Assembly: GCF_000423225.1 (NCBI RefSeq)
Contig: NZ_AUHO01000006.1
Location: 310,001-374,000 of the forward strand
DNA: 64,000 bases
Source of the DNA: Kaistia adipata DSM 17808
GTDB taxonomy: Bacteria; Pseudomonadota; Alphaproteobacteria; Rhizobiales; Kaistiaceae
Direction of reading: 5' to 3'
The translations under genes were made by a program, and so were the position numbers. Below the pieces are notes generated by a model that worked only from the letters and a program-made list of their open reading frames with translations, did no database searches and had not been told where the DNA came from. Below, one piece after another: positions 1 to 64,000 of the stretch (position 1 is the stretch's first letter; each line of letters begins with the position of its first letter).

Positions 1-227
1 GCTACGCAGATGTGCTCCGTGGCGCCACCAACTCGGTGATCCTGGCGGGCTATTGCTACACCCAACTGACCGACACCTATCAGGAACAGAACGGCGTGCT
101 CACCATGGAGCGCAAGCCGAAGGCCGACCTCGCCCGCATCCGCGCCGCCAATCTCGGCGTGCCGGTCGAGCGCCTGCCGGAGCATCCGCTCGGCTACAAC
201 GCCCGCTGGCTGGCCAGTCAGAAATAG
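1..227 (+). CDS. Glycoside hydrolase family 2 protein, C-terminal fragment
   Basis: This is the last 74 codons of a gene that begins before the window; the reading frame runs from position 3 and stops at 225-227. The segment AGYCYTQLTDTYQEQNG followed by a KADL-containing stretch is typical of the end of the TIM-barrel domain in family 2 glycosidases (beta-galactosidase, beta-glucuronidase and relatives), where a conserved Gln/Asp-Thr-Tyr-Gln-Glu-x-Asn-Gly run precedes an instruction-like 'R-x-P-K' turn; here it reads ERKPK. Substrate cannot be told from this fragment. A strong terminator hairpin follows 34 bases downstream, so this is the end of a transcription unit. Confidence 0.7.
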   Translation, partial: YADVLRGATNSVILAGYCYTQLTDTYQEQNGVLTMERKPKADLARIRAANLGVPVERLPEHPLGYNARWLASQK

Positions 228-260
228 GGGCGGCGGGTCCCCTGCTCCTCGAAACAACGA

Positions 261-291
261 AGCCGCGGCAAACGCCGCGGCTTTCTTTTTT
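261..291 (+). terminator. Rho-independent terminator after the GH2 gene
   Basis: A perfect 9-bp stem (261-269 pairing with 274-282) closes a four-base AAAC loop and is followed by a T-rich run, TTCTTTTTT, at 283-291. It is oriented to stop transcription of the GH2 gene and lies 40 bp before the convergent end of the next gene. Confidence 0.9.
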
Positions 292-331
292 GGATGAGAT
301 TGTCGCCGTAAGCGATTGATACCAGATCGAT

Positions 332-1264
332 CTACTCGTTGTCGCCACGCGCGAGCTGGGTCTTCTCGAAGACCAGGACGACGATCAGCGCGATGCCGAA
401 CGGGACGAGAAGATACAGCAGCCGGAAGACGATCAGCGCTGCCAGCACGTCGTTCGGATCCATCTCGTGCAGAGCCGCCAGGAAGGTCACTTCCAGCACG
501 CCGAGACCGCCCGGAGCATGCGACAGCAGCGCCAGCGTGAATGACGCCAGGAAGATGCCGAGGATGACGAGATAGCCGGGATTATTGGTGGCCGGCAGCG
601 CGAAATAGATGATCGCGGCGGCGGCGGCGAGCTCCAGAGGGCCGGCGATGACCTGGCGCATGACGATTGGCAGGCGCGGATACTGCACGCTGATGCGCTT
701 GAACTGCCATGGGGGGAACTGCAGCCAGGAGCCAAGGACATAGAGGCCGACGAGGCCCAGTAGCGCAAGGCCGGTGCAGAAGGCGATCCAGACCGGGATG
801 TCGGCGATGCGCTGCACGATCCACGGCTCGATGGTGAGCACGAAGCCGCCCATCAGCACGGTGCCGAGCGCGAAGGTGAAGGAGCAGAAGACGATCAGCA
901 GGCCGATTTCGTGGGGCGTCAGGCCGCGCGTCGAATAGGCCCTGTAGCGCACCACCGCGCCGGAGATCACGGAGGCGCCAATATTGTGCGACAGCGCGTA
1001 GGTGGTGAAGGAGCAGAGCGAGATGAAGAGCCAGGAGACCTTCTTGCCCAGATGCAGGATGGCGATCCGGTCGTACCAGGCGAGCGCGGCATAGGCGCAG
1101 AGGGTGGCCACGATGGCGAGGGCCCAGTTGCCGAACGTGATCGCTGCCAGGCTATCGGCAACTTCGGCGAAGGAGATCCGGCGGAACTCGCGATAGAGAA
1201 TGAAGACGGAGACAGCGACCGCGCCGATCCCGAAGATGGACCAGGCAGCGTTTCGGAGCTTCAT
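332..1264 (-). CDS. UPF0104 / lysylphosphatidylglycerol synthase-like integral membrane protein
   Basis: A 310-residue, very hydrophobic protein with about eight predicted membrane segments, the first at residues 8-24. The pattern (a Y-R-x-F-R-R after TM1, SHNIGASVISGAVVRYR near residue 95, and HAPGGLGVLEVTFLA near residue 250) matches the UPF0104 family, whose fold is the membrane half of the MprF lysylphosphatidylglycerol synthases; members without the cytosolic transferase domain have no firm function. No aminoacyl-transfer domain is present here, so lipid aminoacylation should not be assumed. A good ribosome site, AAGGAG, precedes the ATG. The gene follows an MBL-fold gene in the same direction after a 122-bp gap, so it may have its own promoter. 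Confidence 0.8.
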   Translation of the reverse strand: MKLRNAAWSIFGIGAVAVSVFILYREFRRISFAEVADSLAAITFGNWALAIVATLCAYAALAWYDRIAILHLGKKVSWLFISLCSFTTYALSHNIGASVISGAVVRYRAYSTRGLTPHEIGLLIVFCSFTFALGTVLMGGFVLTIEPWIVQRIADIPVWIAFCTGLALLGLVGLYVLGSWLQFPPWQFKRISVQYPRLPIVMRQVIAGPLELAAAAAIIYFALPATNNPGYLVILGIFLASFTLALLSHAPGGLGVLEVTFLAALHEMDPNDVLAALIVFRLLYLLVPFGIALIVVLVFEKTQLARGDNE

Positions 1265-1386
1265 CAGGCAGCATCTCCTTATTCAATGGCGTTGAACGAG
1301 ATACCGCCGCATCCCGAATTCAAGATTGACACACTCCTGGCCCCGGCCACCAGACAAAGATCCGAATTCCGTTTGATTAATCGCGA

Positions 1387-2226
1387 TCAGAGGCCGAGGT
1401 TGACGACCATGCCGTCATGGGCCGGTTCGACGTCGCCGGGCACGCGGGCGACGAGCGTGGCGTAGTCGAGATCGCCGTGCATGTGGGTCAGGATCGTCCG
1501 GCGCGGCCGCAGGCGCTCGTGCCAGCCGAGCGTGTCGTCGACGCTGAAATGGCTCGGATGCGGCCGCCAGCGCAGCGCATCGACCATCCAGAGCGACAGA
1601 TTGGCGAGATGCGGCAGTGTCTCGTCCGGAATGGCGCTGATATCGCTCGAATAGACGAAATCGCCAATCCGGAAGCCGAGGCTGTCGATGTCGCCGTGGA
1701 TCTGTCTGAGCGGCAGGATGTCGACCCGGCCGCCGGGGCCGTCGACGGCGAAACCCTGCCCCGCCACGATCCGCGTCCGGCCGAGGATCGGCGGATAGCT
1801 GCCGCCGGCGGGCGTGCGGAAGCAATAGCCGAAGGCTTCCTCCAGCCGCTCCTGGGTGAAGTCGTCCGAATAGACCGGCACCAGCTGGTGCGTGTCGAGC
1901 CAGAACGAGCGCAGATCGTCGATGCCGTGCGTGTGGTCGGCATGCGGATGGGTGAACAGCACGGCGTCGAGCCGGTCGACGCGGGCGTCGAGCATCTGGT
2001 TGCGGAGGTCGGGGCCGGCGTCGACGAGGATGCGCGTCGGATAGGGGTGATCGCCGCGGAAGCCGTCGATCAGGATCGAGGAGCGCGTGCGGCGGTTCTT
2101 CGGTTCGGACGGGTCGCAGGCGCCCCAGTCATTGCCGATGCGCGGCACGCCGGGCGACGCGCCGCAGCCGAGCACGGTGATGCGAAGCCGGTCGGCCCTC
2201 GGGATCCCCGCCGCGCCGTCAGCCAT
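1387..2226 (-). CDS. MBL-fold metallohydrolase (PhnP-like)
   Basis: A 279-residue cytoplasmic metallo-beta-lactamase-fold protein. It opens with TVLGCGASPGVPRIG and carries the metal-binding signature THPHADHTHGID (H-x-H-x-D-H), then HGD near the C-terminus (THMHGDLDY). These are the features of the PhnP/RNase Z-like branch that hydrolyses phosphodiesters such as cyclic nucleotides; the true substrate is unknown. Its ATG at 2226 overlaps the end of tatD by 8 bp, so it is translationally coupled to it. The tatD-MBL pair downstream of metG is a recurring arrangement in Hyphomicrobiales (established from memory). Confidence 0.85.
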   Translation of the reverse strand: MADGAAGIPRADRLRITVLGCGASPGVPRIGNDWGACDPSEPKNRRTRSSILIDGFRGDHPYPTRILVDAGPDLRNQMLDARVDRLDAVLFTHPHADHTHGIDDLRSFWLDTHQLVPVYSDDFTQERLEEAFGYCFRTPAGGSYPPILGRTRIVAGQGFAVDGPGGRVDILPLRQIHGDIDSLGFRIGDFVYSSDISAIPDETLPHLANLSLWMVDALRWRPHPSHFSVDDTLGWHERLRPRRTILTHMHGDLDYATLVARVPGDVEPAHDGMVVNLGL

Positions 2227-3034
2227 GATGCGCCAGCGCTCCGGCGGCGGCGATCGCGTCGCGCGGCACCTTGGTGAAGAGGCGCATGAAGTTGGCGGTC
2301 GTCGCCTCGGCCATGGCGTCGAGCGACACGCCCTTCACTTCGGCCAGCACGGCGGCGGTGTCGCGTACATAGGCGGGCTCGTTGCGCTGGCCGCGATGCG
2401 GCACCGGCGCCAGATAGGGGGCGTCGGTCTCGACCAGAAGCCGGTCCAGCGGCACGTCGCGGGCGACGGCGCGCAGCGCCTCCGCGCTCTTGAAGGTCAG
2501 GATGCCGGAGAACGAGACGTAGAGGCCGAGTTCCAGCCCGACCTTCGCCAGTTCAGGGCCGGACGAGAAGCAGTGCAGGATGGCCGGGAAGGCCCCCTTC
2601 CCCATCTCGTCGCGCAGGATCTCGATCATGTCGGCGTCGGCGTCGCGGGCATGGATCACCAGCGGCAGCTGGGTGATCCGGGCGGCCGCGATGTGGCGGC
2701 GCAGGCCCTGAGCCTGCAGCACCTTGTGCTCGGCGCCGTAGAAGTAGTCGAGACCCGCCTCGCCGATCGCCACCACCTTCGGATGCTTCGACAGCGCCAC
2801 GATCTCGTCCGTGGTGATATCCGGTTCCTCATGGGCGCTGTTCGGATGCGTGCCGATCGAGCAATAGACCTCGGGGTGTGCCTCCGCGATCGCGCGGATG
2901 CGGTCGAACTGGCGGACCCGCGTCGAGATCGTCACCATCAGCCCGACGCCCGCAGCGCGCGCGCGTTCGATCAGGGCCGCGCGGTCGGCGTCGAAATCCG
3001 CGAAATCCAGATGGCAGTGGCTGTCGACCAGCAT
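2219..3034 (-). CDS. tatD: TatD family metal-dependent hydrolase
   Basis: A 271-residue TIM-barrel amidohydrolase-type protein. The N-terminus LVDSHCHLDF supplies the first metal-binding H-x-H; further ligands appear in GEAGLDYF, VIHARDAD, ILHCFSSG and VETDAPYLAP, all in the family order. TatD proteins act as 3'-5' exonucleases/DNases and possibly in D-Tyr-tRNA or oxidative DNA quality control. I chose the ATG at 3034 because family members start directly with M-L-V-D-S-H-C-H; upstream in-frame ATG (3061) and TTG (3070) would add a tail that does not look conserved and lacks a ribosome site. It is followed by the overlapping MBL-fold gene. Confidence 0.9.
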   Translation of the reverse strand: MLVDSHCHLDFADFDADRAALIERARAAGVGLMVTISTRVRQFDRIRAIAEAHPEVYCSIGTHPNSAHEEPDITTDEIVALSKHPKVVAIGEAGLDYFYGAEHKVLQAQGLRRHIAAARITQLPLVIHARDADADMIEILRDEMGKGAFPAILHCFSSGPELAKVGLELGLYVSFSGILTFKSAEALRAVARDVPLDRLLVETDAPYLAPVPHRGQRNEPAYVRDTAAVLAEVKGVSLDAMAEATTANFMRLFTKVPRDAIAAAGALAHHG

Positions 3035-3191
3035 TCTCTTCGACCGTTCGGGGGCTAGCATAGGGCGCAATATGGGGTGGTTCGGACGCAGTCACTAGCG
3101 GCTAAGCGCCACGCTGTCGACCGTTATGGACAGCCGAGAGATCGCACCACTAAACTACCGGCTGTGACAGCACGCTGCCGGGGATTCGTAG

Positions 3192-4235
3192 GTGCATTTC
3201 AGCCAGCGTACCCTCTATCGACTTCTCCCGCGGCGCTTCAAGGAAGAGGCCCTTGTGCGGAAGCTGGCGGCTGAGCTTCCGGCCATTTCCGGCGCTCCGG
3301 CCTCCATCGTGCTCAACCAGGCCAGCGAGCCGGGCCGGCACCGCTTCCAGATCGATTTCCAGCGAATCGGCAATCAGCTGCACGTCAATCTCGACCGCGA
3401 CCTGATGGCCCAGGATCCGCATCATTTCGAGGTCATGTGGCGGCGCCTGCCGCCCTTCGTCCGCATCATGAGCCGCACCGCGGCCGGGGTGACGTCGGCG
3501 ATCGCGAACGTCTCGGACGGCGGCGACAACATCCCGAACGAGCTCGCCTATGCGAGCAACGAGATCCAGTCGATCCTGGTGCCGGATCCCGGCTTCATGA
3601 TCCCGAAATATTACGAGCCCTATCGCACGCTGGCCGAGAACCGGCCCGGCCAGTGGTCGGCCCGGCACGACACGCTGCTCTGGCGCGGCGACATCTCGGG
3701 CCATGGCGACACCACGGCCGACCAGATGGACATCGACGACCCGAACCTGAAGCAGCGGGTGCGGATGTGCCTGGCGCTGCGCGGGCTGGACGATGTCGAC
3801 GTCAAGCTGCTGGTGCCGGACCGCGACCGCGAGCAACACGCGACCCGCGAGGCGATGGAGGCGCATGGCATCCTTGGCCATCACCTGCCGCCGGCGCGCT
3901 GGATCGACGTGAAATTCGCGCTCGACATCGACGGTTCCAGCACCAGCTGGGGCAATCTCTACACGCGCCTGCTGCTCGGCTGCTGCGTGCTCAAGGTCGC
4001 CTCGCCGGTCGGCTTCCGCCAGTGGTTCTACGACGAGTTCGTGCCCTGGACGCACTATGTGCCGGTCGCCGCCGATCTCTCGGACATCATCGAGAAGGTC
4101 GAGTGGTGCCGGGCGCACGACCAGGCCTGCCGCGAGATTGCGGCGGCCGGTCAAGAATTCGCGCTGCGCCGGACGCGGGAATCCGAAACCGTCGCCGTGG
4201 TGCAGCGGATCAACGAGATGCTGGGGCCGGGCTAG
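3192..4235 (+). CDS. Glycosyltransferase family 90 (CAP10/LpsA-like) protein
   Basis: A 347-residue protein starting with GTG at 3192. The C-terminal half, with KFALDIDGSSTSWGNLYTRL followed by LLGCCVLKV, and PVAADLSDIIEKVEWCRAHD, is characteristic of the GT90/CAP10-like glycosyltransferases (fungal capsule xylosyltransferase, animal POGLUT, bacterial LPS glycosyltransferases). A second family segment, TLLWRGDISGH, is near residue 160. It has no signal peptide or membrane segment, which fits a cytoplasmic sugar transferase acting on a lipid-linked or LPS core acceptor. The gene lies on the opposite strand between tatD and metG, genes usually adjacent in this order, so it appears to be an inserted or rearranged islet. 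Donor and acceptor sugars are unknown. Confidence 0.75.
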   Translation: MHFSQRTLYRLLPRRFKEEALVRKLAAELPAISGAPASIVLNQASEPGRHRFQIDFQRIGNQLHVNLDRDLMAQDPHHFEVMWRRLPPFVRIMSRTAAGVTSAIANVSDGGDNIPNELAYASNEIQSILVPDPGFMIPKYYEPYRTLAENRPGQWSARHDTLLWRGDISGHGDTTADQMDIDDPNLKQRVRMCLALRGLDDVDVKLLVPDRDREQHATREAMEAHGILGHHLPPARWIDVKFALDIDGSSTSWGNLYTRLLLGCCVLKVASPVGFRQWFYDEFVPWTHYVPVAADLSDIIEKVEWCRAHDQACREIAAAGQEFALRRTRESETVAVVQRINEMLGPG

Positions 4236-4443
4236 AGCGGATCTTCGAGGCACTTTCGGTGATCGAAGGATGTGGGTTTATCCATGGCGACAACGCGTGT
4301 CGCGCTTCCCCCGCCCGCCAGCCGCTGCAGCATGAGGCAAGTCATCGCGCGGCCGCCGAGCTAGCGACGGATTGCTGCTTCCTCGGCGAGCAGTTGTGCA
4401 AGTCTGAGGGCGGGACGTAACTAGTTTGGCTAGGGGGTATCTG

Positions 4444-4938
4444 ATGAGGGCAACCGGGATAGCGGCAGCATTGGTGCTGGCGAGCACGATTGCTAGCGGG
4501 GCGGAGCAAGTTGCGCCCCTTAAGGTGAGAAGGCTGTTCGACGAAGGTCTGGCTCAGGTCGACTTCTTTGACCCAAGATGCAGCATCGAAGAGTCAATCG
4601 AATGCGTAGTGTTCAGTTTGGCGTGCGATGGTCAGCAGCTTCGCGTGTCCATGCCGGGACTTATGGAAAGCGCCCTAGAGTTCACCCGAGAGGAAAAGGG
4701 ACATATCGCGATTGACGGCGAAAAGACCAAGCTATTTGCATTGGAAGCTGCGGCCGACAGTTTGAACGGTGGGTGGGTTCTGACCGCTTACTCGCACGAC
4801 ATTAGCCCTATCGCGAAAATTGCGGTCGCCAAACAGTTGGAGGTCGATTTCGGCGTCCCAGTTAAGACCCTTCTCTCGAAGGAGGCAAAGTCTGTCGCTG
4901 GTGCCCTGTCCACACTCTGCGCCAAACAATCAAGCTAG
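4444..4938 (+). CDS. Secreted hypothetical protein with four cysteines
   Basis: A 164-residue protein I do not recognise. The first about 20 residues form a clear Sec signal peptide (basic start MRAT, hydrophobic AAALVLAS core, cleavage probably after ASG). Apart from the signal there is no membrane segment; the mature part has four cysteines (three within the segment FDPRCSIEESIECVVFSLAC and one near the C-terminus), enough for two disulfides. I chose the ATG at 4444 because the strong ribosome site AGGGGG sits just before it; an in-frame TTG at 4426 overlaps that site. Base composition is visibly less GC-rich than all neighbours, by eye mid-50s per cent, suggesting transfer. The gene converges on metG with a shared hairpin between them. 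Confidence 0.6.
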   Translation: MRATGIAAALVLASTIASGAEQVAPLKVRRLFDEGLAQVDFFDPRCSIEESIECVVFSLACDGQQLRVSMPGLMESALEFTREEKGHIAIDGEKTKLFALEAAADSLNGGWVLTAYSHDISPIAKIAVAKQLEVDFGVPVKTLLSKEAKSVAGALSTLCAKQSS

Positions 4939-4955
4939 TTCAGGCTATGAGAAAT

Positions 4956-4984
4956 CTGGGCCGGTATCGCGGATACCGGTCCAG
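4956..4984. terminator. Bidirectional hairpin between the secreted orphan and metG
   Basis: A 13-bp stem (4956-4968 with 4972-4984, one G-U pair) with a three-base GCG loop lies between the two convergent stop codons. On the metG-sense (minus) strand it is followed by ATTTCTC, a weak U tract; on the plus strand there is no U tract. Confidence 0.6.
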
Positions 4985-4991
4985 GCTATTC

Positions 4992-6551
4992 TCAGGCGCT
5001 CGCGCCCTCTTCCTTCTCGACATAGCGCGGGAACACGCCGGACGGCGCCGGCAGCGTCGAGCCGGGCGCCAGGCGGCCGGCGGCCCCGAGCGCCGCGAAG
5101 GCGCGGTCGGCTTCCGGGATCGCCAGCAGGTCGAGCAGCTTGGCGGCCGAAGCCGGCATGACCGGCTGGGCCAGGATCGCGATCTGACGCACGACCTCGG
5201 CCGTGACGTAGAGCACGGTCGCCATGCGGGCCGGATCGGTCTTCTTCAGCTCCCACGGTGCCTGGCCGGCGATGTAGCGGTTCGCCTCGGCCACGACGCC
5301 CCAGATCGCGTTCAGCGCCTGGTGGATCTGCTGCATCTCCATCGCCGTGCGGCAGATCGGCAGCAGGCCGTCGGCCGCCTTCAGGATCGCCTCGTCGGCC
5401 TCCGTGAACGCGCCGGGCTCCGGCACGACTCCGCCGAGGTTCTTGCCGATCATCGACAGCGAGCGCTGCGCCAGATTGCCGAAGTCGTTGGCGAGATCGG
5501 CGTTGATCCGGGTGACGATCGCGTCGTGGCTGTAGTTGCCGTCCTGGCCGAACGGCACCTCGCGCAGGAAGAAGAACCGGACCGGGTCGACGCCGTACTG
5601 CTCGATCAGCGACAGCGGGTCGATGACGTTGCCGAGCGACTTCGACATCTTCTCGCCGCGGTTGAACAGGAAGCCGTGCGCGAAGACGCGCTTCGGCAGC
5701 GGCAGGCCGGCGGAGAGCAGGAAGGCCGGCCAGTAGACCGAATGGAAGCGGACGATGTCCTTGCCGATGACATGCACGTCGGCCGGCCAGTAGCGCTTGT
5801 AGCTCTCGCTCTCGGTATCCGGGAAGCCGACGCCGGTCAGGTAGTTGGTCAGCGCGTCGACCCAGACATACATCACGTGCTTCGGATCGCCGGGAACGGG
5901 AATGCCCCAGTCGAACGTGGTCCGCGAGATTGAAAGGTCCTTGAGGCCGCCCTTGACGAAGCTCATCACCTCGTTGCGGCGCTCGTCCGGACCGATGAAG
6001 TCGCGATTGGTCTCGTAGAGCTCGAGCAGGCGATCCTGATAGGACGACAGGCGGAAGAAGTAGCTCTCCTCCTCGACCCAGTCGACCGGCGTGCCCTGCG
6101 GGCCGTAGCGGACGCCATCGGGGCGTACTTCGGTCTCTGATTCCGCGTAATAGGCTTCGTCGCGCACGGAGTACCAACCGGCATAGGCGTCCTTGTAGAC
6201 GTCGCCATTGGCTTCCATGCGGCGCCAGATTTCCTGCGAGGCTTCGTAGTGGCGCGGTTCCGTCGTGCGGATGAAGTCGTCATGCGAGCAGTTGAGCGCC
6301 GCGGCGACCTTCTGGAACAGCTGCACGTTACGGTCGGCCAGCTCGCGCGGCGTGATGCCCTCGCGCGCGGCGGTCTGCACCATCTTGATGCCGTGCTCGT
6401 CCGTGCCGGTCAGGAAGAAGACGTCATAGCCGTCCAGCCGCTTGAAGCGCGCCAGGGCGTCCGTCGCCAGGACCTCATAGGCATGACCAATATGCGGCGC
6501 TCCGTTCGGATAGGAAATCGCCGTCGTGATATAGAATTTGGGCGCTGTCAC
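4992..6551 (-). CDS. metG: Methionine--tRNA ligase
   Basis: A 519-residue class I aminoacyl-tRNA synthetase. It starts with [20 protein letters not shown], containing the HIGH-type ATP-binding motif, has [11 protein letters not shown] near residue 46, and the KMSKS loop ([10 protein letters not shown]) near residue 300. The C-terminal helical anticodon domain ends without the extra Arc1p/EMAP tRNA-binding domain found on E. coli MetG, which is normal for the shorter alphaproteobacterial form. It charges tRNA-Met for initiation and elongation. It lies 70 bp downstream of holB in the same direction and is probably the last gene of the rlpA-dac-tmk-holB-metG transcript. Confidence 0.96.
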
Positions 6552-6621
6552 CGCTGCCTCGCTGTTCGTTGAACCCGTACAAACCGTCCCACAACCAGCA
6601 AACGCCGGTTCCTTGAGAACT

Positions 6622-7692
6622 TCACATTCGGGTCGCGCGAGCGAGGAGGTTCATGGTCGTGAGCACAAACTGTTTGCGGTCGAGATTGAGCGCTTCGACC
6701 TCGGCCGAAGACTGACGCAGCTTTTCCCATACATCCGCCCAGGTCGCAAGGGGCGTGGCGGCCACGCTTGGGGGTATCGGCGCACCGTCCGGCTCGGCCT
6801 CGCCGCGCGCCCGGCGGCTCAGCCAGGCGAAGACGAGATCGACGAAATTGCCGAAGGCCTCGTCGGCGCCGCGCTGGGCGACGAGGTCGCCGAGGCTGTG
6901 CGCGGCCTGGCCGTCGAACTCGGGAAAACGCGCGACGACGCGGCCGAAAGCACGGCTGATCGCAGCCGCATCCTCGTCGAGAAAGCCGATGGCGCGGCGC
7001 AGGCTCCCCTGCCCGGCCTCGGCCGCGAAGCGCCGGATCTCCGTCGGGCTGTCGGTATGGGTTTCCAGCGCCGCCTCAATGGCTGCCGGAGTCAGCGGCG
7101 CGAGATCCAGGCGCCGGCAGCGCGACCGGATCGTCGGCAACAGCCGCCCCGGCGCATGCGAGATGACGAAGAACATCGAGCGGCGCGGCGGCTCCTCGAG
7201 GATCTTCAGGAGTGCGTTGGCCGCATTGGCGTTCATGTCGTCGGCGGAATCGACGATGGCGATGCGCCAGCCAGCCTCGCCCGCCGTCGAGCCGAAGAAC
7301 GGGATCGTGCGGCGGATCTCGTCGATGGTCAGGCTCGCCTTGAAGCGCTTGCCCTGCTCGTCCCAGGGACGGGACAACGTCAGGATGTTGGGGTGCGAGC
7401 GCGCCGCGATCTTGGCGGCGGCTGGCGACGTCGCGGGCACGTCGAGCGTCGCCGCGTCGGGGGCGCGGGCCGGATCGGGATAGGTCAGCGCGAAGCGGGC
7501 GAAGCGATAGGCAAGCGTCGCCTTGCCGATGCCGCGCGGTCCGCCGATCAGCCAGCCATGATGCATGCGGCCGCCGCGATAGGCTTCGACCAGCAGCCGT
7601 TCGACGGCCGGATCGCCATACCATTCGGTCTGCTCTTCCGGCAGGGGCCAGCCCTCGATCGCATCGGGGCGGGTGACGTCGGGGCCTGCCAT
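6622..7692 (-). CDS. holB: DNA polymerase III subunit delta prime
   Basis: A 356-residue AAA+ clamp-loader subunit. The Walker A region reads [15 protein letters not shown] near residues 45-62, [16 protein letters not shown] follows near residue 160, and the SRC motif appears as TIRSRCRRL near residue 190. Delta prime works with delta and tau/gamma to load the beta clamp. I place the start at the ATG at 7692 (MAGPDVTRP); the frame stays open far upstream but that part is only the shadow of tmk. The ATG is separated from the tmk stop by two bases, so the two genes are translationally coupled, the usual tmk-holB pairing. Confidence 0.93.
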
Positions 7693-7694
7693 GC

Positions 7695-8357
7695 TCAGCT
7701 CACAGTCTCGGTCAGTCGTTGGCGGACGGTCTGCCAGATCGCATCGGCGACCGCGTCGGGGTCGTGATTGGCGTCGATTACCACGCAGCGCTCCGGCTCG
7801 CGCGCCGCGATGGCGAGGAACAGGTCGCGTCGTCGCTGGTGGCGCTCGACGGTTTCGCGCTCGAAGCGGTCGGCGTCGCCGGCGGCAGTGCCGCGCCGGC
7901 GATGGGCGCGTTCCAGGCCGATCTCGACGGGCAGGTCGAGGATCAGCGTAAGCTCGGGCCGGACCGGGCCGACGGCGATCTTTTCCAGGCTGTCGAGCAG
8001 CTCCGAGCCGACGCCATCCGAGCCCTGGTAGGCGCGGGTCGAGTCGATGAACCGGTCGCACAGCACCCAGTCGCCCCGGCCGAGCGCCGGACGGATCACG
8101 CGGTCGACGTGATCGGCGCGGGCCGCCGCGAACAGCATGGTCTCCGCCTCCGGGCCCAGCGTCTCGGCCGAGCCGGAGAGGATGAATTCGCGGATCGCCT
8201 CGGCGAGGTCGGTGCCGCCCGGTTCGCGCGTGACGACGACCGTGCGGCCCTCGGTGGCGAGCCGATCGGCCAGCCGGCGGATCTGGGTCGACTTGCCCGC
8301 CCCCTCCCCGCCTTCGAATGTGATGAAGTGTCCGGCCAATTCCGTCGTCAGTTCCAT
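7695..8357 (-). CDS. tmk: Thymidylate kinase
   Basis: A 220-residue P-loop kinase converting dTMP to dTDP. It shows FITFEGGEGAGKSTQ (Walker A), the DR(E/Y)-type loop TREPGGTDLAE, the base-binding segment LCDRFIDSTRAYQG and the LID-side arginines of ERAHRRRG. Length is normal for the family. Its start overlaps the last 10 bp of the upstream dac gene and its stop abuts holB, so it sits in a tightly coupled operon. Confidence 0.96.
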   Translation of the reverse strand: MELTTELAGHFITFEGGEGAGKSTQIRRLADRLATEGRTVVVTREPGGTDLAEAIREFILSGSAETLGPEAETMLFAAARADHVDRVIRPALGRGDWVLCDRFIDSTRAYQGSDGVGSELLDSLEKIAVGPVRPELTLILDLPVEIGLERAHRRRGTAAGDADRFERETVERHQRRRDLFLAIAAREPERCVVIDANHDPDAVADAIWQTVRQRLTETVS

Positions 8358-9526
8358 TGGGGCAGCCAGCCGATCAGCAATTGCTGCACGGCATCGAGCG
8401 CGCGCTGGTTCATCGTGCCCTGGCCAACATCGGCCATCGTGTAGACCGGCTTCTCGAGCACCTGCGTGTCGCCCACCCAGACGCGCACCGTTCCGACCTC
8501 GCGGCCGGCGGCGACGGGCGCCAGCAGCGGCCCGTCATAGGTCACGCGGGCACGGATTCGCTCGCGATTTCCTCGAAGCAGCAGGATATCCAGCGGTTCT
8601 TCGGTCACGAGGCCGACCGAGCCCGCCGCCCCCCCGTAGACGCGGGCCTGCGCGACGGCCTCTCCACGGTTGAAGAAACGGAGCCGCTCGAACGCGGTGT
8701 TCCCCCATTCGAACAGCTTGCGCGCCTCGTCGGCGCGGTCCTTGTCGGTCGTCAGGCCGCTGACGACGAGGATCATGCGGTGCCCGTCGCGCATGGCGGA
8801 GGCGGTCAGGCCGAATCCCGATTCCTTCGTGAAGCCTGTCGACAGGCCGTCGGCGCCGATGCCGGCGGAGAGCAGCGGATTGCGGTTGCGCTGGTAGATC
8901 TTGTTCCAGGTGAAATCCGGCTCGGCGTAGATCTTGTAGAGTTCGGGATAGGTCCGGATCAGGTGATCGGCGAGCGTGTGCAGGTCGGCGGCCGTCACCT
9001 TCTGCTCGGGATCCGGCAGCCCCGAGACATTGGTGAAATGCGAGCCCTTGAGGCCCAGCTCGCGCGCCTTGCGGTTCATGATGTCGACGAAACCGCCTTC
9101 CGAGCCGGCGATGCCTTCGGCCAGGATGATGCAGGCGTCGTTGCCGGCCTGGACGATGGCGCCGCGCAGGAGATCGGAGACGGGAATGTGCGATTTCAGC
9201 GCCGCGAACATCGTGGCGCTGCCCGATGGCGCGCCGCCGGTACGCCAGGCATGCTCGCTGACGGGGAAGCTGTCGGTGAGCTTGATCTTGCCGCTCTCGA
9301 TCGCCTCGAACACGACGGCCATGGTCATCATCTTGGCCATGGCGGCGGGCTGGAACGCGGCGTCCTCGGCCTTGCTGTAGAGGATCGTGCCGGAATCGAC
9401 GTCGACCAGGATGGCGCTGCTCGCCTTGCTGTCATAGGGCGCGGCCCGCGGCGCCGCCGGCGCCGCCAGCGTCAGGGCGACGGCCGGCACGATCAGCGAG
9501 CGCAGAGGAAGCCAGCGAGGGATCAT
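8348..9526 (-). CDS. D-alanyl-D-alanine carboxypeptidase-family protein with all three active-site motifs altered
   Basis: A 392-residue exported protein of the PBP5/DacF family (peptidase S11), with a signal peptide (residues about 1-29, ending PRAAP) and a C-terminal PBP5 domain. The fold is intact: LVDVDSGTILYSK, AWRTGGAPSGSATMF, DACIILAEGIAGSEGGF and RNRNPLLSAGIGADGL are all family-typical. However, the catalytic S-x-x-K reads AMAK (residues 62-65), the S-x-N reads AGN (127-129) and the K-T-G reads STG (229-231). I checked each codon on the DNA (GCC, GCC, TCG). Without the nucleophile Ser and both partner residues it should not be a working carboxypeptidase. The ATG at 9526 starts a good signal peptide; it follows rlpA by 96 bp and overlaps tmk by 10 bp. 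Confidence 0.85.
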   Translation of the reverse strand: MIPRWLPLRSLIVPAVALTLAAPAAPRAAPYDSKASSAILVDVDSGTILYSKAEDAAFQPAAMAKMMTMAVVFEAIESGKIKLTDSFPVSEHAWRTGGAPSGSATMFAALKSHIPVSDLLRGAIVQAGNDACIILAEGIAGSEGGFVDIMNRKARELGLKGSHFTNVSGLPDPEQKVTAADLHTLADHLIRTYPELYKIYAEPDFTWNKIYQRNRNPLLSAGIGADGLSTGFTKESGFGLTASAMRDGHRMILVVSGLTTDKDRADEARKLFEWGNTAFERLRFFNRGEAVAQARVYGGAAGSVGLVTEEPLDILLLRGNRERIRARVTYDGPLLAPVAAGREVGTVRVWVGDTQVLEKPVYTMADVGQGTMNQRALDAVQQLLIGWLPQWN

Positions 9527-9622
9527 GACATCATGCCGGGCGCCAGAACCAGTTCGGGGATGGCCGATCGCCACCCCGTTCTGGTTAACAGGCCGGACGC
9601 CCTGCGATCAATGCCGCCCCGC

Positions 9623-10993
9623 TCAGCGGGTGACGAGATAGGCGCCGGCAAGTCCGGCCGCCCGTACGGCAGCCACGGCGTCGCTGCCGGTGGCAACCTG
9701 GTCCGCGACGACGAGGCGCACCGACTGCATCGGCTTGCCGCCGACGGTGATCGGAGTTGCCGTGACGCGGCCGAGGCCGGCGAATTTCGCTGCGAGCGCA
9801 TCGGCATTGGCCGCGCTCGCGAACACGCCGAGCTGGACGATCGCCGCGTCGGCGCCGCGATCGGCGGCGGCACGGGCCACGGCCGCATCGAGCGCGCCCT
9901 GCAGCTCGCCGCGACCCGACGCCATCTCCGCGGCGGCGCGCTGCGCGGGCGAAGCCGACGCCTCGGCGGCATAGGAGGAACGGTTGGAGCGCGGCAGAGG
10001 CGCGTAATACTCGTCCGCCGGAGCGACCTCCGGGGGCATGCCCTGGTCGGAGTAACCGATCGGCTCGGCGTAGGTGATGGTGCCGAGCGAGCGCTCGCCG
10101 TAATTGCTGCCGGCCGGGACCGGGGCCGGACCGGCGTCGGCGACGACATGGCGCTGCGGCTGCGCGTCATAGGTGGCGAGCGCCGGGTCATAGGCGTTGC
10201 CGCCATAGTAAATTTCAGGACGGGCGCGCGGAATCGGCGCGAGCGATGCCATCATGACCGTCGGGCTCGCCGTCGGCGCGCGCAGCGCCGGGGCCTTGAG
10301 CGCCAGCATGGTGCTGCCCGAAACGCTGCTGCCGGGGCCCTGATAGGTCGCCATCAGCATCTTCTGGTCATGCCCTTCCATGCGGGCCGGGCCGACATAC
10401 TCGACCTTCACCTTCGACGTGCCGTGATGCTTCATGTCCAGCACCTCGGCCGTCTTGGACGACAGGTCGATGACGCGGTCATGCGCATAGGGACCGCGAT
10501 CATTGACGCGGACGACGACGGAGCGGCCGTTCCTGGTGTTGGTGACGCGGGCATAGCTCGGCAGCGGCATCGTCGGATGCGCGGCCGAAAGCCCGTCCAT
10601 GTCGTAGACTTCGCCATTGGCGGTGTAGCGGCCATGGAAGGCGGAGCCGTACCAGGAAGCGAGGCCAACGGCCGCGTAGCGCGGGTTCTCGCGCGGCGTG
10701 TAGACCCTGCCCTTCACCGTATAGGGCTTGCCGACCATGTAGCGGCCGCCGCCCTGCGGCACCGGCTGGCCGTATTTCACGACGCGCGGGCTGGCTTTGA
10801 CGCCATATTCCTTCTCGGAAAAGTATTCCTTGCTGCGCTTCGAAGGTTTGGAGGGGGCGCTGGCGCAGGAAGCAAGGATAGCGGCGGCGGCGACAACGGT
10901 CGCGGCCTTGAGCAAGATCCTGCCCTGCGGCGCTTCCGAACGCTTCGCGCCCGGAATCTGTTTCTTGGACATCCCCATCTCGCCTGACTTCAT
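9623..10993 (-). CDS. rlpA: RlpA-like septal ring lipoprotein (DPBB plus SPOR)
   Basis: A 456-residue putative lipoprotein. After a basic N-terminus and hydrophobic segment comes a lipobox, AILASC, with the lipidated Cys near residue 43. The double-psi beta-barrel follows at about 110-195, with VGLASWYGSAFHGRYTANG and the catalytic-region RVNDRGPYAHDRVIDLS. A long Pro/Ala-rich linker leads to a C-terminal SPOR domain (about 385-456, AAIVQLGVFASAANADALA), which binds denuded glycan strands at the septum. RlpA homologs cleave such glycans (lytic transglycosylase) or act structurally. It heads the operon followed by the carboxypeptidase-like gene, so the two peptidoglycan-facing proteins are probably co-expressed. 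Confidence 0.88.
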   Translation of the reverse strand: MKSGEMGMSKKQIPGAKRSEAPQGRILLKAATVVAAAAILASCASAPSKPSKRSKEYFSEKEYGVKASPRVVKYGQPVPQGGGRYMVGKPYTVKGRVYTPRENPRYAAVGLASWYGSAFHGRYTANGEVYDMDGLSAAHPTMPLPSYARVTNTRNGRSVVVRVNDRGPYAHDRVIDLSSKTAEVLDMKHHGTSKVKVEYVGPARMEGHDQKMLMATYQGPGSSVSGSTMLALKAPALRAPTASPTVMMASLAPIPRARPEIYYGGNAYDPALATYDAQPQRHVVADAGPAPVPAGSNYGERSLGTITYAEPIGYSDQGMPPEVAPADEYYAPLPRSNRSSYAAEASASPAQRAAAEMASGRGELQGALDAAVARAAADRGADAAIVQLGVFASAANADALAAKFAGLGRVTATPITVGGKPMQSVRLVVADQVATGSDAVAAVRAAGLAGAYLVTR

Positions 10994-11235
10994 ACCAGCA
11001 GCTCCGCGGATTGTCGATCGCCCCCGCTTTGGCGCGTCCGGTCCATTCCGTTTCCGAAGGGTGCACGCCTGCGCGCCACGCCCATCCGATATCAGGCTGC
11101 ATTCAGCCCCTGGAGCCTTTCCGGGCCGTTAATGAAACGTGGCCGAAATGCGTCAAATCCACGGAACCTCGGAGACATGGTTACCGGCGGGCCCCTTCGC
11201 GGCCGGCTCATCCACATGCCGGTCGAACGTTCCCC

Positions 11236-11264
11236 TTGCATTCGACGCCCCGCTTCAGCATTGA
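11236..11264 (+). promoter_or_regulatory. Possible promoter of tRNA-Ser
   Basis: TTGCAT at 11236-11241 and CATTGA at 11259-11264 are separated by 17 bp and end 14 bases before the tRNA. The -10 match is weak, so this is only a candidate. Confidence 0.3.
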
Positions 11265-11278
11265 TCGCCCATCGAGCC

Positions 11279-11368
11279 GGATGGGTGGCCGAGTGGTTTA
11301 AGGCAGCGGTCTTGAAAACCGCCGTGGGTGCAAGCCCACCGTGGGTTCGAATCCCACCCCATCCGCCA
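11279..11368 (+). tRNA. tRNA-Ser (anticodon UGA)
   Basis: A complete class II tRNA. The acceptor stem GGATGGG (11279-11285) pairs with CCCATCC (11358-11364), discriminator G at 11365, and CCA is encoded at 11366-11368. The anticodon stem GCGGT/ACCGC encloses the loop CTTGAAA, giving anticodon TGA at 11313-11315. The long variable arm (GTGGGTGCAAGCCCAC) identifies tRNA-Ser, and GGTTCGAATCC forms the T arm. It decodes UCA and probably other UCN codons. No integrase or att-like duplication is visible beside it. Confidence 0.97.
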
Positions 11369-11440
11369 TTCACCGCATTCTGGGCCCTGGCAGCGTCGTC
11401 CTGAGATTTGGGAAGTGATCGGCCGCGAGGTTCAAGGGGC

Positions 11441-12577
11441 TCACGCCGCCTGTCGGATGCAGTCGCGCCCTTCCGCCTTCGCCTGATAGAGCGCGCGATC
11501 GGCCCGATCGATCAGCGCCAGCAGACCCTCGCCCTTGCGCGCAGCGGCGATCCCGAAGCTTGCCGTCGGGCGGAACTCGTTCGAGACGACACCGGACGCC
11601 GCCTCCTTGAACTCGGTCCTGGCAAGCTCGGCGAAGTGATGCGCGGCAGCCACCTGCCCCGGCGGCAGAAGCACGGCGAACTCCTCGCCGCCAAGGCGGG
11701 CGATGATCGCGTCGCGCGGGGCCTTGTCCCGCAGGACCTCGGAGAAGGTTCGGATGATCCGGTCGCCATGGCCGTGTCCAAAGCGATCGTTGATCGACTT
11801 GAAGTCGTCGAGGTCGCTCAGGATGACGGCGACCTGGGCGTTCGCCGTCTGGCGCGCGAGCGCATCCTGCGCGCGCGCTTCAAAGCCGCGGCGATTGAAC
11901 AATCCCGACAACAGGTCGGTCTGTGCTTCCGACTTGAAGCTCTCCATGACATCGGCGGCAATGATCGCGAAGATCGCGACCGCCAGCGTCGCGCAGATGA
12001 GGGCATCGGAGATCGCGACGATCAGCCAATAGGCGGCTTCGACCTGGTCGGACAGGATGCCGGGAACCCGGAAGATCACGGGTCGAACCAGGAATGCCAG
12101 ACAGGCCAGCGCCACTAGCCCGAAGAACAGCTGCTCGACCGGGGAACGGCGCGGGAGCCTTGCGACGTCGACCAGCATCAAGGCGCAGACGGCGGCGAGC
12201 GCCAGATTGATGACGGCCGCCCGCGCCAGCAGGCTCGGCTCCACATATTGGTAGAAATGGAGGGCCGTCAGCGTCACCACGCCGATGGCCAGCATGACGC
12301 CGTATTGCGGCCTGGACCCAAGCCGCCTGGACAGGGCTATCGCCAACAGGGCCGTCGCCAGCAGGACGAGGCCATTGGCCAGAATGCGGAGCGACGAATA
12401 TTCCTGGGTGATGGCAAAGGTCAGGATGACAAAACACAGGGTTCGTATCGCGTAGGAAGCCGCGAAGATCGCAATGTAGGTCCGCTGACGCTGATGGAGC
12501 CAAAGTGTGAGCAAAGACACGCAGAATATGGCCGACATTGCCGGGTTCAGCAGTGCGACGACGCTCTCATGGCTCAT
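11441..12577 (-). CDS. Membrane-bound GGDEF-domain diguanylate cyclase
   Basis: A 378-residue protein: about six or seven membrane segments over residues 10-205, then a C-terminal GGDEF domain (about 215-375) with DLLSGLFNRRGF, LSDLDDFKSINDRFGHGHGD and the active-site loop ARLGGEEFAVLL. GGEEF is a functional variant, so cyclic di-GMP synthesis is likely. The RxxD inhibitory site five residues before the loop is absent, so classic product inhibition is not expected. I chose the ATG at 12577 (MSHESVVALL); the frame is open to 12664 but that extra tail is basic and unlike the family. The gene stands alone and could feed c-di-GMP control of the polysaccharide locus, which is speculation. Confidence 0.85.
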   Translation of the reverse strand: MSHESVVALLNPAMSAIFCVSLLTLWLHQRQRTYIAIFAASYAIRTLCFVILTFAITQEYSSLRILANGLVLLATALLAIALSRRLGSRPQYGVMLAIGVVTLTALHFYQYVEPSLLARAAVINLALAAVCALMLVDVARLPRRSPVEQLFFGLVALACLAFLVRPVIFRVPGILSDQVEAAYWLIVAISDALICATLAVAIFAIIAADVMESFKSEAQTDLLSGLFNRRGFEARAQDALARQTANAQVAVILSDLDDFKSINDRFGHGHGDRIIRTFSEVLRDKAPRDAIIARLGGEEFAVLLPPGQVAAAHHFAELARTEFKEAASGVVSNEFRPTASFGIAAARKGEGLLALIDRADRALYQAKAEGRDCIRQAA

Positions 12578-12766
12578 GCGCGAACAACCAAGCTTGCCGG
12601 CTCCCGGTCTTTGTCGAGCCGCGATGGTGCAGCGATTAGGCACCCTCCGAGTGAATTTCGTCACTCAGTACCATAGGTTGTTCTCGAACAAAACAGCGCC
12701 CGGCCGGGACGGGTGCGCATCCCTCGCAGGTGTTGGCGGCGATGAAGACGGCCCCGAGCGGATCGC

Positions 12767-13300
12767 TCAGGCGAGCGGGATATAGGTCAGCCGGATCACC
12801 TCCGGGCCGACCCGGTCGCTCGCGACCAAGTGGAGCGGCGGTCGGGGGCCGGCGAAGAAGGGCGTGCCGCGCCCCAGCACGCTGGGGTGGAAGTAGAGGC
12901 GGTACTCGTCGATGAGCCCGGCATCGGTCAGGCTTCGCGCCAGGTCCGGCCCTGAAACGGCGATCTCTCCATCGAGCCGGGTCTTCAGGTCGCGGATCGC
13001 CGTCGCGAGGTCGCCTTCGACCAGGCTGGCATTGGGGCCGACGGAGTTCAGAGTCCGCGACACGACCCATTTCGGCTGGTTGCGCCAGGCCGCGGCGAAG
13101 TCATGGTGATCGGGTTCCCATTCGGGATGGTCCTCGTCCCAATAGCGCATGATCTCGTACATGCGGCGGCCATACACGCTGCCGGTCAGGCCATGGACGT
13201 GCTCGGTCCAGTGACGAAAGAGCTCGGGATCCGGTTCGAATGCGTCATGGTCGACATAGCCGTCCAGCGACAGGTTCATTCCGAACACGATCCTCGCCAT
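12767..13300 (-). CDS. RibD C-terminal / dihydrofolate reductase-like protein
   Basis: A 177-residue protein of the RibD_C/DHFR-like family (MARIVFGMNLSLDGYV at the start, VYGRRMYEIM at residue 42, IAVSGPDLARSL near 115, and FHPSVLGRGTPFF near 137). These small NADPH-binding folds are common in bacteria and are often annotated as dihydrofolate reductases, but their substrates are mostly unknown. A good ribosome site (ACGGAGAT) precedes the ATG. The start lies 56 bp inside the end of the pyridoxal kinase reading frame, an overlap longer than usual that may come from an indel in the upstream gene. Confidence 0.8.
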   Translation of the reverse strand: MARIVFGMNLSLDGYVDHDAFEPDPELFRHWTEHVHGLTGSVYGRRMYEIMRYWDEDHPEWEPDHHDFAAAWRNQPKWVVSRTLNSVGPNASLVEGDLATAIRDLKTRLDGEIAVSGPDLARSLTDAGLIDEYRLYFHPSVLGRGTPFFAGPRPPLHLVASDRVGPEVIRLTYIPLA

Positions 13301-14219
13301 GACGCCAGATCTCCGTTCCGGGTGACGCAGCGAAAGTTATGCGACCGACGCCGGAGGGAGTCCACCCCGCCCGCCCCCCCTCATCTTCCGCGTGTCTTTC
13401 GACCAGAGCGGCGATGCAGCCGCCAAGCTGCATCTCCTGCTGGCCGTCGCCGAGGGTGCGGTCGAGAACGTCGAGCACCACGGCGGCGGCATCTCGCGTC
13501 GCGTCGACCAGCGCCTTGCCCCGCGCCAGATTGGCGGTGAGCAAGCCGGTGAAGAGATCGCCCGTGCCGACCGGAACGATGGGCAGCCGGGGCGACCGGA
13601 GGCGGGTCGGTACCGCCCCGTCGAAGACGATGTTTTCAAGCGAGCCGTCCGGCGTATCGGTCAGGACGCATCCGGTGACGACCATGCGGGGGCCGCGTCG
13701 CTCCCTTATGGCGGCGGCGGCCGCTGCCAACTCCTCCAAGCTTCGCGGCTGGCTCCGGGTAATCAGCCCGACCTCGAACTGGTTGGGCGTCAGCAGGTCG
13801 GCCAGCGGCACCAGCTGCTCGAGCAGGACCGCGACCACCGGATCGGCGACAAAGACGCCGAGCTCGGTGTCGCCCATGACGGGATCGCAGACATAGAGGA
13901 TGTCCGGGTTGATCTGCCGGGCTCGCTTGACGAAGGTGGCCACCACTTCGCCATTGGCGCGGGAGCCGAGATAGCCGGAGACGATGTAGCGGCTGGTCTC
14001 GATCAGGCCGCGCTCCTCGACGCCGCGCAGCAGGTCGCCGACGAGTTCGGATTCGAGCACCCGCCCGCGCATGGTGGCATAGCCGGGATGATTGGAGAGC
14101 AAGGTGGTCGGCACCGCCGCGACGTTGAGCCCGCGCGCCTGCATGGCCAGGACGGCGGCGCTGTTGCCGACATGGCCGTGAACGACCTGGCTCTGGATCG
14201 AAATGATGGAGGTCGTCAT
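13245..14219 (-). CDS. pdxY: Pyridoxal kinase, PdxY type, with extended C-terminal tail
   Basis: A ribokinase-fold kinase that phosphorylates pyridoxal to PLP. It begins IISIQSQVVHGHVGNSAAV, has CDPVMGD at about residue 112, DLLTPNQFEVG near 140 and the catalytic anion hole VPVGTGDLFTGLL near 221-233, all family-typical. At 324 residues it is longer than the usual 280-290. The last 40 residues, from RAGWTPSG on, do not resemble the family and run into the next gene. They follow a run of seven G (coding strand, 13374-13380); removing one G would end the protein at 13337, before the next gene. The kinase starts five bases after the benE stop, so the two are co-transcribed. Confidence 0.85.
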   Translation of the reverse strand: MTTSIISIQSQVVHGHVGNSAAVLAMQARGLNVAAVPTTLLSNHPGYATMRGRVLESELVGDLLRGVEERGLIETSRYIVSGYLGSRANGEVVATFVKRARQINPDILYVCDPVMGDTELGVFVADPVVAVLLEQLVPLADLLTPNQFEVGLITRSQPRSLEELAAAAAAIRERRGPRMVVTGCVLTDTPDGSLENIVFDGAVPTRLRSPRLPIVPVGTGDLFTGLLTANLARGKALVDATRDAAAVVLDVLDRTLGDGQQEMQLGGCIAALVERHAEDEGGRAGWTPSGVGRITFAASPGTEIWRHGEDRVRNEPVAGRLCRP

Positions 14220-14224
14220 TCCCG

Positions 14225-15460
14225 TTACTCCGCCGCACTGCTGTCGATTGCCGGGCCAGCCGCGCGCCGTCGGTCGGGCAACCTGCCGTTCAGGACGAAG
14301 TGGGCGATCAGGCCGATCACCAGCCCCCAGAACGCGCCGCCGATTCCGAGCATCTGGATGTTGGCGGCCGCGGCCAGGAAGGTGATCAGCGATGCCTCGC
14401 GCGATTTCGGATTGGCCATGGCCCCGGCCAGGCTTCCGCCGATCGTGCTGAGCAGTGCCAGGCCGGCCAGCGTCGTGATGAAGGTCGCGGGCAAGGTCAT
14501 GAAGACGCCGGCGAGGGTCACACCGAACACGCCGACCAGCACATAGCAGACACCCGCTGCGACACCGGCGACCCAGCGCTTCGAGGGATCCTCATGCGCT
14601 TCCTTACCCGTGGCGATGGCGGCCGTGATGGCGGCGAGGTTGAAGCCGTGCGAGCCGAACGGCGCCATCAGTAGGGAGCCAAGGCCCGTTACGGTGATGA
14701 TCGGATTGGCGCTGGTCCGGAAGCCGTCATTGCGCAGCACGATCATGCCGGGCATGTACTGGCCCGTCAGCGTGACGAGGAACAGCGGCAGCGCGACGCT
14801 CAGCAGCGCATTCCACGAAAATGCCGGCATGGTGAAGACCGGTGCGGCCAGCCGCAGCTCGATCCCGGCGAAATCGACGGCTCCCTGCGCGGACAGGAAG
14901 GCGAGCCCGAGGACGAGGATGCCGACGACGGCATAGCGGGCGGAGAAGCGCTTCAGCACGACATAGGCGACGCTCAGCAGCCCGACCAGCAGCGGCTCGA
15001 CGCTCGCGCCGCTGAAGGCGCCGATGCCGAACTGGAGCAGGATGCCCGCGAGCAGACCCGAGGCGATGCCAGGCGGGATCAGCCGGATCAGCCTGTCGAA
15101 GCAGCCCGACAGGCCGAGAATGACGAAGGCCAATGCCGAGACGATGTACGCTCCAACGGCCTCGGCATAGGGCGTCGTCGCCAGCGCGGTGACGAGAAAG
15201 GCCGCCGCCGGCGTCGACCAGGCGGTGATGATCGGGGCGCGATAGCGCCAGCTCAGAAACAGTCCCGTCACGCCGACGCCGATCGATACCGACCAGACCC
15301 AGGACGTCGTCTCTGCCGGGCTCAGGCCGGCGACCTTCGCCGCCTGAAAGACCAGGATGAAGGTGCCGCCATAGTTGACGATCACGGAGATCAGTCCCGC
15401 GACGGCGGGGTGGAGTACGTCGCTCAGGCGGAAGGGGGTAGGCGTCGAACCGGGCGGCAT
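14225..15460 (-). CDS. BenE family transporter
   Basis: A 411-residue integral membrane protein with about 12 membrane segments and the BenE hallmarks VNYGGTFILVFQAAKVAGLS, FGSHGFNLAAITAAIATGKE and HEDPSKRWVAGVAAGVCYV. The family is named for a benzoate/proton symporter but members are diverse. I chose the ATG at 15460 (MPPGSTPTPF), since the longer frame upstream runs into the divergent regulator. It is followed after five bases by pyridoxal kinase and is divergent from a PdxR/MocR regulator. That context suggests the substrate is a B6 vitamer (pyridoxal, pyridoxine or pyridoxamine) rather than benzoate; this is inference. Confidence 0.85.
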   Translation of the reverse strand: MPPGSTPTPFRLSDVLHPAVAGLISVIVNYGGTFILVFQAAKVAGLSPAETTSWVWSVSIGVGVTGLFLSWRYRAPIITAWSTPAAAFLVTALATTPYAEAVGAYIVSALAFVILGLSGCFDRLIRLIPPGIASGLLAGILLQFGIGAFSGASVEPLLVGLLSVAYVVLKRFSARYAVVGILVLGLAFLSAQGAVDFAGIELRLAAPVFTMPAFSWNALLSVALPLFLVTLTGQYMPGMIVLRNDGFRTSANPIITVTGLGSLLMAPFGSHGFNLAAITAAIATGKEAHEDPSKRWVAGVAAGVCYVLVGVFGVTLAGVFMTLPATFITTLAGLALLSTIGGSLAGAMANPKSREASLITFLAAAANIQMLGIGGAFWGLVIGLIAHFVLNGRLPDRRRAAGPAIDSSAAE

Positions 15461-15484
15461 GTCTGGCGAAACTCTTGGAGCTGA

Positions 15485-15537
15485 AAGGCGAAGGCCGAGG
15501 AAGGCCTTGACATCTAGCCGTCCAATGGCCGGATTAT
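15485..15537 (+). promoter_or_regulatory. Candidate promoter and operator of the pdxR-like gene
   Basis: TTGACA at 15507-15512 is a consensus -35; GATTAT at 15532-15537 (19-bp spacer) or the overlapping GGATTA could serve as -10. Three AAGGC direct repeats at 15485, 15491 and 15501 lie directly upstream of the -35 in the 94-bp divergent region shared with benE. MocR regulators bind direct repeats in such divergent regions, so these are candidate operators. Confidence 0.4.
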
Positions 15538-15554
15538 CCCCGCCACTCTCCCCG

Positions 15555-17060
15555 ATGGAGCCAGACCATTTGTTCAAGCATTCCGAACTGGAGTCGGTGA
15601 AGGCCTGGCTTGCCCGTCCCGAGCATGCAGCGCTGCCCCTGCACGCGCGCATCCAGCGGGCGATCCGCCAGCTGATCCTCGACGGCGCGCTCGGCCCGGG
15701 GAAGCCCCTGCCCGCCTCGCGCGCGCTCGCCAAGTCGATCGGCGTGTCGCGCGACACGATCGAGGCGGCCTATGGCCAGCTCCATGCCGAAGGCTTCATC
15801 GAGCGGCGCGTCGGCAGCGGCAGCTTCGTCGCTGAGGTGACGGAGTTCGCGCCGGGGCGCCGGGTGCACCAGCGCGACGCGCTCCTGCGCAATCAGGCCC
15901 CCAACCTGAGCCAGCGCGGGCAAGCCATGTTCGAGAGCGGCGGCGTTCGGGAAATGCTGGCACCACGGCCCTTCGCGCATGGCGTTCCCGAGACCCGCAG
16001 CTTTCCGCTGCCGCTCTGGGAGCGCCTGGAACGGCAGGTGCTGAAGGAAGCCGGCACGGCGGCACTGCTGCATGGCGATCCGCAAGGGGCGGAGCCGCTC
16101 AGGCGGGCCATTGCCGACTATGTGAATCTCGAACGCGGGGCCCGCGCTACCGCCGATCGTGTGCTGGTCCTGACGAGTTCGCAGCAGGCGATGACGCTGT
16201 GCGCCAACATGCTTCTCGATCCGGGTGACCGGATCTTCATCGAGGATCCCGCCTATTACGGCGCCCGCAAGGCGTTCGATGCCGCGGGGCTCGAATGCGT
16301 CCCCGTCCCCGTTGATCGGCAGGGCATCCAGGTCGAGGGGATCGTCGCCGAGCCGCGGCCGGTCAAGGCTGTCTTCCTGACGCCGTCGCACCAGTTCCCG
16401 ACCGGCGTGACCCTGACGCTGGATCGCCGGCTGGCCTTGATCGACTGGGCGGCGCGGCATCAGGCGTGGATCATCGAGGACGACTATGACAGCGAGTTTC
16501 GCTACGCCGGCAAGCCGACGGCCTGCGTGCAGGGGCTCGATCCGCATGACCGGACGATCTATATCGGCACCTTCACCAAGTCGCTCTTCCCGGGCCTGCG
16601 GATCGGTTACGTCATCCTGCCGCCGCACCTGGTCAAGCCGATGACCGTGGCCCGCACGCTCCTCGACGGCCATACGGCCTCGATGGCGCAGCTGACGCTG
16701 GCGCGATTCATGGAAGGCGGGCATTTCGGCGCGCATGTCCGCACGATGCGCGGAATCTATGCCGACCGGCTCGACGTCCTGGTGAAGCTCGTCGGCAAGC
16801 ACCTGCACGATTTCGTCGAGCCGCGCGTTCCCATCGGCGGATTGCAGATGCCCTGTCTGCTGACCGGTGGGCTTCAGGAGCGGGCCGCCATCGACGCGGC
16901 GCGGCGCGTCGGCATCGAGCTCCTCGGCCTGTCGGGGCTGCATGCGAGCGGCGATGGCAGGGCGGGTTTCCTGATGGGCTTCGCGGCCTATACGCCGACC
17001 GAGCTCGAAGCGGCGGTGCTCCGCCTGGCGCAGGCTTTTCGGACCTTGAAGCGCAGCTAG
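15555..17060 (+). CDS. pdxR: MocR/PdxR-type regulator (GntR wHTH fused to aminotransferase fold)
   Basis: A 501-residue MocR-family regulator. An N-terminal GntR winged helix (about 20-90: LHARIQRAIRQLILDGALGPG, SRALAKSIGVSRDTIEAAYG, GSGSFVAEV) is followed by a linker and a PLP-binding class I aminotransferase-like domain (about 130-500). The PLP lysine is in YIGTFTKSLFPGLRIGY and the Asp/Tyr region is IIEDDYDSEFRY. PdxR members sense PLP and control vitamin B6 synthesis or salvage. I chose the ATG at 15555 (MEPDHLFKHSE); an alternative at 15525 overlaps the likely promoter. It is divergent from benE-pdxY, the probable target. The symbol reflects this context rather than proof. Confidence 0.85.
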   Translation: MEPDHLFKHSELESVKAWLARPEHAALPLHARIQRAIRQLILDGALGPGKPLPASRALAKSIGVSRDTIEAAYGQLHAEGFIERRVGSGSFVAEVTEFAPGRRVHQRDALLRNQAPNLSQRGQAMFESGGVREMLAPRPFAHGVPETRSFPLPLWERLERQVLKEAGTAALLHGDPQGAEPLRRAIADYVNLERGARATADRVLVLTSSQQAMTLCANMLLDPGDRIFIEDPAYYGARKAFDAAGLECVPVPVDRQGIQVEGIVAEPRPVKAVFLTPSHQFPTGVTLTLDRRLALIDWAARHQAWIIEDDYDSEFRYAGKPTACVQGLDPHDRTIYIGTFTKSLFPGLRIGYVILPPHLVKPMTVARTLLDGHTASMAQLTLARFMEGGHFGAHVRTMRGIYADRLDVLVKLVGKHLHDFVEPRVPIGGLQMPCLLTGGLQERAAIDAARRVGIELLGLSGLHASGDGRAGFLMGFAAYTPTELEAAVLRLAQAFRTLKRS

Positions 17061-17192
17061 CGGCTTCCCTGTCCACTATCGGGGTGGCTGTCTGCTGCTG
17101 CTTGCCGCGACATGACTCGACGCTGGAAGCACCCTGCTAGACAATCTGGAACGGATCATGAACAAGCTCAACCCAACCCGATGGGAGATTCC

Positions 17193-17489
17193 ATGCTGAA
17201 GGTCATCGCCGAAGACTTCATTCGCCCCGAGGCGGTCGACATCGTGGCGCCGCTCTATCGCGAGCTTGTGGCGCTGACGCGCCAGGAGGCGCGCTGCCTG
17301 ACCTATGATCTGTTCGTCGATCAGAGCGACCCCGGGCACTTCATTTTCATGGAGACGTGGCCGGACCGGGCCGCCCTCGACTTCCACTGCGCAACGGAGC
17401 ACTTCCGACGCCTGGTGCCGCTCATCAATGCGCACCAGAGGCAGGAGGGTACGTTCATCCTGATGGACGCGTTCGCTCTGATGGCTTGA
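17193..17489 (+). CDS. Antibiotic biosynthesis monooxygenase (ABM) domain protein
   Basis: A 98-residue single-domain protein. MLKVIAEDFIRPEAVDIVAP and HFIFMETWPDRAALDFHCAT are typical of the ABM/YgiN dimeric alpha-beta barrel family, which includes quinol monooxygenases and heme-degrading enzymes; many members have no known substrate. GGGAGA is well placed before the ATG at 17193. It sits between the PdxR-like regulator and the serine hydroxymethyltransferase paralog, all on the plus strand, but the 170-bp gap to the latter argues against tight coupling. Confidence 0.75.
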   Translation: MLKVIAEDFIRPEAVDIVAPLYRELVALTRQEARCLTYDLFVDQSDPGHFIFMETWPDRAALDFHCATEHFRRLVPLINAHQRQEGTFILMDAFALMA

Positions 17490-17660
17490 GGCGGCATGTC
17501 CGGGGCTGTCGCCATGGATGGGATCCACGCAAATGGTCTGGTCATCACCGGATAAGTGGAAGGAGTTGGCAGACCACAGCCATGTTAGGTGCTGACAACG
17601 ATCGCCGCGCCTGTCCGGGCGGCCATTTTCAACGTGTCAGTGCTTTCAAGGAGTTCCGCG

Positions 17661-18965
17661 ATGGACTTGTCGGTCGCGCCGCTAGGGTCGCAGAGGGTGG
17701 GTCGCGCGGGCGTGAGTGCCGCCGGCCTGGATATTGCCGACGAGGCGGTAGCCCGCGCGATCGGCCTCGAGCGGGTCCGCCAGCGCGACTCCATCGAACT
17801 GATCGCCTCGGAGAATTTCGCCAGCCAGGCCGTGCTCGATGCGCAGGGCTCGGTGCTTACCAACAAATATGCCGAGGGCTATCCGCATCGCCGCTACTAT
17901 GGCGGATGCGCCTATGTCGATGTCGTCGAGGATTTGGCGATCGAGCGCGTGAAGCAGCTGTTCGGCAGCGCCCATGCCAATGTCCAGCCGCATTCCGGCA
18001 GCCAAGCCAACCAGGCGGCCTTCCTGGCGCTGCTCCAGCCGGGCGACACGATTCTCGGCCTCGACCTCCGGGCCGGCGGACATCTGACCCATGGCGCGCC
18101 CGTCAATCTCTCCGGGCGCTGGTTCAACGTCGTCAGCTACGGCGTTGATCCGCATACCCATCGGATCGACATGGACGAGGTGGCGCAGCAGGCGCGGCGG
18201 CATCGGCCGAAGCTTCTGATCGCCGGTGGCTCCGCCTATCCGCGCACGCTCGATTTTGCCCGTTTCCGGGAGATCGCCGATGAAGTGGGCGCCATCCTGA
18301 TGGTCGACATGGCCCATTTCGCCGGGCTCGTCGCCGGCGGCGTCTACCCGTCGCCCGTGCCGTTCGCCGACGTGGTCACCTCGACGACGCACAAGACCTT
18401 GCGCGGGCCGCGCGGCGGCTTCGTGCTGACCAACGACGCCGCCGTGGCGAAGAAGATCAATTCGGCGACCTTTCCCGGGCTTCAGGGCGGTCCGCTCATG
18501 CATGTCATCGCCGCGAAGGCGGTCGCGTTCGGCGAAGCGCTGCAGCCGTCGTTCGCGGTCTATGCGCGGGCTGTCGTCGAGAACTGCCGCGTCCTCGCGC
18601 AGGCCCTCGCCGGGGGCGGCCTGAAGATCACGTCGGATGGCACGGATTGCCATCTGGCGGTGGTGGATCTTCGCCCCTTCGGCATCACGGGGAATGTCGC
18701 GGAGAAGGCGCTGGAAACGGTGGGGATCACGCTGAACAAGAACGCGATCCCGAACGACCCCGAGCCGCCCATGATGACGTCGGGAATTCGCGTCGGGTCC
18801 GCGGCCGGGACATCGCGCGGCTTCGGGGCCGCCGAATATCGCGAGATCGCCCGGCTGATGCTGGAGACATTGGGCTCCGTCCGTGGCGGCACGCTCGAGG
18901 CGGAGCGGCCGCAGATCAATGCGCGGGTGCGGCAGTTGGTGGCGCGCTTCCCGCTACCCTATTGA
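17661..18965 (+). CDS. glyA: Serine hydroxymethyltransferase paralog
   Basis: A 434-residue PLP enzyme of fold type I interconverting serine and glycine with tetrahydrofolate. Conserved parts are [56 protein letters not shown] and the PLP-binding lysine K245 in [20 protein letters not shown] precedes the chosen ATG (17661); an upstream in-frame TTG is not needed. The sequence is somewhat diverged from the housekeeping alphaproteobacterial enzyme as I remember it, and the genomic context is not the usual glyA-nrdR-ribD group, so this is probably a second copy. It is followed after 24 bp by yggS. Confidence 0.88.
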
Positions 18966-18989
18966 ACCAAAGCCTGAGGCGGATTCGAC

Positions 18990-19778
18990 ATGAGCCAATC
19001 CTTGACGACGGAGCTTTCGGCGGCGGATGTCGCGCGGTTTGGCGAAGATCCGGCGACGGCCTTCGCCGCTAACCTGAGGGGTGTTCACGAGCGTATCGCA
19101 GAGGCCTGCAGGCGCTCGGGGCGGACGCTCGATGACGTCCGCCTGATGCCCGTCACCAAGACGGTTCCGGCCCATATCCTGCGGCTCGCCTATGCCGCCG
19201 GTATCTCCGATTTCGGGGAGAACAAGCTCCAGGAGGCGCGCGACAAGCGGGCCGTCCTGGAGGACCTGGAGATCCACTGGTGCATCATCGGTCACCTGCA
19301 GACGAACAAGGTGAAGTATCTCGTCCGCTTCGCCCGTGAGTTTCACGCCTTGGACAGCTTCCGGCTGGCCGAGGAGCTGAACCGCCGGCTCGAGACGGAG
19401 GGGCGCGATCTCGACGTCTTCGTCCAGGTGAACACCTCCGCCGAGGAGAGCAAATATGGCCTGCAGCCCGACGAGCTCCTGCCGTTCGTCGAGCGGCTGT
19501 CCGAATACCCGCGGCTCAAGCCGCGCGGTCTCATGACGCTCGCGATCTTCAGCAGCGACATGGAACGCGTGCGTGCCTGCTTCCGGCTCCTGCGCGACCT
19601 GCGGGATCGCGCGGTCGCCGTTCATCCCGGCCTGACGCAGTTGTCGATGGGCATGTCGGGCGATTTCGAGGTCGCGATCGAGGAGGGCGCGAACGTCGTC
19701 CGAGTCGGCCAGGCCATCTTCGGCGCCCGGCCGACCGGCGACGCCTTCTACTGGCCCGGTTTCGCACCCACCTCCTGA
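18990..19778 (+). CDS. YggS-family PLP homeostasis protein
   Basis: A 262-residue protein of the YggS/PROSC (PLPBP) family, an alanine-racemase-like barrel that binds PLP without catalysis and controls its free level. The PLP lysine lies in RLMPVTKTVP, followed by DFGENKLQEARDK, HWCIIGHLQTNKVKYL, KYGLQPDEL, SMGMSGDFEVAIEEGANVVR and VGQAIFGARP, in the family order. It has a slightly longer N-terminus than E. coli YggS. Its position directly after a PLP enzyme and near a PdxR-benE-pdxY group gives the region a vitamin B6 theme. Confidence 0.92.
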   Translation: MSQSLTTELSAADVARFGEDPATAFAANLRGVHERIAEACRRSGRTLDDVRLMPVTKTVPAHILRLAYAAGISDFGENKLQEARDKRAVLEDLEIHWCIIGHLQTNKVKYLVRFAREFHALDSFRLAEELNRRLETEGRDLDVFVQVNTSAEESKYGLQPDELLPFVERLSEYPRLKPRGLMTLAIFSSDMERVRACFRLLRDLRDRAVAVHPGLTQLSMGMSGDFEVAIEEGANVVRVGQAIFGARPTGDAFYWPGFAPTS

Positions 19779-19940
19779 TCGGCCGCGCATCTCTGTCGCT
19801 CGCACCGGCACCGTGCCAACGACTTGAAATGCCCATGGAAACATCGGAGAGATCGTCGGCCCCTAGTCCGCCGTCGGCGCCGTGGGCATCGCGTTGGTTG
19901 CCGGAGCGGCGGTGATCCCAGACCTCGGACCGTCGCCCTC

Positions 19941-21758
19941 ATGCCTCCTGCCCTGCCCCTCGCTTCGGTCCGTCCCTTTGTCCTTCTGGAGGACCGCCTC
20001 GACGCGCAGGGTGAGGCGCTGCTTTATGTCGATCCCGTCGAGATCGTGCGTTGCGAGCGTGCCGAGGACGTGGCGGCCGCTCTAGCGAGGATCGAGGCCG
20101 GGCTGGCGCGTGGCCTGCACGCGGCCGGATTCGCGAGCTATGAACTCGGCTATGCTCTGAATGAACGGCTGGTTGGACTGCTGCCCGCGGGGCGCGCCCT
20201 GCCCCTCCTGTGGTTCGGCCTGTTCCCCGCGCCCGAACGGATCGACGCGGCGACGCTCGACGCCTATTTCGGCGCGCTGGCGCCGCCCGCACCGCTCGAA
20301 GCCGTCAGGCCGGCGCTCGACGCTACGGAGCATGGAAGGCATGTCGAGCGCGTCCTCGATTATCTGCGCGACGGGGACGCCTACCAGATCAACCTGACCT
20401 TCCCGGTAGATTTCCAGTATCGCGGCGACCCGCTTTCGCTCTACGCGGCGCTGCGCGCGGGGCAGCCCGTCGCGCATGGCGGTGTCGTCGATTTCGGCGA
20501 TGCGACGATCCTTTCCGTTTCGCCCGAGCTCTTCCTGGAGATCTCCGACGGCGTCGTCACAACGCGCCCCATGAAGGGCACGGTGATGCGTGGCGAGACG
20601 GCCGAGGCCGATCGTGCGGCCATGGCGGAGCTGACGGCGGATCCGAAACAGCGCGCCGAAAACCTGATGATCGTCGATCTCCTGCGCAATGATCTCTCTC
20701 GCATCAGTGAGGTCGGGTCCGTCCGGGTTCCCGAGCTTTTCAAGGTCGAGACCTATCCGACCCTGCACACCCTCACCTCGACGGTCACGTCCCGTCTTGT
20801 TCCGGGCACGTCGCTCGCTCAGCTGCTCGGCGCGGTGTTTCCGTGCGGATCGATCACCGGCGCGCCGAAGCTTCGCGCCATGGAGATCATCCGCGAGTTG
20901 GAGGCTCTGCCGCGCGACGTCTACACCGGCGCCATCGGCGCGATACGCCCGAATGGCGACCTCCGCTTCAACGTCGCGATCCGCACCGCGACGCTGTTTC
21001 CGGACGGAACGGGCCGCTACGGTGTCGGCGGCGGCATCGTGGCGGATTCGAAGCCGGCCGCCGAATATGACGAATGTCTGCTGAAGGCGCGCGTGTTGAC
21101 GGATCTCGCTGAGGACTACGGACTGATCGAGACGCTGCTCTGGTCGCCCGAGATGGGTTTCGCGCGGCTGGAACTGCATCTCGATCGCCTGGCCCGCTCC
21201 GCGCTGGCGCTCGGTTTCGCTTTCGACCGCGACGCGGCGGCGGCGCGCCTCGAAGCCCTTGGGGCGACACTGGATGACGGCGCTCCGCACCGGGTGCGTC
21301 TGGAATTGCGCCGCGACGGCAGCCTTGAGATCGTCGCGCCGCGCCTTGCCGCCGAGCCGGACCGGCCGGTGGTCGTTACCGTGGCCAGCCTCCGGGCGGA
21401 TGCCGGCGATCCGTTCCTTCGCCACAAGACGACGCGGCGGGCGCTGTACGAGACCGCCTTCACCGAGGCGACGGGACACGGCGCCGACGAGGCGATCCTG
21501 CTCAACCGCGACGGCCATGTCACCGAGGCGACGCGCAGCAACGTGTTCGTCGAGCGCGACGGCATTCTGCTGACGCCGCCGATCAGCGACGGCCTGCTCC
21601 CCGGCATCCTGCGGCAGAGCCTGATCGCCAGCGGCGCGGCGATCGAGCAGCAGCTGACGCTCGCGGATCTGAGCGCCGCCGAGCGCTGGTATGTCGGCAA
21701 CAGCCTGCGCGGGCTTCGGCCTGCTCGGCTGATGGACGAGCCCCTGGCACAAGCCTGA
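19941..21758 (+). CDS. pabB: Aminodeoxychorismate synthase component I fused to aminodeoxychorismate lyase
   Basis: A 605-residue fusion. Residues about 1-390 are PabB (GDAYQINLTFPVDF, the lysine-bearing RPMKGTVMRG that distinguishes PabB, CGSITGAPKLRAMEIIRELE, GAIGAI, RYGVGGGIVADSKPAAEYDE). Residues about 400-605 are a PLP-dependent fold IV lyase like PabC (ETLLWSPEMGFARLELHLDR, FLRHKTTRRALYE with the PLP lysine, EAILLNRDGHVTEATRSNVF, LLPGILRQ). Together with a glutaminase (PabA, not in the window) it makes p-aminobenzoate for folate. I start at the ATG at 19941 (MPPALPLASVRPF); the open frame to 19824 is basic and unlike the family. The fused form is known in many proteobacteria. Confidence 0.92.
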   Translation: MPPALPLASVRPFVLLEDRLDAQGEALLYVDPVEIVRCERAEDVAAALARIEAGLARGLHAAGFASYELGYALNERLVGLLPAGRALPLLWFGLFPAPERIDAATLDAYFGALAPPAPLEAVRPALDATEHGRHVERVLDYLRDGDAYQINLTFPVDFQYRGDPLSLYAALRAGQPVAHGGVVDFGDATILSVSPELFLEISDGVVTTRPMKGTVMRGETAEADRAAMAELTADPKQRAENLMIVDLLRNDLSRISEVGSVRVPELFKVETYPTLHTLTSTVTSRLVPGTSLAQLLGAVFPCGSITGAPKLRAMEIIRELEALPRDVYTGAIGAIRPNGDLRFNVAIRTATLFPDGTGRYGVGGGIVADSKPAAEYDECLLKARVLTDLAEDYGLIETLLWSPEMGFARLELHLDRLARSALALGFAFDRDAAAARLEALGATLDDGAPHRVRLELRRDGSLEIVAPRLAAEPDRPVVVTVASLRADAGDPFLRHKTTRRALYETAFTEATGHGADEAILLNRDGHVTEATRSNVFVERDGILLTPPISDGLLPGILRQSLIASGAAIEQQLTLADLSAAERWYVGNSLRGLRPARLMDEPLAQA

Positions 21759-21824
21759 AAATACGCCGTAAAGCGGCCGGAACCTCCCGTCGCGACATCG
21801 GTTGTCTCGCCGTGCGGAAGCGGC

Positions 21825-21855
21825 TTGACCTTGCCATCATGGCAACCCCTACCGT
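21825..21855 (+). promoter_or_regulatory. CueR/HmrR-type promoter and operator of the copper ATPase gene
   Basis: TTGACC (21825-21830) and TACCGT (21850-21855) are spaced by 19 bp, the over-long spacer used by MerR-family activators. Inside the spacer is a perfect palindrome, TTGCCA-TCA-TGGCAA (21831-21845). This matches copper-responsive CueR/HmrR promoters of copA genes. No MerR-family gene lies next to it, so the regulator must be elsewhere. Confidence 0.7.
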
Positions 21856-21884
21856 TGGCGCTCGACTCGCAATGGAGGCGGAAC

Positions 21885-24292
<2,408 letters not shown>

Positions 24293-24296
<4 letters not shown>

Positions 24297-25570
24297 ACGG
24301 CCCGCTTCGGCTGGTCGCGGAGCGCTGTCTCCTCGCCAGCCGGATAGGTCGCAGCACCCGGCGGCGACGGTTCCGCGATGCGGGGCGTTGCCGCCGGCGG
24401 CGCGGCGATCGCCGTGGGCGCCTCCGCGCGCGGCGGTTCTTCGCCCTCGATGTCGCGGATCCATTCGCGCCAGATGGCCACGATCAGTGCCATCAGCACC
24501 GGGCCGATGAACAGGCCGAGGAAGCCGAGCGTCTTCACGCCGCCGACGAGGCCGAAGATGGTCGGCAGGAAGGGTAGCTTGATCGGGCCGCCGACAAGCT
24601 TCGGCCGCAGCGTCTTGTCGACGATGAACAGCTCGACCGTGCCCCAGATGAAGAGCGCGACACCGGCGAAGATCGAGCCGCTGGCAACGAGATAGAGCGA
24701 GACGAGCGTCATCGACAGAGGCGCGCCGCCGGGAATGAGCGCCATCATGCCGGTGAGCACGCCGAGCGTCACCGGAGACGGTGCGCCGGCGATCCAGTAG
24801 GCCACGCCGAGGACGATGCCCTCGCCGATCGCGATCAGCGTCATGCCCGTGACGGTGGAACTGATGGTGGCGGGCACCACGCGCGAAATGCGTTCCCAGC
24901 GCATCGGCACGATGCGCTCGCCGATCAGGTCGACCTTGGCGACGAAATTCTCGCCGTCGCGGAAGACGAAGAACAGCGTGATCAGCATGAAGACCAGCGT
25001 CAGCAGCAGCCCGAACAGGCCGCCGCCGGCGGCGAGCACGGCGCGATAGATGTTGCCGATATTGGCGCCGGAGACGGCATAGATCATCTCGCCGATCGCC
25101 CCGGGACGACCGACATATTCGGCCCAGCGGCTCGACACCCATTCGCCGATGCCCGGCAGGGCTGCCATCCAGGCAGGCACGTCCGCGCCGAAGCGATTGG
25201 TCTGGATCGCCCACCCGAGCAGCTGCCGAATCTCATCGAAGGCATAGGTCGCGGCGATGGCGATCGGCGCGATCAGGAAGAGGGTGAACAGCACCAGCGC
25301 CAGCGTCGCCGCGGCCGTGCGGTTGCCGCCGACGAAATCGACGATTCGCCGGTAGATCGGCCAGCCGGCGAAGGCGATCACCAGCGCCGCGAGAACCGGC
25401 ACCAGGAAGCTGTGAAAGAAGTAGACGCCCGCGACCGCGATCAGGATCAGAAGCCAGCGCGCCGCCGAAAGCGGGGCGATTATCCCCGAGCGCGACGATC
25501 CCGAAATTCCGAGCAACCGAGGCTCCCTTGCGGGCACCGGCCCCTCAGGTGGGATGTTCGATTCTGACAA
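24293..25570 (-). CDS. AI-2E family transporter (UPF0118/PerM)
   Basis: A 425-residue membrane protein with the eight-helix AI-2E/PerM layout ([20 protein letters not shown] at residue 40, [20 protein letters not shown] near 215, [32 protein letters not shown]) and a Pro/Ala-rich C-terminal tail. Family members export autoinducer-2 or act as Na+/H+ antiporters; the name does not prove substrate. The only sensible start is TTG at 25570, because no ATG or GTG lies before the first helix and a strong GGAGGAG site stands six bases upstream. Its last 4 bp overlap the end of the convergent copper ATPase gene. Confidence 0.85.
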
Positions 25571-25668
25571 GACAACTCCTCCGCTTTGGTCGAGTATCGA
25601 TCAAGTCGCGTCAAATCTGTATAGGGCAACGTCGAATTCTGCGTGAACCTGTGGGGCGTTCCCGTCGA

Positions 25669-25965
25669 TCACCGTGTCGCCGTGGGCGCGCCGGAACCGA
25701 TCGCTTCCAGCACCGCCTCGAGCTCGTAGCGGGCGCCGCGGACCCAGACGCCGGCTGGCTGGGTCGATTGCACGACCTGCACGAAGGTGCGGTTGATCTT
25801 GGCGCGGATCGCTCTTTCGACATCCTCGCGGTGCTGCCCCTCGAGGAAGAAGCAATAGGATGTCCAGCCGCGCGCCTCTGGCGGGTTCTCGCGGGCATCC
25901 CATTCGGTCTTCTCGACGATCTGATCCTTGAATTCGATGAACGTGCGCTTGACGATTTCGGCCAC
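25669..25965 (-). CDS. Small conserved-looking hypothetical protein
   Basis: A 98-residue soluble protein that I cannot assign. It starts with GTG at 25965 (VAEIVKRTFIEFKDQ) and has a mixed alpha/beta, charged composition with no signal peptide, which looks like real coding sequence compared with the other frames here. It precedes the AI-2E-family gene by 98 bp in the same direction and may share a transcript with it. A GAGGGAA lies about 12 bases before the GTG, slightly far for a ribosome site. Confidence 0.5.
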   Translation of the reverse strand: MAEIVKRTFIEFKDQIVEKTEWDARENPPEARGWTSYCFFLEGQHREDVERAIRAKINRTFVQVVQSTQPAGVWVRGARYELEAVLEAIGSGAPTATR

Positions 25966-26155
25966 GGCCCGGCGGTTCCCTCTGTTGCGGCGAAATCGTA
26001 GAGGATCGGTCCTGCCAGAAGAATGCGGTGCGTCAGCGCGCCGGCGCGACCCACAGCGTTTTCTCCGCAGGGCATCGGAAGACGGTTCACAGCGCGGCGC
26101 GGGGCGCTAATCTCCTCGGCCGGAGGGCGCGATCATCGCGCCGGGGGATTTCGAC

Positions 26156-27256
26156 ATGATATCTGAGATTGCGAAAATCACGCTGCTGCCGGAGCATTTC
26201 ACGCGGGCTGAGACGGTGCTTGCGTCCTATGCCGGCCTGACGGCATCGACGTTTCGCTACAGCACCGGCGTGGCCGGCCTGCGCATCGACAACGGCGTGG
26301 GAAGCGTGGAGCTCCTGCCGTTCCAAGGACAGCAGATCTGGGACGCCACCTTCCATGGCCGGCGGCTGACGATGCGCTCCATGTTCGACGAGCCGGAGCC
26401 GACGCAGTCCTATCTCGGCACCTATGGCGGCTTCTTTCTGCATTGTGGCGCGACGGCGATGGGCAATCCGAGCCCTGCCGACACCCACCCGCCGCATGGC
26501 GAGCTGCCCAATGCCACCTATCACAGCGCCGAACTGCTGATCGGTGAGGACGAGAACGGCCCGTTCATGGGGCTGTCCGGCCGCTATCGGCACGCAGTCG
26601 CCTTCACCCACAACTACGTGGCCACCCCGACCGTCCGTCTGCATGACGGCAGCACGCGCATCCACCTGGAGATGGAGATCCGGAACCTCATGGGGGCGCC
26701 GATGGATCTCATGTACCTCGCCCATGTGAACTTCCGCTACGTGCCGGATGGCCGGATCGTCGATACCGTCGCCGACGAGGCAAACGGATATCGGATCCGT
26801 TCGCTGCTGCCGCCCGAGGAGACGCTCACGGAGGAGTACAAGCGGCTGCGCAAGGCGGCGCTCGCCGATCCCGGCCTGCACAAGCGCCTCGATGGCGCCC
26901 AGCAGGTCGAGCCCGAGCTCGTCATGGCCATGGACGTCGCCGCGGATCCCGCCGGCTGGTCGCACGCCCTGCAGGTTCTGCAGGACGGATCGGCGGATTT
27001 CATCAGCTACCGGCCCGACGAACTCGGCCACGCCATCCGCTGGATGGTCCGGAACGCCGACCAGGAGGCCTTCGGCCTCGTCCTGCCGGCGACGGCCGAA
27101 GCGGATGGCTATCTCGCGGAAAAGGCGAAGGGCAATGTCCTGCGCCTGGCGACGGGCGAGACCTTCCGCTGCCATCTGGTGTTCGGTGCGCTTTCGCCCG
27201 AGGAAGTGCCGGCGTTCGAGCGCGTGATCGACGCGGCGCGGGCGACCGGCGTCTGA
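26156..27256 (+). CDS. DUF4432 / aldose-epimerase-like protein
   Basis: A 366-residue cytoplasmic protein of the galactose-mutarotase-like fold (DUF4432). Recognisable parts are SVELLPFQGQQIWDATF near residue 50, TYGGFFLHCGATAMGNP near 95, HPPHGELPNA with the His pair (near 118), and LAHVNFRY near 196. Proteins of this group are found beside sugar catabolic genes and probably epimerise or isomerise a sugar or sugar acid; the substrate is not known. GGGGGA lies upstream of the ATG. It stands alone, convergent with the tautomerase gene. Confidence 0.75.
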   Translation: MISEIAKITLLPEHFTRAETVLASYAGLTASTFRYSTGVAGLRIDNGVGSVELLPFQGQQIWDATFHGRRLTMRSMFDEPEPTQSYLGTYGGFFLHCGATAMGNPSPADTHPPHGELPNATYHSAELLIGEDENGPFMGLSGRYRHAVAFTHNYVATPTVRLHDGSTRIHLEMEIRNLMGAPMDLMYLAHVNFRYVPDGRIVDTVADEANGYRIRSLLPPEETLTEEYKRLRKAALADPGLHKRLDGAQQVEPELVMAMDVAADPAGWSHALQVLQDGSADFISYRPDELGHAIRWMVRNADQEAFGLVLPATAEADGYLAEKAKGNVLRLATGETFRCHLVFGALSPEEVPAFERVIDAARATGV

Positions 27257-27270
27257 CGCCTCCAATCCGG

Positions 27271-27297
27271 GGCGGCGCGCCTTCGCGGCGCGTCGTC
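27271..27297. terminator. GC-rich hairpin between convergent genes
   Basis: An 11-bp stem with two G-U pairs (27271-27281 with 27287-27297) and a TTCGC loop lies between the convergent stop codons of the DUF4432 and tautomerase genes. There is no clear U tract on either strand, so termination efficiency is uncertain. Confidence 0.4.
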
Positions 27298-27313
27298 ACG
27301 CCCTGGTCGTCCT

Positions 27314-27520
27314 CTATTCCCTGCGCCGCGTTTCGACGTTGGTCGGGCCGAGATACCAGTCGCGCGCGTTGACCTCCTCGAACACCACCCAGACGTCTTC
27401 GTCGCTTAGTCCTGTCGCCTCCTTGATCGCGTCGGTGACCTTGGCGGCGATCCCGGCCTTCTTGCCTTCCGGGTCGCTTGCGATGACTTCCTTGACGATG
27501 CGGATGTTGACGAACGGCAT
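27314..27520 (-). CDS. 4-oxalocrotonate tautomerase family protein
   Basis: A 68-residue protein that, after Met removal, begins with the catalytic Pro-1 (MPFVNIRIVKEVI), followed by AKVTDAIKEATGLSDEDVWVVFEEV, the tautomerase-superfamily pattern. These small oligomeric enzymes move protons on 2-hydroxymuconate-like acids. Sequence upstream of 27520 is open in frame, but a longer N-terminus would bury Pro-1, so the ATG at 27520 is the clear choice. The natural substrate is unknown, as no aromatic degradation genes are nearby. Confidence 0.85.
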   Translation of the reverse strand: MPFVNIRIVKEVIASDPEGKKAGIAAKVTDAIKEATGLSDEDVWVVFEEVNARDWYLGPTNVETRRRE

Positions 27521-27823
27521 GGTGGCTTCTCCCCTGTCGGCGGATATCAACACGCGCCCACTCGGCGCCGCACTTCCCCTTGCGTCAACTCTGCAAGTCT
27601 TTGCACAAGGGCGCCAGTCGGGTGCTTCGCGGCTCGACGGATTTCTCGCTTCCGCCAAAAGGCGACGACGACGACACGATCGGCTTAGGCTCGGCTTGAG
27701 ACCCGCCAGTTTTACTGAATCATACCACCTCGCACTCGCGCTCTATCGTTCGGCAACCGCGAAACCCGCCCGATCCCATGCCCCTCGCGGTCACCCAGCG
27801 ACCCGAGAAGCGGGGACCGAACC
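27521..27823. other. Divergent intergenic region, 303 bp
   Basis: This region lies between the tautomerase gene (minus) and the first polysaccharide gene (plus), so it should hold two promoters. I see no strong -35/-10 pair. The only clear structure is a small inverted repeat, TGCAA-GTCT-TTGCA, at 27592-27605, about 70 bp upstream of the tautomerase start, which could be an operator. No credible gene was found. Confidence 0.4.
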
Positions 27824-28936
27824 ATGCCGATCGACATGCCGGCACTTGCCGTCGCCTTTCTGCTTTCCGTGGCCATGGTGGAGGCACTTCGGCGCCTCGC
27901 CCCGGCTCTCGGCCTCGTCGACCAGCCGACGGCGCGCAAGGTGCACAGGGGCCTGGTGCCGGTCAGCGGTGGCCTGGCCATGTTTCTGGTCTATTCGACC
28001 ATGCTCGCCGGCTGGGCCAGCCATGCGTCCTGGGCGATCGCCGAGGCAGGGTGGCTGATCGCGGCGCTCTGCCTGCTGGTTGGCGTCGGCGTTCTCGACG
28101 ATCGCTATGACCTGCGCCCCTGGACGAAGCTGCTGGCGCAGGCGCTGGTGGCGCTCGCCCTCTGCTATGGCTGGGCGGAGGAAGATGGGGGGCCGATGCT
28201 GGCCACATTCGGTGCCGTCTTCGCCATGCCCGACTGGTTCGTCCTGCCGCTCACGCTCCTGTTCGTGATGGGCTGCATCAATGCGTTCAACATGGCGGAT
28301 GGGCTCGACGGGTTGGCCGGCGGCATGGCGGCCGTGGCGCTCGCCGGCATCGCCATCGTCGCGATGCTGCTCGAGCATCACTTCGTGCTGCAGGCGAGCC
28401 TCTTGCTGCTCGCTGTCGTGTTCGGGTTTCTCGTCTTCAACATGCGCAGTCCGTGGCGGCGGCGCGCGTCGGTGTTCATGGGCGATGCCGGCAGCATGAT
28501 GCTGGGTTGCGTGATCGCGGGCCTCATCCTCAGCCTGTCGTCGGCCAGCGCGGGGGAGGTCGCCCCGCCGTCGGCGGAGCTCTTTGCCGCCCTGCTCTGG
28601 CTCGTGGCGATTCCGATCGTCGATACGCTGAGCCTCATGGTGCGTCGGCCGCTGGCGGGTCGCAGCCCGATGGCGGCGGATCGCAGCCATCTGCATCACC
28701 TCCTGATCGATCGGGGCTATTCGCCGATGGGCGCCGTGCTCCTGCTGGTCGCATTGGCGGCGCTGCTTGGTGGCATCGGCCTTGTCGGCGCGCTGGCCGA
28801 TATGCCGGCCGGGATCATGATCGCGGGACTGCTCGGTCCAATCGGGGCGCATGCCACCTTCGTCCGGGCCGGCTTCGCACGCCGAGCGCGAAAAGAACCT
28901 CAGTCGTTCGACGCATCGCCGGAAGTCGCCGAATAG
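27824..28936 (+). CDS. WecA/MraY-family undecaprenyl-phosphate sugar-1-phosphate transferase
   Basis: A 370-residue polytopic membrane protein (about 10-11 helices). It has the Mg-binding and catalytic motifs of the family: GVLDDRYDLRPWTKL near residue 95, NAFNMADGLDGLAGG near 155, VFMGDAGSMMLG near 220, and the WecA-type DRSHLHHLL near 285. It transfers a HexNAc-1-phosphate (GlcNAc in WecA) from UDP to undecaprenyl phosphate on the inner leaflet and thus starts a lipid-linked repeat unit. It opens the polysaccharide locus, and its 3' end overlaps the convergent glycosyltransferase gene by 37 bp. Confidence 0.88.
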   Translation: MPIDMPALAVAFLLSVAMVEALRRLAPALGLVDQPTARKVHRGLVPVSGGLAMFLVYSTMLAGWASHASWAIAEAGWLIAALCLLVGVGVLDDRYDLRPWTKLLAQALVALALCYGWAEEDGGPMLATFGAVFAMPDWFVLPLTLLFVMGCINAFNMADGLDGLAGGMAAVALAGIAIVAMLLEHHFVLQASLLLLAVVFGFLVFNMRSPWRRRASVFMGDAGSMMLGCVIAGLILSLSSASAGEVAPPSAELFAALLWLVAIPIVDTLSLMVRRPLAGRSPMAADRSHLHHLLIDRGYSPMGAVLLLVALAALLGGIGLVGALADMPAGIMIAGLLGPIGAHATFVRAGFARRARKEPQSFDASPEVAE

Positions 28937-30183
28937 GGCACCCTGTCGTTCTGTTGTGAAGGGGCCCCTGCCCGGCTCGCCAGCGTCCCCAGGAGCTCGA
29001 CCCACCTGTCGATGGCCGGCGCGCGCCGGTGTCGTATCTCGAAGGCGCGACGCGCCTTGGTGCCCATCTCCCTCCGTCGGGAGGCGTCATCGCGCAGGAC
29101 GAGGATGCGCGCCGCCAGTTCCACGCCGGCGCCGATGGGGACGGTCTCGCCGCAACCATGCTCGCGCAGTGCCGTCGCCACTTCGCCTTTCGCGGCTCCG
29201 ATGAAGATCGCCGGCCGCCCCGCCGCCATGATGCCGTAGAGCTTGCTCGGGACGACATAGGGCTCGAGCTGAGGCAACAGCGAAATCAGATGCAGGTCGG
29301 GCACGGACAGGCTTTCGGCCAGTCTCTCTCGCGGTTGCAGCGGCCGGAAGGTGACGTTTTGCAGTCCCCGTCTCGTGACTTCCGCCTCAAGGCGGGCCCG
29401 TCCGAAACCGTTGCCGACCAGCAGGAATCGGATATCGCTGGCGGCGCGCAGGTGCGTCGCGGCATCGATCAGCGTGTTGAATTCGTGCGCGCGACCGAAA
29501 TTGCCGGAATAGCCGACGACGAAGGCGTCCCGCAGGCCCCACTCCGTCCGCAATGGATTGTCGGCGGACGAAACAGGCTCGATCCCATCTTCCGACCAAT
29601 AGGGGATCGTCAGCGCGGCGTGGGACTGCAGTCCGGACTGGGAGAGCCCCGCCGCCATGCCCGCTGTGGGCGCGATGTTGATCTCGGCGCGGCGCAGCGA
29701 CCAGTTCCGAAGCGCCCGCGTGATGCGGGCGGCGTAGCCATCGCGCGGCAGCACGCCCAGCTCGACCGCGACCTCGGGAAAGACATCGTGCAGCCAGTTG
29801 ACGAGCCGGCCGCCCCGGATCGCGATGGCCGCGGCCATGCTGACGGACAGGAGCGGCGGATCGGTGCAGGCGACGACGATGTCGTCGCGGCGGAGATGGG
29901 CGAGACACCAGAGCATGGCGGCGGCCTGGAAGCTGGCATAGTCCGCCGCCCTCCCCGCGAGGCTGGTGCGACCAAACCTGGTCGCTGGCAGGCGGCGGAT
30001 GCGAACGCCGTGGAGACGCTCGTCCCGACGCAGCCCTGGCGCGGGGGCGTCGTGCTTCCGCTGGCTGGCGAGGATTTCCACTGCCATGCCCCGCTCGGCC
30101 AGCCCGAAGGCCAGGCTCGACACCATGCGGCTGGTCGCGGACTCATCCGGATGGAAGTAGCGGTTTACGAGGATGATGCGCAT
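28900..30183 (-). CDS. WbuB-like GT4 glycosyltransferase
   Basis: A 427-residue GT-B glycosyltransferase. MRIILVNRYFHPDESATSRM at the start, VNWLHDVFPEVAVELGV near residue 140, GYSGNFGRAHEFNTLIDA near 230 and VPSKLYGIMAAGRPAIFIG near 335 match the WbuB (L-fucosamine transferase-like) branch of GT4. I start at the ATG at 30183, which has a perfect GGAGGG site; the frame continues upstream without one. It is on the minus strand, divergent from gmd, and is likely to add the second sugar to the undecaprenyl-linked HexNAc. Confidence 0.85.
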   Translation of the reverse strand: MRIILVNRYFHPDESATSRMVSSLAFGLAERGMAVEILASQRKHDAPAPGLRRDERLHGVRIRRLPATRFGRTSLAGRAADYASFQAAAMLWCLAHLRRDDIVVACTDPPLLSVSMAAAIAIRGGRLVNWLHDVFPEVAVELGVLPRDGYAARITRALRNWSLRRAEINIAPTAGMAAGLSQSGLQSHAALTIPYWSEDGIEPVSSADNPLRTEWGLRDAFVVGYSGNFGRAHEFNTLIDAATHLRAASDIRFLLVGNGFGRARLEAEVTRRGLQNVTFRPLQPRERLAESLSVPDLHLISLLPQLEPYVVPSKLYGIMAAGRPAIFIGAAKGEVATALREHGCGETVPIGAGVELAARILVLRDDASRRREMGTKARRAFEIRHRRAPAIDRWVELLGTLASRAGAPSQQNDRVPYSATSGDASND

Positions 30184-30463
30184 GAATTCCCTCCGTGCGA
30201 GCCAGGCGAGCCTTCCGTGGCTGTCCATGCGCGGCAAGGCGCAAAAGCGGCCAGCCCCTTCCCCTGATCGAGGGGGGGGCCTGTGCTGGCGGAGAAAAGC
30301 GGGAGTCCAGTGCCTCAAATGGTCGATCGCGCGAGGGGGAGAAGCAGGCGGCCCCCTCGGATGAACTAGTCTTCGACCGCATCATCGATCCTTTTGCCAG
30401 GACGGCGCCTCACCCTGCTCGCGCTAGAACAGACGGCAGGCTGATCAGAGCGATGGGTGAAGC

Positions 30464-31534
30464 ATGGCGAGGAAGCGAGCGCTGATTGTCGGCGTCACCG
30501 GCCAGGACGGGGCCTATCTCGCCGAACTCCTGCTGGACAAGGACTATGAGGTCCATGGCGTGAAGCGGCGGTCCTCCTCCTTCAATACCCAGCGGATCGA
30601 CCACCTCTACGAGGATCCGCACGGCGCCGAGCCGCGGCTGCATCTCCATTTCGGCGAACTGACCGACGCCACCAATCTCTGCCGCATCATTCATCAGGTG
30701 CGGCCGGACGAGATCTACAATCTCGGGGCGCAGAGCCATGTCCAGGTCAGCTTCGAGACCCCCGAATACACGGCGAACGCCGACGCGCTGGGCGCGCTGC
30801 GCCTGCTCGAGGCCGTTCGCATCGCCGGGCTGGAGGAGCGTTGCCGGTTCTACCAGGCCTCGACCTCGGAACTCTTCGGCGGCAGCGGCGATCGGTTGCA
30901 GAGCGAGCGGACGCCCTTTTCGCCGCGCAGCCCCTACGCGGCGGCCAAGCTCTACGCCTACTGGATCACGGTGAACTATCGGCAGGCGTATGGGATGCAC
31001 GCCTCGAATGGCATTCTCTTCAACCACGAGAGCCCACTGCGCGGCGAGACCTTCGTCACCCGCAAGATCACGCGGGGCGTGGCGGCGATCGAGCTCGGCC
31101 TGCAGCAGACGATCCATCTCGGCAATCTCGAGGCGCGACGGGACTGGGGCCATGCGCGCGACTACGTCGAGGGCATGTGGCGCATCGTGCAGCATGCGGA
31201 AGCCGATGACTTCGTGCTCGCGACGGGCGAGACGCACACGGTCCGGGAGTTCGTCGAGCGGGCCTTCGGAGAAGTCGGGCGGGGGATCGAATGGTCCGGC
31301 CGGGGGGCGGAGGAAGTGGGATGGGACGCGCGATCGGGCGCGCGGCTGATCGCCATCGATCCGCGCTACTACCGCCCGACCGATGTCGAACGCCTGCATG
31401 GCGATCCGACGAAGGCCAGGGCCCAGCTCGGATGGCGCCATCGCGTCACCTTTGCGGAGCTGGTCGCCGAGATGGTCCAGTCGGACCTTCGGACCGTCTT
31501 GCGTGAGGTTGGCCGAAATGACCGCAGCGCCTGA
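30464..31534 (+). CDS. gmd: GDP-mannose 4,6-dehydratase
   Basis: A 356-residue extended short-chain dehydrogenase converting GDP-D-mannose to GDP-4-keto-6-deoxymannose. It has [20 protein letters not shown] (NADP-binding), [35 protein letters not shown], the catalytic TSELFG and [12 protein letters not shown] (Tyr/Lys) and [17 protein letters not shown]. All are Gmd-specific. Its end overlaps the next gene, fcl, by 17 bp, so the two form a GDP-L-fucose pair. Genes for GDP-mannose supply (manB, manC) are not in this window. Confidence 0.96.
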
Positions 31535-32519
31535 GGACGATACGTTTCCACTGGCCGGCAAGCGGATCTGGGTGGCCGGGCATCGCGGCATGGTGGGATC
31601 CGCGATCGTGCGGCGGCTGCAGCGCGAGCCCTGCGACGTGCTGACCGTCACGCGCGACGAACTCGACCTCCGGAGACAGGCGCCGACCGAGGCGTGGATC
31701 GATGCGATGGAACCGGACGCCATCGTCGTCGCGGCGGCGCGGGTCGGCGGCATCCAGGCGAATGCCTCGCATCCGGCCGGCTTTCTCTACGACAATCTGG
31801 CGATTGCGACGAACATCATCGAGGGCGCCCGCCGCGCCGGCGTGGCGAAGTTGCTCTTCCTGGGATCAAGCTGCATGTATCCCCGCGCGGCGGCGCAGCC
31901 GATTGCCGAAGCAGCCCTATTGGCGGGGCCGCTCGAGCCGACGAACGAGCCCTATGCGGTCGCCAAGATCGCCGGGCTGAAGCTGGCCGAGAGCTATCAT
32001 CGCGAGCATGGCTGCCGGTTCATCTCGGCCGTTCCCCCCAATCTCTACGGGCCCGGCGACAATTACGACCCGGAATCCGCCCATGTGCTGGCGGCGCTGG
32101 TCCGCCGGTTTCACCTGGCGAAGGAGGACAGGCTCGACCGCGTGGCCATCTGGGGCTCCGGCACCCCGACGCGGGAGTTCCTGCATGTCGACGATCTCGC
32201 CGATGCCTGCGTGCTGCTGCTCCGCCGCTATGAGGCGGCGCCCTTCATCAATGTCGGCAGCGGCAGGGAGATCTCGATCCGCGCTCTGGCCGAGCTTGTC
32301 GCGGAGTTGACGGGGTATCGCGGCGCCATTGATCTGGATCCTTCGCGGCCGGACGGCACGCCGCGAAAGGTGATGGACATCAGTCGGATCCTCACCATGG
32401 GTTGGCGACCGCGGATCGGCCTGCGGGAGGGTATCGCTGCTACCTATCGCGACTGGCTGGCGCGGGCCGGGGCAACGCCTGACCGGACCCCGGCATTGGG
32501 GCGGCCTTGGGCGCATTGA
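31518..32519 (+). CDS. fcl: GDP-L-fucose synthase
   Basis: A 333-residue NADPH-dependent epimerase/reductase that makes GDP-L-fucose from the Gmd product. Motifs are [16 protein letters not shown] near residue 20, [23 protein letters not shown] with the catalytic Ser, [20 protein letters not shown] with Tyr/Lys and [21 protein letters not shown] place the start at the ATG at 31518, inside the end of gmd, so the two are translationally coupled. It is convergent with the Wzx-like gene 25 bp away. Confidence 0.95.
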
Positions 32520-32544
32520 GGCCAGAGGCCGGCTGGCGAGGCGG

Positions 32545-34002
32545 TCAGGTCATCGGCGTGGCCTGCCGCAGTCCCCGGATCAGCCCAAGATAGAAACGCC
32601 CCTGCCCCAGCACCAGGAACATCATCCCCCCATAGACCAGAAGCATGACGCCGCCGCCTTGGACCAGCTCCCCGATGGGGCCCGGACGGGCGCCCGCCAG
32701 GCGCTCCACCAGCAGCGTTGCGGCAAGCGCGGCGCCGGACGCGGCGAGCGGCCGGAGGATGGCCGGCACGATGTCGCGCGGCGTGACGGGACCGCCATGG
32801 GCGCTCCAGACGATATGGGGCAGGAACCACAGCATCATGGCGGCCGAATAGGCGGCGGCGACGCCACGCGGACCATGGGGCAGACCGGCGATGCAGGCGC
32901 CGACGACCAGACCGGCCATGACGAGCGCGATCCTGAAGGATCGGTTCTGACGTCCGGTCGCGAGCAACAGCCAGCCGAACGGATTGGTCAGGCTGAAGAC
33001 GAGCAAGGTGGGCGTCAGGATTTGGAAGATGACCGCTGCCTCCCGCCATTTCGGTCCGAACAGGACGAGGAAGATCGGCTCGGCGAAGAGGCCGAGAAAC
33101 AGCGTCAATGGCAGCGACAGGGAGACCAGAAGCGCATAGCCCTTGAGGAAATAGGCGCGCAGTCGCTCGGGGTCATCCTGTAACCGCGAAAGGGCAGAGA
33201 ACGCCACGCTGCCGACGGCGTTGCTGAGATTGTCGATCGGCACCGAGATCAGCTGATAGGCGCGGCCATAGTGGCCGAGCGCCTCGGCGCCCCAGACGCG
33301 GCCGATCAGGATCTTCTCGAGGTTGAATCCGAGATAGGTGACGATGGTGTTGAGCGTGTTGGTGCCACCGACGCGCAGGAACGGGATCACCTCGCGCCAG
33401 GCGAAGCGCCATCGGGGCAGCCAGCCGGTTGCCATCCAGAGGCCGATGGCGGTCCCGAGCTGGAGGAAGAGGTTTGCCCCCACCAGGGCCCAGTAGCGAT
33501 AGCCGGCCAGGGCCAGGACCACGCCGGCGAGAAGGCCGAGCAGCTGCCCGACGAACTCGATGATCGTCAACGCGCCATAGCGCATGGAGCGTTGCAGGAT
33601 GGCCAGCTGCTGCACGCTCGCGGCACTCAGCAGGAAGCCGGGCGCGAGCAGGATGGTCAGCCAGAACAGGCGCGGCTCGCCGTAGAAGGAAACGAGGATG
33701 GGAGCCAGGACGCCGCAGGCTGCCGCGAGCCATGCGCCGATCAGAATGTTGATCCAGAACAACGTCGACAATTGCGTGTCGGAGATGCTCCGCGCCTGGA
33801 CCACCGCGGTCGACAGCCCCGCGGACGCGAGCATCGCCATCATGCCCGTGACGGCCGTGGCCATGGCGACGAGGCCGAACTCGCTCGGATCGAGCAGTCG
33901 TGCGAGGACCGCCATGAAGGCGAGCCGAGCGATGACGCTCAGCCCCTGGCCGAGGAGCTTGGCAAGGCCGCCGCGGAGTGTCCTCCGCCGCAGGTCGTCC
34001 AT
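32545..34002 (-). CDS. Wzx-type polysaccharide flippase
   Basis: A 485-residue protein with about 12-14 membrane helices, typical of the polysaccharide branch of the MOP superfamily. It starts RGGLAKLLGQGLSVIARLAFM, with ARLLDPSEFGLVAMATAVTGM, and has LISVPIDNLSNAVGSVAFSALSR (read in pieces) near residue 240, close to WzxC/AmsL-like colanic and amylovoran exporters. It would flip undecaprenyl-linked repeat units across the inner membrane. The ATG at 34002 has GGAGAAAG upstream; the frame is open to 34086 without a good site. Function depends on the Wzy gene further right in the locus. Confidence 0.87.
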   Translation of the reverse strand: MDDLRRRTLRGGLAKLLGQGLSVIARLAFMAVLARLLDPSEFGLVAMATAVTGMMAMLASAGLSTAVVQARSISDTQLSTLFWINILIGAWLAAACGVLAPILVSFYGEPRLFWLTILLAPGFLLSAASVQQLAILQRSMRYGALTIIEFVGQLLGLLAGVVLALAGYRYWALVGANLFLQLGTAIGLWMATGWLPRWRFAWREVIPFLRVGGTNTLNTIVTYLGFNLEKILIGRVWGAEALGHYGRAYQLISVPIDNLSNAVGSVAFSALSRLQDDPERLRAYFLKGYALLVSLSLPLTLFLGLFAEPIFLVLFGPKWREAAVIFQILTPTLLVFSLTNPFGWLLLATGRQNRSFRIALVMAGLVVGACIAGLPHGPRGVAAAYSAAMMLWFLPHIVWSAHGGPVTPRDIVPAILRPLAASGAALAATLLVERLAGARPGPIGELVQGGGVMLLVYGGMMFLVLGQGRFYLGLIRGLRQATPMT

Positions 34003-34302
34003 GGTGACTTTCTCCGTTGGGCTGACAAATGAGTTTACGCAACCTGGGAGTGTATCCTCGGTGTGGTTCCTGGTTGGTTCCGTCATGCGGCTGAGTGACT
34101 ACGCCTAATGGATCGCGGTCCGCCGAGATCGAGCTGGTTCGCTTCGCGTCTGCGCAATAAGCATGAGCCGATTCGCCAAATAGTCAGGCTGCCTTGGCAA
34201 GGCGACGATCCTAGCCTCAGTCGCACTCGCCCTGCCCTCGTGAAGTCCGCCGCGCCTCTGGGTCGGCGCCGGACGCGCGGGTCGGGCGCGACGAGGATCG
34301 CC
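34003..34302. other. Divergent intergenic region, 300 bp
   Basis: This stretch lies between the flippase gene (minus) and the SDR gene (plus) and must contain promoters for both. A short palindrome, GCCTTG-G-CAAGGC, is present at 34191-34203, about 100 bp upstream of the SDR start; it may be an operator. The reading frame upstream of the SDR ATG is open but its translation is arginine-rich and unlike protein. No gene is supported here. Confidence 0.4.
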
Positions 34303-35367
34303 ATGAAGGTGCTTGTTACGGGGCATCGCGGCTATATCGGCACGGTGATGGTGCCGATGCTGCTGGCGGCGGGTCATGCTGTGACCGGCTGCGACACCGA
34401 TTTCTACAGCGACTGCTCCTTCGCGCCCGGCGGGACGATCGCCCCGGTTCCGGAAATCCGGAGGGACGTCCGGGACCTTGGCGTGGACGATCTGCGCGGC
34501 TTCGACGCGGTGATCCATCTCGCGGCCCTTTCGAATGATCCGCTGGGCGATCTGAGCGAGGACTTGACCTACGAGATCAACCATCTCGCCAGCGTCCGTC
34601 TCGCGACGCTGGCCAAGATGGCGGGCGTGCGTCGCTTTCTGTTCGCCTCCTCTTGCAGCAATTATGGTCGTTCCGGCGACGACCTTGTCTCCGAGGCGGA
34701 GGTGCTCAACCCCTTGACCGCCTATGGCCGCTCCAAGGCGAGGGCGGAGCGCGACATCGGCCGGCTCGCGGACCTCCGCTTCTGTCCGGTCTTCTTTCGG
34801 CCGGCGACGGCCTATGGCGTCTCCCCTCGCCTGCGTACCGATGTCGTGCTCAACAACCTCGTCGCCGGCGCGGTCACTCGCGGGGTGTGCCGGCTTCAGT
34901 CCGACGGATCGCCCTGGCGGCCGCTGGTGCATGTGCAGGATATTGCCCGAGCGTTCCTGGCCGGGCTCGTTGCCGACGAGGCGCGACTTCGCGGCCAGGC
35001 CTTCAATGTCGGTCAAACCATGGAGAACTACCGCGTCCGGGACCTGGCGGAGATCGTGACCGCGGTCGTGCCCGGATGCCGCCTCGAGCTCGTGGACGGC
35101 GCGGGGCCCGACAAGCGGTCCTACCGCGTCTCGTTCGAGAAGATCCGGCAGATTCTGCCCGAATTCGTGCCGCAATGGGACGCGCGGCGCGGCGCGGCGG
35201 AGCTCCAGGCAGCCTATCGTTCGTCCGGACACGATCCGATGGCGGTGGACGGCCCGCGCTACCAGCGCATCGCCCAGATCCGCCTGCTGCTGGCGGCGGG
35301 CGTCGTGGGCGGGGACCTGCGCCGCCGGGCGCCGGTCTCGCCGGCCTCGGTCGTGGCGGCATCCTGA
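34303..35367 (+). CDS. NAD-dependent sugar epimerase/dehydratase (extended SDR)
   Basis: A 354-residue SDR protein. The nucleotide-binding loop is VLVTGHRGYIGTVM, followed by VIHLAALSNDPLGD, ASSCSNYGRSGDD with the catalytic Ser region, TAYGRSKARAERDI with the catalytic Tyr and Lys, and FFRPATAYGVSPRLR. The S-N-D-P and S-C-S-N-Y-G variants belong to a subfamily I associate with clusters containing cytidylyltransferases and C-methyltransferases. It probably oxidises, dehydrates or epimerises an NDP-sugar. Its stop codon overlaps the start of the DUF4910 gene (TGATG), so the two are coupled. The exact reaction is unknown. Confidence 0.8.
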   Translation: MKVLVTGHRGYIGTVMVPMLLAAGHAVTGCDTDFYSDCSFAPGGTIAPVPEIRRDVRDLGVDDLRGFDAVIHLAALSNDPLGDLSEDLTYEINHLASVRLATLAKMAGVRRFLFASSCSNYGRSGDDLVSEAEVLNPLTAYGRSKARAERDIGRLADLRFCPVFFRPATAYGVSPRLRTDVVLNNLVAGAVTRGVCRLQSDGSPWRPLVHVQDIARAFLAGLVADEARLRGQAFNVGQTMENYRVRDLAEIVTAVVPGCRLELVDGAGPDKRSYRVSFEKIRQILPEFVPQWDARRGAAELQAAYRSSGHDPMAVDGPRYQRIAQIRLLLAAGVVGGDLRRRAPVSPASVVAAS

Positions 35368-36746
35368 TGGATACGGTTGTCGCCAGCTTCGGGTCGACCG
35401 AGTCGACGGCTTTGGTCGAGGCGGTGCCGGCGGCGATCGGCGATGACATCCACGCGCTGGTGCGCGACCTGTTTCCGATCTGCCGTAGCCTCGCCGGCGA
35501 CGGGCTGAGGGAAAGCTTGCAGGTGCTGCGCCGAAGGATCGATCTGACGGTGCACGAGGTGCCGACAGGCACGCAGGTGTTCGACTGGGTGATCCCGAAA
35601 GAATGGAAGATCCGCGACGCCTATATCCGCAACGCGGCCGGCGAGCGGGTGGTCGACTTTCGGGTGAACAATCTGCATGTGATGAACTACAGCGTGCCGG
35701 TCCGCGCCAACATGGATCTGGCGGCGCTTCGTGGGCACATCTTCACCCTGCCCGACCAGCCGGACGTCATTCCCTACAGGAAGAGCTATTTCGAGGAAGG
35801 ATGGGGCTTCTGCATGGCGCATCGCGCGCTGATGGCACTGCCCGACGGGCGCTACGACGTGGTGATCGATTCAAGCCACGACGATGGTAGCCTGAGCTAT
35901 GGCGAATATCTGCATCGCGGCGACTCCGAGTCCGAGGTGCTCCTCTCCAGCCATATCTGCCACCCCTCCCTCGCCAACGACAATTGCTCGGGACCGGCGC
36001 TGCTGGCGATTCTGGCCGCCCAGCTGGCGCAGCGGCGCACGCGGTACAGCTACCGCTTCCTGTGGGCGCCGGGGACGCTCGGCGCGATCGCCTGGCTGGC
36101 GCGCAACCAGGCGCGGGTTGACCGCATCCGGCACGGTCTCGTGGTCGCCTGCGTCGGCGACGGCGGCGGGCCGACCTACAAACGAAGCCGGAGGGGCGAT
36201 GCGTTGGTCGATCGGGCTGCGGCGCATGTGCTGCGCCATGCGGCGGCCACGTCATCCGTGCTTCCGTTCTCGCCGGTCGGTTATGACGAGCGGCAATATG
36301 GCTCGCCCGGCTTCAATCTGCCGGTCGGGCTCTTCCAGCGCAGCCTGTTCGGAACGTTTCCCGAATACCACACCTCGGCCGACGACCTCGATTTCGTAAG
36401 GCCGGAGCATCTCGCCAGCTCCTACCGGATGATCTGCGGCATCCTCGACGTGCTCGAGCAGGACCATCGTCCCGTCAGTCTCGTCCGGCATGGCGAGCCG
36501 ATGCTTTCCCGGCACGGATTGTTTGCGCGCGCCACGCAGGGAGGCGCCGGCGCGCCCAGCAATCTGACCCTGCTCTGGACACTCAACCTGGCCGATGGCA
36601 CCCACTCGCTGCTCGATATCGCGGAGCGGGCCGATCTTTCGTTTGCGGCCATTGCCTCGGCGGCGCGCAGCCTGCGGGATCATGGGCTGCTGGCTCCTGT
36701 CGCCACGGAGCGCGACTTGCCCGATGCCGAGGCCTCCCGATCCTAG
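35367..36746 (+). CDS. DUF4910 aminopeptidase-like protein with C-terminal winged helix
   Basis: A 459-residue soluble protein of the DUF4910/DUF2172 group, a zinc-aminopeptidase-like fold (M28 clan) repeatedly found in polysaccharide loci. Evidence: LFPICRSLAGDGLRESL near the start, WKIRDAYI, VLLSSHICHPSLANDNCSG near residue 195 with likely metal ligands, FNLPVGLFQRSLFGTFPEYH and TSADDLDFV near 330, and a winged-helix-like tail (LTLLWTLNLADGTHSLLDIA). The segment I remember as PETIGSI in relatives reads PGTLGAI here, so an acidic residue may be missing. The biochemical role of these proteins in sugar pathways is not known to me. Confidence 0.75.
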   Translation: MDTVVASFGSTESTALVEAVPAAIGDDIHALVRDLFPICRSLAGDGLRESLQVLRRRIDLTVHEVPTGTQVFDWVIPKEWKIRDAYIRNAAGERVVDFRVNNLHVMNYSVPVRANMDLAALRGHIFTLPDQPDVIPYRKSYFEEGWGFCMAHRALMALPDGRYDVVIDSSHDDGSLSYGEYLHRGDSESEVLLSSHICHPSLANDNCSGPALLAILAAQLAQRRTRYSYRFLWAPGTLGAIAWLARNQARVDRIRHGLVVACVGDGGGPTYKRSRRGDALVDRAAAHVLRHAAATSSVLPFSPVGYDERQYGSPGFNLPVGLFQRSLFGTFPEYHTSADDLDFVRPEHLASSYRMICGILDVLEQDHRPVSLVRHGEPMLSRHGLFARATQGGAGAPSNLTLLWTLNLADGTHSLLDIAERADLSFAAIASAARSLRDHGLLAPVATERDLPDAEASRS

Positions 36747-37735
36747 ACCCAACGCGCCGGAAGGAGCCGCCGTATCGCGCCGCTGACAATGTCGTCCTGT
36801 CCGGTCGCGATCCGCCTGTTCGGGAGATAGTCGAAGGGCGGCAGCATGGTCGCCGACCAGGAGCGCGCGGCGACATAGCCGAACAGGCCGGCGGCGTTGC
36901 GGAGGTCGCCGCGACAGAGGTGGCTCAGGCCGGACCAGTAGGCTCGCCCGAGCAGGCCGCGAGCGGCCAGGCTGGCAAGTCGCTGGGCTTGAGGGTGAGC
37001 TGCGCCCTCATGGCTGAAGAACCACTCGAAGGCGGCCTCGTAGGCGAGGATCTGTAGTCGCCGCTCGCGGCGCACCACGGCCGAACGCTCCCCCTCGTGG
37101 TCGCGCATGAACAGTTGCGGCAGACGGGTTCGGGCAACGAGGCCGCCCTGCAGCGTTAGCCGCATGATCAGCTCGAAATCGTCCGACTGATCGAGGGCCG
37201 TGCAGTAGTGGCCGGCGCGCTTTTGGGCTTCGGTACGCACGACCGCGGAACAGCTGCGGACGAGAAACAACCCGCTGCGGCAGCAATGCTCCAGAAGTTC
37301 AGTCGCCGGCATGAACTGCCAGTTCGCTTCGGCGGTACCGGATCTGCCCGTTCCTGGCGCGGGCTGGCCCGGCGCCAGTTCGCCGAAGGCGAATGTGACG
37401 GCGGGCTCGTGCTGCAGCACGGACAGGGCCCGCGCCAACGAACCTTCCGTCAGCAGATCATCGGCGCACAGGATCATGAACGCGTCGGAAGCGGCCCAAT
37501 CGATCGCCTCGTTGAACGAGGCGTGGTGCCCCAGGTTGCTGGGATGGCGGATCAGGGCGACGCGAGAGTCTTCCGCCACTAGCTGCTGGGCAACCTCGCA
37601 GCTGTCGTCGGTGGACGCGTTGTCGATGATGAGGACCCGCAACGCCCGGACGTCCTGGCGCAGCACGCTCTCGATGCATGCCCGCAGGTATCGACCATAA
37701 TTGTAGTTCGGAATGGCGACGTCGATGCTGGTCAT
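36743..37735 (-). CDS. GT2 family glycosyltransferase
   Basis: A 330-residue GT-A enzyme. It opens with VAIPNYNYGRYLRACIESVL, has VLIIDNASTDDSCEVAQQL, HPSNLGHHASFNEAID, and a metal-binding D-x-D-like FMILCADDLLTEGS near residue 95. It would transfer a sugar from an NDP-donor to the growing lipid-linked oligosaccharide. The gene is antiparallel and splits the SDR-DUF4910 pair from the methyltransferase-cytidylyltransferase-deacetylase group; its last 4 bp overlap the DUF4910 stop. Confidence 0.87.
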   Translation of the reverse strand: MTSIDVAIPNYNYGRYLRACIESVLRQDVRALRVLIIDNASTDDSCEVAQQLVAEDSRVALIRHPSNLGHHASFNEAIDWAASDAFMILCADDLLTEGSLARALSVLQHEPAVTFAFGELAPGQPAPGTGRSGTAEANWQFMPATELLEHCCRSGLFLVRSCSAVVRTEAQKRAGHYCTALDQSDDFELIMRLTLQGGLVARTRLPQLFMRDHEGERSAVVRRERRLQILAYEAAFEWFFSHEGAAHPQAQRLASLAARGLLGRAYWSGLSHLCRGDLRNAAGLFGYVAARSWSATMLPPFDYLPNRRIATGQDDIVSGAIRRLLPARWV

Positions 37736-37971
37736 TTCGGGCTCGCGCCGTGTTTCTGCCGATGGTCGGAAAAGTCAGCGCCACCCTGCGGCGATCCGCA
37801 ACTAGCCCGATCGCTCCCGGAAAGCCGAGTTCGGGTCGGCAACTCCTTCGAAAGAGGGAGGCTGGGTTGGAGGCCCAGTCCAAAGTATGGCGGGGTACAA
37901 CCTTGTTCTCTCTATGTTCCGAGTGCGGGTTGCATAGGATCGCCCTTGGCAAACGGACGGGAGCCTCGGGG

Positions 37972-39279
37972 ATGACCTATCATGGCGGAACAGGTAGTCG
38001 CGGCAAGCTAGCCTCGATCGATCGATGCCGGCTGTGCGGGGCGGCGCTCGACCACGTCTTCGTCGATCTCGGCATGTCGCCCCTGTGCGAAAGCTTCGTG
38101 GAGCCGGAGGGCCTCGATCAGGGTGAGGTTCACTATCCCCTGCGCGTCATGGCCTGCGAGTTTTGCTTCCTGGTCCAGCTCAAGGCCTATGTCGCCCCGG
38201 ACGAGATCTTCCGCGAATACGCCTATTTCTCCTCCTATTCGTCGAGCTGGGTTGCCCATGCGCAGCGCTATTGCGAGGCGACCGTGGCGCGTCTCGAACT
38301 CGGACCCGAGAGCCAGGTCGTCGAGATTGCCAGCAACGACGGATATCTGCTGCAGCATTTCCTGCCGTTCGGCGTGCCGGTGCTCGGGGTCGAGCCCGCG
38401 GCGAATGTGGCTGAGGTGGCGATCGACAGGGGCATCGAGACCCGCGTCGAGTTCTTCGGCGTCGGCCTGGCGCGACGACTGGTGGCGGAAGGCAGGCGAG
38501 CCGACCTGATCATCGGCAACAACGTCCTGGCGCAGGTCCCCGATCTCAACGATTTCGTCGCCGGCCTGGTCATCCTGCTCAAGCCGAATGGCGAGATCAC
38601 GCTCGAGTTTCCCCATCTCGCGCGGCTGATCGGCGAAGGTCAGTTCGACACGATCTATCACGAGCACTTCTCCTATTTCTCGCTGCTCGCGATCGAGCAG
38701 ATCGCGGCGCGGCATTGTCTGCGTCTCGTCGACGTTGAAGAGCTTGCGACCCATGGCGGATCCCTCCGGGTGCATCTGGTGCATGCGGCGTCGCCACGGT
38801 CGCGGCAACCGGCGGTTGCGGCTCTTCTGGCGGCCGAGCGCTCGATCGGGCTGGATCGGGTCGAGACCTTCGCCAGCTTCGGTGAACAGGTCCGGGCGAC
38901 GAAGCGGGCGCTGTTGTCGCTGCTGATCGCGCTCAAGGACCAGCGAAGCAGCCTCTGCGGCTACGGGGCCCCGGGCAAGGGCAACACGCTGCTCAACTAT
39001 TGCGGTATCGGCAGGGACTTCCTCGATTTCACGGTCGACCGTAACCCGCGCAAGCACGGCCGCTACACGCCGGGAATGCACATCCCGATCCTGCCGCCGG
39101 AGGCGCTCGATCAGGCGCGGCCGGACTATGTCCTGATCCTGCCGTGGAACCTCAAGGACGAAATCATGGAGCAAATGGGCCACATCGCGGACTGGGGGGG
39201 CCGCTTCATCGTCCCGATCCCCCGGCCGCAAATCGTGGATCCGAGCGACTTCGCGCGGCCGCGGGAGGTGGCGTCATGA
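37972..39279 (+). CDS. NDP-sugar C-methyltransferase
   Basis: A 435-residue three-domain methyltransferase of the TylC3/NovU/CloU-like type. The N-terminal zinc domain has CRLCGAALDHVFVDLGMSPL and CEFCFLVQ (two Cys pairs); the SAM-binding core has VVEIASNDGYLLQHF and NNVLAQVPDLNDFV near residues 115-190; EFPHLARLIGEGQFDTIYHE with FSYFSLLAIE is the catalytic region; and the C-terminal domain has GYGAPGKGNTLLNYCGI. Such enzymes methylate C-3 (or C-5) of a 4-keto-NDP-sugar, giving branched sugars. The ATG at 37972 was chosen on the family start. Its end overlaps the cytidylyltransferase start (ATGA). Confidence 0.87.
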   Translation: MTYHGGTGSRGKLASIDRCRLCGAALDHVFVDLGMSPLCESFVEPEGLDQGEVHYPLRVMACEFCFLVQLKAYVAPDEIFREYAYFSSYSSSWVAHAQRYCEATVARLELGPESQVVEIASNDGYLLQHFLPFGVPVLGVEPAANVAEVAIDRGIETRVEFFGVGLARRLVAEGRRADLIIGNNVLAQVPDLNDFVAGLVILLKPNGEITLEFPHLARLIGEGQFDTIYHEHFSYFSLLAIEQIAARHCLRLVDVEELATHGGSLRVHLVHAASPRSRQPAVAALLAAERSIGLDRVETFASFGEQVRATKRALLSLLIALKDQRSSLCGYGAPGKGNTLLNYCGIGRDFLDFTVDRNPRKHGRYTPGMHIPILPPEALDQARPDYVLILPWNLKDEIMEQMGHIADWGGRFIVPIPRPQIVDPSDFARPREVAS

Positions 39280-40085
39280 AGGTGGTGTTGTTCTGCGGCG
39301 GGCTCGGAACCCGAATACGCGAATATCCGGAAAGCGTGCCCAAGCCGATGATCCCGATCGGGCACCAGCCGATCCTCTGGCACCTGATGAACTACTATAG
39401 CCAGTACGGGCACACGGACTTCGTGCTTTGCACGGGCTACAAGGCCAATGTGATCAAGGAGTTCTTCCTGAACTATCGGCCCCAGACCTATGCCGACTGC
39501 ATCGTCTCCGACTTCGGGACGAAGGTCGAGATCCTCGGCGCGCCGGAGCAGGATTGGCGGGTCGCCCTGATCGACACGGGCATCTGGCGCAATATCGGCG
39601 AGCGTCTTCTGGCGGTCCGGGAGCATGTGCGCGACGAAGAGATGTTCCTTGCCAACTATAGCGATGGACTGAGCGACGTCGATCTCGGCGACATGATCGC
39701 GCGGTTCCGGGCCAGCGATCGGCTCGGCTGCTTCCTGGCGGTGCGGCCGCCCCTCAGTTTCCACTTCGCGGAGATCGCCGAGAACGGCGTGGTGCGGGGC
39801 ATCCACACCTCCGACCGTCCCGATCTCTGGATCAATGGCGGCTTCTTTCTGTTCCGGCCGGAGATCTTCGATTTCATCCAGGCGGGCGAGGAGCTGGTCC
39901 TCCAGCCGTTCTCGCGCCTGATCGCCGCCGGCGCCCTGATGGCCTATCGGCACGAGGGGTTCTGGCGCGCCATGGACACGCTGAAGGATCGCCAGATGCT
40001 GGAGGACATGGTCGAGCAGGGGCGGATGCCCTGGCGCCTCGGCGATGCCAGGCCGGCCCCCTCGCTCTCGCTATCTGTCCCGTGA
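39276..40085 (+). CDS. rfbF: Glucose-1-phosphate cytidylyltransferase-like nucleotidyltransferase
   Basis: A 269-residue nucleotidyltransferase. It starts VVLFCGGLGTRI followed by SVPKPMIPIGHQPILWHLMN, the RfbF signature with the activating G-G-x-G-T-R loop and PKP, then YGHTDFVLCTGYKANVIKEF and TGIWRNIGERL. RfbF couples CTP and alpha-D-glucose-1-phosphate to CDP-glucose, the entry to CDP-3,6-dideoxyhexoses and other CDP-sugars. No CDP-glucose 4,6-dehydratase (RfbG) gene is seen in the window, so the substrate or next step may differ. It overlaps both neighbours by 4 bp, so three genes here are translationally coupled. Confidence 0.85.
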   Translation: MKVVLFCGGLGTRIREYPESVPKPMIPIGHQPILWHLMNYYSQYGHTDFVLCTGYKANVIKEFFLNYRPQTYADCIVSDFGTKVEILGAPEQDWRVALIDTGIWRNIGERLLAVREHVRDEEMFLANYSDGLSDVDLGDMIARFRASDRLGCFLAVRPPLSFHFAEIAENGVVRGIHTSDRPDLWINGGFFLFRPEIFDFIQAGEELVLQPFSRLIAAGALMAYRHEGFWRAMDTLKDRQMLEDMVEQGRMPWRLGDARPAPSLSLSVP

Positions 40086-40735
40086 AGCCGTTCTCGCTCA
40101 TTCGGCCCGGCGAACGGTTGTCGCTGCTGTGCCTTGGCGCCCATTCGGACGATATCGAGATCGGCGCCGGCGGGGCCCTGCTCAGCTGGCTGGCGAGCGG
40201 TGCCATCCTCGATATCTGCTGGCGGGTCCTGAGTGCGCCGGGGGAGCGCGCTCAGGAGGCGCGCCGATCCGCGGCCGGCTATCTCGCCGGCGCCGCCACG
40301 GCCGACATCGGCACCGCGGATTTCCAGGACGGCCTGTTTCCCGAGCAGGGCGCGGCGATCAAGGCTTGGATGGAGGCGTTGAAGCGTAGTCAATCGCCGG
40401 ATCTCATCCTGACCCATCGCCGCGACGACGCGCACCAGGATCACCGCCTGGTTTCCCGCCTGACCTGGAACACTTTTCGCGATCCGTTGATCCTCGAATA
40501 CGAGATCCCGAAATGGGACGGCGATCTCGGTCGGCCGAACCTCTATGTCCCCTATGGCGATGCGGCGATGGATCGGAAAATCGCGTTGCTGACCGAACAT
40601 TTCGCTTCGCAGCGGTCGAAGGACTGGTTCGATGCCGAGACGTTTCGTGGCTTGGCGCGACTGCGCGGCATGGAGTGCAGGTCGCCCGGCCGCTACGCGG
40701 AGGCATTCGTCCTTCGCAAGGCGGTCCTTGCCTGA
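40082..40735 (+). CDS. PIG-L family deacetylase
   Basis: A 217-residue protein of the PIG-L/LmbE family, zinc-dependent N- or O-deacetylases. The metal-binding A-H-x-D-D is AHSDDIEIGAGG (residues about 20-31) and the second cluster is HRRDDAHQDHR near 112. It starts with GTG at 40082, four bases into the end of the cytidylyltransferase gene. In this context it could remove an N-acetyl group from a sugar intermediate of the putative CDP-sugar pathway, by analogy with other PIG-L proteins; this is inference. Confidence 0.85.
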   Translation: MKPFSLIRPGERLSLLCLGAHSDDIEIGAGGALLSWLASGAILDICWRVLSAPGERAQEARRSAAGYLAGAATADIGTADFQDGLFPEQGAAIKAWMEALKRSQSPDLILTHRRDDAHQDHRLVSRLTWNTFRDPLILEYEIPKWDGDLGRPNLYVPYGDAAMDRKIALLTEHFASQRSKDWFDAETFRGLARLRGMECRSPGRYAEAFVLRKAVLA

Positions 40736-40875
40736 CTGCCGAGACGGCGGGCGCGCCCAGGCGGGGCCGCCGGATGGCTGATGGAAAGCTCAGAATGGCT
40801 GGCTGTCGCCGCGGAGCCCTTCGCCATAGCCTAGCCCTGGATATGTCCCGCGGACGAAGAAGCGGAGGAGCCGTC

Positions 40876-42075
40876 GTGAGGTTCGCGTTCTTTGCCTATC
40901 CGCATCGCGGCGGCACCTACTCCGTCTTCCGGCATTTGCGCGCGGGCCTCGCGGCGCAAGGCATCGAGGTCCGCTGGCTCGGCATAGGTCCCCTGGCGCA
41001 CGACGCCATCGCGGATCCGGACTGGCACGCCGAGCGCGCCAGCGGGGCCGCCTGCGGTTCGCGCGACGATGATGCGAGAGCCCAGGCGCGCTCCCTTCTG
41101 GAGGCTCTCGCGACCGGCGGTTTCGAGGGGGTCTTTCTCAACGCGCACGCCGATCCGGTGCAGACCAATCTGGCGCGCTACCTGCCCCGCTCGCTGTTGC
41201 GCATCCTGATCGTCCACAACATCACGCCCGGCACCTATGCCGCCGCCGTCGCGATACGCGACCATGTGCATGCCGTCGTCTGCGTGTCGCCGCGGATCGA
41301 GCAGGATCTGGTAGCCCGGCACGGATTTGCCCCCTCGCGGATCTACACGATTCCGAACGCGACGGACGTGCCCGTGGCGCCCGCGCGATGCCTGCCGGAC
41401 CGGGAAGCGCCGCTGCGGATCGTGTCGCTCGGGCGGATCGAGGACCAGGCCAAGGGCGTGTTGTGGCTGCCCGAGATCCTGCGCCGCCTGCCGCGAAGCT
41501 TCACCCTGGCCATCGCCGGGGACGGGCCCGATCTCGCGCGGCTCCGGCAGCGGTCATCCGATCTCGGGGAGCGCATCCGTTTCCTTGGCGCCGTCTCGCC
41601 TGACCATGTGGCGGAGCGGCTGGCGGACCATGACGTGCTGCTTGCGCCCTCCCGCTTCGAAGGGTTCATGATCACGGCGGTCGAGGCCATGGCGGCCGGT
41701 TGCGTGCCGGTGGTCTCGCGCATCCGCGGGGTAACGGACACGGTGGTCGACGCGGGCGGCAGCGGCCTGCTCTTTCCAGTCGGCGATCTCGAATCCGCCG
41801 CCCGCGCCCTCCGCCAGCTCGACGCGGACAGGCGGCTGTGGCTGCGCCTGTCGCAGGGCGGGCAGGAGCAGGTGCGCAGGCGGTTCGGCGTCGATCGCCT
41901 CGGCAGGGATTATGGCAACCTGATCGCCCGTCTGCGTCGCGCTCCGCCCGAGGTCGCTCGGCCGCTTGATCTCGAGCACTGGCGTTTGCCGTCCGGCTTG
42001 CGGGCGGGGCTTCGCACCTATCTGCCGACCTCGGTGAAGAATTTTCTCCGGACCATCCGGGAGCGCGTCGCGTGA
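40876..42075 (+). CDS. GT4 family glycosyltransferase
   Basis: A 399-residue GT-B glycosyltransferase. VRFAFFAYPHRGGTYSVFRH at the start (GTG at 40876, GGAGGAG five bases before), VVCVSPRIEQDLVARHGFAP near residue 135, LRIVSLGRIEDQAKGVLWLP near 175 and the C-terminal donor-site SRFEGFMITAVEAMAAGCVP near 258 are GT4-typical, the last bearing the E-x7-E motif. An ATG further upstream at 40843 is possible but lacks a ribosome site. Donor sugar unknown; probably acts in repeat-unit assembly. Confidence 0.85.
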   Translation: MRFAFFAYPHRGGTYSVFRHLRAGLAAQGIEVRWLGIGPLAHDAIADPDWHAERASGAACGSRDDDARAQARSLLEALATGGFEGVFLNAHADPVQTNLARYLPRSLLRILIVHNITPGTYAAAVAIRDHVHAVVCVSPRIEQDLVARHGFAPSRIYTIPNATDVPVAPARCLPDREAPLRIVSLGRIEDQAKGVLWLPEILRRLPRSFTLAIAGDGPDLARLRQRSSDLGERIRFLGAVSPDHVAERLADHDVLLAPSRFEGFMITAVEAMAAGCVPVVSRIRGVTDTVVDAGGSGLLFPVGDLESAARALRQLDADRRLWLRLSQGGQEQVRRRFGVDRLGRDYGNLIARLRRAPPEVARPLDLEHWRLPSGLRAGLRTYLPTSVKNFLRTIRERVA

Positions 42076-42106
42076 AACCACTGCCGCCCCGGGCGAGAAC
42101 GACATC

Positions 42107-43378
42107 ATGACGGCGGCGCTGATCTGGATCCTGGGCCTCGCCTCCGCCGGCGTCGTCCTCGTCGGCCTTCGCCGCCCGGAGGGGGCCTATCACTATCCGT
42201 TCCTGGCGGGAGCGACTTTCCTCGGCTTCATCGTCCCGCAGCTTCCGGCCTTCGCGGAGGACCCCTTTTTTCCCGCCGGCGCCGTCGCGCGAACGGCGGC
42301 ATTCGCCAGTCTCTGCGTCGCCGCATGCGCGCTCGGATGGCACATGCCGCGCGGCAGCGTGCGGGAGAGGAAGCCCTGGCGCTTCGACGAGGGGAAGCTG
42401 CTCGCCGTGGCGGCCGGCCTCTCCCTGATCGGCGGCTTCTTCTGGATGAAGATCTCCGCCCTGCCCTACGAGATCAAGTACTCAGTCTATACGGGCCTTC
42501 CCGTGGTCTATGTCTTCTTCGCGCGCCTGGTGCCCTATGGTTTCGCCATTGCGCTGCTCTGCTGCGCGCGCCGGGTCAGTCTTCCGGCGATCGCCATCCT
42601 TGCCTTCGACCTCTTCTTCTACGCGGATCGGATCCTGGTGCATGGCCGGCGCGCGGAGGCGGCCGATTTCGTCCTCCTGATCGGGCTGGCGGTCTGGTTT
42701 CAGCGCCGCCGCGCCGCGCCTCGCCTGCTTTCCCTTGTCTTCATCCTCGGCGCGGCCTTCGCTCTGACCAGCATCGGCGACTACCGCTCCGTCACCACGG
42801 CGCGGGATCCATCGCCGTGGTCCGCCCTGCTCAAGATTGACGTCGCCGCCAATTTCGACGTTCTGATCGCGGAAGGCGGCAACGAGGTCCGCAATGCGGT
42901 TGTCCGCATGGAGGCGGTCCAGCGCTCGGAGGCCTTCGATTTCGGTCTCAGCCACTGGAACATGACGGTCTTCAACTATGTCCCAGCTCAGCTGCTTGGG
43001 GCCGCCTTCAAGGAGGGGCTGACCGTGCCGCTGGACGGACAGACCCCACGTGACTACGCCCCGCATCCCGGCACGACCGAGACCGGGCTCAGCGATGCCT
43101 TCGCTTCGTTCTCCTACCTCGGCGCGCTCAAATTCTTCCTGCTCGCCTATCTCATGCGGGGGCTCTATGACGCGGCCATGGCCGGTAGCACGCTCTGTCA
43201 GATCTTGTATGCACTGTCGCTCGCGCCAGCGATGCATGCCGTGACGCACCACACGCAATGGCCTGTCTCCGCGTGGATTCACATGGCGATGTTCCTGGTT
43301 CCGGCTTTGGCGCTGGCCCGGATTCGCGACCGGGGCGTTGACGGCGCGCTCGAAGCGGCTCGCGGGGCGCCGCCATGA
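42107..43378 (+). CDS. Wzy-like O-antigen/exopolysaccharide polymerase
   Basis: A 423-residue membrane protein with about 10-12 helices and a large loop near residues 230-320, the usual Wzy layout. The segment ETGLSDAFASFSYLGALKF near residue 325 is common in this divergent family. It polymerises repeat units on the periplasmic face after flipping by Wzx. Identity is based on topology and position among glycosyltransferases rather than on strict motifs. It begins 31 bp after the preceding GT4 gene and ends overlapping the next GT4 gene by 4 bp. Confidence 0.7.
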   Translation: MTAALIWILGLASAGVVLVGLRRPEGAYHYPFLAGATFLGFIVPQLPAFAEDPFFPAGAVARTAAFASLCVAACALGWHMPRGSVRERKPWRFDEGKLLAVAAGLSLIGGFFWMKISALPYEIKYSVYTGLPVVYVFFARLVPYGFAIALLCCARRVSLPAIAILAFDLFFYADRILVHGRRAEAADFVLLIGLAVWFQRRRAAPRLLSLVFILGAAFALTSIGDYRSVTTARDPSPWSALLKIDVAANFDVLIAEGGNEVRNAVVRMEAVQRSEAFDFGLSHWNMTVFNYVPAQLLGAAFKEGLTVPLDGQTPRDYAPHPGTTETGLSDAFASFSYLGALKFFLLAYLMRGLYDAAMAGSTLCQILYALSLAPAMHAVTHHTQWPVSAWIHMAMFLVPALALARIRDRGVDGALEAARGAPP

Positions 43379-44622
43379 CGGAGACCCTGCCCCGCCAGGA
43401 CGGCGTCGCGGCGGCGAGCCATCCGCGGGTTGCCATCCTCTTCCAGCGTTTCGGCCCCTATCATGTCGCGCGCTTGCGCGCGGCCGCGCAGAAGATGCCC
43501 GTCATCGGCATCGAAATGAGCGCGACCGATCGCACCTATGCCTGGGCGGCCGAGCCCTGCGAGGACCTTGCTCGGCTGGTCGTCTCCCCCGATATCGACG
43601 CCGAACCCATGCCGCGCCTGTTTTCCAAGGTCGCGCAGGCGCTGGACCGCGCCCATCCCGACGCCGTGGCCATCGCCGGCTGGTCGCATCCTGCGGCACT
43701 CGCGGCGCTGTTCTGGTGTGGCTTGCGCGGGATCCCGGCAATTCTGATGTGCGACAGCGCCGAGGCCGACGCGGTCCGGCGGGGGTGGCGCGAGCGCATT
43801 AAGCGCCGGGTCGTCTCGTTGTTCGCCTCCGCGCTGGTCGGGGGCAAGCCGCACCGCCGCTACCTCTCAAGACTGGGGATGTCGCAGGATGCGGTGTTCG
43901 ACGGCTACGACGTTGTCGCCAACGATCACTTTGCCGCCGGTGCGGAACGGGCGCGCGCGGATGCCGGCGCCACGCGGGCGCGCCATGCCCTACCCCGCCG
44001 GCCCTTCTTCCTGATGTCGAGCCGGATGATCGCCAAGAAGAACCTGTTCGTGGTGCTCGACGCCTATCGGGTCTATCGGGCCAAGGCGGGACCGGAGGCC
44101 TGGGATCTGCTCATCTTGGGCGATGGTCGCCTGATGCCGGCGCTTCGGGAAGCGGTCTGTCGCGCCGGCTTGACTGGACAGGTTCACCTGCCAGGCTTTC
44201 GTCAATATGCGGAGCTGCCGGACTTCTACGGCCTTGCGGGAGCGTTCATTCTGGCGAGCGCCGTCGAGCAATGGGGGCTCGTCGTCAACGAGGCGATGGC
44301 CGCGGGCCTGCCGGTGATCGTGTCGAACCGGTGCGGATGCCGGGAGGATCTGGTTCAGTCGGGGGGGAATGGTTTTGCCTTCGAGCCGGGCGACCCGGCG
44401 CAGCTCGCCCGCTTCATGCAGATCGTCGCCGGGGATCCTGTCCTGGCCGGGGCGATGGCCTCTGCCGGACAACGCCTCATCGCGGAGTGGGGCCCCGGCC
44501 GTTTCGCGGCCAATCTCCATGCCGCGGTCGAGCATGCGATGGCGGCGCGGCGGCGTCCCGGACTGCTGGCGCTCGCGATGACGGGGCTCCTGATGTTACG
44601 GCGAGAGCCGCCGGACGACTGA
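43375..44622 (+). CDS. GT4 family glycosyltransferase
   Basis: A 415-residue GT-B enzyme. RVAILFQRFGPYHVARLRAA at the start, MSSRMIAKKNLFVVLDAY near 218, LLILGDGRLMPALREAV near 245 and SAVEQWGLVVNEAMAAGLPV near 300 give the GT4 donor-binding region with its E-x7-E pair. It overlaps the polymerase-like gene by 4 bp and is the last plus-strand gene of the locus, convergent with the minus-strand operon after 18 bp. The acceptor and donor are unknown. Confidence 0.86.
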   Translation: MTETLPRQDGVAAASHPRVAILFQRFGPYHVARLRAAAQKMPVIGIEMSATDRTYAWAAEPCEDLARLVVSPDIDAEPMPRLFSKVAQALDRAHPDAVAIAGWSHPAALAALFWCGLRGIPAILMCDSAEADAVRRGWRERIKRRVVSLFASALVGGKPHRRYLSRLGMSQDAVFDGYDVVANDHFAAGAERARADAGATRARHALPRRPFFLMSSRMIAKKNLFVVLDAYRVYRAKAGPEAWDLLILGDGRLMPALREAVCRAGLTGQVHLPGFRQYAELPDFYGLAGAFILASAVEQWGLVVNEAMAAGLPVIVSNRCGCREDLVQSGGNGFAFEPGDPAQLARFMQIVAGDPVLAGAMASAGQRLIAEWGPGRFAANLHAAVEHAMAARRRPGLLALAMTGLLMLRREPPDD

Positions 44623-44640
44623 TCGATTATGCCCCGCCGG

Positions 44641-45918
44641 TCAGAGCTGGCGCTCAAGAAGGGCGCGCCAAGCGGCGCCATATTGCGAAATGGTCATGGT
44701 TTCGGCCCGCTGGCGCCCGGCCCATCCCATTCGGGCCCGGAGATCGCCATCGCCCACCAGGCGCGCGAGCGAGCGCGCCATACCGTCGAGATCCTCGCAA
44801 CCATGCACGAAGCCTTCGATTCCATTGCGGGCGTGCGTTCCGCTCTCGGGCGTCGTGACGATCGGCAATCCCATTGCCATCGCTTCCAGGACGGCCCCTG
44901 CCGAGCCCTCGCAGGTCGAGGGAAAGAAGAACACGTCGAACCGTTCCAGCCAAGCGGGAATGGCCGCCGCCGGCACGGCGCCTGCGAGCCTGACGTCCCC
45001 CTTTTCACGCTCCAGGGTTCCTGGTTCGAGCAGGCTGGGACCGACCATGATGAACTCCGCGACCTTCGGGTCGAAGGCGTGGGCGATCTTCAGGAAGGCG
45101 GGCGCGCCCTTGCGCAGCGATACGGTGCCGACGAAACCGATACGAACGGGTCCGGCGCGGCGGCTGCGGTCACGATGTGTGAACAGGCGGGTGTCGATCG
45201 GATAAGGCAGGACCGAGACGCGCTCGGGATCCGATCCCTCCAGGATCAGGCCGTCGCGAACATAGTCGGATGCGCAGGTGATGTGATCGGCGGCGGCCCA
45301 GCTCCGCCGCTCGATTTCGCGCATCAGAAGTGGACCGACGGGATCGATCGCTTTCTCCCATCCCGGCCACAGCGCAGCCTGTCGATTGGAGGCGCGCGTC
45401 TCCACCTCGATCGGGGCGATCATCTGGTCGAGAATGACCGTGATCTTGCGCGAGCGGGCCCATTCGCACAGCAGCGGATCGATGTTGCGGACGAAGCCGG
45501 CGAGGCCGTCGACATTCTCCAGGCCATGCCGCAGCACGTGGCGCGCCAGGGATCGGGATCGTCCGACATATCGTTCCTCGCTGCGCGTGGCGCGGCTCTC
45601 GCAGAGCCGTTCCACCAGGGTGGTCCAGGAGGGAGCCGAAACCTTGTCGTCGTCGAGTTCCGGGCATCGACGCCCGGCCAGGCGCTGACCCGCCCCCCGC
45701 GGAAGGCTGGCCAGGATTGCGGCGAGCGCCGCCTGCGGAGAGCCGCGACGCACGTAGAAGTCGGTGTGCATCCTGGCCAGGATGCCGGCGGACTGCAGGG
45801 CCAGCGGCAGGGCATAGCGCAGGCGCGACCCGTCCTGAATCACGACGATCCGAGGTGGCGCCGGCTCCTTCCGCCGGCATGGGGCACTACCCCGCATCGT
45901 CGCGGCTTCCGTGCTCAT
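44641..45918 (-). CDS. GT4 family glycosyltransferase
   Basis: A 425-residue GT-B enzyme. RIVVIQDGSRLRYALPLALQ near residue 24, VRIGFVGTVSLRKGAPAFLK near 260 and FFFPSTCEGSAGAVLEAMAM near 330 mark it as GT4 (GT1-superfamily) with the E-x7-E signature. The ATG at 45918 overlaps the previous gene's stop (ATGA). It is the last gene of the minus-strand operon running regulator, chain-length protein, export protein, glycosyltransferase, glycosyltransferase. Confidence 0.84.
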   Translation of the reverse strand: MSTEAATMRGSAPCRRKEPAPPRIVVIQDGSRLRYALPLALQSAGILARMHTDFYVRRGSPQAALAAILASLPRGAGQRLAGRRCPELDDDKVSAPSWTTLVERLCESRATRSEERYVGRSRSLARHVLRHGLENVDGLAGFVRNIDPLLCEWARSRKITVILDQMIAPIEVETRASNRQAALWPGWEKAIDPVGPLLMREIERRSWAAADHITCASDYVRDGLILEGSDPERVSVLPYPIDTRLFTHRDRSRRAGPVRIGFVGTVSLRKGAPAFLKIAHAFDPKVAEFIMVGPSLLEPGTLEREKGDVRLAGAVPAAAIPAWLERFDVFFFPSTCEGSAGAVLEAMAMGLPIVTTPESGTHARNGIEGFVHGCEDLDGMARSLARLVGDGDLRARMGWAGRQRAETMTISQYGAAWRALLERQL

Positions 45919-47153
45919 GCGAGATGGACCGTGCGGGGGCGTTCCCCGACGCCGAGTACCCAGCGATAGACGGCCTCCATCTCGTCGGCCGCGCCGGCCC
46001 AGCTGTAGCGGTCCGCCACGAACCGGCGCGCGAGTTCGCCGACCTGGCGGCGGCCCTGCGGCGGCATGGCGAACAGGCGCCTCAGCCCCGCCTCGACGCC
46101 ATCGGCGTCCGCCTCGATGCGGATCGCGCCCGCCTCGGCGAACCCCTCCTGCAGGTTGCATTGCGGCGTCATCAGCACGGGCAGGCCCGCAGCCCAGGCC
46201 TCGAGCACGGCGATCGGCAGTCCCTCGCTCAGGGACGGCAGGACGAACGCGTCGGCGGCGGCCAGGGTCCGCAGCTTCTGTTCTCCGAACTGCGGCCCGA
46301 CGAAATGAACGATGTCGCCGAGCCCGAGCGATGCGCCGAGGCGCTCCAGCTGGGAGCGATAGGTGGCCTCGCCCCAGCCGGCGACGACCAGGTGCCAGGG
46401 GGCGAGCGAGATGGCCTGCCGCGCTCGCGCCAGACCGTGCAACAGGTTCGGGATGCCCTTTTGCGGGGCGAGGCGACCCAGAAACAGCAGGATCGTCGCC
46501 TCCGCCGCGACCTGCGGACGCCAGAGCGGCGGCTGGCCCCGGTCATGTTCCTGCAGATCCACTCCGTTCGGAACGACGCAGACCGGATTGGTGAGCCCGG
46601 CGGCGCGGATCGACGCAAGCTCCGCCGGGCAGAGCGCGTGCAGGCAGGCCGCATGCTGCAGGTGGCGACGCTCATAGGCGAGGCTGGCCAGGCGCTTCTT
46701 CCAGCCCCGATGGGCCAGCGCCCAGCGGTCGAGCTGGCCGTGCGGGCTCACGATGTAGGGGCGATGTCGGGCAACCGCCCAGCGCGGCGCGACGACCGAT
46801 GGATACATCCAGAGCCCATGCACATGCAGAAGGTCGGCCGGGCTCGATCGGAGCGCGCGAGCCAGGGCTGGCGCATAGCCGAACGAACGCGGGCCGTGGC
46901 TTGGATAGGCGTGGACGGGGACACCGCGTGCCTGCAGGACGCCCGCCGAAGCGAGCGGATCGTCGAGGCCGTAGACGCCGACCCGCTGCCCCGGTCGGGC
47001 AGCCACGGCGGGGGCAAGCCCGGACACCGCCTCGAAGATGCCGCCGGAGGATCGCGAAATGCGGCCCATGACCATGGCGATGTCGAGGCCCCTGTCCGCG
47101 CCCGCCCGGATGGGCGGTTCGCGGATCTCGTCTTCGTTGGAAATCGGGTTCAT
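45915..47153 (-). CDS. GT4 family glycosyltransferase
   Basis: A 412-residue GT-B enzyme. LLHVHGLWMYPSVVAPRWAV and YIVSPHGQLDRWALAHRGWK near residue 115-145, CVVPNGVDLQEHD near 195, LLFLGRLAPQKGIPNLLHGL near 223 and PSLSEGLPIAVLEAWAAGLP near 310 are strong GT4 markers. I start at the ATG at 47153, preceded by AGGGAGGT, rather than at an in-frame start to 47264 lying in the upstream gene. It follows the export gene by 28 bp. Confidence 0.88.
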   Translation of the reverse strand: MNPISNEDEIREPPIRAGADRGLDIAMVMGRISRSSGGIFEAVSGLAPAVAARPGQRVGVYGLDDPLASAGVLQARGVPVHAYPSHGPRSFGYAPALARALRSSPADLLHVHGLWMYPSVVAPRWAVARHRPYIVSPHGQLDRWALAHRGWKKRLASLAYERRHLQHAACLHALCPAELASIRAAGLTNPVCVVPNGVDLQEHDRGQPPLWRPQVAAEATILLFLGRLAPQKGIPNLLHGLARARQAISLAPWHLVVAGWGEATYRSQLERLGASLGLGDIVHFVGPQFGEQKLRTLAAADAFVLPSLSEGLPIAVLEAWAAGLPVLMTPQCNLQEGFAEAGAIRIEADADGVEAGLRRLFAMPPQGRRQVGELARRFVADRYSWAGAADEMEAVYRWVLGVGERPRTVHLA

Positions 47154-47181
47154 CGGCGTGACCTCCCTCTGAGAGGGCCTT

Positions 47182-48411
47182 TCAGCGAGCTTGCGGCGGG
47201 GGAATGGCGTCGAGCTTGCGATCGACCTCGAGAATGTCGCCGGGCTGCAGTCGGGCATGTTCATGGACCGGGAATTGCTGCGTGCCCGAGGGCGTCCGGC
47301 GGACGATGGTGAAGCTCGTCGCGGGCAGCTGGCGTAGGTCGCTGGCCTCCAGTTCCTCGCTGGCGGCGCCGATGCTGGCCGCGAGCGAGGCCAGTTTCTG
47401 ATCCGTCCGGACGATGGCGAGCTCGAGCGCCCGGAGGGCGAGCGCGTCCTCCGCCGCCCGGACGGCGCGCAGGGCCGACATCCGCTGGTCGATGTCGATG
47501 CGGTTGTGGCGCGCCCGCGCCAGAAAGCTCTGCACCTCGAGCTTGTCCCGCTTCAGTCCAGACTGCTGCCTCTGGCTTTCGCGCAGGCGGGATTGCGCCG
47601 TCAGCCCCTGGTCCGCGAGCTGTCGCGTCGCCGCCACGTCCTGTGCGATCAGCGCGAGTTCCTCGTCATGCAGGCGGAGGCTGGCCTCGAGGCTGGTTAT
47701 CTCCTCGTCGAGCGCCTTCCCCTGCGCTACCAGCGCCGCGATCTGGCCGGCGAGACCTTCCCGGCGCCGTCCGAGGACAGCGCCCTCGGCGGCAACGAGG
47801 GAGACCGGCGCGCCGGACTGTATCAGGCCGTCGGCATCGAAGGCGCGATCCGCCATCTCGGCCTGAAGGCGCGCGAGCTCGACGCGTTGCGCCCAGCGGA
47901 ACAGCTTCTGGTCGGCCAGTTCCTGTCGCAGCGTGAGAAGCTGAAGCGCCGCGTTGCTGTTGAGCGTTGGCGGCCGGCGGACGCCACCGCCCAGAGCGAC
48001 CAGCTCGAGCACGATCATGTCCGGCCGGAACTCGTAGCGGCCGGGCGACTGGACGTCCCCGGTGACGAAGACCGGGGCGTGGCCGATGACATCGACGCTG
48101 ACGGTGTGACCGGCCGGGATCCGGCCGGCGAGCCCGGCCATGAGCCGCCCCGCCGCCTCCTCGGCCGACATGCCCTGGAGCGTTACCCGGCCGAGGCGTG
48201 GATAGCCGATGGCCCCGTCAGCTCCGATCGTGAACTTGCCGCCGAGATCGGGTTCGCCGAAGACGGAGACCTGCAAGGTGTCGCCAGCGCCAAGCCGATA
48301 GGCCACGGGCGCGGCGGCGCCGGCCATCGGCAGGACGGCGATGAGGATGGCGGCGGTGCGGAGCCACAGGCCCGTCCGGACCAGGATGGCGACGGCGCGC
48401 GCCATCGTCAT
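47182..48411 (-). CDS. ExoF/Wza-like polysaccharide export protein with long coiled coil
   Basis: A 409-residue exported protein. After a signal-like segment (residues about 10-32) comes a polysaccharide export domain (YRLGAGDTLQVSVFGEPDLG, then GYPRLGRVTLQGMSAEEAAG) and an SLBB-like part (VFVTGDVQSPGRYEF near residue 115). A long alpha-helical coiled-coil stretch follows (about 150-345), then a short C-terminal domain (VRRTPSGTQQFPVHEH). No lipobox Cys is visible, unlike Wza. The build matches ExoF of Sinorhizobium-type exopolysaccharide export. It overlaps the Wzz/kinase gene by 4 bp. Confidence 0.82.
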   Translation of the reverse strand: MTMARAVAILVRTGLWLRTAAILIAVLPMAGAAAPVAYRLGAGDTLQVSVFGEPDLGGKFTIGADGAIGYPRLGRVTLQGMSAEEAAGRLMAGLAGRIPAGHTVSVDVIGHAPVFVTGDVQSPGRYEFRPDMIVLELVALGGGVRRPPTLNSNAALQLLTLRQELADQKLFRWAQRVELARLQAEMADRAFDADGLIQSGAPVSLVAAEGAVLGRRREGLAGQIAALVAQGKALDEEITSLEASLRLHDEELALIAQDVAATRQLADQGLTAQSRLRESQRQQSGLKRDKLEVQSFLARARHNRIDIDQRMSALRAVRAAEDALALRALELAIVRTDQKLASLAASIGAASEELEASDLRQLPATSFTIVRRTPSGTQQFPVHEHARLQPGDILEVDRKLDAIPPPQAR

Positions 48412-50666
48412 ATCGCCGCCTCCCATCTTCGCGCTGGCGCGGCGTCTGTCCCTCCCCTCGGCCGGCCAGCGCCGAAGCCGCCGGACGCGGCAGGCGATGC
48501 CGATGGCGGCTCGAAGCGGCGATGCGCCTGCGGCGGGACCTGGTTGAGCAGGGCAGCCCCGACCGGCAGGCCACAGAAGGCGAGGCGCTGGACGGAAGCG
48601 GACGCGACATGGCGGGTGGTGTGGCCCCAGCGCGCGACGAAGAGGATGGCGTCGGCTTCTGTGGCGATCTGCAGGGTTCTCGACCCGGCGGCAAGCGTTG
48701 GCGCATCCAGGATCACGAAGCTGAAGCGCTCCCGAAGGGCGGCCACGAGCGCGCTGAACTGCAATGGGTCCGTCAGCGCGGCTGGGCACGGCCCGGCAAG
48801 CGGTGGCCCGATGATCCGGGCCGGCGAGAGGCTGTCGGCGACCGGACGGACGCCGGACGGCCACCGGCTCCGGCCATCCGCCGCGCCCCCGTCGTCGTCC
48901 TCGTCGGCCCGCGCCGCGCGGGCTCGTCGGGGGGCGACGTCTGGTCCCGCCTCGAATGTGACCAATACGACCGACCGGCCCGTTGTCGCGATGGATCGCG
49001 CCAGAGAGAGGGCCAGCGTCGTCTTGCCATCGCCCGATTCCGCCGATGTCAGCATCAGAACTGACGCGCGACGGAACGATGGCGACAGCTGCAGCATCCA
49101 TTGCAGCGTCGAGATGGCCTCTCGGAAGGGGGAGTCGGGCGCTTGCACGATCGCGTCGGCCGGACGTCGCCGGTGCCTGCCGCGCTGGACCGGGATCGAG
49201 CCCAGGACGTGAAGGTTCGTCGCGATCTCCAGGTCCTGGCTCGAACGCACGCGCTGATCGAAGTGGCCCAGCATCAGGGCCAGGCCGACGCCGCCGGTCG
49301 CGCCGCCCATCAGACCCAGCAGCAGCGCCGGAAGCAGGCGCGGGCTGGCAGCGTGCAACGGCACCGCCGCCTTCGAGATCAGGCGTACTCCCGGATCGGT
49401 CAGCTCCTTGCGGTCGCCGATCTGCTTCGCGCGTCCAAGCAGGCTTTCGAAGACCGCGCGGTCGGCGTTGGCCTCGCGGACGAGCCCCTCCAGCTTCACC
49501 CGCGCGGTGTCGGATCCGCCATAGTCGGCTTCGGCGGCGGCCAGCTGGACCTCGAGCGTGGTCACGCGACGGTGCGCGGTATCGATCTCGTTGCGCAGGC
49601 TGACGAGAATCTTGTCGACCTCGCGAGCGATCTGCTGGCGAACCGTGTTGAGCTCGGAAGTGAGGACCGGGACCTCGGCGCTTCGCGACGCGCCGGTGTC
49701 GGTCAGGACCTGCAGCTTGCGCTCGAGCTCGGACTGGCTGACCAGAAGTTGCTGGACGATCGGCGACCCCAGCACGTCGCTGAAGCCGTCGAGGCCGTCC
49801 GGCTTCGATGCCAGCCGAGTCGCCGTCCGCTCCCGCGCCTCGGCGGTCGCATAGGCCGCCCGGGCCGCCATCAGCTCGGTGCTGAGCGCATTGACGCGTT
49901 GCGCGGCGATGGTGCCTCCCTCGATCTCGAACAGGCCGGACGCCGAGCGGAACTTCTCGACGCTCTGCTCCGCCTGCTGCAGCTTGGCTCCGAGGGTGGC
50001 CAGCCTTTCCTCCAGCCAATCGCTGACGCGGCGCGTCGCCTCGATCTGGAGATCGTCCTGATAGTCGAGATAGGCTAGCGCATAGGCATTGGCGACCCGC
50101 GCGGCGACCTCCGGATCCGAGGCGCCATAGGCGATGTAGATCGTGTAGGACCGACCGTCGTTGAGCACGGCCAGATTGTTGCGCAGCGCGCCCTCGATCA
50201 GGGAGTGGGGGTCGACAGGCGTTGCCGGCGGGCGGCCGAGCAGCCGGCCGATCTGGGCGCTGACGCCTCCCCGCAGCGTCTGGACAAGGGTTGCCCGCGG
50301 GATGAGACGCTGCAGGTCGAAGGGAGGCTCGCCAACGGCCGCGGCCGTCTTGTCGGAGAGCATGGCGATGACCCGCTGCGCCATGTCGCGCGACGTGATC
50401 ATGTCGAGCTCCGTCCGCACCACCGGGTTCTCCTGCGGCAGCGGCGCAACGACCTGATCGATCGGCATGGCCTGGATGCGCCGCACGTCGAGCGCGACCA
50501 CGGCCTCGGCGACGAAGCGCGGCGGCTGCGTGGCATAGGCGACGATGCCGATCGCAAGCCCGATGGCTGAAGCGAGGACGATCAGCCGGGCGCGCACCCG
50601 CAGGGCTGCGAGCCCGTGCAGGCCGGCGTCCTGCTGTCGCCCGGCAGGCGACGCAGATTGGATCAC
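48408..50666 (-). CDS. Wzz-type chain-length protein fused to a degenerate BY-kinase domain
   Basis: A 752-residue inner-membrane protein. Two membrane helices (about 26-45 and 445-470) flank a large periplasmic coiled-coil-rich Wzz domain. The cytoplasmic domain has Walker A (SAESGDGKTTLALSLA, near 541) and Walker B (FVILDAPT, near 650). Walker A', normally with a magnesium-binding Asp (LLIDxDLR), reads VVLVTFEAG, and the C-terminus has no tyrosine cluster (it ends Pro/Ala/Arg-rich). Autophosphorylation in the usual BY-kinase sense is therefore doubtful; it may act as a structural ATPase. It follows the LuxR-type gene by 24 bp. Confidence 0.85.
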   Translation of the reverse strand: MIQSASPAGRQQDAGLHGLAALRVRARLIVLASAIGLAIGIVAYATQPPRFVAEAVVALDVRRIQAMPIDQVVAPLPQENPVVRTELDMITSRDMAQRVIAMLSDKTAAAVGEPPFDLQRLIPRATLVQTLRGGVSAQIGRLLGRPPATPVDPHSLIEGALRNNLAVLNDGRSYTIYIAYGASDPEVAARVANAYALAYLDYQDDLQIEATRRVSDWLEERLATLGAKLQQAEQSVEKFRSASGLFEIEGGTIAAQRVNALSTELMAARAAYATAEARERTATRLASKPDGLDGFSDVLGSPIVQQLLVSQSELERKLQVLTDTGASRSAEVPVLTSELNTVRQQIAREVDKILVSLRNEIDTAHRRVTTLEVQLAAAEADYGGSDTARVKLEGLVREANADRAVFESLLGRAKQIGDRKELTDPGVRLISKAAVPLHAASPRLLPALLLGLMGGATGGVGLALMLGHFDQRVRSSQDLEIATNLHVLGSIPVQRGRHRRRPADAIVQAPDSPFREAISTLQWMLQLSPSFRRASVLMLTSAESGDGKTTLALSLARSIATTGRSVVLVTFEAGPDVAPRRARAARADEDDDGGAADGRSRWPSGVRPVADSLSPARIIGPPLAGPCPAALTDPLQFSALVAALRERFSFVILDAPTLAAGSRTLQIATEADAILFVARWGHTTRHVASASVQRLAFCGLPVGAALLNQVPPQAHRRFEPPSASPAASGGFGAGRPRGGTDAAPARRWEAAI

Positions 50667-50690
50667 GGACAGGCTCCGAAACGCGACGGA

Positions 50691-51551
50691 TCAGGTGCAG
50701 GCGATCAACGGCATCGTGGCGACGCGACCCTGCGCGGCGGGCTGCGGATGAGCCGTGGCAAGCGAAGCGTCGGCGTCCTCGGGCTCCAGCGGCATCGCCG
50801 GCTCGGGCGCGGCATCCCGCCATCGACCCGGCCTCGATGCGGCCTGGATCAACTGGTTGAGCTTGTAGGCGACCTCGGTGCGGTTGTGGGCGCCGAGCTT
50901 CTGCATGATGCAGCGGATATGCACCTTGATCGTGCTTTCGCGCAGGTCGAGCTCATAGGCGATGATCTTGTTGGCCTTGCCCCGGAGGATGGCCTCGGCG
51001 ACGGCGGCCTGACGGGGCGACAGCAGTTCCGCCAGCGGGTCGGCCGGAGGCCCGGCGGCTTCGAGCGCCAGGATGTCCTCGCGCGAGGCCATCAGGCTGC
51101 TGGCCGGGATGAAGAGGCCGCCCGCCCGGGCCAGGTTGACGGCCTCTGCCGCGACCTGCAGCCCCACGCTCGTCGGGATATAGCCGCGCGCGCCACGATC
51201 GAGGGCCAGGACCACGTTCAGGGCTTGATCGCTGTCGGCGAGAATCACGGTCGGGATCGAGGGAAAGTCACGCGTCAGGACGTGCAGCGCCGCCTCGACG
51301 GAGGCCTCGTCCGGGCGCTGCCCGCCGATGCTGAGCAGGATGATCGACACGTCATCGTGAAACGCCTTGGCGGCGCGCCAGGCCTCGGCGCTGCTGAAGG
51401 GCAGGATGTCGAGATCGGCCCTGCAGGCCTGCAGGCCGCGCGCCAGGCACTCGCGATCCAGGACGCGGCGGTCGATCAGCGCGACCGACAGGCGCTCGGA
51501 GCGTCCGGAGACCGGTTGAGTTTCAAAGGTCTTTGCATCGGCATTCCACAT
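50691..51551 (-). CDS. LuxR-type regulator with a pseudo-receiver domain
   Basis: A 286-residue (from the ATG at 51551) NarL/LuxR-family protein. Residues about 20-150 look like a response-regulator receiver (LSVALIDRRVLDRECLARGL), but the phospho-acceptor position reads LLSIGG (Ser 74 in place of Asp), and the conserved Lys is Thr (YIPTSVG, near 127). The C-terminal LuxR HTH (about 175-235) is intact: LSPRQAAVAEAILRGKANK, IIAYELDLRESTIKVHIRCI, MQKLGAHNRTEVAYKLN. I prefer the ATG at 51551 because GGGAG lies seven bases before it; an in-frame ATG at 51599 has none. It heads the wzz-exoF-glycosyltransferase operon and probably controls it. Confidence 0.85.
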   Translation of the reverse strand: MWNADAKTFETQPVSGRSERLSVALIDRRVLDRECLARGLQACRADLDILPFSSAEAWRAAKAFHDDVSIILLSIGGQRPDEASVEAALHVLTRDFPSIPTVILADSDQALNVVLALDRGARGYIPTSVGLQVAAEAVNLARAGGLFIPASSLMASREDILALEAAGPPADPLAELLSPRQAAVAEAILRGKANKIIAYELDLRESTIKVHIRCIMQKLGAHNRTEVAYKLNQLIQAASRPGRWRDAAPEPAMPLEPEDADASLATAHPQPAAQGRVATMPLIACT

Positions 51552-51599
51552 GTCCGGCTCCCATCGGTGACCAGATGATCCTTGGATTGGCATGCTCAT

Positions 51600-51660
51600 G
51601 CGTGTATAATATGGCTACACAACCGATGCGGTTATTGTCTACAACTGTAGGTTGTATTTT
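51600..51660 (-). promoter_or_regulatory. AT-rich control region upstream of the polysaccharide operon
   Basis: A 60-bp stretch much richer in A+T than its surroundings. On the minus strand it holds a good -10 (TATTAT, 51612-51607) but no fitting -35, which suggests an activator. It also holds a palindrome, CTACA-AC-TGTAG (51639-51650), and a related direct repeat, CTACACAAC (51615-51623). These may be binding sites for the adjacent LuxR-type protein. Confidence 0.45.
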
Positions 51661-51763
51661 ACACTTCTACTTCTTTTGTTGGATCTCTTCCGCCTTTCGA
51701 GCGGTTGTCGCGTCATTGGCGGACATGCCTTGTCGCCGCGACGAGCCCGCGGCCGCCGCTCGC

Positions 51764-52300
51764 CTATCGCGGATGGGCGGCGCGCCATTCGGAAGGCGGC
51801 GTGAAGCGGCCGCGCCATATCCCTTCCTTGTTGCGCCGCGCCGCGTCTTCCTCGGCTGCGTAGTCGCCTGGGCCACGTCCGCCATAGTTGACCGCGAGCC
51901 CGTCGCGGACCATGGCCGCCCCCAGATCGCCGACTCCGTCGATCCGGCAGGTGGCGACGACGCGGCCGAAACGATCGTTCGTATGGGGCGAGCAGCGCAG
52001 ATCGCCCTGCGCCACGAGCGAGTGCAGCGCCCGCCGCGCCGCCTCGCCGCATGGCCATTTGGCACCGTCGGCTGCCTCGCAGTCCTGGCGCAGCTCCGGA
52101 GCGTCGATCCCCGCCAGACGGAAGTCGACGCCGTCGATGGCAAGCGAATCTCCATCGCGGACCACGATGCGGGACCCTTCCGAGGTCCGGATTTCACGAA
52201 GCTGCTGGTCCAGGTAGCCGATCAGCAACAGGCCCGCGACGAGCAGCAGCAGGAAGATCAGTGAGGACGGCTTGCGGCGCCGGGAGCGGGGTCGAATCAT
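51764..52300 (-). CDS. Membrane-anchored thermonuclease-family (SNase-like) protein
   Basis: A 178-residue protein with an N-terminal basic stretch, one membrane helix (LIFLLLLVAGLLLIGYL, residues about 13-29) and a periplasmic SNase-like domain: VRDGDSLAIDGVDFRLAGID with the metal-binding Asp/Arg region, CGEAARRALHSLV, DRFGRVVATCRID with the second Arg, and GLAVNY. Staphylococcal nuclease-like proteins cleave DNA and RNA with calcium. The Asp, Glu and Arg positions I can place look intact apart from normal variation. I start at the ATG at 52300 (MIRPRSRRRK); the longer frame upstream is unlikely. It is divergent from mazG. Confidence 0.85.
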   Translation of the reverse strand: MIRPRSRRRKPSSLIFLLLLVAGLLLIGYLDQQLREIRTSEGSRIVVRDGDSLAIDGVDFRLAGIDAPELRQDCEAADGAKWPCGEAARRALHSLVAQGDLRCSPHTNDRFGRVVATCRIDGVGDLGAAMVRDGLAVNYGGRGPGDYAAEEDAARRNKEGIWRGRFTPPSEWRAAHPR

Positions 52301-52482
52301 GCCAGCCAGTGTAGCGGCGATGCCGCGATTGGGCAGGCGGGCGGCCCGCGCGACGGATCCTCGCGCTCGAATGCCGCACGCCAGCATCGCTGGATGCCCT
52401 GCCCTTGCCCGGCGCGGCATCGCCTGCGATGAAGGGCCCGCGCCGCCGCATCGGTCGGCGGCAACGAGACGAGGACCGAGGC

Positions 52483-53322
52483 ATGCAGCCGTCCCGAGAC
52501 ATTGAGCGCCTGATCGAGATCATGGCCGCGCTCCGCGATCCGGAGACCGGTTGCTCCTGGGACAAGGTCCAGGACTTCCAGTCCATCGCGCCCTACACGA
52601 TCGAGGAAGCCTTCGAAGTCGCCGACGCCATCGAGCGCGGCGATCTGGTCGATCTCGAGGAGGAGCTGGGCGATCTGCTGCTGCAGGTCGTCTATCACGC
52701 CCGCATGGCGGAGGAGATCGGCGCCTTTGCGTTCGGCGACGTCGTCATGGCGATCACGGCAAAGATGATCCGCCGGCATCCGCATGTCTTCGGCAGCGAG
52801 GAGGCCCGCAGCGCCGGCGCCGCCAAGGGTTTTTGGGAAAAGATCAAGGCCGAGGAGAAGCGCATCCGCGCCGAGAAGCGCCGCGCCGCCGGTCAGGCGG
52901 GCGACCGCCCTGCCGGGCTGCTCGACGACGTGCCGGCCGGGATGACCGCGCTGGCGCGGGCCGTCAAGCTGCAGCAGAAGGCGAGCACGGTCGGATTCGA
53001 CTGGAACGATCCGCGCGCCGTCCTCGCCAAGATCAAGGAAGAGATCGGCGAGATTGAGCAGGAACTCGACGCCGATGACGTCTCGCCGGCCCGGGTTCGC
53101 GACGAGATCGGTGATCTCCTTTTCGCGGTCGCCAATCTGGCGCGGCACGTCGACATCGATCCGGACGCCGCGCTGCGCGGGACGAACGAGAAGGTCATCC
53201 GGCGCTTCCGCCATATCGAGACGCGTCTCGCCGAGGCTGGCCGTTCGCCGGCTGATGCGAGCCTCGACGAGATGGAAGCACTCTGGGTTGAAGCCAAGAC
53301 GGTGCCCGGCAAGTCGACGTAG
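52483..53322 (+). CDS. mazG: Nucleoside triphosphate pyrophosphohydrolase
   Basis: A 279-residue protein with two MazG domains. The first has [20 protein letters not shown], then [11 protein letters not shown] and [14 protein letters not shown] (the E-x-x-E...E-x-x-D metal site); the second has [29 protein letters not shown] and [16 protein letters not shown]. MazG hydrolyses all NTPs and non-canonical nucleotides to monophosphates. The ATG at 52483 begins [18 protein letters not shown], a normal start. It converges on hflX, as in many Hyphomicrobiales. Confidence 0.95.
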
Positions 53323-53344
53323 GACGACGGATCCACCTCGGAGG

Positions 53345-53372
53345 AAGGACCGACGGCGCGCCGTCAGTCCTT
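53345..53372. terminator. Palindromic hairpin between mazG and hflX
   Basis: A near-perfect 28-bp palindrome: AAGGAC-C-GACGGC, a GC centre, then GCCGTC-A-GTCCTT (one C/A mismatch). It spans the end of hflX and lies 23 bp after the mazG stop. A bidirectional terminator is likely, though no long U tract is seen. Confidence 0.5.
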
Positions 53373-54815
53373 GTCCATCGGATCCCAGGCCTTCTTGCTC
53401 TCCGTCGCCGCCGCCTTCTGGCCCGATGGCAACAGCTTCGCCCGCGGAAACTCGCGGTGGAAGGCGCTCTCGTGCTTGTCGGGCACGCGGATGTTGGCGA
53501 TCGTCGTGCCGTCCTCCGCGTCGACGCGGGAGAGTACCTCGCCGAGCTCGTAGAGGCGGTGCAGCCGAGCCAGGGCATCGCCGGCGAGCGAGACGGTGTA
53601 GACCGGGCGCCCCTCGCTCAGCCGCTGCTCGACGAGGTCGAGCAGGGCCGGAATCCCCTCGCCCGTCAGCGCCGAAATCGGCACGATCGCCGGCTTGCCC
53701 TTGTCGGGGCTCGGCCGCATCGCGGGGCGGGCGTCTTCCGGCATCAGGTCGATCTTGTTCCAGACCTCGATCAGCCGGTCGGTCTTGGTCGTCTCGACGC
53801 CGAGCTGCTCGAGCACGTTCATGACGTCGCGGGCCTGCGCCTCGCTATCCTCATGCGCGATATCGCGGACATGCAGGATCAGCGTCGCCTCGATCACCTC
53901 TTCCAGCGTGGCGCGGAAGGCGGCGACGAGGTGGGTCGGCAGGTCGGAGATGAAGCCCACCGTATCCGACAGGATGACCTCGGTTCCATGCGGCAGCTTG
54001 AGCCGGCGCAGCGTCGGGTCGAGCGTCGCGAACAGGAGGTCCTTGGCGAAGATGTCCGAGCTGGTCAGCGTGTTGAACAGCGTCGACTTGCCGGCATTGG
54101 TGTAGCCGACAAGCGCCACGATTGGGTGCGGCACCTTGCGCCGGCTCTCGCGCTGCAGCCGGCGGGTTCGGACGACGGTCTCGAGCTCGTGCTCGATGCG
54201 GGTGATCCGCTCCTGCAGGGCGCGCCGGTCCGCCTCGATCTGCGTCTCGCCGGGGCCGCCGAGGAAGCCGAAGCCGCCGCGCTGACGCTCCAGATGGGTC
54301 CAGCTGCGCACCAGCCGGCTCTTCTGGTAGTTGAGATGCGCCAGCTCGACCTGCAGCGTGCCTTCGCGGGTCTGCGCCCGCTCGCCGAAGATCTCGAGGA
54401 TCAGGCCCGTCCGGTCGATGACCTTGGTGCCCCATTCCTTCTCGAGGTTCTGCTGCTGGACCGGCGTTAGCGCGTGGTCGACGATGGCGAGCTCGATCTC
54501 GTCGGCCTTGATGCGCGCCGCCAGCTCCTGAACCTTGCCGCTGCCGAACAGGGTCGCCGGCTTGTACATCGGCAAGGGAACGGGAATGCCCTCGACGACG
54601 TCGAGTTCGATGGCGCGCGCCAGCCCGATCGCCTCCTCGACCCGCGCCGTCGAACTCCGGTCGGCGCCGCGCGGATCGCCTTCGGCGCGGCGGGTCCGCG
54701 CCGGGCGAATGGGAACGAGCACGAGCGCCCGAACGGGCGCACGCTTGGTTTCGATATAGCTATCGGATGCCTCGGACCCCTCGGGCCCTTCCGGCAGATC
54801 AGGAAACTCGGACAA
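53364..54815 (-). CDS. hflX: Ribosome-associated GTPase HflX
   Basis: A 483-residue GTPase that binds the 50S subunit and splits stalled or heat-damaged ribosomes. The N-terminal domain has [17 protein letters not shown] and [15 protein letters not shown]. The linker carries [19 protein letters not shown]. The G domain has [19 protein letters not shown] (G1), [10 protein letters not shown] (G2 region), [12 protein letters not shown] (G3), EVWNKIDLM (G4) and PISALTGEG (G5). The start is TTG at 54815, directly after the hfq stop (TGATTG), so the two genes are coupled. Confidence 0.95.
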
Positions 54816-55070
54816 TCAGGCTCCTGGCCGATCGCCCTCTTCGCCCGGCTCGAAGAGCTGAACGGGAGCGCCCGGCATGATGGTGGAGATGGCGTGCTTG
54901 TAGACGAGCTGCGAATGGCCGTCCCGCCGCAACAACACGCAGAAATTGTCGAACCAGGTGACGATGCCCTGGAGCTTGACGCCGTTTACCAGGAAGATCG
55001 TCAGCGGGATCTTGCTCTTGCGAACGTGGTTGAGAAACGTGTCTTGGAGGTTTTGGGCGCGTTCTGCCAT
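54816..55070 (-). CDS. hfq: RNA chaperone Hfq
   Basis: An 84-residue Sm-like protein. [20 protein letters not shown] (Sm1) and [10 protein letters not shown] with the Y-K-H motif (Sm2) are nearly invariant; Gln 9 and Phe 43 of the uridine-binding proximal face are in place. It pairs small RNAs with mRNAs. The gene lies 145 bp after the aminotransferase gene, which leaves room for its own promoter, and directly before hflX. Confidence 0.98.
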
Positions 55071-55215
55071 TCTTGTCTCTCACGCTTGACCTTGTTGGGG
55101 ACGTGGGTCCCGAGGGCCGACTGACCTGCCGACCTCACCCCTACATTGCCCGCAGAATCGCCGCGCGTCATCAACAAATACGTCGCCATGCAACGACTTG
55201 ATGATCGGCGGCCCA

Positions 55216-56091
55216 TCATCCACGCACGCGGAGCGGCGCTTCCGACGCAAATTCGTGGAAGCGGCGCCGGAGTTCGGCGGCGATCGTTCCCGGCGCGCCA
55301 TTGGCGATTGGCTTGCCGTCGATCTCTACGACCGGCATGACGACGGCCGTCGCGGCCGTGAAGAAGGCCTCGCGCGCAGCGTGTACCTCGTCGAGGCTGA
55401 AAGCGCGTTCCTCGATCCGGTATCCGGCGGCCTTGGCGACCTCGAAGAGGACGGTGCGCGTGATGCCACGCAGGATTCCGTGTTCCGCCGGCCGCGTGAC
55501 GAGCACGCCGTCGGCGGTGACGATCCAGGCATTGGTCGACGAGCCCTCCGTCACCATGCCGTTGGCATCGACGAACCAGGCCTCGTAGGCGCCGGCATCC
55601 CGGGCCGCCTGCTTGGCGAGCACGTTCGGCAGCAGCGAGACGGTCTTGATGTCGACGCGCTCCCAGCGATTGTCGGGAACGCTGATCACCGAAACACCCT
55701 TCTCGGCCTTGCGGTCGCCGGCGCTGCTCGGCGCCGACTTGGCGGTGACGACGATCGAGGGCGGCGTGCCTTCGGCTGGGAACAGGTGGTTGCGCGGGGC
55801 GACGCCGCGCGTGATCTGGAGATAGACCAGCCCCTCGCGCACGCGGTTGCGACGGATGACTTCCCGCATGACGATGCCGAGGGCGGTGAGGCTCATCGGC
55901 TGCGCGATGCGCAATTCCTTCAGCGATCGCTCCAGCCGCGCCATGTGCAGCTTCTCGTCGATCATCCGGCCGTTGCGGATCTCGCAGACCTCGTAGACGC
56001 CGTCGGCGAACTGATAGCCGCGATCCTCGACATGGACGACCGCCTCGGCATGGCGAAGATAGAGGCCGTTCACATAGGCAAAGCGCGACAT
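55216..56091 (-). CDS. dat: D-amino-acid transaminase (class IV aminotransferase)
   Basis: A 291-residue fold IV PLP enzyme. FAYVNGLYLRHAEAVVHVED, RGYQFADGVYEVCEIRNG, YLQITRGVAPRNHLFP and DIKTVSLLPNVLAKQAARD (PLP lysine K in IKTVSLLPN) are typical of the D-alanine aminotransferase branch, and TEGSSTNAWIV binds the cofactor phosphate. It interconverts D-amino acids and keto acids, supplying D-Glu or D-Ala for the wall. It is the standard neighbour between ntrX and hfq in this order; the gene is often annotated dat but specificity is not proven. Confidence 0.9.
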   Translation of the reverse strand: MSRFAYVNGLYLRHAEAVVHVEDRGYQFADGVYEVCEIRNGRMIDEKLHMARLERSLKELRIAQPMSLTALGIVMREVIRRNRVREGLVYLQITRGVAPRNHLFPAEGTPPSIVVTAKSAPSSAGDRKAEKGVSVISVPDNRWERVDIKTVSLLPNVLAKQAARDAGAYEAWFVDANGMVTEGSSTNAWIVTADGVLVTRPAEHGILRGITRTVLFEVAKAAGYRIEERAFSLDEVHAAREAFFTAATAVVMPVVEIDGKPIANGAPGTIAAELRRRFHEFASEAPLRVRG

Positions 56092-56173
56092 GGTGTTCCT
56101 GCGGGGCGATGGGAATCAGGCGGGCGCCGCGTATCGCGGCGTCCCGCATCGGACAATGCCGCGAGGCCGGCCG

Positions 56174-57538
56174 TCAACCGACGCCGAGTGATTTCAGCTT
56201 GCGATGCAGGGCCGAGCGCTCCATGCCGACGAATTCCGCCGTGCGCGAGATGTTGCCGCCGAAGCGGTTGACCTGCGCCGTCAGATATTCGCGCTCGAAG
56301 ATCTCGCGCGCGTCGCGCAGCGGCAGTGACATCAGGTGCTCGCCGCCGCGGTTCGGCGTCGTCGGCAGCATCTCGCCGATTTCCGGCGGCAGCATGTCGG
56401 CCGAGATCGCCTGGCTCTCGTCGCCGCGCGCCAGGATCAGCAGGCGCTCGATGTTGTTGCGCAGCTGGCGGATGTTGCCCGGCCAGTCATGCGCCTGCAG
56501 CACGGCCATGGCGTCCGACCCCACGGTCCGGACCGGCAGGCCCGTGGTGCGCGAGATCTGCTCGATGAAGTGGTTGACCAGCTCCGGCACGTCGTCGCGG
56601 CGCTCGGCGAGCGCCGGAACGCGCAGCGGCACGACCGACAGGCGATGGAACAGGTCCTCGCGGAAGCCGCCATCCTGGATCTCGTGCTCCAGGTCGCGCG
56701 CCGTCGACGAGATGATGCGTACGTCGACCTTGACCTTGGTGGTGCCGTTGACGCGCTGGAAGCTCTGCTCGATCAGGACGCGCAGGATCTTGCCCTGCGT
56801 CTCCTTCGGCATGTCCGCGACCTCGTCGAGATAGAGCGTGCCGCCATGCGCCTCCTCGAGCGCGCCGACGACGCGAGCCGATCCGGTGCCGTTCTCGACG
56901 CCGAAGAGCTCCTGCTCCATCCGGTCGGGCGTGATCGCGGCGGCGTTGAGGACGACGAACGGGCCGTCCATCCGCAGCGAGGATTCGTGGATCGCGCGGG
57001 CGACCAGTTCCTTGCCGGAGCCGGACGGGCCGGAAATCATGATGCGGCTGTTGGTCGGCGCGACGCGCTCGATGGTCTGCTTCAGATGACTGATGGCGAT
57101 CGACGAGCCGACGAGGCGGCCGGCATCACCGGCGCGCTCGCGCAGGTCGCGCACTTCACGGCGCAGCTTCGACGCCTCCAGCGCGCGCTCGGCGATCAGC
57201 AGCAGGCGGTCCGCCTTGAACGGCTTCTCGATATAGTCATAGGCGCCGCGCCGGATGGCGGAGACCGCCGTCTCGATGTTGCCGTGGCCGGAGATCATCA
57301 CCACCGGCAGGTCGGGATGCTGTGCCTTGATGATGTCGAGCAGCGCCAGGCCGTCGATGCGACTGCCGGTCAGCCAGATGTCGAGGAAGATGAGCGTCGG
57401 TCGACGCTTCTCGATCTCGGCGAGGGCGGTGTCGGTATCGCCGGCGGTACGGGTGCCGTGGCCCTCGTCCTCGAGAATTCCGGCGACGAGCCCGCGGATG
57501 TCAGCTTCATCATCGATGATCAAAATATCGGACGGCAT
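56174..57538 (-). CDS. ntrX: Nitrogen-related response regulator NtrX
   Basis: A 454-residue regulator: receiver domain (residues 1-125, DILIIDDEADIRGLVAGILE, phospho-Asp in TLIFLDIWLTGSRIDG), AAA+ domain (about 145-380, [40 protein letters not shown]) and a C-terminal Fis-like HTH (NRFGGNISRTAEFVGMERSA). The sigma-54 contact loop GAFTGA is missing; the segment reads FGVENGTGSARVVGALE, as is known for NtrX, so it probably does not activate sigma-54 promoters the way NtrC does. It follows ntrY by 14 bp. Confidence 0.95.
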   Translation of the reverse strand: MPSDILIIDDEADIRGLVAGILEDEGHGTRTAGDTDTALAEIEKRRPTLIFLDIWLTGSRIDGLALLDIIKAQHPDLPVVMISGHGNIETAVSAIRRGAYDYIEKPFKADRLLLIAERALEASKLRREVRDLRERAGDAGRLVGSSIAISHLKQTIERVAPTNSRIMISGPSGSGKELVARAIHESSLRMDGPFVVLNAAAITPDRMEQELFGVENGTGSARVVGALEEAHGGTLYLDEVADMPKETQGKILRVLIEQSFQRVNGTTKVKVDVRIISSTARDLEHEIQDGGFREDLFHRLSVVPLRVPALAERRDDVPELVNHFIEQISRTTGLPVRTVGSDAMAVLQAHDWPGNIRQLRNNIERLLILARGDESQAISADMLPPEIGEMLPTTPNRGGEHLMSLPLRDAREIFEREYLTAQVNRFGGNISRTAEFVGMERSALHRKLKSLGVG

Positions 57539-57552
57539 GATCTCTATCTTCG

Positions 57553-59826
57553 TCAGGCGTCTACGGGATTGGTTTGATGGTCGCTGCCGGATCCTGCCCC
57601 ACCATGCGGCGTCGGACGCGGCAGGATGATTCGGACCATGGCGCCCCGCCCCCCAGCGGCCACGGCGGGCGAGTCGAGCAGGTCGAGCTGTCCGCCATGT
57701 TCTTCGATAATCTTGGAGACGATCGCGAGGCCGAGCCCGGTGCCCTTCTCGCGCGTCGTCATGTAGGGCTCGAGCAGGCGATGCCGGTTCTCCTGCGGCA
57801 GGCCGATGCCCGTGTCGATGATCTCGACGATGTTGCGGTCGCCTTCGATCCTCGCCTGCACCGTGATCTTCGGAACGATCGGATCTCCCGGTGGCACGGC
57901 CGCGATTGCCTCGGTCGCGTTCTTCACCAGATTGGTGAAGGCCTGCGAAATCAGGCGCGGGTCATAGCGACCGACGAGCGGCTCCTGCGGCAGCTCGGTC
58001 TCGAAGGTGATCTCGGGATTGGCCACCTCCATCAGGAAGACCGCCTCGCGCACCGCCTCGCCAAGGTCCCGCTCCTCGAAGGTCGGCTTCGGCATGCGCG
58101 CGAAGGAGGAGAACTCATCGACCATGCGGCCGATGTCGCCGACCTGGCGGATGATCGTGTCGGTGCACTGGTCGAAGACCTCGCGCCCCTCGACGATGCC
58201 CTTGCCGAAGCGGCGCTTCAGCCGCTCGGCCGAAAGCTGGATCGGCGTCAGCGGGTTCTTGATCTCGTGCGCGATGCGGCGCGCGATGTCGGCCCAGGCG
58301 GCGCTGCGCTGCGCGGTGACGAGGTCGGTGATGTCGTCGAGCGTGATGACGTAGCCATGCGCCGCGGTATCGGATTCCTCGGTCGTGACGCGGACATTGA
58401 TCGTCCGTTCGCGGCCGGCGCGGACCACCGAGACCTGGTCGCGATGCTCGGTCCGGTTGGTCTCGCCGAGCGCGGCGGTGACGACGTTTTCCAGCTCCGG
58501 CACGATCTCGACCACCGGACGGCCCAGCGTGTCTTCCTGGTCGAGGCCGAGAAGCCGGAGCGCGCCGCGATTGGCGATGGTCACGACGCCATTCGCGTCC
58601 GTGCCGACCACGCCGGCGCTGACGCCGGCGAGCACCGCCTCGGTGAAGCGGCGGCGGCTGTCGATCTGCTCGCTCGCGGCCACCAGCTCGTGGCGCTGGC
58701 TGCGCAGCTCGGAGGCCATGGTGTTGAAGGTGGCGCCGAGCGCGCCGAGATCGCCGTCCGAGCTCCGGAACGGCACGCGCACTTCGAGATTGCCGCGGCC
58801 GATCTCATCGGCGGCATCGATCAGGCGACGGATTGGCGAGACCAGGCGGTTGGCGAAGCCGATGCCGAGCCAGATGGCGGAGAGCAGCACGACGAGCGCG
58901 AGGCCGAGATACAGCAGGCCGAAGGCGATCTGCACGCCAAGGCGGGTGGCCTCCAGGCTCTTGTACTCGTTCACGCTCGCCGTGGTCTCGGCGATGTAGC
59001 GGATGACCTTGGGGTCGATCTCGCGCGTGATGTAGAGATAGACGTCGGAATAGTTCTCCAGCCGCGCCAGGGCGCCGACGACATTGGTCGCGCCGGGGGC
59101 GATCAGGATCGGCTCGGATCCGGGCTTGGCCGCGCGCGACAGGGCGTCGGGCGGCGGCGGCAGGTAATTGGTCGAGAACTGGAAGTTCGCCTGCGCGATC
59201 AGTCCGCCATCCGGCTTCACGAGAAAGACGCCGGGAATGCCGCGCAGCGCGGCGATCGAGTTCATGAAGGCCTGGAAGCGGTCTGGATTCTGCTCGAGCA
59301 GCGTCTGCGCGCGCTCGAAATCCGACTTCAGGCCGAGAATGTCGACCTTCAGCGTCTTGGCATGCTCCTCGGCATAGGCCTGCGCGATCGAAAGCGAGGT
59401 GTCGACGATCGCCCGCGTGCGCTCGGAGAACCAGTGGTCGAGGCCGCGGTTCAGCGTGATGCTGGCCACCACGGCGATCAGGATGGCGGGAACGACGGCG
59501 ACGATGCTGAACAGGCCGACGATGCGGATATGCAGCCGGGCGGCGGCGCGTCCGCGCCGACGGGCGCGGATCAGCATGGCGACTTCGAGCGCCAGCTCCA
59601 GCACCAGCAGTCCGGTCAGGAGGCCGTTCACGGCCAGCGCCCAGAAGACGACCTGCTCCGTCGGCTGGATTGGCGTCAGCCCCATCAGCAGGAAGAAGCT
59701 GAAGCAGGCGCAGGTCAGCGCGAGGATGACGGTGATGTAGCCGGCCGTACGCACGGTGAAGCGTAGCCGGCGGCTGTCGCCGTCGGAACGCGACGCGTCG
59801 GAGATGGTTTCCGTGGCAGCGATCAT
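57553..59826 (-). CDS. ntrY: Sensor histidine kinase NtrY
   Basis: A 757-residue membrane kinase. Two or three helices near the N-terminus and one near residue 300 flank a periplasmic region; then HAMP (SPIRRLIDAADEIGRGNLEV), PAS (about 385-490, VLAGVSAGVVGTDANGVVTI), the His box ([20 protein letters not shown]) and the ATPase domain (NLVKNATEAIAA, DTGIGLPQENRHRLLEPYMT, GTGLGLAIVSKIIEEHGG). It phosphorylates NtrX, and may cross-talk with NtrC. The start ATG at 59826 is followed by a serine-rich leader; 136 bp separate it from ntrC. Confidence 0.95.
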   Translation of the reverse strand: MIAATETISDASRSDGDSRRLRFTVRTAGYITVILALTCACFSFFLLMGLTPIQPTEQVVFWALAVNGLLTGLLVLELALEVAMLIRARRRGRAAARLHIRIVGLFSIVAVVPAILIAVVASITLNRGLDHWFSERTRAIVDTSLSIAQAYAEEHAKTLKVDILGLKSDFERAQTLLEQNPDRFQAFMNSIAALRGIPGVFLVKPDGGLIAQANFQFSTNYLPPPPDALSRAAKPGSEPILIAPGATNVVGALARLENYSDVYLYITREIDPKVIRYIAETTASVNEYKSLEATRLGVQIAFGLLYLGLALVVLLSAIWLGIGFANRLVSPIRRLIDAADEIGRGNLEVRVPFRSSDGDLGALGATFNTMASELRSQRHELVAASEQIDSRRRFTEAVLAGVSAGVVGTDANGVVTIANRGALRLLGLDQEDTLGRPVVEIVPELENVVTAALGETNRTEHRDQVSVVRAGRERTINVRVTTEESDTAAHGYVITLDDITDLVTAQRSAAWADIARRIAHEIKNPLTPIQLSAERLKRRFGKGIVEGREVFDQCTDTIIRQVGDIGRMVDEFSSFARMPKPTFEERDLGEAVREAVFLMEVANPEITFETELPQEPLVGRYDPRLISQAFTNLVKNATEAIAAVPPGDPIVPKITVQARIEGDRNIVEIIDTGIGLPQENRHRLLEPYMTTREKGTGLGLAIVSKIIEEHGGQLDLLDSPAVAAGGRGAMVRIILPRPTPHGGAGSGSDHQTNPVDA

Positions 59827-59925
59827 GTCGCCAGCCCCTCGGAATCGGCTTCACGCCAGAATCGCGGGTGGTCTTCAGTAGCCCTCATGCGCGGACCCTG
59901 GGACCGAATTGCAACAGCAATGTGG

Positions 59926-59950
59926 CGAACCGGCAACAGGCGCCGGTTCG
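59926..59950. terminator. Stem-loop between ntrC and ntrY
   Basis: A perfect 9-bp inverted repeat (59926-59934 with 59942-59950, loop of seven) lies just after the ntrC stop. On the sense strand it has no U tract, so it may be a weak terminator or an RNA-stability element separating ntrBC from ntrYX transcripts. Confidence 0.4.
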
Positions 59951-59962
59951 TCCTACGTCGCG

Positions 59963-61405
<1,443 letters not shown>

Positions 61406-61406
61406 G

Positions 61407-62543
61407 TCAGTGCTCCTTGTCTGCAGGTGCGTCACCCGGGAATGCCGGCATCAACACGCGGAAGGTCGTGCGATTGTGCTGGGAATCGCACTCGATGACA
61501 CCCCCATGATCCCCAATGATCTTGGCCACGAGCGCCAGACCGAGGCCCGAGCCATTGATCTTGGTGGTGACGAAGGGGTCGAAGAGGTGGGGCAACATGT
61601 CCGCCGGCACGCCGGCGCCGTTGTCGCGGACAGTGAATTCGAGCGGCAGGGTCACCCGGTTGTTGGAGCCGGGCACCGACAGGCGAATGCCGGGCTTGAA
61701 GGCCGTCGAGAGCAGGATCTCGCCATTGTCGTCATTGCCGATCGCCTCGGCGGCGTTCTTGACGAGGTTCAGGAACACCTGCACCAGCTGGTCGCGGTTG
61801 GCATAGACCGGCGGCAGCGACGGGTCATACTCCTCGATGATGCGGATGTTGCGGGCGAAACCCGACTGCGCCAGCCGCTTCACATGCTCCAGAACGACAT
61901 GGATGTTGACCGGCGCGCGCTCGACGGGGCGCTCGTCCGAGAACACTTCCATCCGGTCGACCAGCTTCACGATCCGGTCCGTCTCGTCGCAGATCAGGCG
62001 GGTCAGCGCCCGGTCATCGTCTTCGACGGAGGATTCGAGCAGTTGCGCCGCGCCACGGATGCCGGAGAGCGGGTTCTTGATCTCGTGCGCCAGCATGGCG
62101 GCGAGGCCCGTCACCGAGCGCGCCGCGCCGCGATGCGTCAGCTGGCGGTCGATCTTCTCGGCCATCGTCTTTTCCTGGAGCAGGACGACGACGGAATCGG
62201 GCCGTTCCGGCACGGGCGAGGCATAGATGTCGACGATGCGGTCGGCGCCGTTGCGCGGCGTGCCGACATCGACGCGATATTCGTTGACGGCCGCGCCGCG
62301 GCTGCGGACCTGCTCGATCAGCGCCAGAAGCGGGCTGCCGAACGGAACGAAATGAGCGATCGGCTGGCGTCGCAGCACGGCAATCGAGGCCTGGAAGAAA
62401 TCCTGCGCGGCGCTGTTGGCGTCGCTGACATGCCCCGCCCCGTCGATCATGATGATCGGATGCGGCAGCGCGTCGAGCAGAATCGAAGCCGACCCGCCGC
62501 TCCCCGCCGCGATGGCTTCGTTCTGGACGAGCGTCCGGTTCAC
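61407..62543 (-). CDS. ntrB: Nitrogen sensor histidine kinase NtrB (NR(II))
   Basis: A 378-residue soluble kinase/phosphatase: an N-terminal PAS domain (about 20-130, [20 protein letters not shown]), the His box ([20 protein letters not shown] near residue 150) and an ATPase domain ([51 protein letters not shown]). With PII it reads glutamine and 2-oxoglutarate and sets NtrC phosphorylation. Its start overlaps dusB by 4 bp, the classical nifR3-ntrB coupling of alphaproteobacteria. Confidence 0.96.
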
Positions 62544-63604
62544 GCGGCTCTCCTCATTTCAGCCTCTCCAAGGTGCTGCCGCAGAAGCAGGATCACCCGA
62601 GCGGGATCTTGTTCGGTCATGATGGCGAGGCGGTCCTCGGCCGGCATGGCGTCGGGGCCGAGCGCCTCGATCGTCCAGCTCAGATGTTTTCGCGCGTTGC
62701 GCACGCCGAGGATCGGCCCGTAGAGCTCGATCATTTCCTCGAAATGCCCGACGACCAGATCGATCAGGGCGTCGCCGCGCGGTGCCTCGGGCATCGTCCC
62801 GGTCGCGGCGAAGCTGGCGAGATGGCCGGGCAGCCAGGGTTGGCCATAGGCGCCCCGCCCGACCATGACGCCGTCGGCGCCCGAGGCCGCAAGCATCGGC
62901 GCGAGGCTGTCGACGCTGACGCAGTCGCCGTTGGCAATGAGCGGGATCGAGATCGCCTGCTTGACGGCGGCGATGGCGGCCCAGTCGGCCGTGCCCTTGT
63001 AGAACTGGCAGCGCGTGCGGCCATGCACGGTGATCATCGAAACGCCGGCCGCTTCGGCGCGGCGCGCCAGCTCGGGCGCATTGATCGTCTTGTCGTCCCA
63101 GCCGAGCCGCATCTTCAATGTCACCGGAACCGGGCTCGCCGCGACGGTCGCGTCGACGAGCGTCAGCGCGTGGTCGAGGTCGCGCATCAGCGCCGAGCCG
63201 GAATAGCCCGTCGTCACGCGCTTGGCGGGGCAACCCATGTTGATGTCGATGATGTCGGCGCCGGAATCGGCGGCGGCCTTGGCGCCTTCCGACATCCAAT
63301 GCGCCTCGCGGCCGGCCAACTGCACGACATGCAGACCGTTGCCGGTTGCTTCGGCGCGCATTGCGGTCTCGGCGTTACCGCCGGCCAGTTCCTCGCTCGC
63401 AACCATCTCCGAAATGACGAGCCCGGCGCCGAACGAAGCCGCGACACGGCGGAACGGCCGATCGGACACTCCGGACATCGGCGCGAGCAGAACCCGGTTG
63501 GCAATCGTCACGCCGCCGATGTCGAGAGGGGCAGCGAGGCGGGCAACGGGATTTGGAGCTTCAGACAATATGACTACCGAATAGGCATTGATTTTGATGC
63601 CCAC
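62540..63604 (-). CDS. dusB: tRNA-dihydrouridine synthase DusB (NifR3)
   Basis: A 354-residue flavoenzyme reducing uridines of tRNA to dihydrouridine. [36 protein letters not shown] (FMN/substrate region with catalytic Cys) and [17 protein letters not shown], then [10 protein letters not shown] and [14 protein letters not shown], are family-specific. The N-terminus is uncertain: GTG at 63604 gives the full frame, but family members begin near the L-A-A-P-L-D segment, so an internal start (for example TTG at 63568) is possible. First gene of the dusB-ntrB-ntrC transcript. Confidence 0.93.
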
Positions 63605-63723
63605 ATATTAGTCACGAATGGGCGTGCGGCAAGAGACTTGTTGCGTTGCAGTGTGAAATCTCCGATCCATGCGACCGTATGACGACGGCACGCTCAGGCC
63701 GTACCAGCCGGATTTCCTCACCC

Positions 63724-64000
63724 ATGAATACCAGTGTGCAGTCCAACCATGTCGCCGCCCTCATCGTGGCAGCCGGCCGCGGGGTGCGCGCCGGCGGCGA
63801 GGTGCCGAAGCAGTATCGCGAGGTGGGAGGTCAGGCCATTCTCCGGCGCACGGCGGCGCTGTTCCTCGATCATGCCGGGATCGATCGGGTGCTGGTGGTG
63901 ATCCATCCGGACGATGCCGAACTCTATCGATCGGCGGTCGGCGATCTCGCGCCCCGGCTCGATGTCGTCGCGGGCGGCGCGACGCGACAGGTTTCGGTGC
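63724..64000 (+). CDS. ispD: 2-C-methyl-D-erythritol 4-phosphate cytidylyltransferase (IspD or IspDF), N-terminal part
   Basis: The first 92 codons of a gene that runs past the window. [20 protein letters not shown] (nucleotide-binding loop with G-R-G-x-R) followed by [20 protein letters not shown] and [13 protein letters not shown] is the IspD pattern. In this order the enzyme is commonly fused to IspF (IspDF), but the fragment cannot show that. It makes CDP-methylerythritol in the MEP isoprenoid pathway. The ATG at 63724 is divergent from dusB, 119 bp away. Confidence 0.9.

Follow-up and report, generated by a model that had tools for sequence, protein, structure and literature searches.

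A catalytically dead PBP5-type protein is probably retained for a non-catalytic role in Kaistia, and its orthologs have lost catalytic residues repeatedly within the Hyphomicrobiales

The dac gene of Kaistia adipata DSM 17808 probably encodes a PBP5/DacA-type pseudo-carboxypeptidase that is catalytically dead and kept by selection for a non-catalytic job, rather than being a gene in decay. The gene lies at 8348-9526 on the minus strand of the window, by which we mean the whole 64,000-nucleotide stretch of DNA that was analysed. Its product, a homolog of the S11 D,D-carboxypeptidases having 392 residues, was characterized from the reading frame, Pfam matches, and a predicted model. Reading of the frame places A-MAK at residues 62-65, AGN at 127-129, and STG at 229-231. 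Ala62 (codon GCC, 9341-9343) occupies the site of the SxxK nucleophile serine, Ala127 (GCC, 9146-9148) that of the SxN serine, and Ser229 (TCG, 8840-8842) that of the KTG lysine, all three codons being on the minus strand, and the accompanying Lys65, Asn129, Thr230, and Gly231 are kept. The replacement of all three motifs claimed in the original prediction was therefore confirmed by the frame. No stop or frameshift was found within the dac frame, which reads through all 392 residues. On the opposite strand, an open frame of 876 residues (8357-10987, plus strand) spans both dac and the neighbouring rlpA gene and probably just mirrors coding DNA rich in G+C.

The protein matches PF00768 (Peptidase_S11, 234 bits) followed by PF07943 (PBP5_C, 62.5 bits), both above cut-off, and the solved structures nearest to it by sequence are carboxypeptidases of the PBP5/PBP6 type. 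A model predicted from an alignment of 25 sequences (the window protein plus 24 of 42 named loci) had a mean pLDDT of 83.5 and found its best structural match in P. aeruginosa PBP5 (4k91, chain 4k91_B; Z 39.5, rmsd 2.3 Å over 340 residues). The domain matches and this superposition bear out the expectation that the PBP5 fold had been kept. The amphipathic C-terminal helix (model residues 372-391; 8351-8413, minus strand) is PBP5-like by position, is seen in most of the dead and intact orthologs compared, and is presumably a membrane anchor as in PBP5. The Kaistia protein thus has the fold, domain order, signal peptide region, C-terminal helix, and rlpA gene order of PBP5, PBP6, and DacA (MEROPS S11), but the nucleophile serine, the SxN serine, and the KTG lysine are replaced and the family reaction is impossible by the known mechanism, as no acyl-enzyme can form where the serine nucleophile is missing. 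Such a protein would neither trim pentapeptides nor be acylated by beta-lactams.

The same Ala, Ala, and Ser were found at the three catalytic sites in all 14 Kaistia genomes obtained from a 60-relative search (13 whole genes and one split gene) and also in Prosthecomicrobium pneumaticum (G015). Among the 14 aligned Kaistia-clade rows, which are 13 Kaistia genomes plus P. pneumaticum, Ala62, Ala127, and Ser229 are each fixed (14/14). Three residues common to a genus and to P. pneumaticum cannot be a sequencing error, and an accident of a single genome is ruled out in the same way. Three independent losses had been proposed for this gene; three catalytic residues have indeed been lost, but the events did not take place in this genome, being common to the genus and one sister genus. 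Replacement of the nucleophile serine, the SxN serine, and the KTG lysine predates the Kaistia/Prosthecomicrobium split, and the residues have been replaced ever since. One fragmented Kaistia assembly has dac in two pieces, each in a different frame, on a contig of 4.2 kb (L034 of G007, and L089), which may be an error or a real break.

In Kaistia dac is under purifying selection and is not decaying. Over nine Kaistia pairs (pairwise NG86 estimates), dN/dS was 0.065-0.206 for dac, 0.074-0.238 for tmk, and 0.066-0.227 for rlpA, and two intact S11 paralogs of the same genomes gave 0.061-0.220 and 0.084-0.271. Eighteen dac positions are invariant in 65 genera having intact motifs (a conservation set without L099 and L089), seven of which are motif positions by definition; ten of the 11 non-motif positions are kept in 14/14 Kaistia-clade rows and the other in 12/14. 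At the 90% conservation level (68 positions), the sole fixed changes in the clade are at 62, 104, 127, and 229. Lys65, Asn129, Thr230, Gly231, and Arg264, the last of which we take to be the aligned counterpart of Arg248 of E. coli PBP5, are retained in 14/14 rows. Ratios well below 1 and the kept invariant residues agree with the earlier claim of catalytic loss without decay elsewhere. What was found matches two marks of a pseudoenzyme: an otherwise intact family member has lost its catalytic residues, and the nine-pair dN/dS values together with the dead state common to P. pneumaticum speak for long-term purifying selection.

Alignment of orthologs and comparison of dN/dS, which the original prediction had proposed, thus place Kaistia dac level with tmk and rlpA, and they also disclosed mild relaxation across degenerate genera. 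Median dN/dS was 0.180 in ten genera having a degenerate dac and 0.098 in fifteen intact genera (p 0.08), and the ratio of dac dN to tmk dN was 1.00 versus 0.79 (p 0.043), genus g6 of family f1, which has mixed states, being excluded from both comparisons. Constraint is thus slightly weaker in the degenerate genera, and lag may account for part of the gene's persistence.

Another active PBP5 had been put forward as something to look for in the genome, and two candidates were found. The genome has three S11 genes, and the two outside the window carry SLTK/SAN/KTG and SITK/SAN/KTG; only the window dac has the PBP5_C domain. Both paralogs are present in all 14 Kaistia genomes, and all seven scored motif residues were found in 30/30 fetched loci of the one and 30/30 of the other. 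Judged by these motifs, D,D-carboxypeptidase activity would be left to the two paralogs.

Catalytic residues have been lost at the dac locus in many Hyphomicrobiales. Among 179 genomes sampled evenly across the order, 161 have an ortholog (112 intact and 49 degenerate), and the other 18 gave none at 1e-60. The 49 degenerate orthologs fall in 12 of 41 families, and 14 of them lack the nucleophile. The full set of 183 whole-genome rows comprises 119 intact and 64 degenerate genes, the latter in 13 families and 27 of them without the nucleophile; L001 (the same gene as L004) and L034 (the split G007 gene, the pieces of which were read apart) were excluded before counting, and L257, which is without the first motif, was scored intact from the residues that it does have. 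Kaistia, P. pneumaticum, and families f48, f24, and f11 have lost the nucleophile itself. The patterns differ among families. All five genomes of f48 (genus g56) have A-MAK / AAN / [AVS]TG, a triple change like that of Kaistia; f11 has N-F[AT]K with Tyr or His replacing the SxN serine; f41 has NAN / [VG][SA]G; and Rhizobiaceae have [QGA]xN with the KTG lysine replaced by G, A, or V. A different kind of loss is seen in f34, where 7/7 rows (L033, L110-L112, L114, L155, and L159) keep both serines and KTG and have the SxxK lysine replaced by Thr and the SxN asparagine by Gly or Thr. Both states occur within genus g6 (L021 and L023-L026), a member of the window's family: dac is intact in two of its five genomes and degenerate, each time differently, in the other three, and loss there looks to be ongoing. 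Outside the order, all of the 88 homologs fetched (from 104 matching genomes) were intact, among them L359, the full frame of which has SSMTK, SGN, and KTG.

Brucella and Rhizobium orthologs had been described in the original prediction as having SMAK, SGN, and KTG. For Rhizobium this was contradicted by the sequences: the SxN serine and the KTG lysine are lost in 27/27 fetched loci titled Rhizobium, Rhizobiales, or Rhizobiaceae, a set retrieved with peptide patterns taken from the window protein and hence biased towards close relatives. The orthologs of R. tropici and its relatives belong to the same locus and family and are degenerate (S-xAK, QxN, and G[TL]G), but unlike the Kaistia protein they keep the serine nucleophile, carry other replacements, and lost their residues separately.

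Losses were counted on a careful tree of 81 rows (79 of 214 available, hand-picked for lineage coverage, plus two outgroup rows), which was built using a mixture model with the motif columns excluded. This tree requires at least 11 losses overall, with minima of five for the nucleophile, eight for the SxN serine, and nine for the KTG lysine. Rows of f48 group with those of f19 and f42, apart from Kaistia, and the f48 triple change therefore arose independently; the Rhizobium losses are likewise separate from those of Kaistia. A quick tree made using a simpler model gave only eight losses and joined many of the degenerate rows, which we read as attraction of fast rows.

The neighbourhood of dac is conserved, as had been claimed. 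Upstream lies rlpA (9623-10993, minus strand), encoding a DPBB_1 lytic transglycosylase with a SPOR domain, and downstream lies tmk (thymidylate kinase; 7695-8357, minus strand), which begins with an ATG inside dac and shares 10 bases with its end. A co-oriented rlpA precedes dac in 145/183 loci (54/64 degenerate and 91/119 intact), so far as the flanks fetched allow this to be seen. Since linkage is similar for intact and dead dac, the link to rlpA is old and predates the loss. The E, D, H, and D of the DPBB domain, presumably the catalytic residues of RlpA, are present in Kaistia and retained in 51/52 loci beside a degenerate dac. In P. pneumaticum, where dac is triply dead, rlpA lies about 200 kb away, and in f48 it is not adjacent to the triply dead dac in 5/5 genomes. 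ABC transporter genes (a binding protein and two permeases; L066, 1-3839) occupy in P. pneumaticum the place that rlpA has in Kaistia. RlpA is also present in 5/5 tested genomes without a dac ortholog. In the loci examined from dac-less genomes (L339-L346, from G019, G105, G021, G134, G072, G043, G086, and G030), rlpA and tmk adjoin in 8/8 and no dac-like frame was found between them in any of the eight; dac is deleted in several lineages. Neither rlpA nor dac thus requires the other. As 18/179 genomes have no dac, some lineages can do without what it does.

Most of the Hyphomicrobiales sampled lack the Rod system. MreB was found in 21/179 genomes, 20 of them over the curated cut-off; the other, G136 (357.7 bits, below the curated 365.75), was scored as MreB-bearing. 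PBP2/MrdA was over cut-off in 16/179 genomes, and in Kaistia neither MreB nor PBP2/MrdA was. The Rhizobiales are described as lacking the Rod complex in the available text of PMC8546619. The dac gene is intact in 21/21 MreB genomes, and the 158 MreB-less genomes comprise 91 intact, 49 degenerate, and 18 without dac (Fisher p 4.4e-5, with ancestry ignored), so that 91/140 MreB-less genomes having dac are intact. Losses of dac are confined to MreB-less genomes, but this is confounded by ancestry, the tree giving only two independent MreB/dac pairs, and is a lead rather than a result. Outside the order, MreB was found in 108/113 genomes, and the five MreB-less ones all have an intact dac (5/5).

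Several other explanations of the Kaistia gene can be weighed against selection for a non-catalytic role. One is that dac is slowly decaying because catalysis is unneeded in polar growers, the remnant being kept by lag or by translational help to the essential tmk. The dac/tmk overlap, the mildly relaxed constraint in degenerate genera, and the genomes that have lost dac from between rlpA and tmk would all fit, but the dN/dS of Kaistia dac equals those of tmk, rlpA, and the intact paralogs, and the gene was already dead in the common ancestor with P. pneumaticum and has kept its 11 non-motif invariants in 12-14 of 14 rows. Moreover, coupling to tmk would not conserve amino acids, and dac-less loci show tmk to be independent. 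We consider slow decay quite improbable. Residual or altered catalysis, by another nucleophile or base or by a pocket that catalyzes a different reaction, is very unlikely in Kaistia. Lys65, Asn129, Thr230, Gly231, and Arg264 are kept there, and many degenerate lineages beyond Kaistia keep the serine nucleophile and may have residual activity, but the nucleophile is missing from Kaistia, as it is from P. pneumaticum, f48, f24, and f11, and two Acinetobacter enzymes of this type are reported to be inactivated by the equivalent Ser-to-Ala change (available text of PMC13059705). Acquisition of an already dead gene from another lineage was hinted at by the quick tree, which put Kaistia among degenerate rows (support 58). 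This horizontal replacement is scarcely credible and was ruled out by the mixture-model tree without motif columns, in which the Kaistia and P. pneumaticum genes cluster with intact ones from their own family (support 97/93).

A dedicated partner of RlpA is the rival that keeps most weight, although it too is unlikely. Here the dac protein would dock to the neighbouring lytic transglycosylase or present naked glycan strands to it. The upstream rlpA of most degenerate loci and the conserved E/D/H/D would agree with such a partnership, as would the available text of PMC9712689, in which rlpA is a neighbour of E. coli dacA and of P. aeruginosa dacC, and RlpA of the latter species binds several PBPs. 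Against it, the same text gives PBP5 as a neighbour and not among the named RlpA partners, linkage is as common with intact dac and so older than the loss, and RlpA persists where dac has gone. A dedicated partner would be found always with and next to rlpA, which is not the case in P. pneumaticum or in any of the five f48 genomes. The scaffold for RlpA in the original prediction is therefore unsupported, whereas its broader claim of selection for a non-enzymatic role is favoured by the predicted loss without decay, the neighbourhood, the intact paralogs, and the dN/dS values.

We return to a selected, non-catalytic protein and to what it might do. The features that remain (the cleft frame, the PBP5_C domain, and the C-terminal helix) point to a membrane-associated binding protein, which would lie at the membrane on its periplasmic side and act by binding. 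Its most likely mode would be to hold or shield the stem peptides of peptidoglycan or to dock to enzymes of the wall. Binding of stem peptides is our preferred guess and docking to RlpA a weaker one; the pocket appears to be retained, although binding of any ligand is not thereby proven. In the Hyphomicrobiales, mostly without the MreB/PBP2 Rod system, catalysis at the dac locus would have become dispensable, and dac would afterwards have stayed active, turned into a pseudoenzyme, or been deleted. More tentatively, and with the odds against it, a recurrent class of pseudo-PBP5 proteins that followed loss of the Rod system might bind stem peptides without cutting them and regulate or mark polar wall growth in the order.

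Pseudoenzymes with peptidoglycan hydrolase folds are known, chiefly from the LytM family. The degenerate LytM regulators (DipM of Caulobacter, EnvC, and NlpD) likewise have a peptidoglycan-hydrolase fold without catalytic residues that was kept in evolution, and by analogy such proteins as DipM are the nearest functional precedent. The groove of the degenerate site of DipM is reported to dock autolysins (available text of PMC10336132). In contrast, the fold and family of Kaistia dac are unrelated to these proteins, and the Kaistia protein is not known to have a docking partner. No LytM (M23) domain was found in dac, for which Pfam gives only S11, PBP5_C, and a Beta-lactamase2 match. We found no report of a degenerate PBP5/DacA at the dac locus, or of a Kaistia carboxypeptidase study, among the titles and abstracts listed in our searches of open PMC papers. 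In S. meliloti four serine D,D-carboxypeptidase genes were counted, without remark on degeneracy in the available text (PMC7327166).

Within a single order, a penicillin-binding protein fold has thus been stripped of catalytic residues 11 times or more and yet retained, and 88/88 of the relatives fetched from outside the order are intact. The annotation 'D-alanyl-D-alanine carboxypeptidase' is unsafe at the dac locus in Rhizobiaceae and many other Hyphomicrobiales. A non-catalytic role of PBP5-type proteins has long been difficult to separate from catalysis, and the dead, intact, and deleted states, sometimes within one genus (e.g., g6), are natural replicates for testing such a role. Among S11 proteins, the pseudo-PBP5 class would, if real, be the non-catalytic equivalent of the degenerate LytM regulators.
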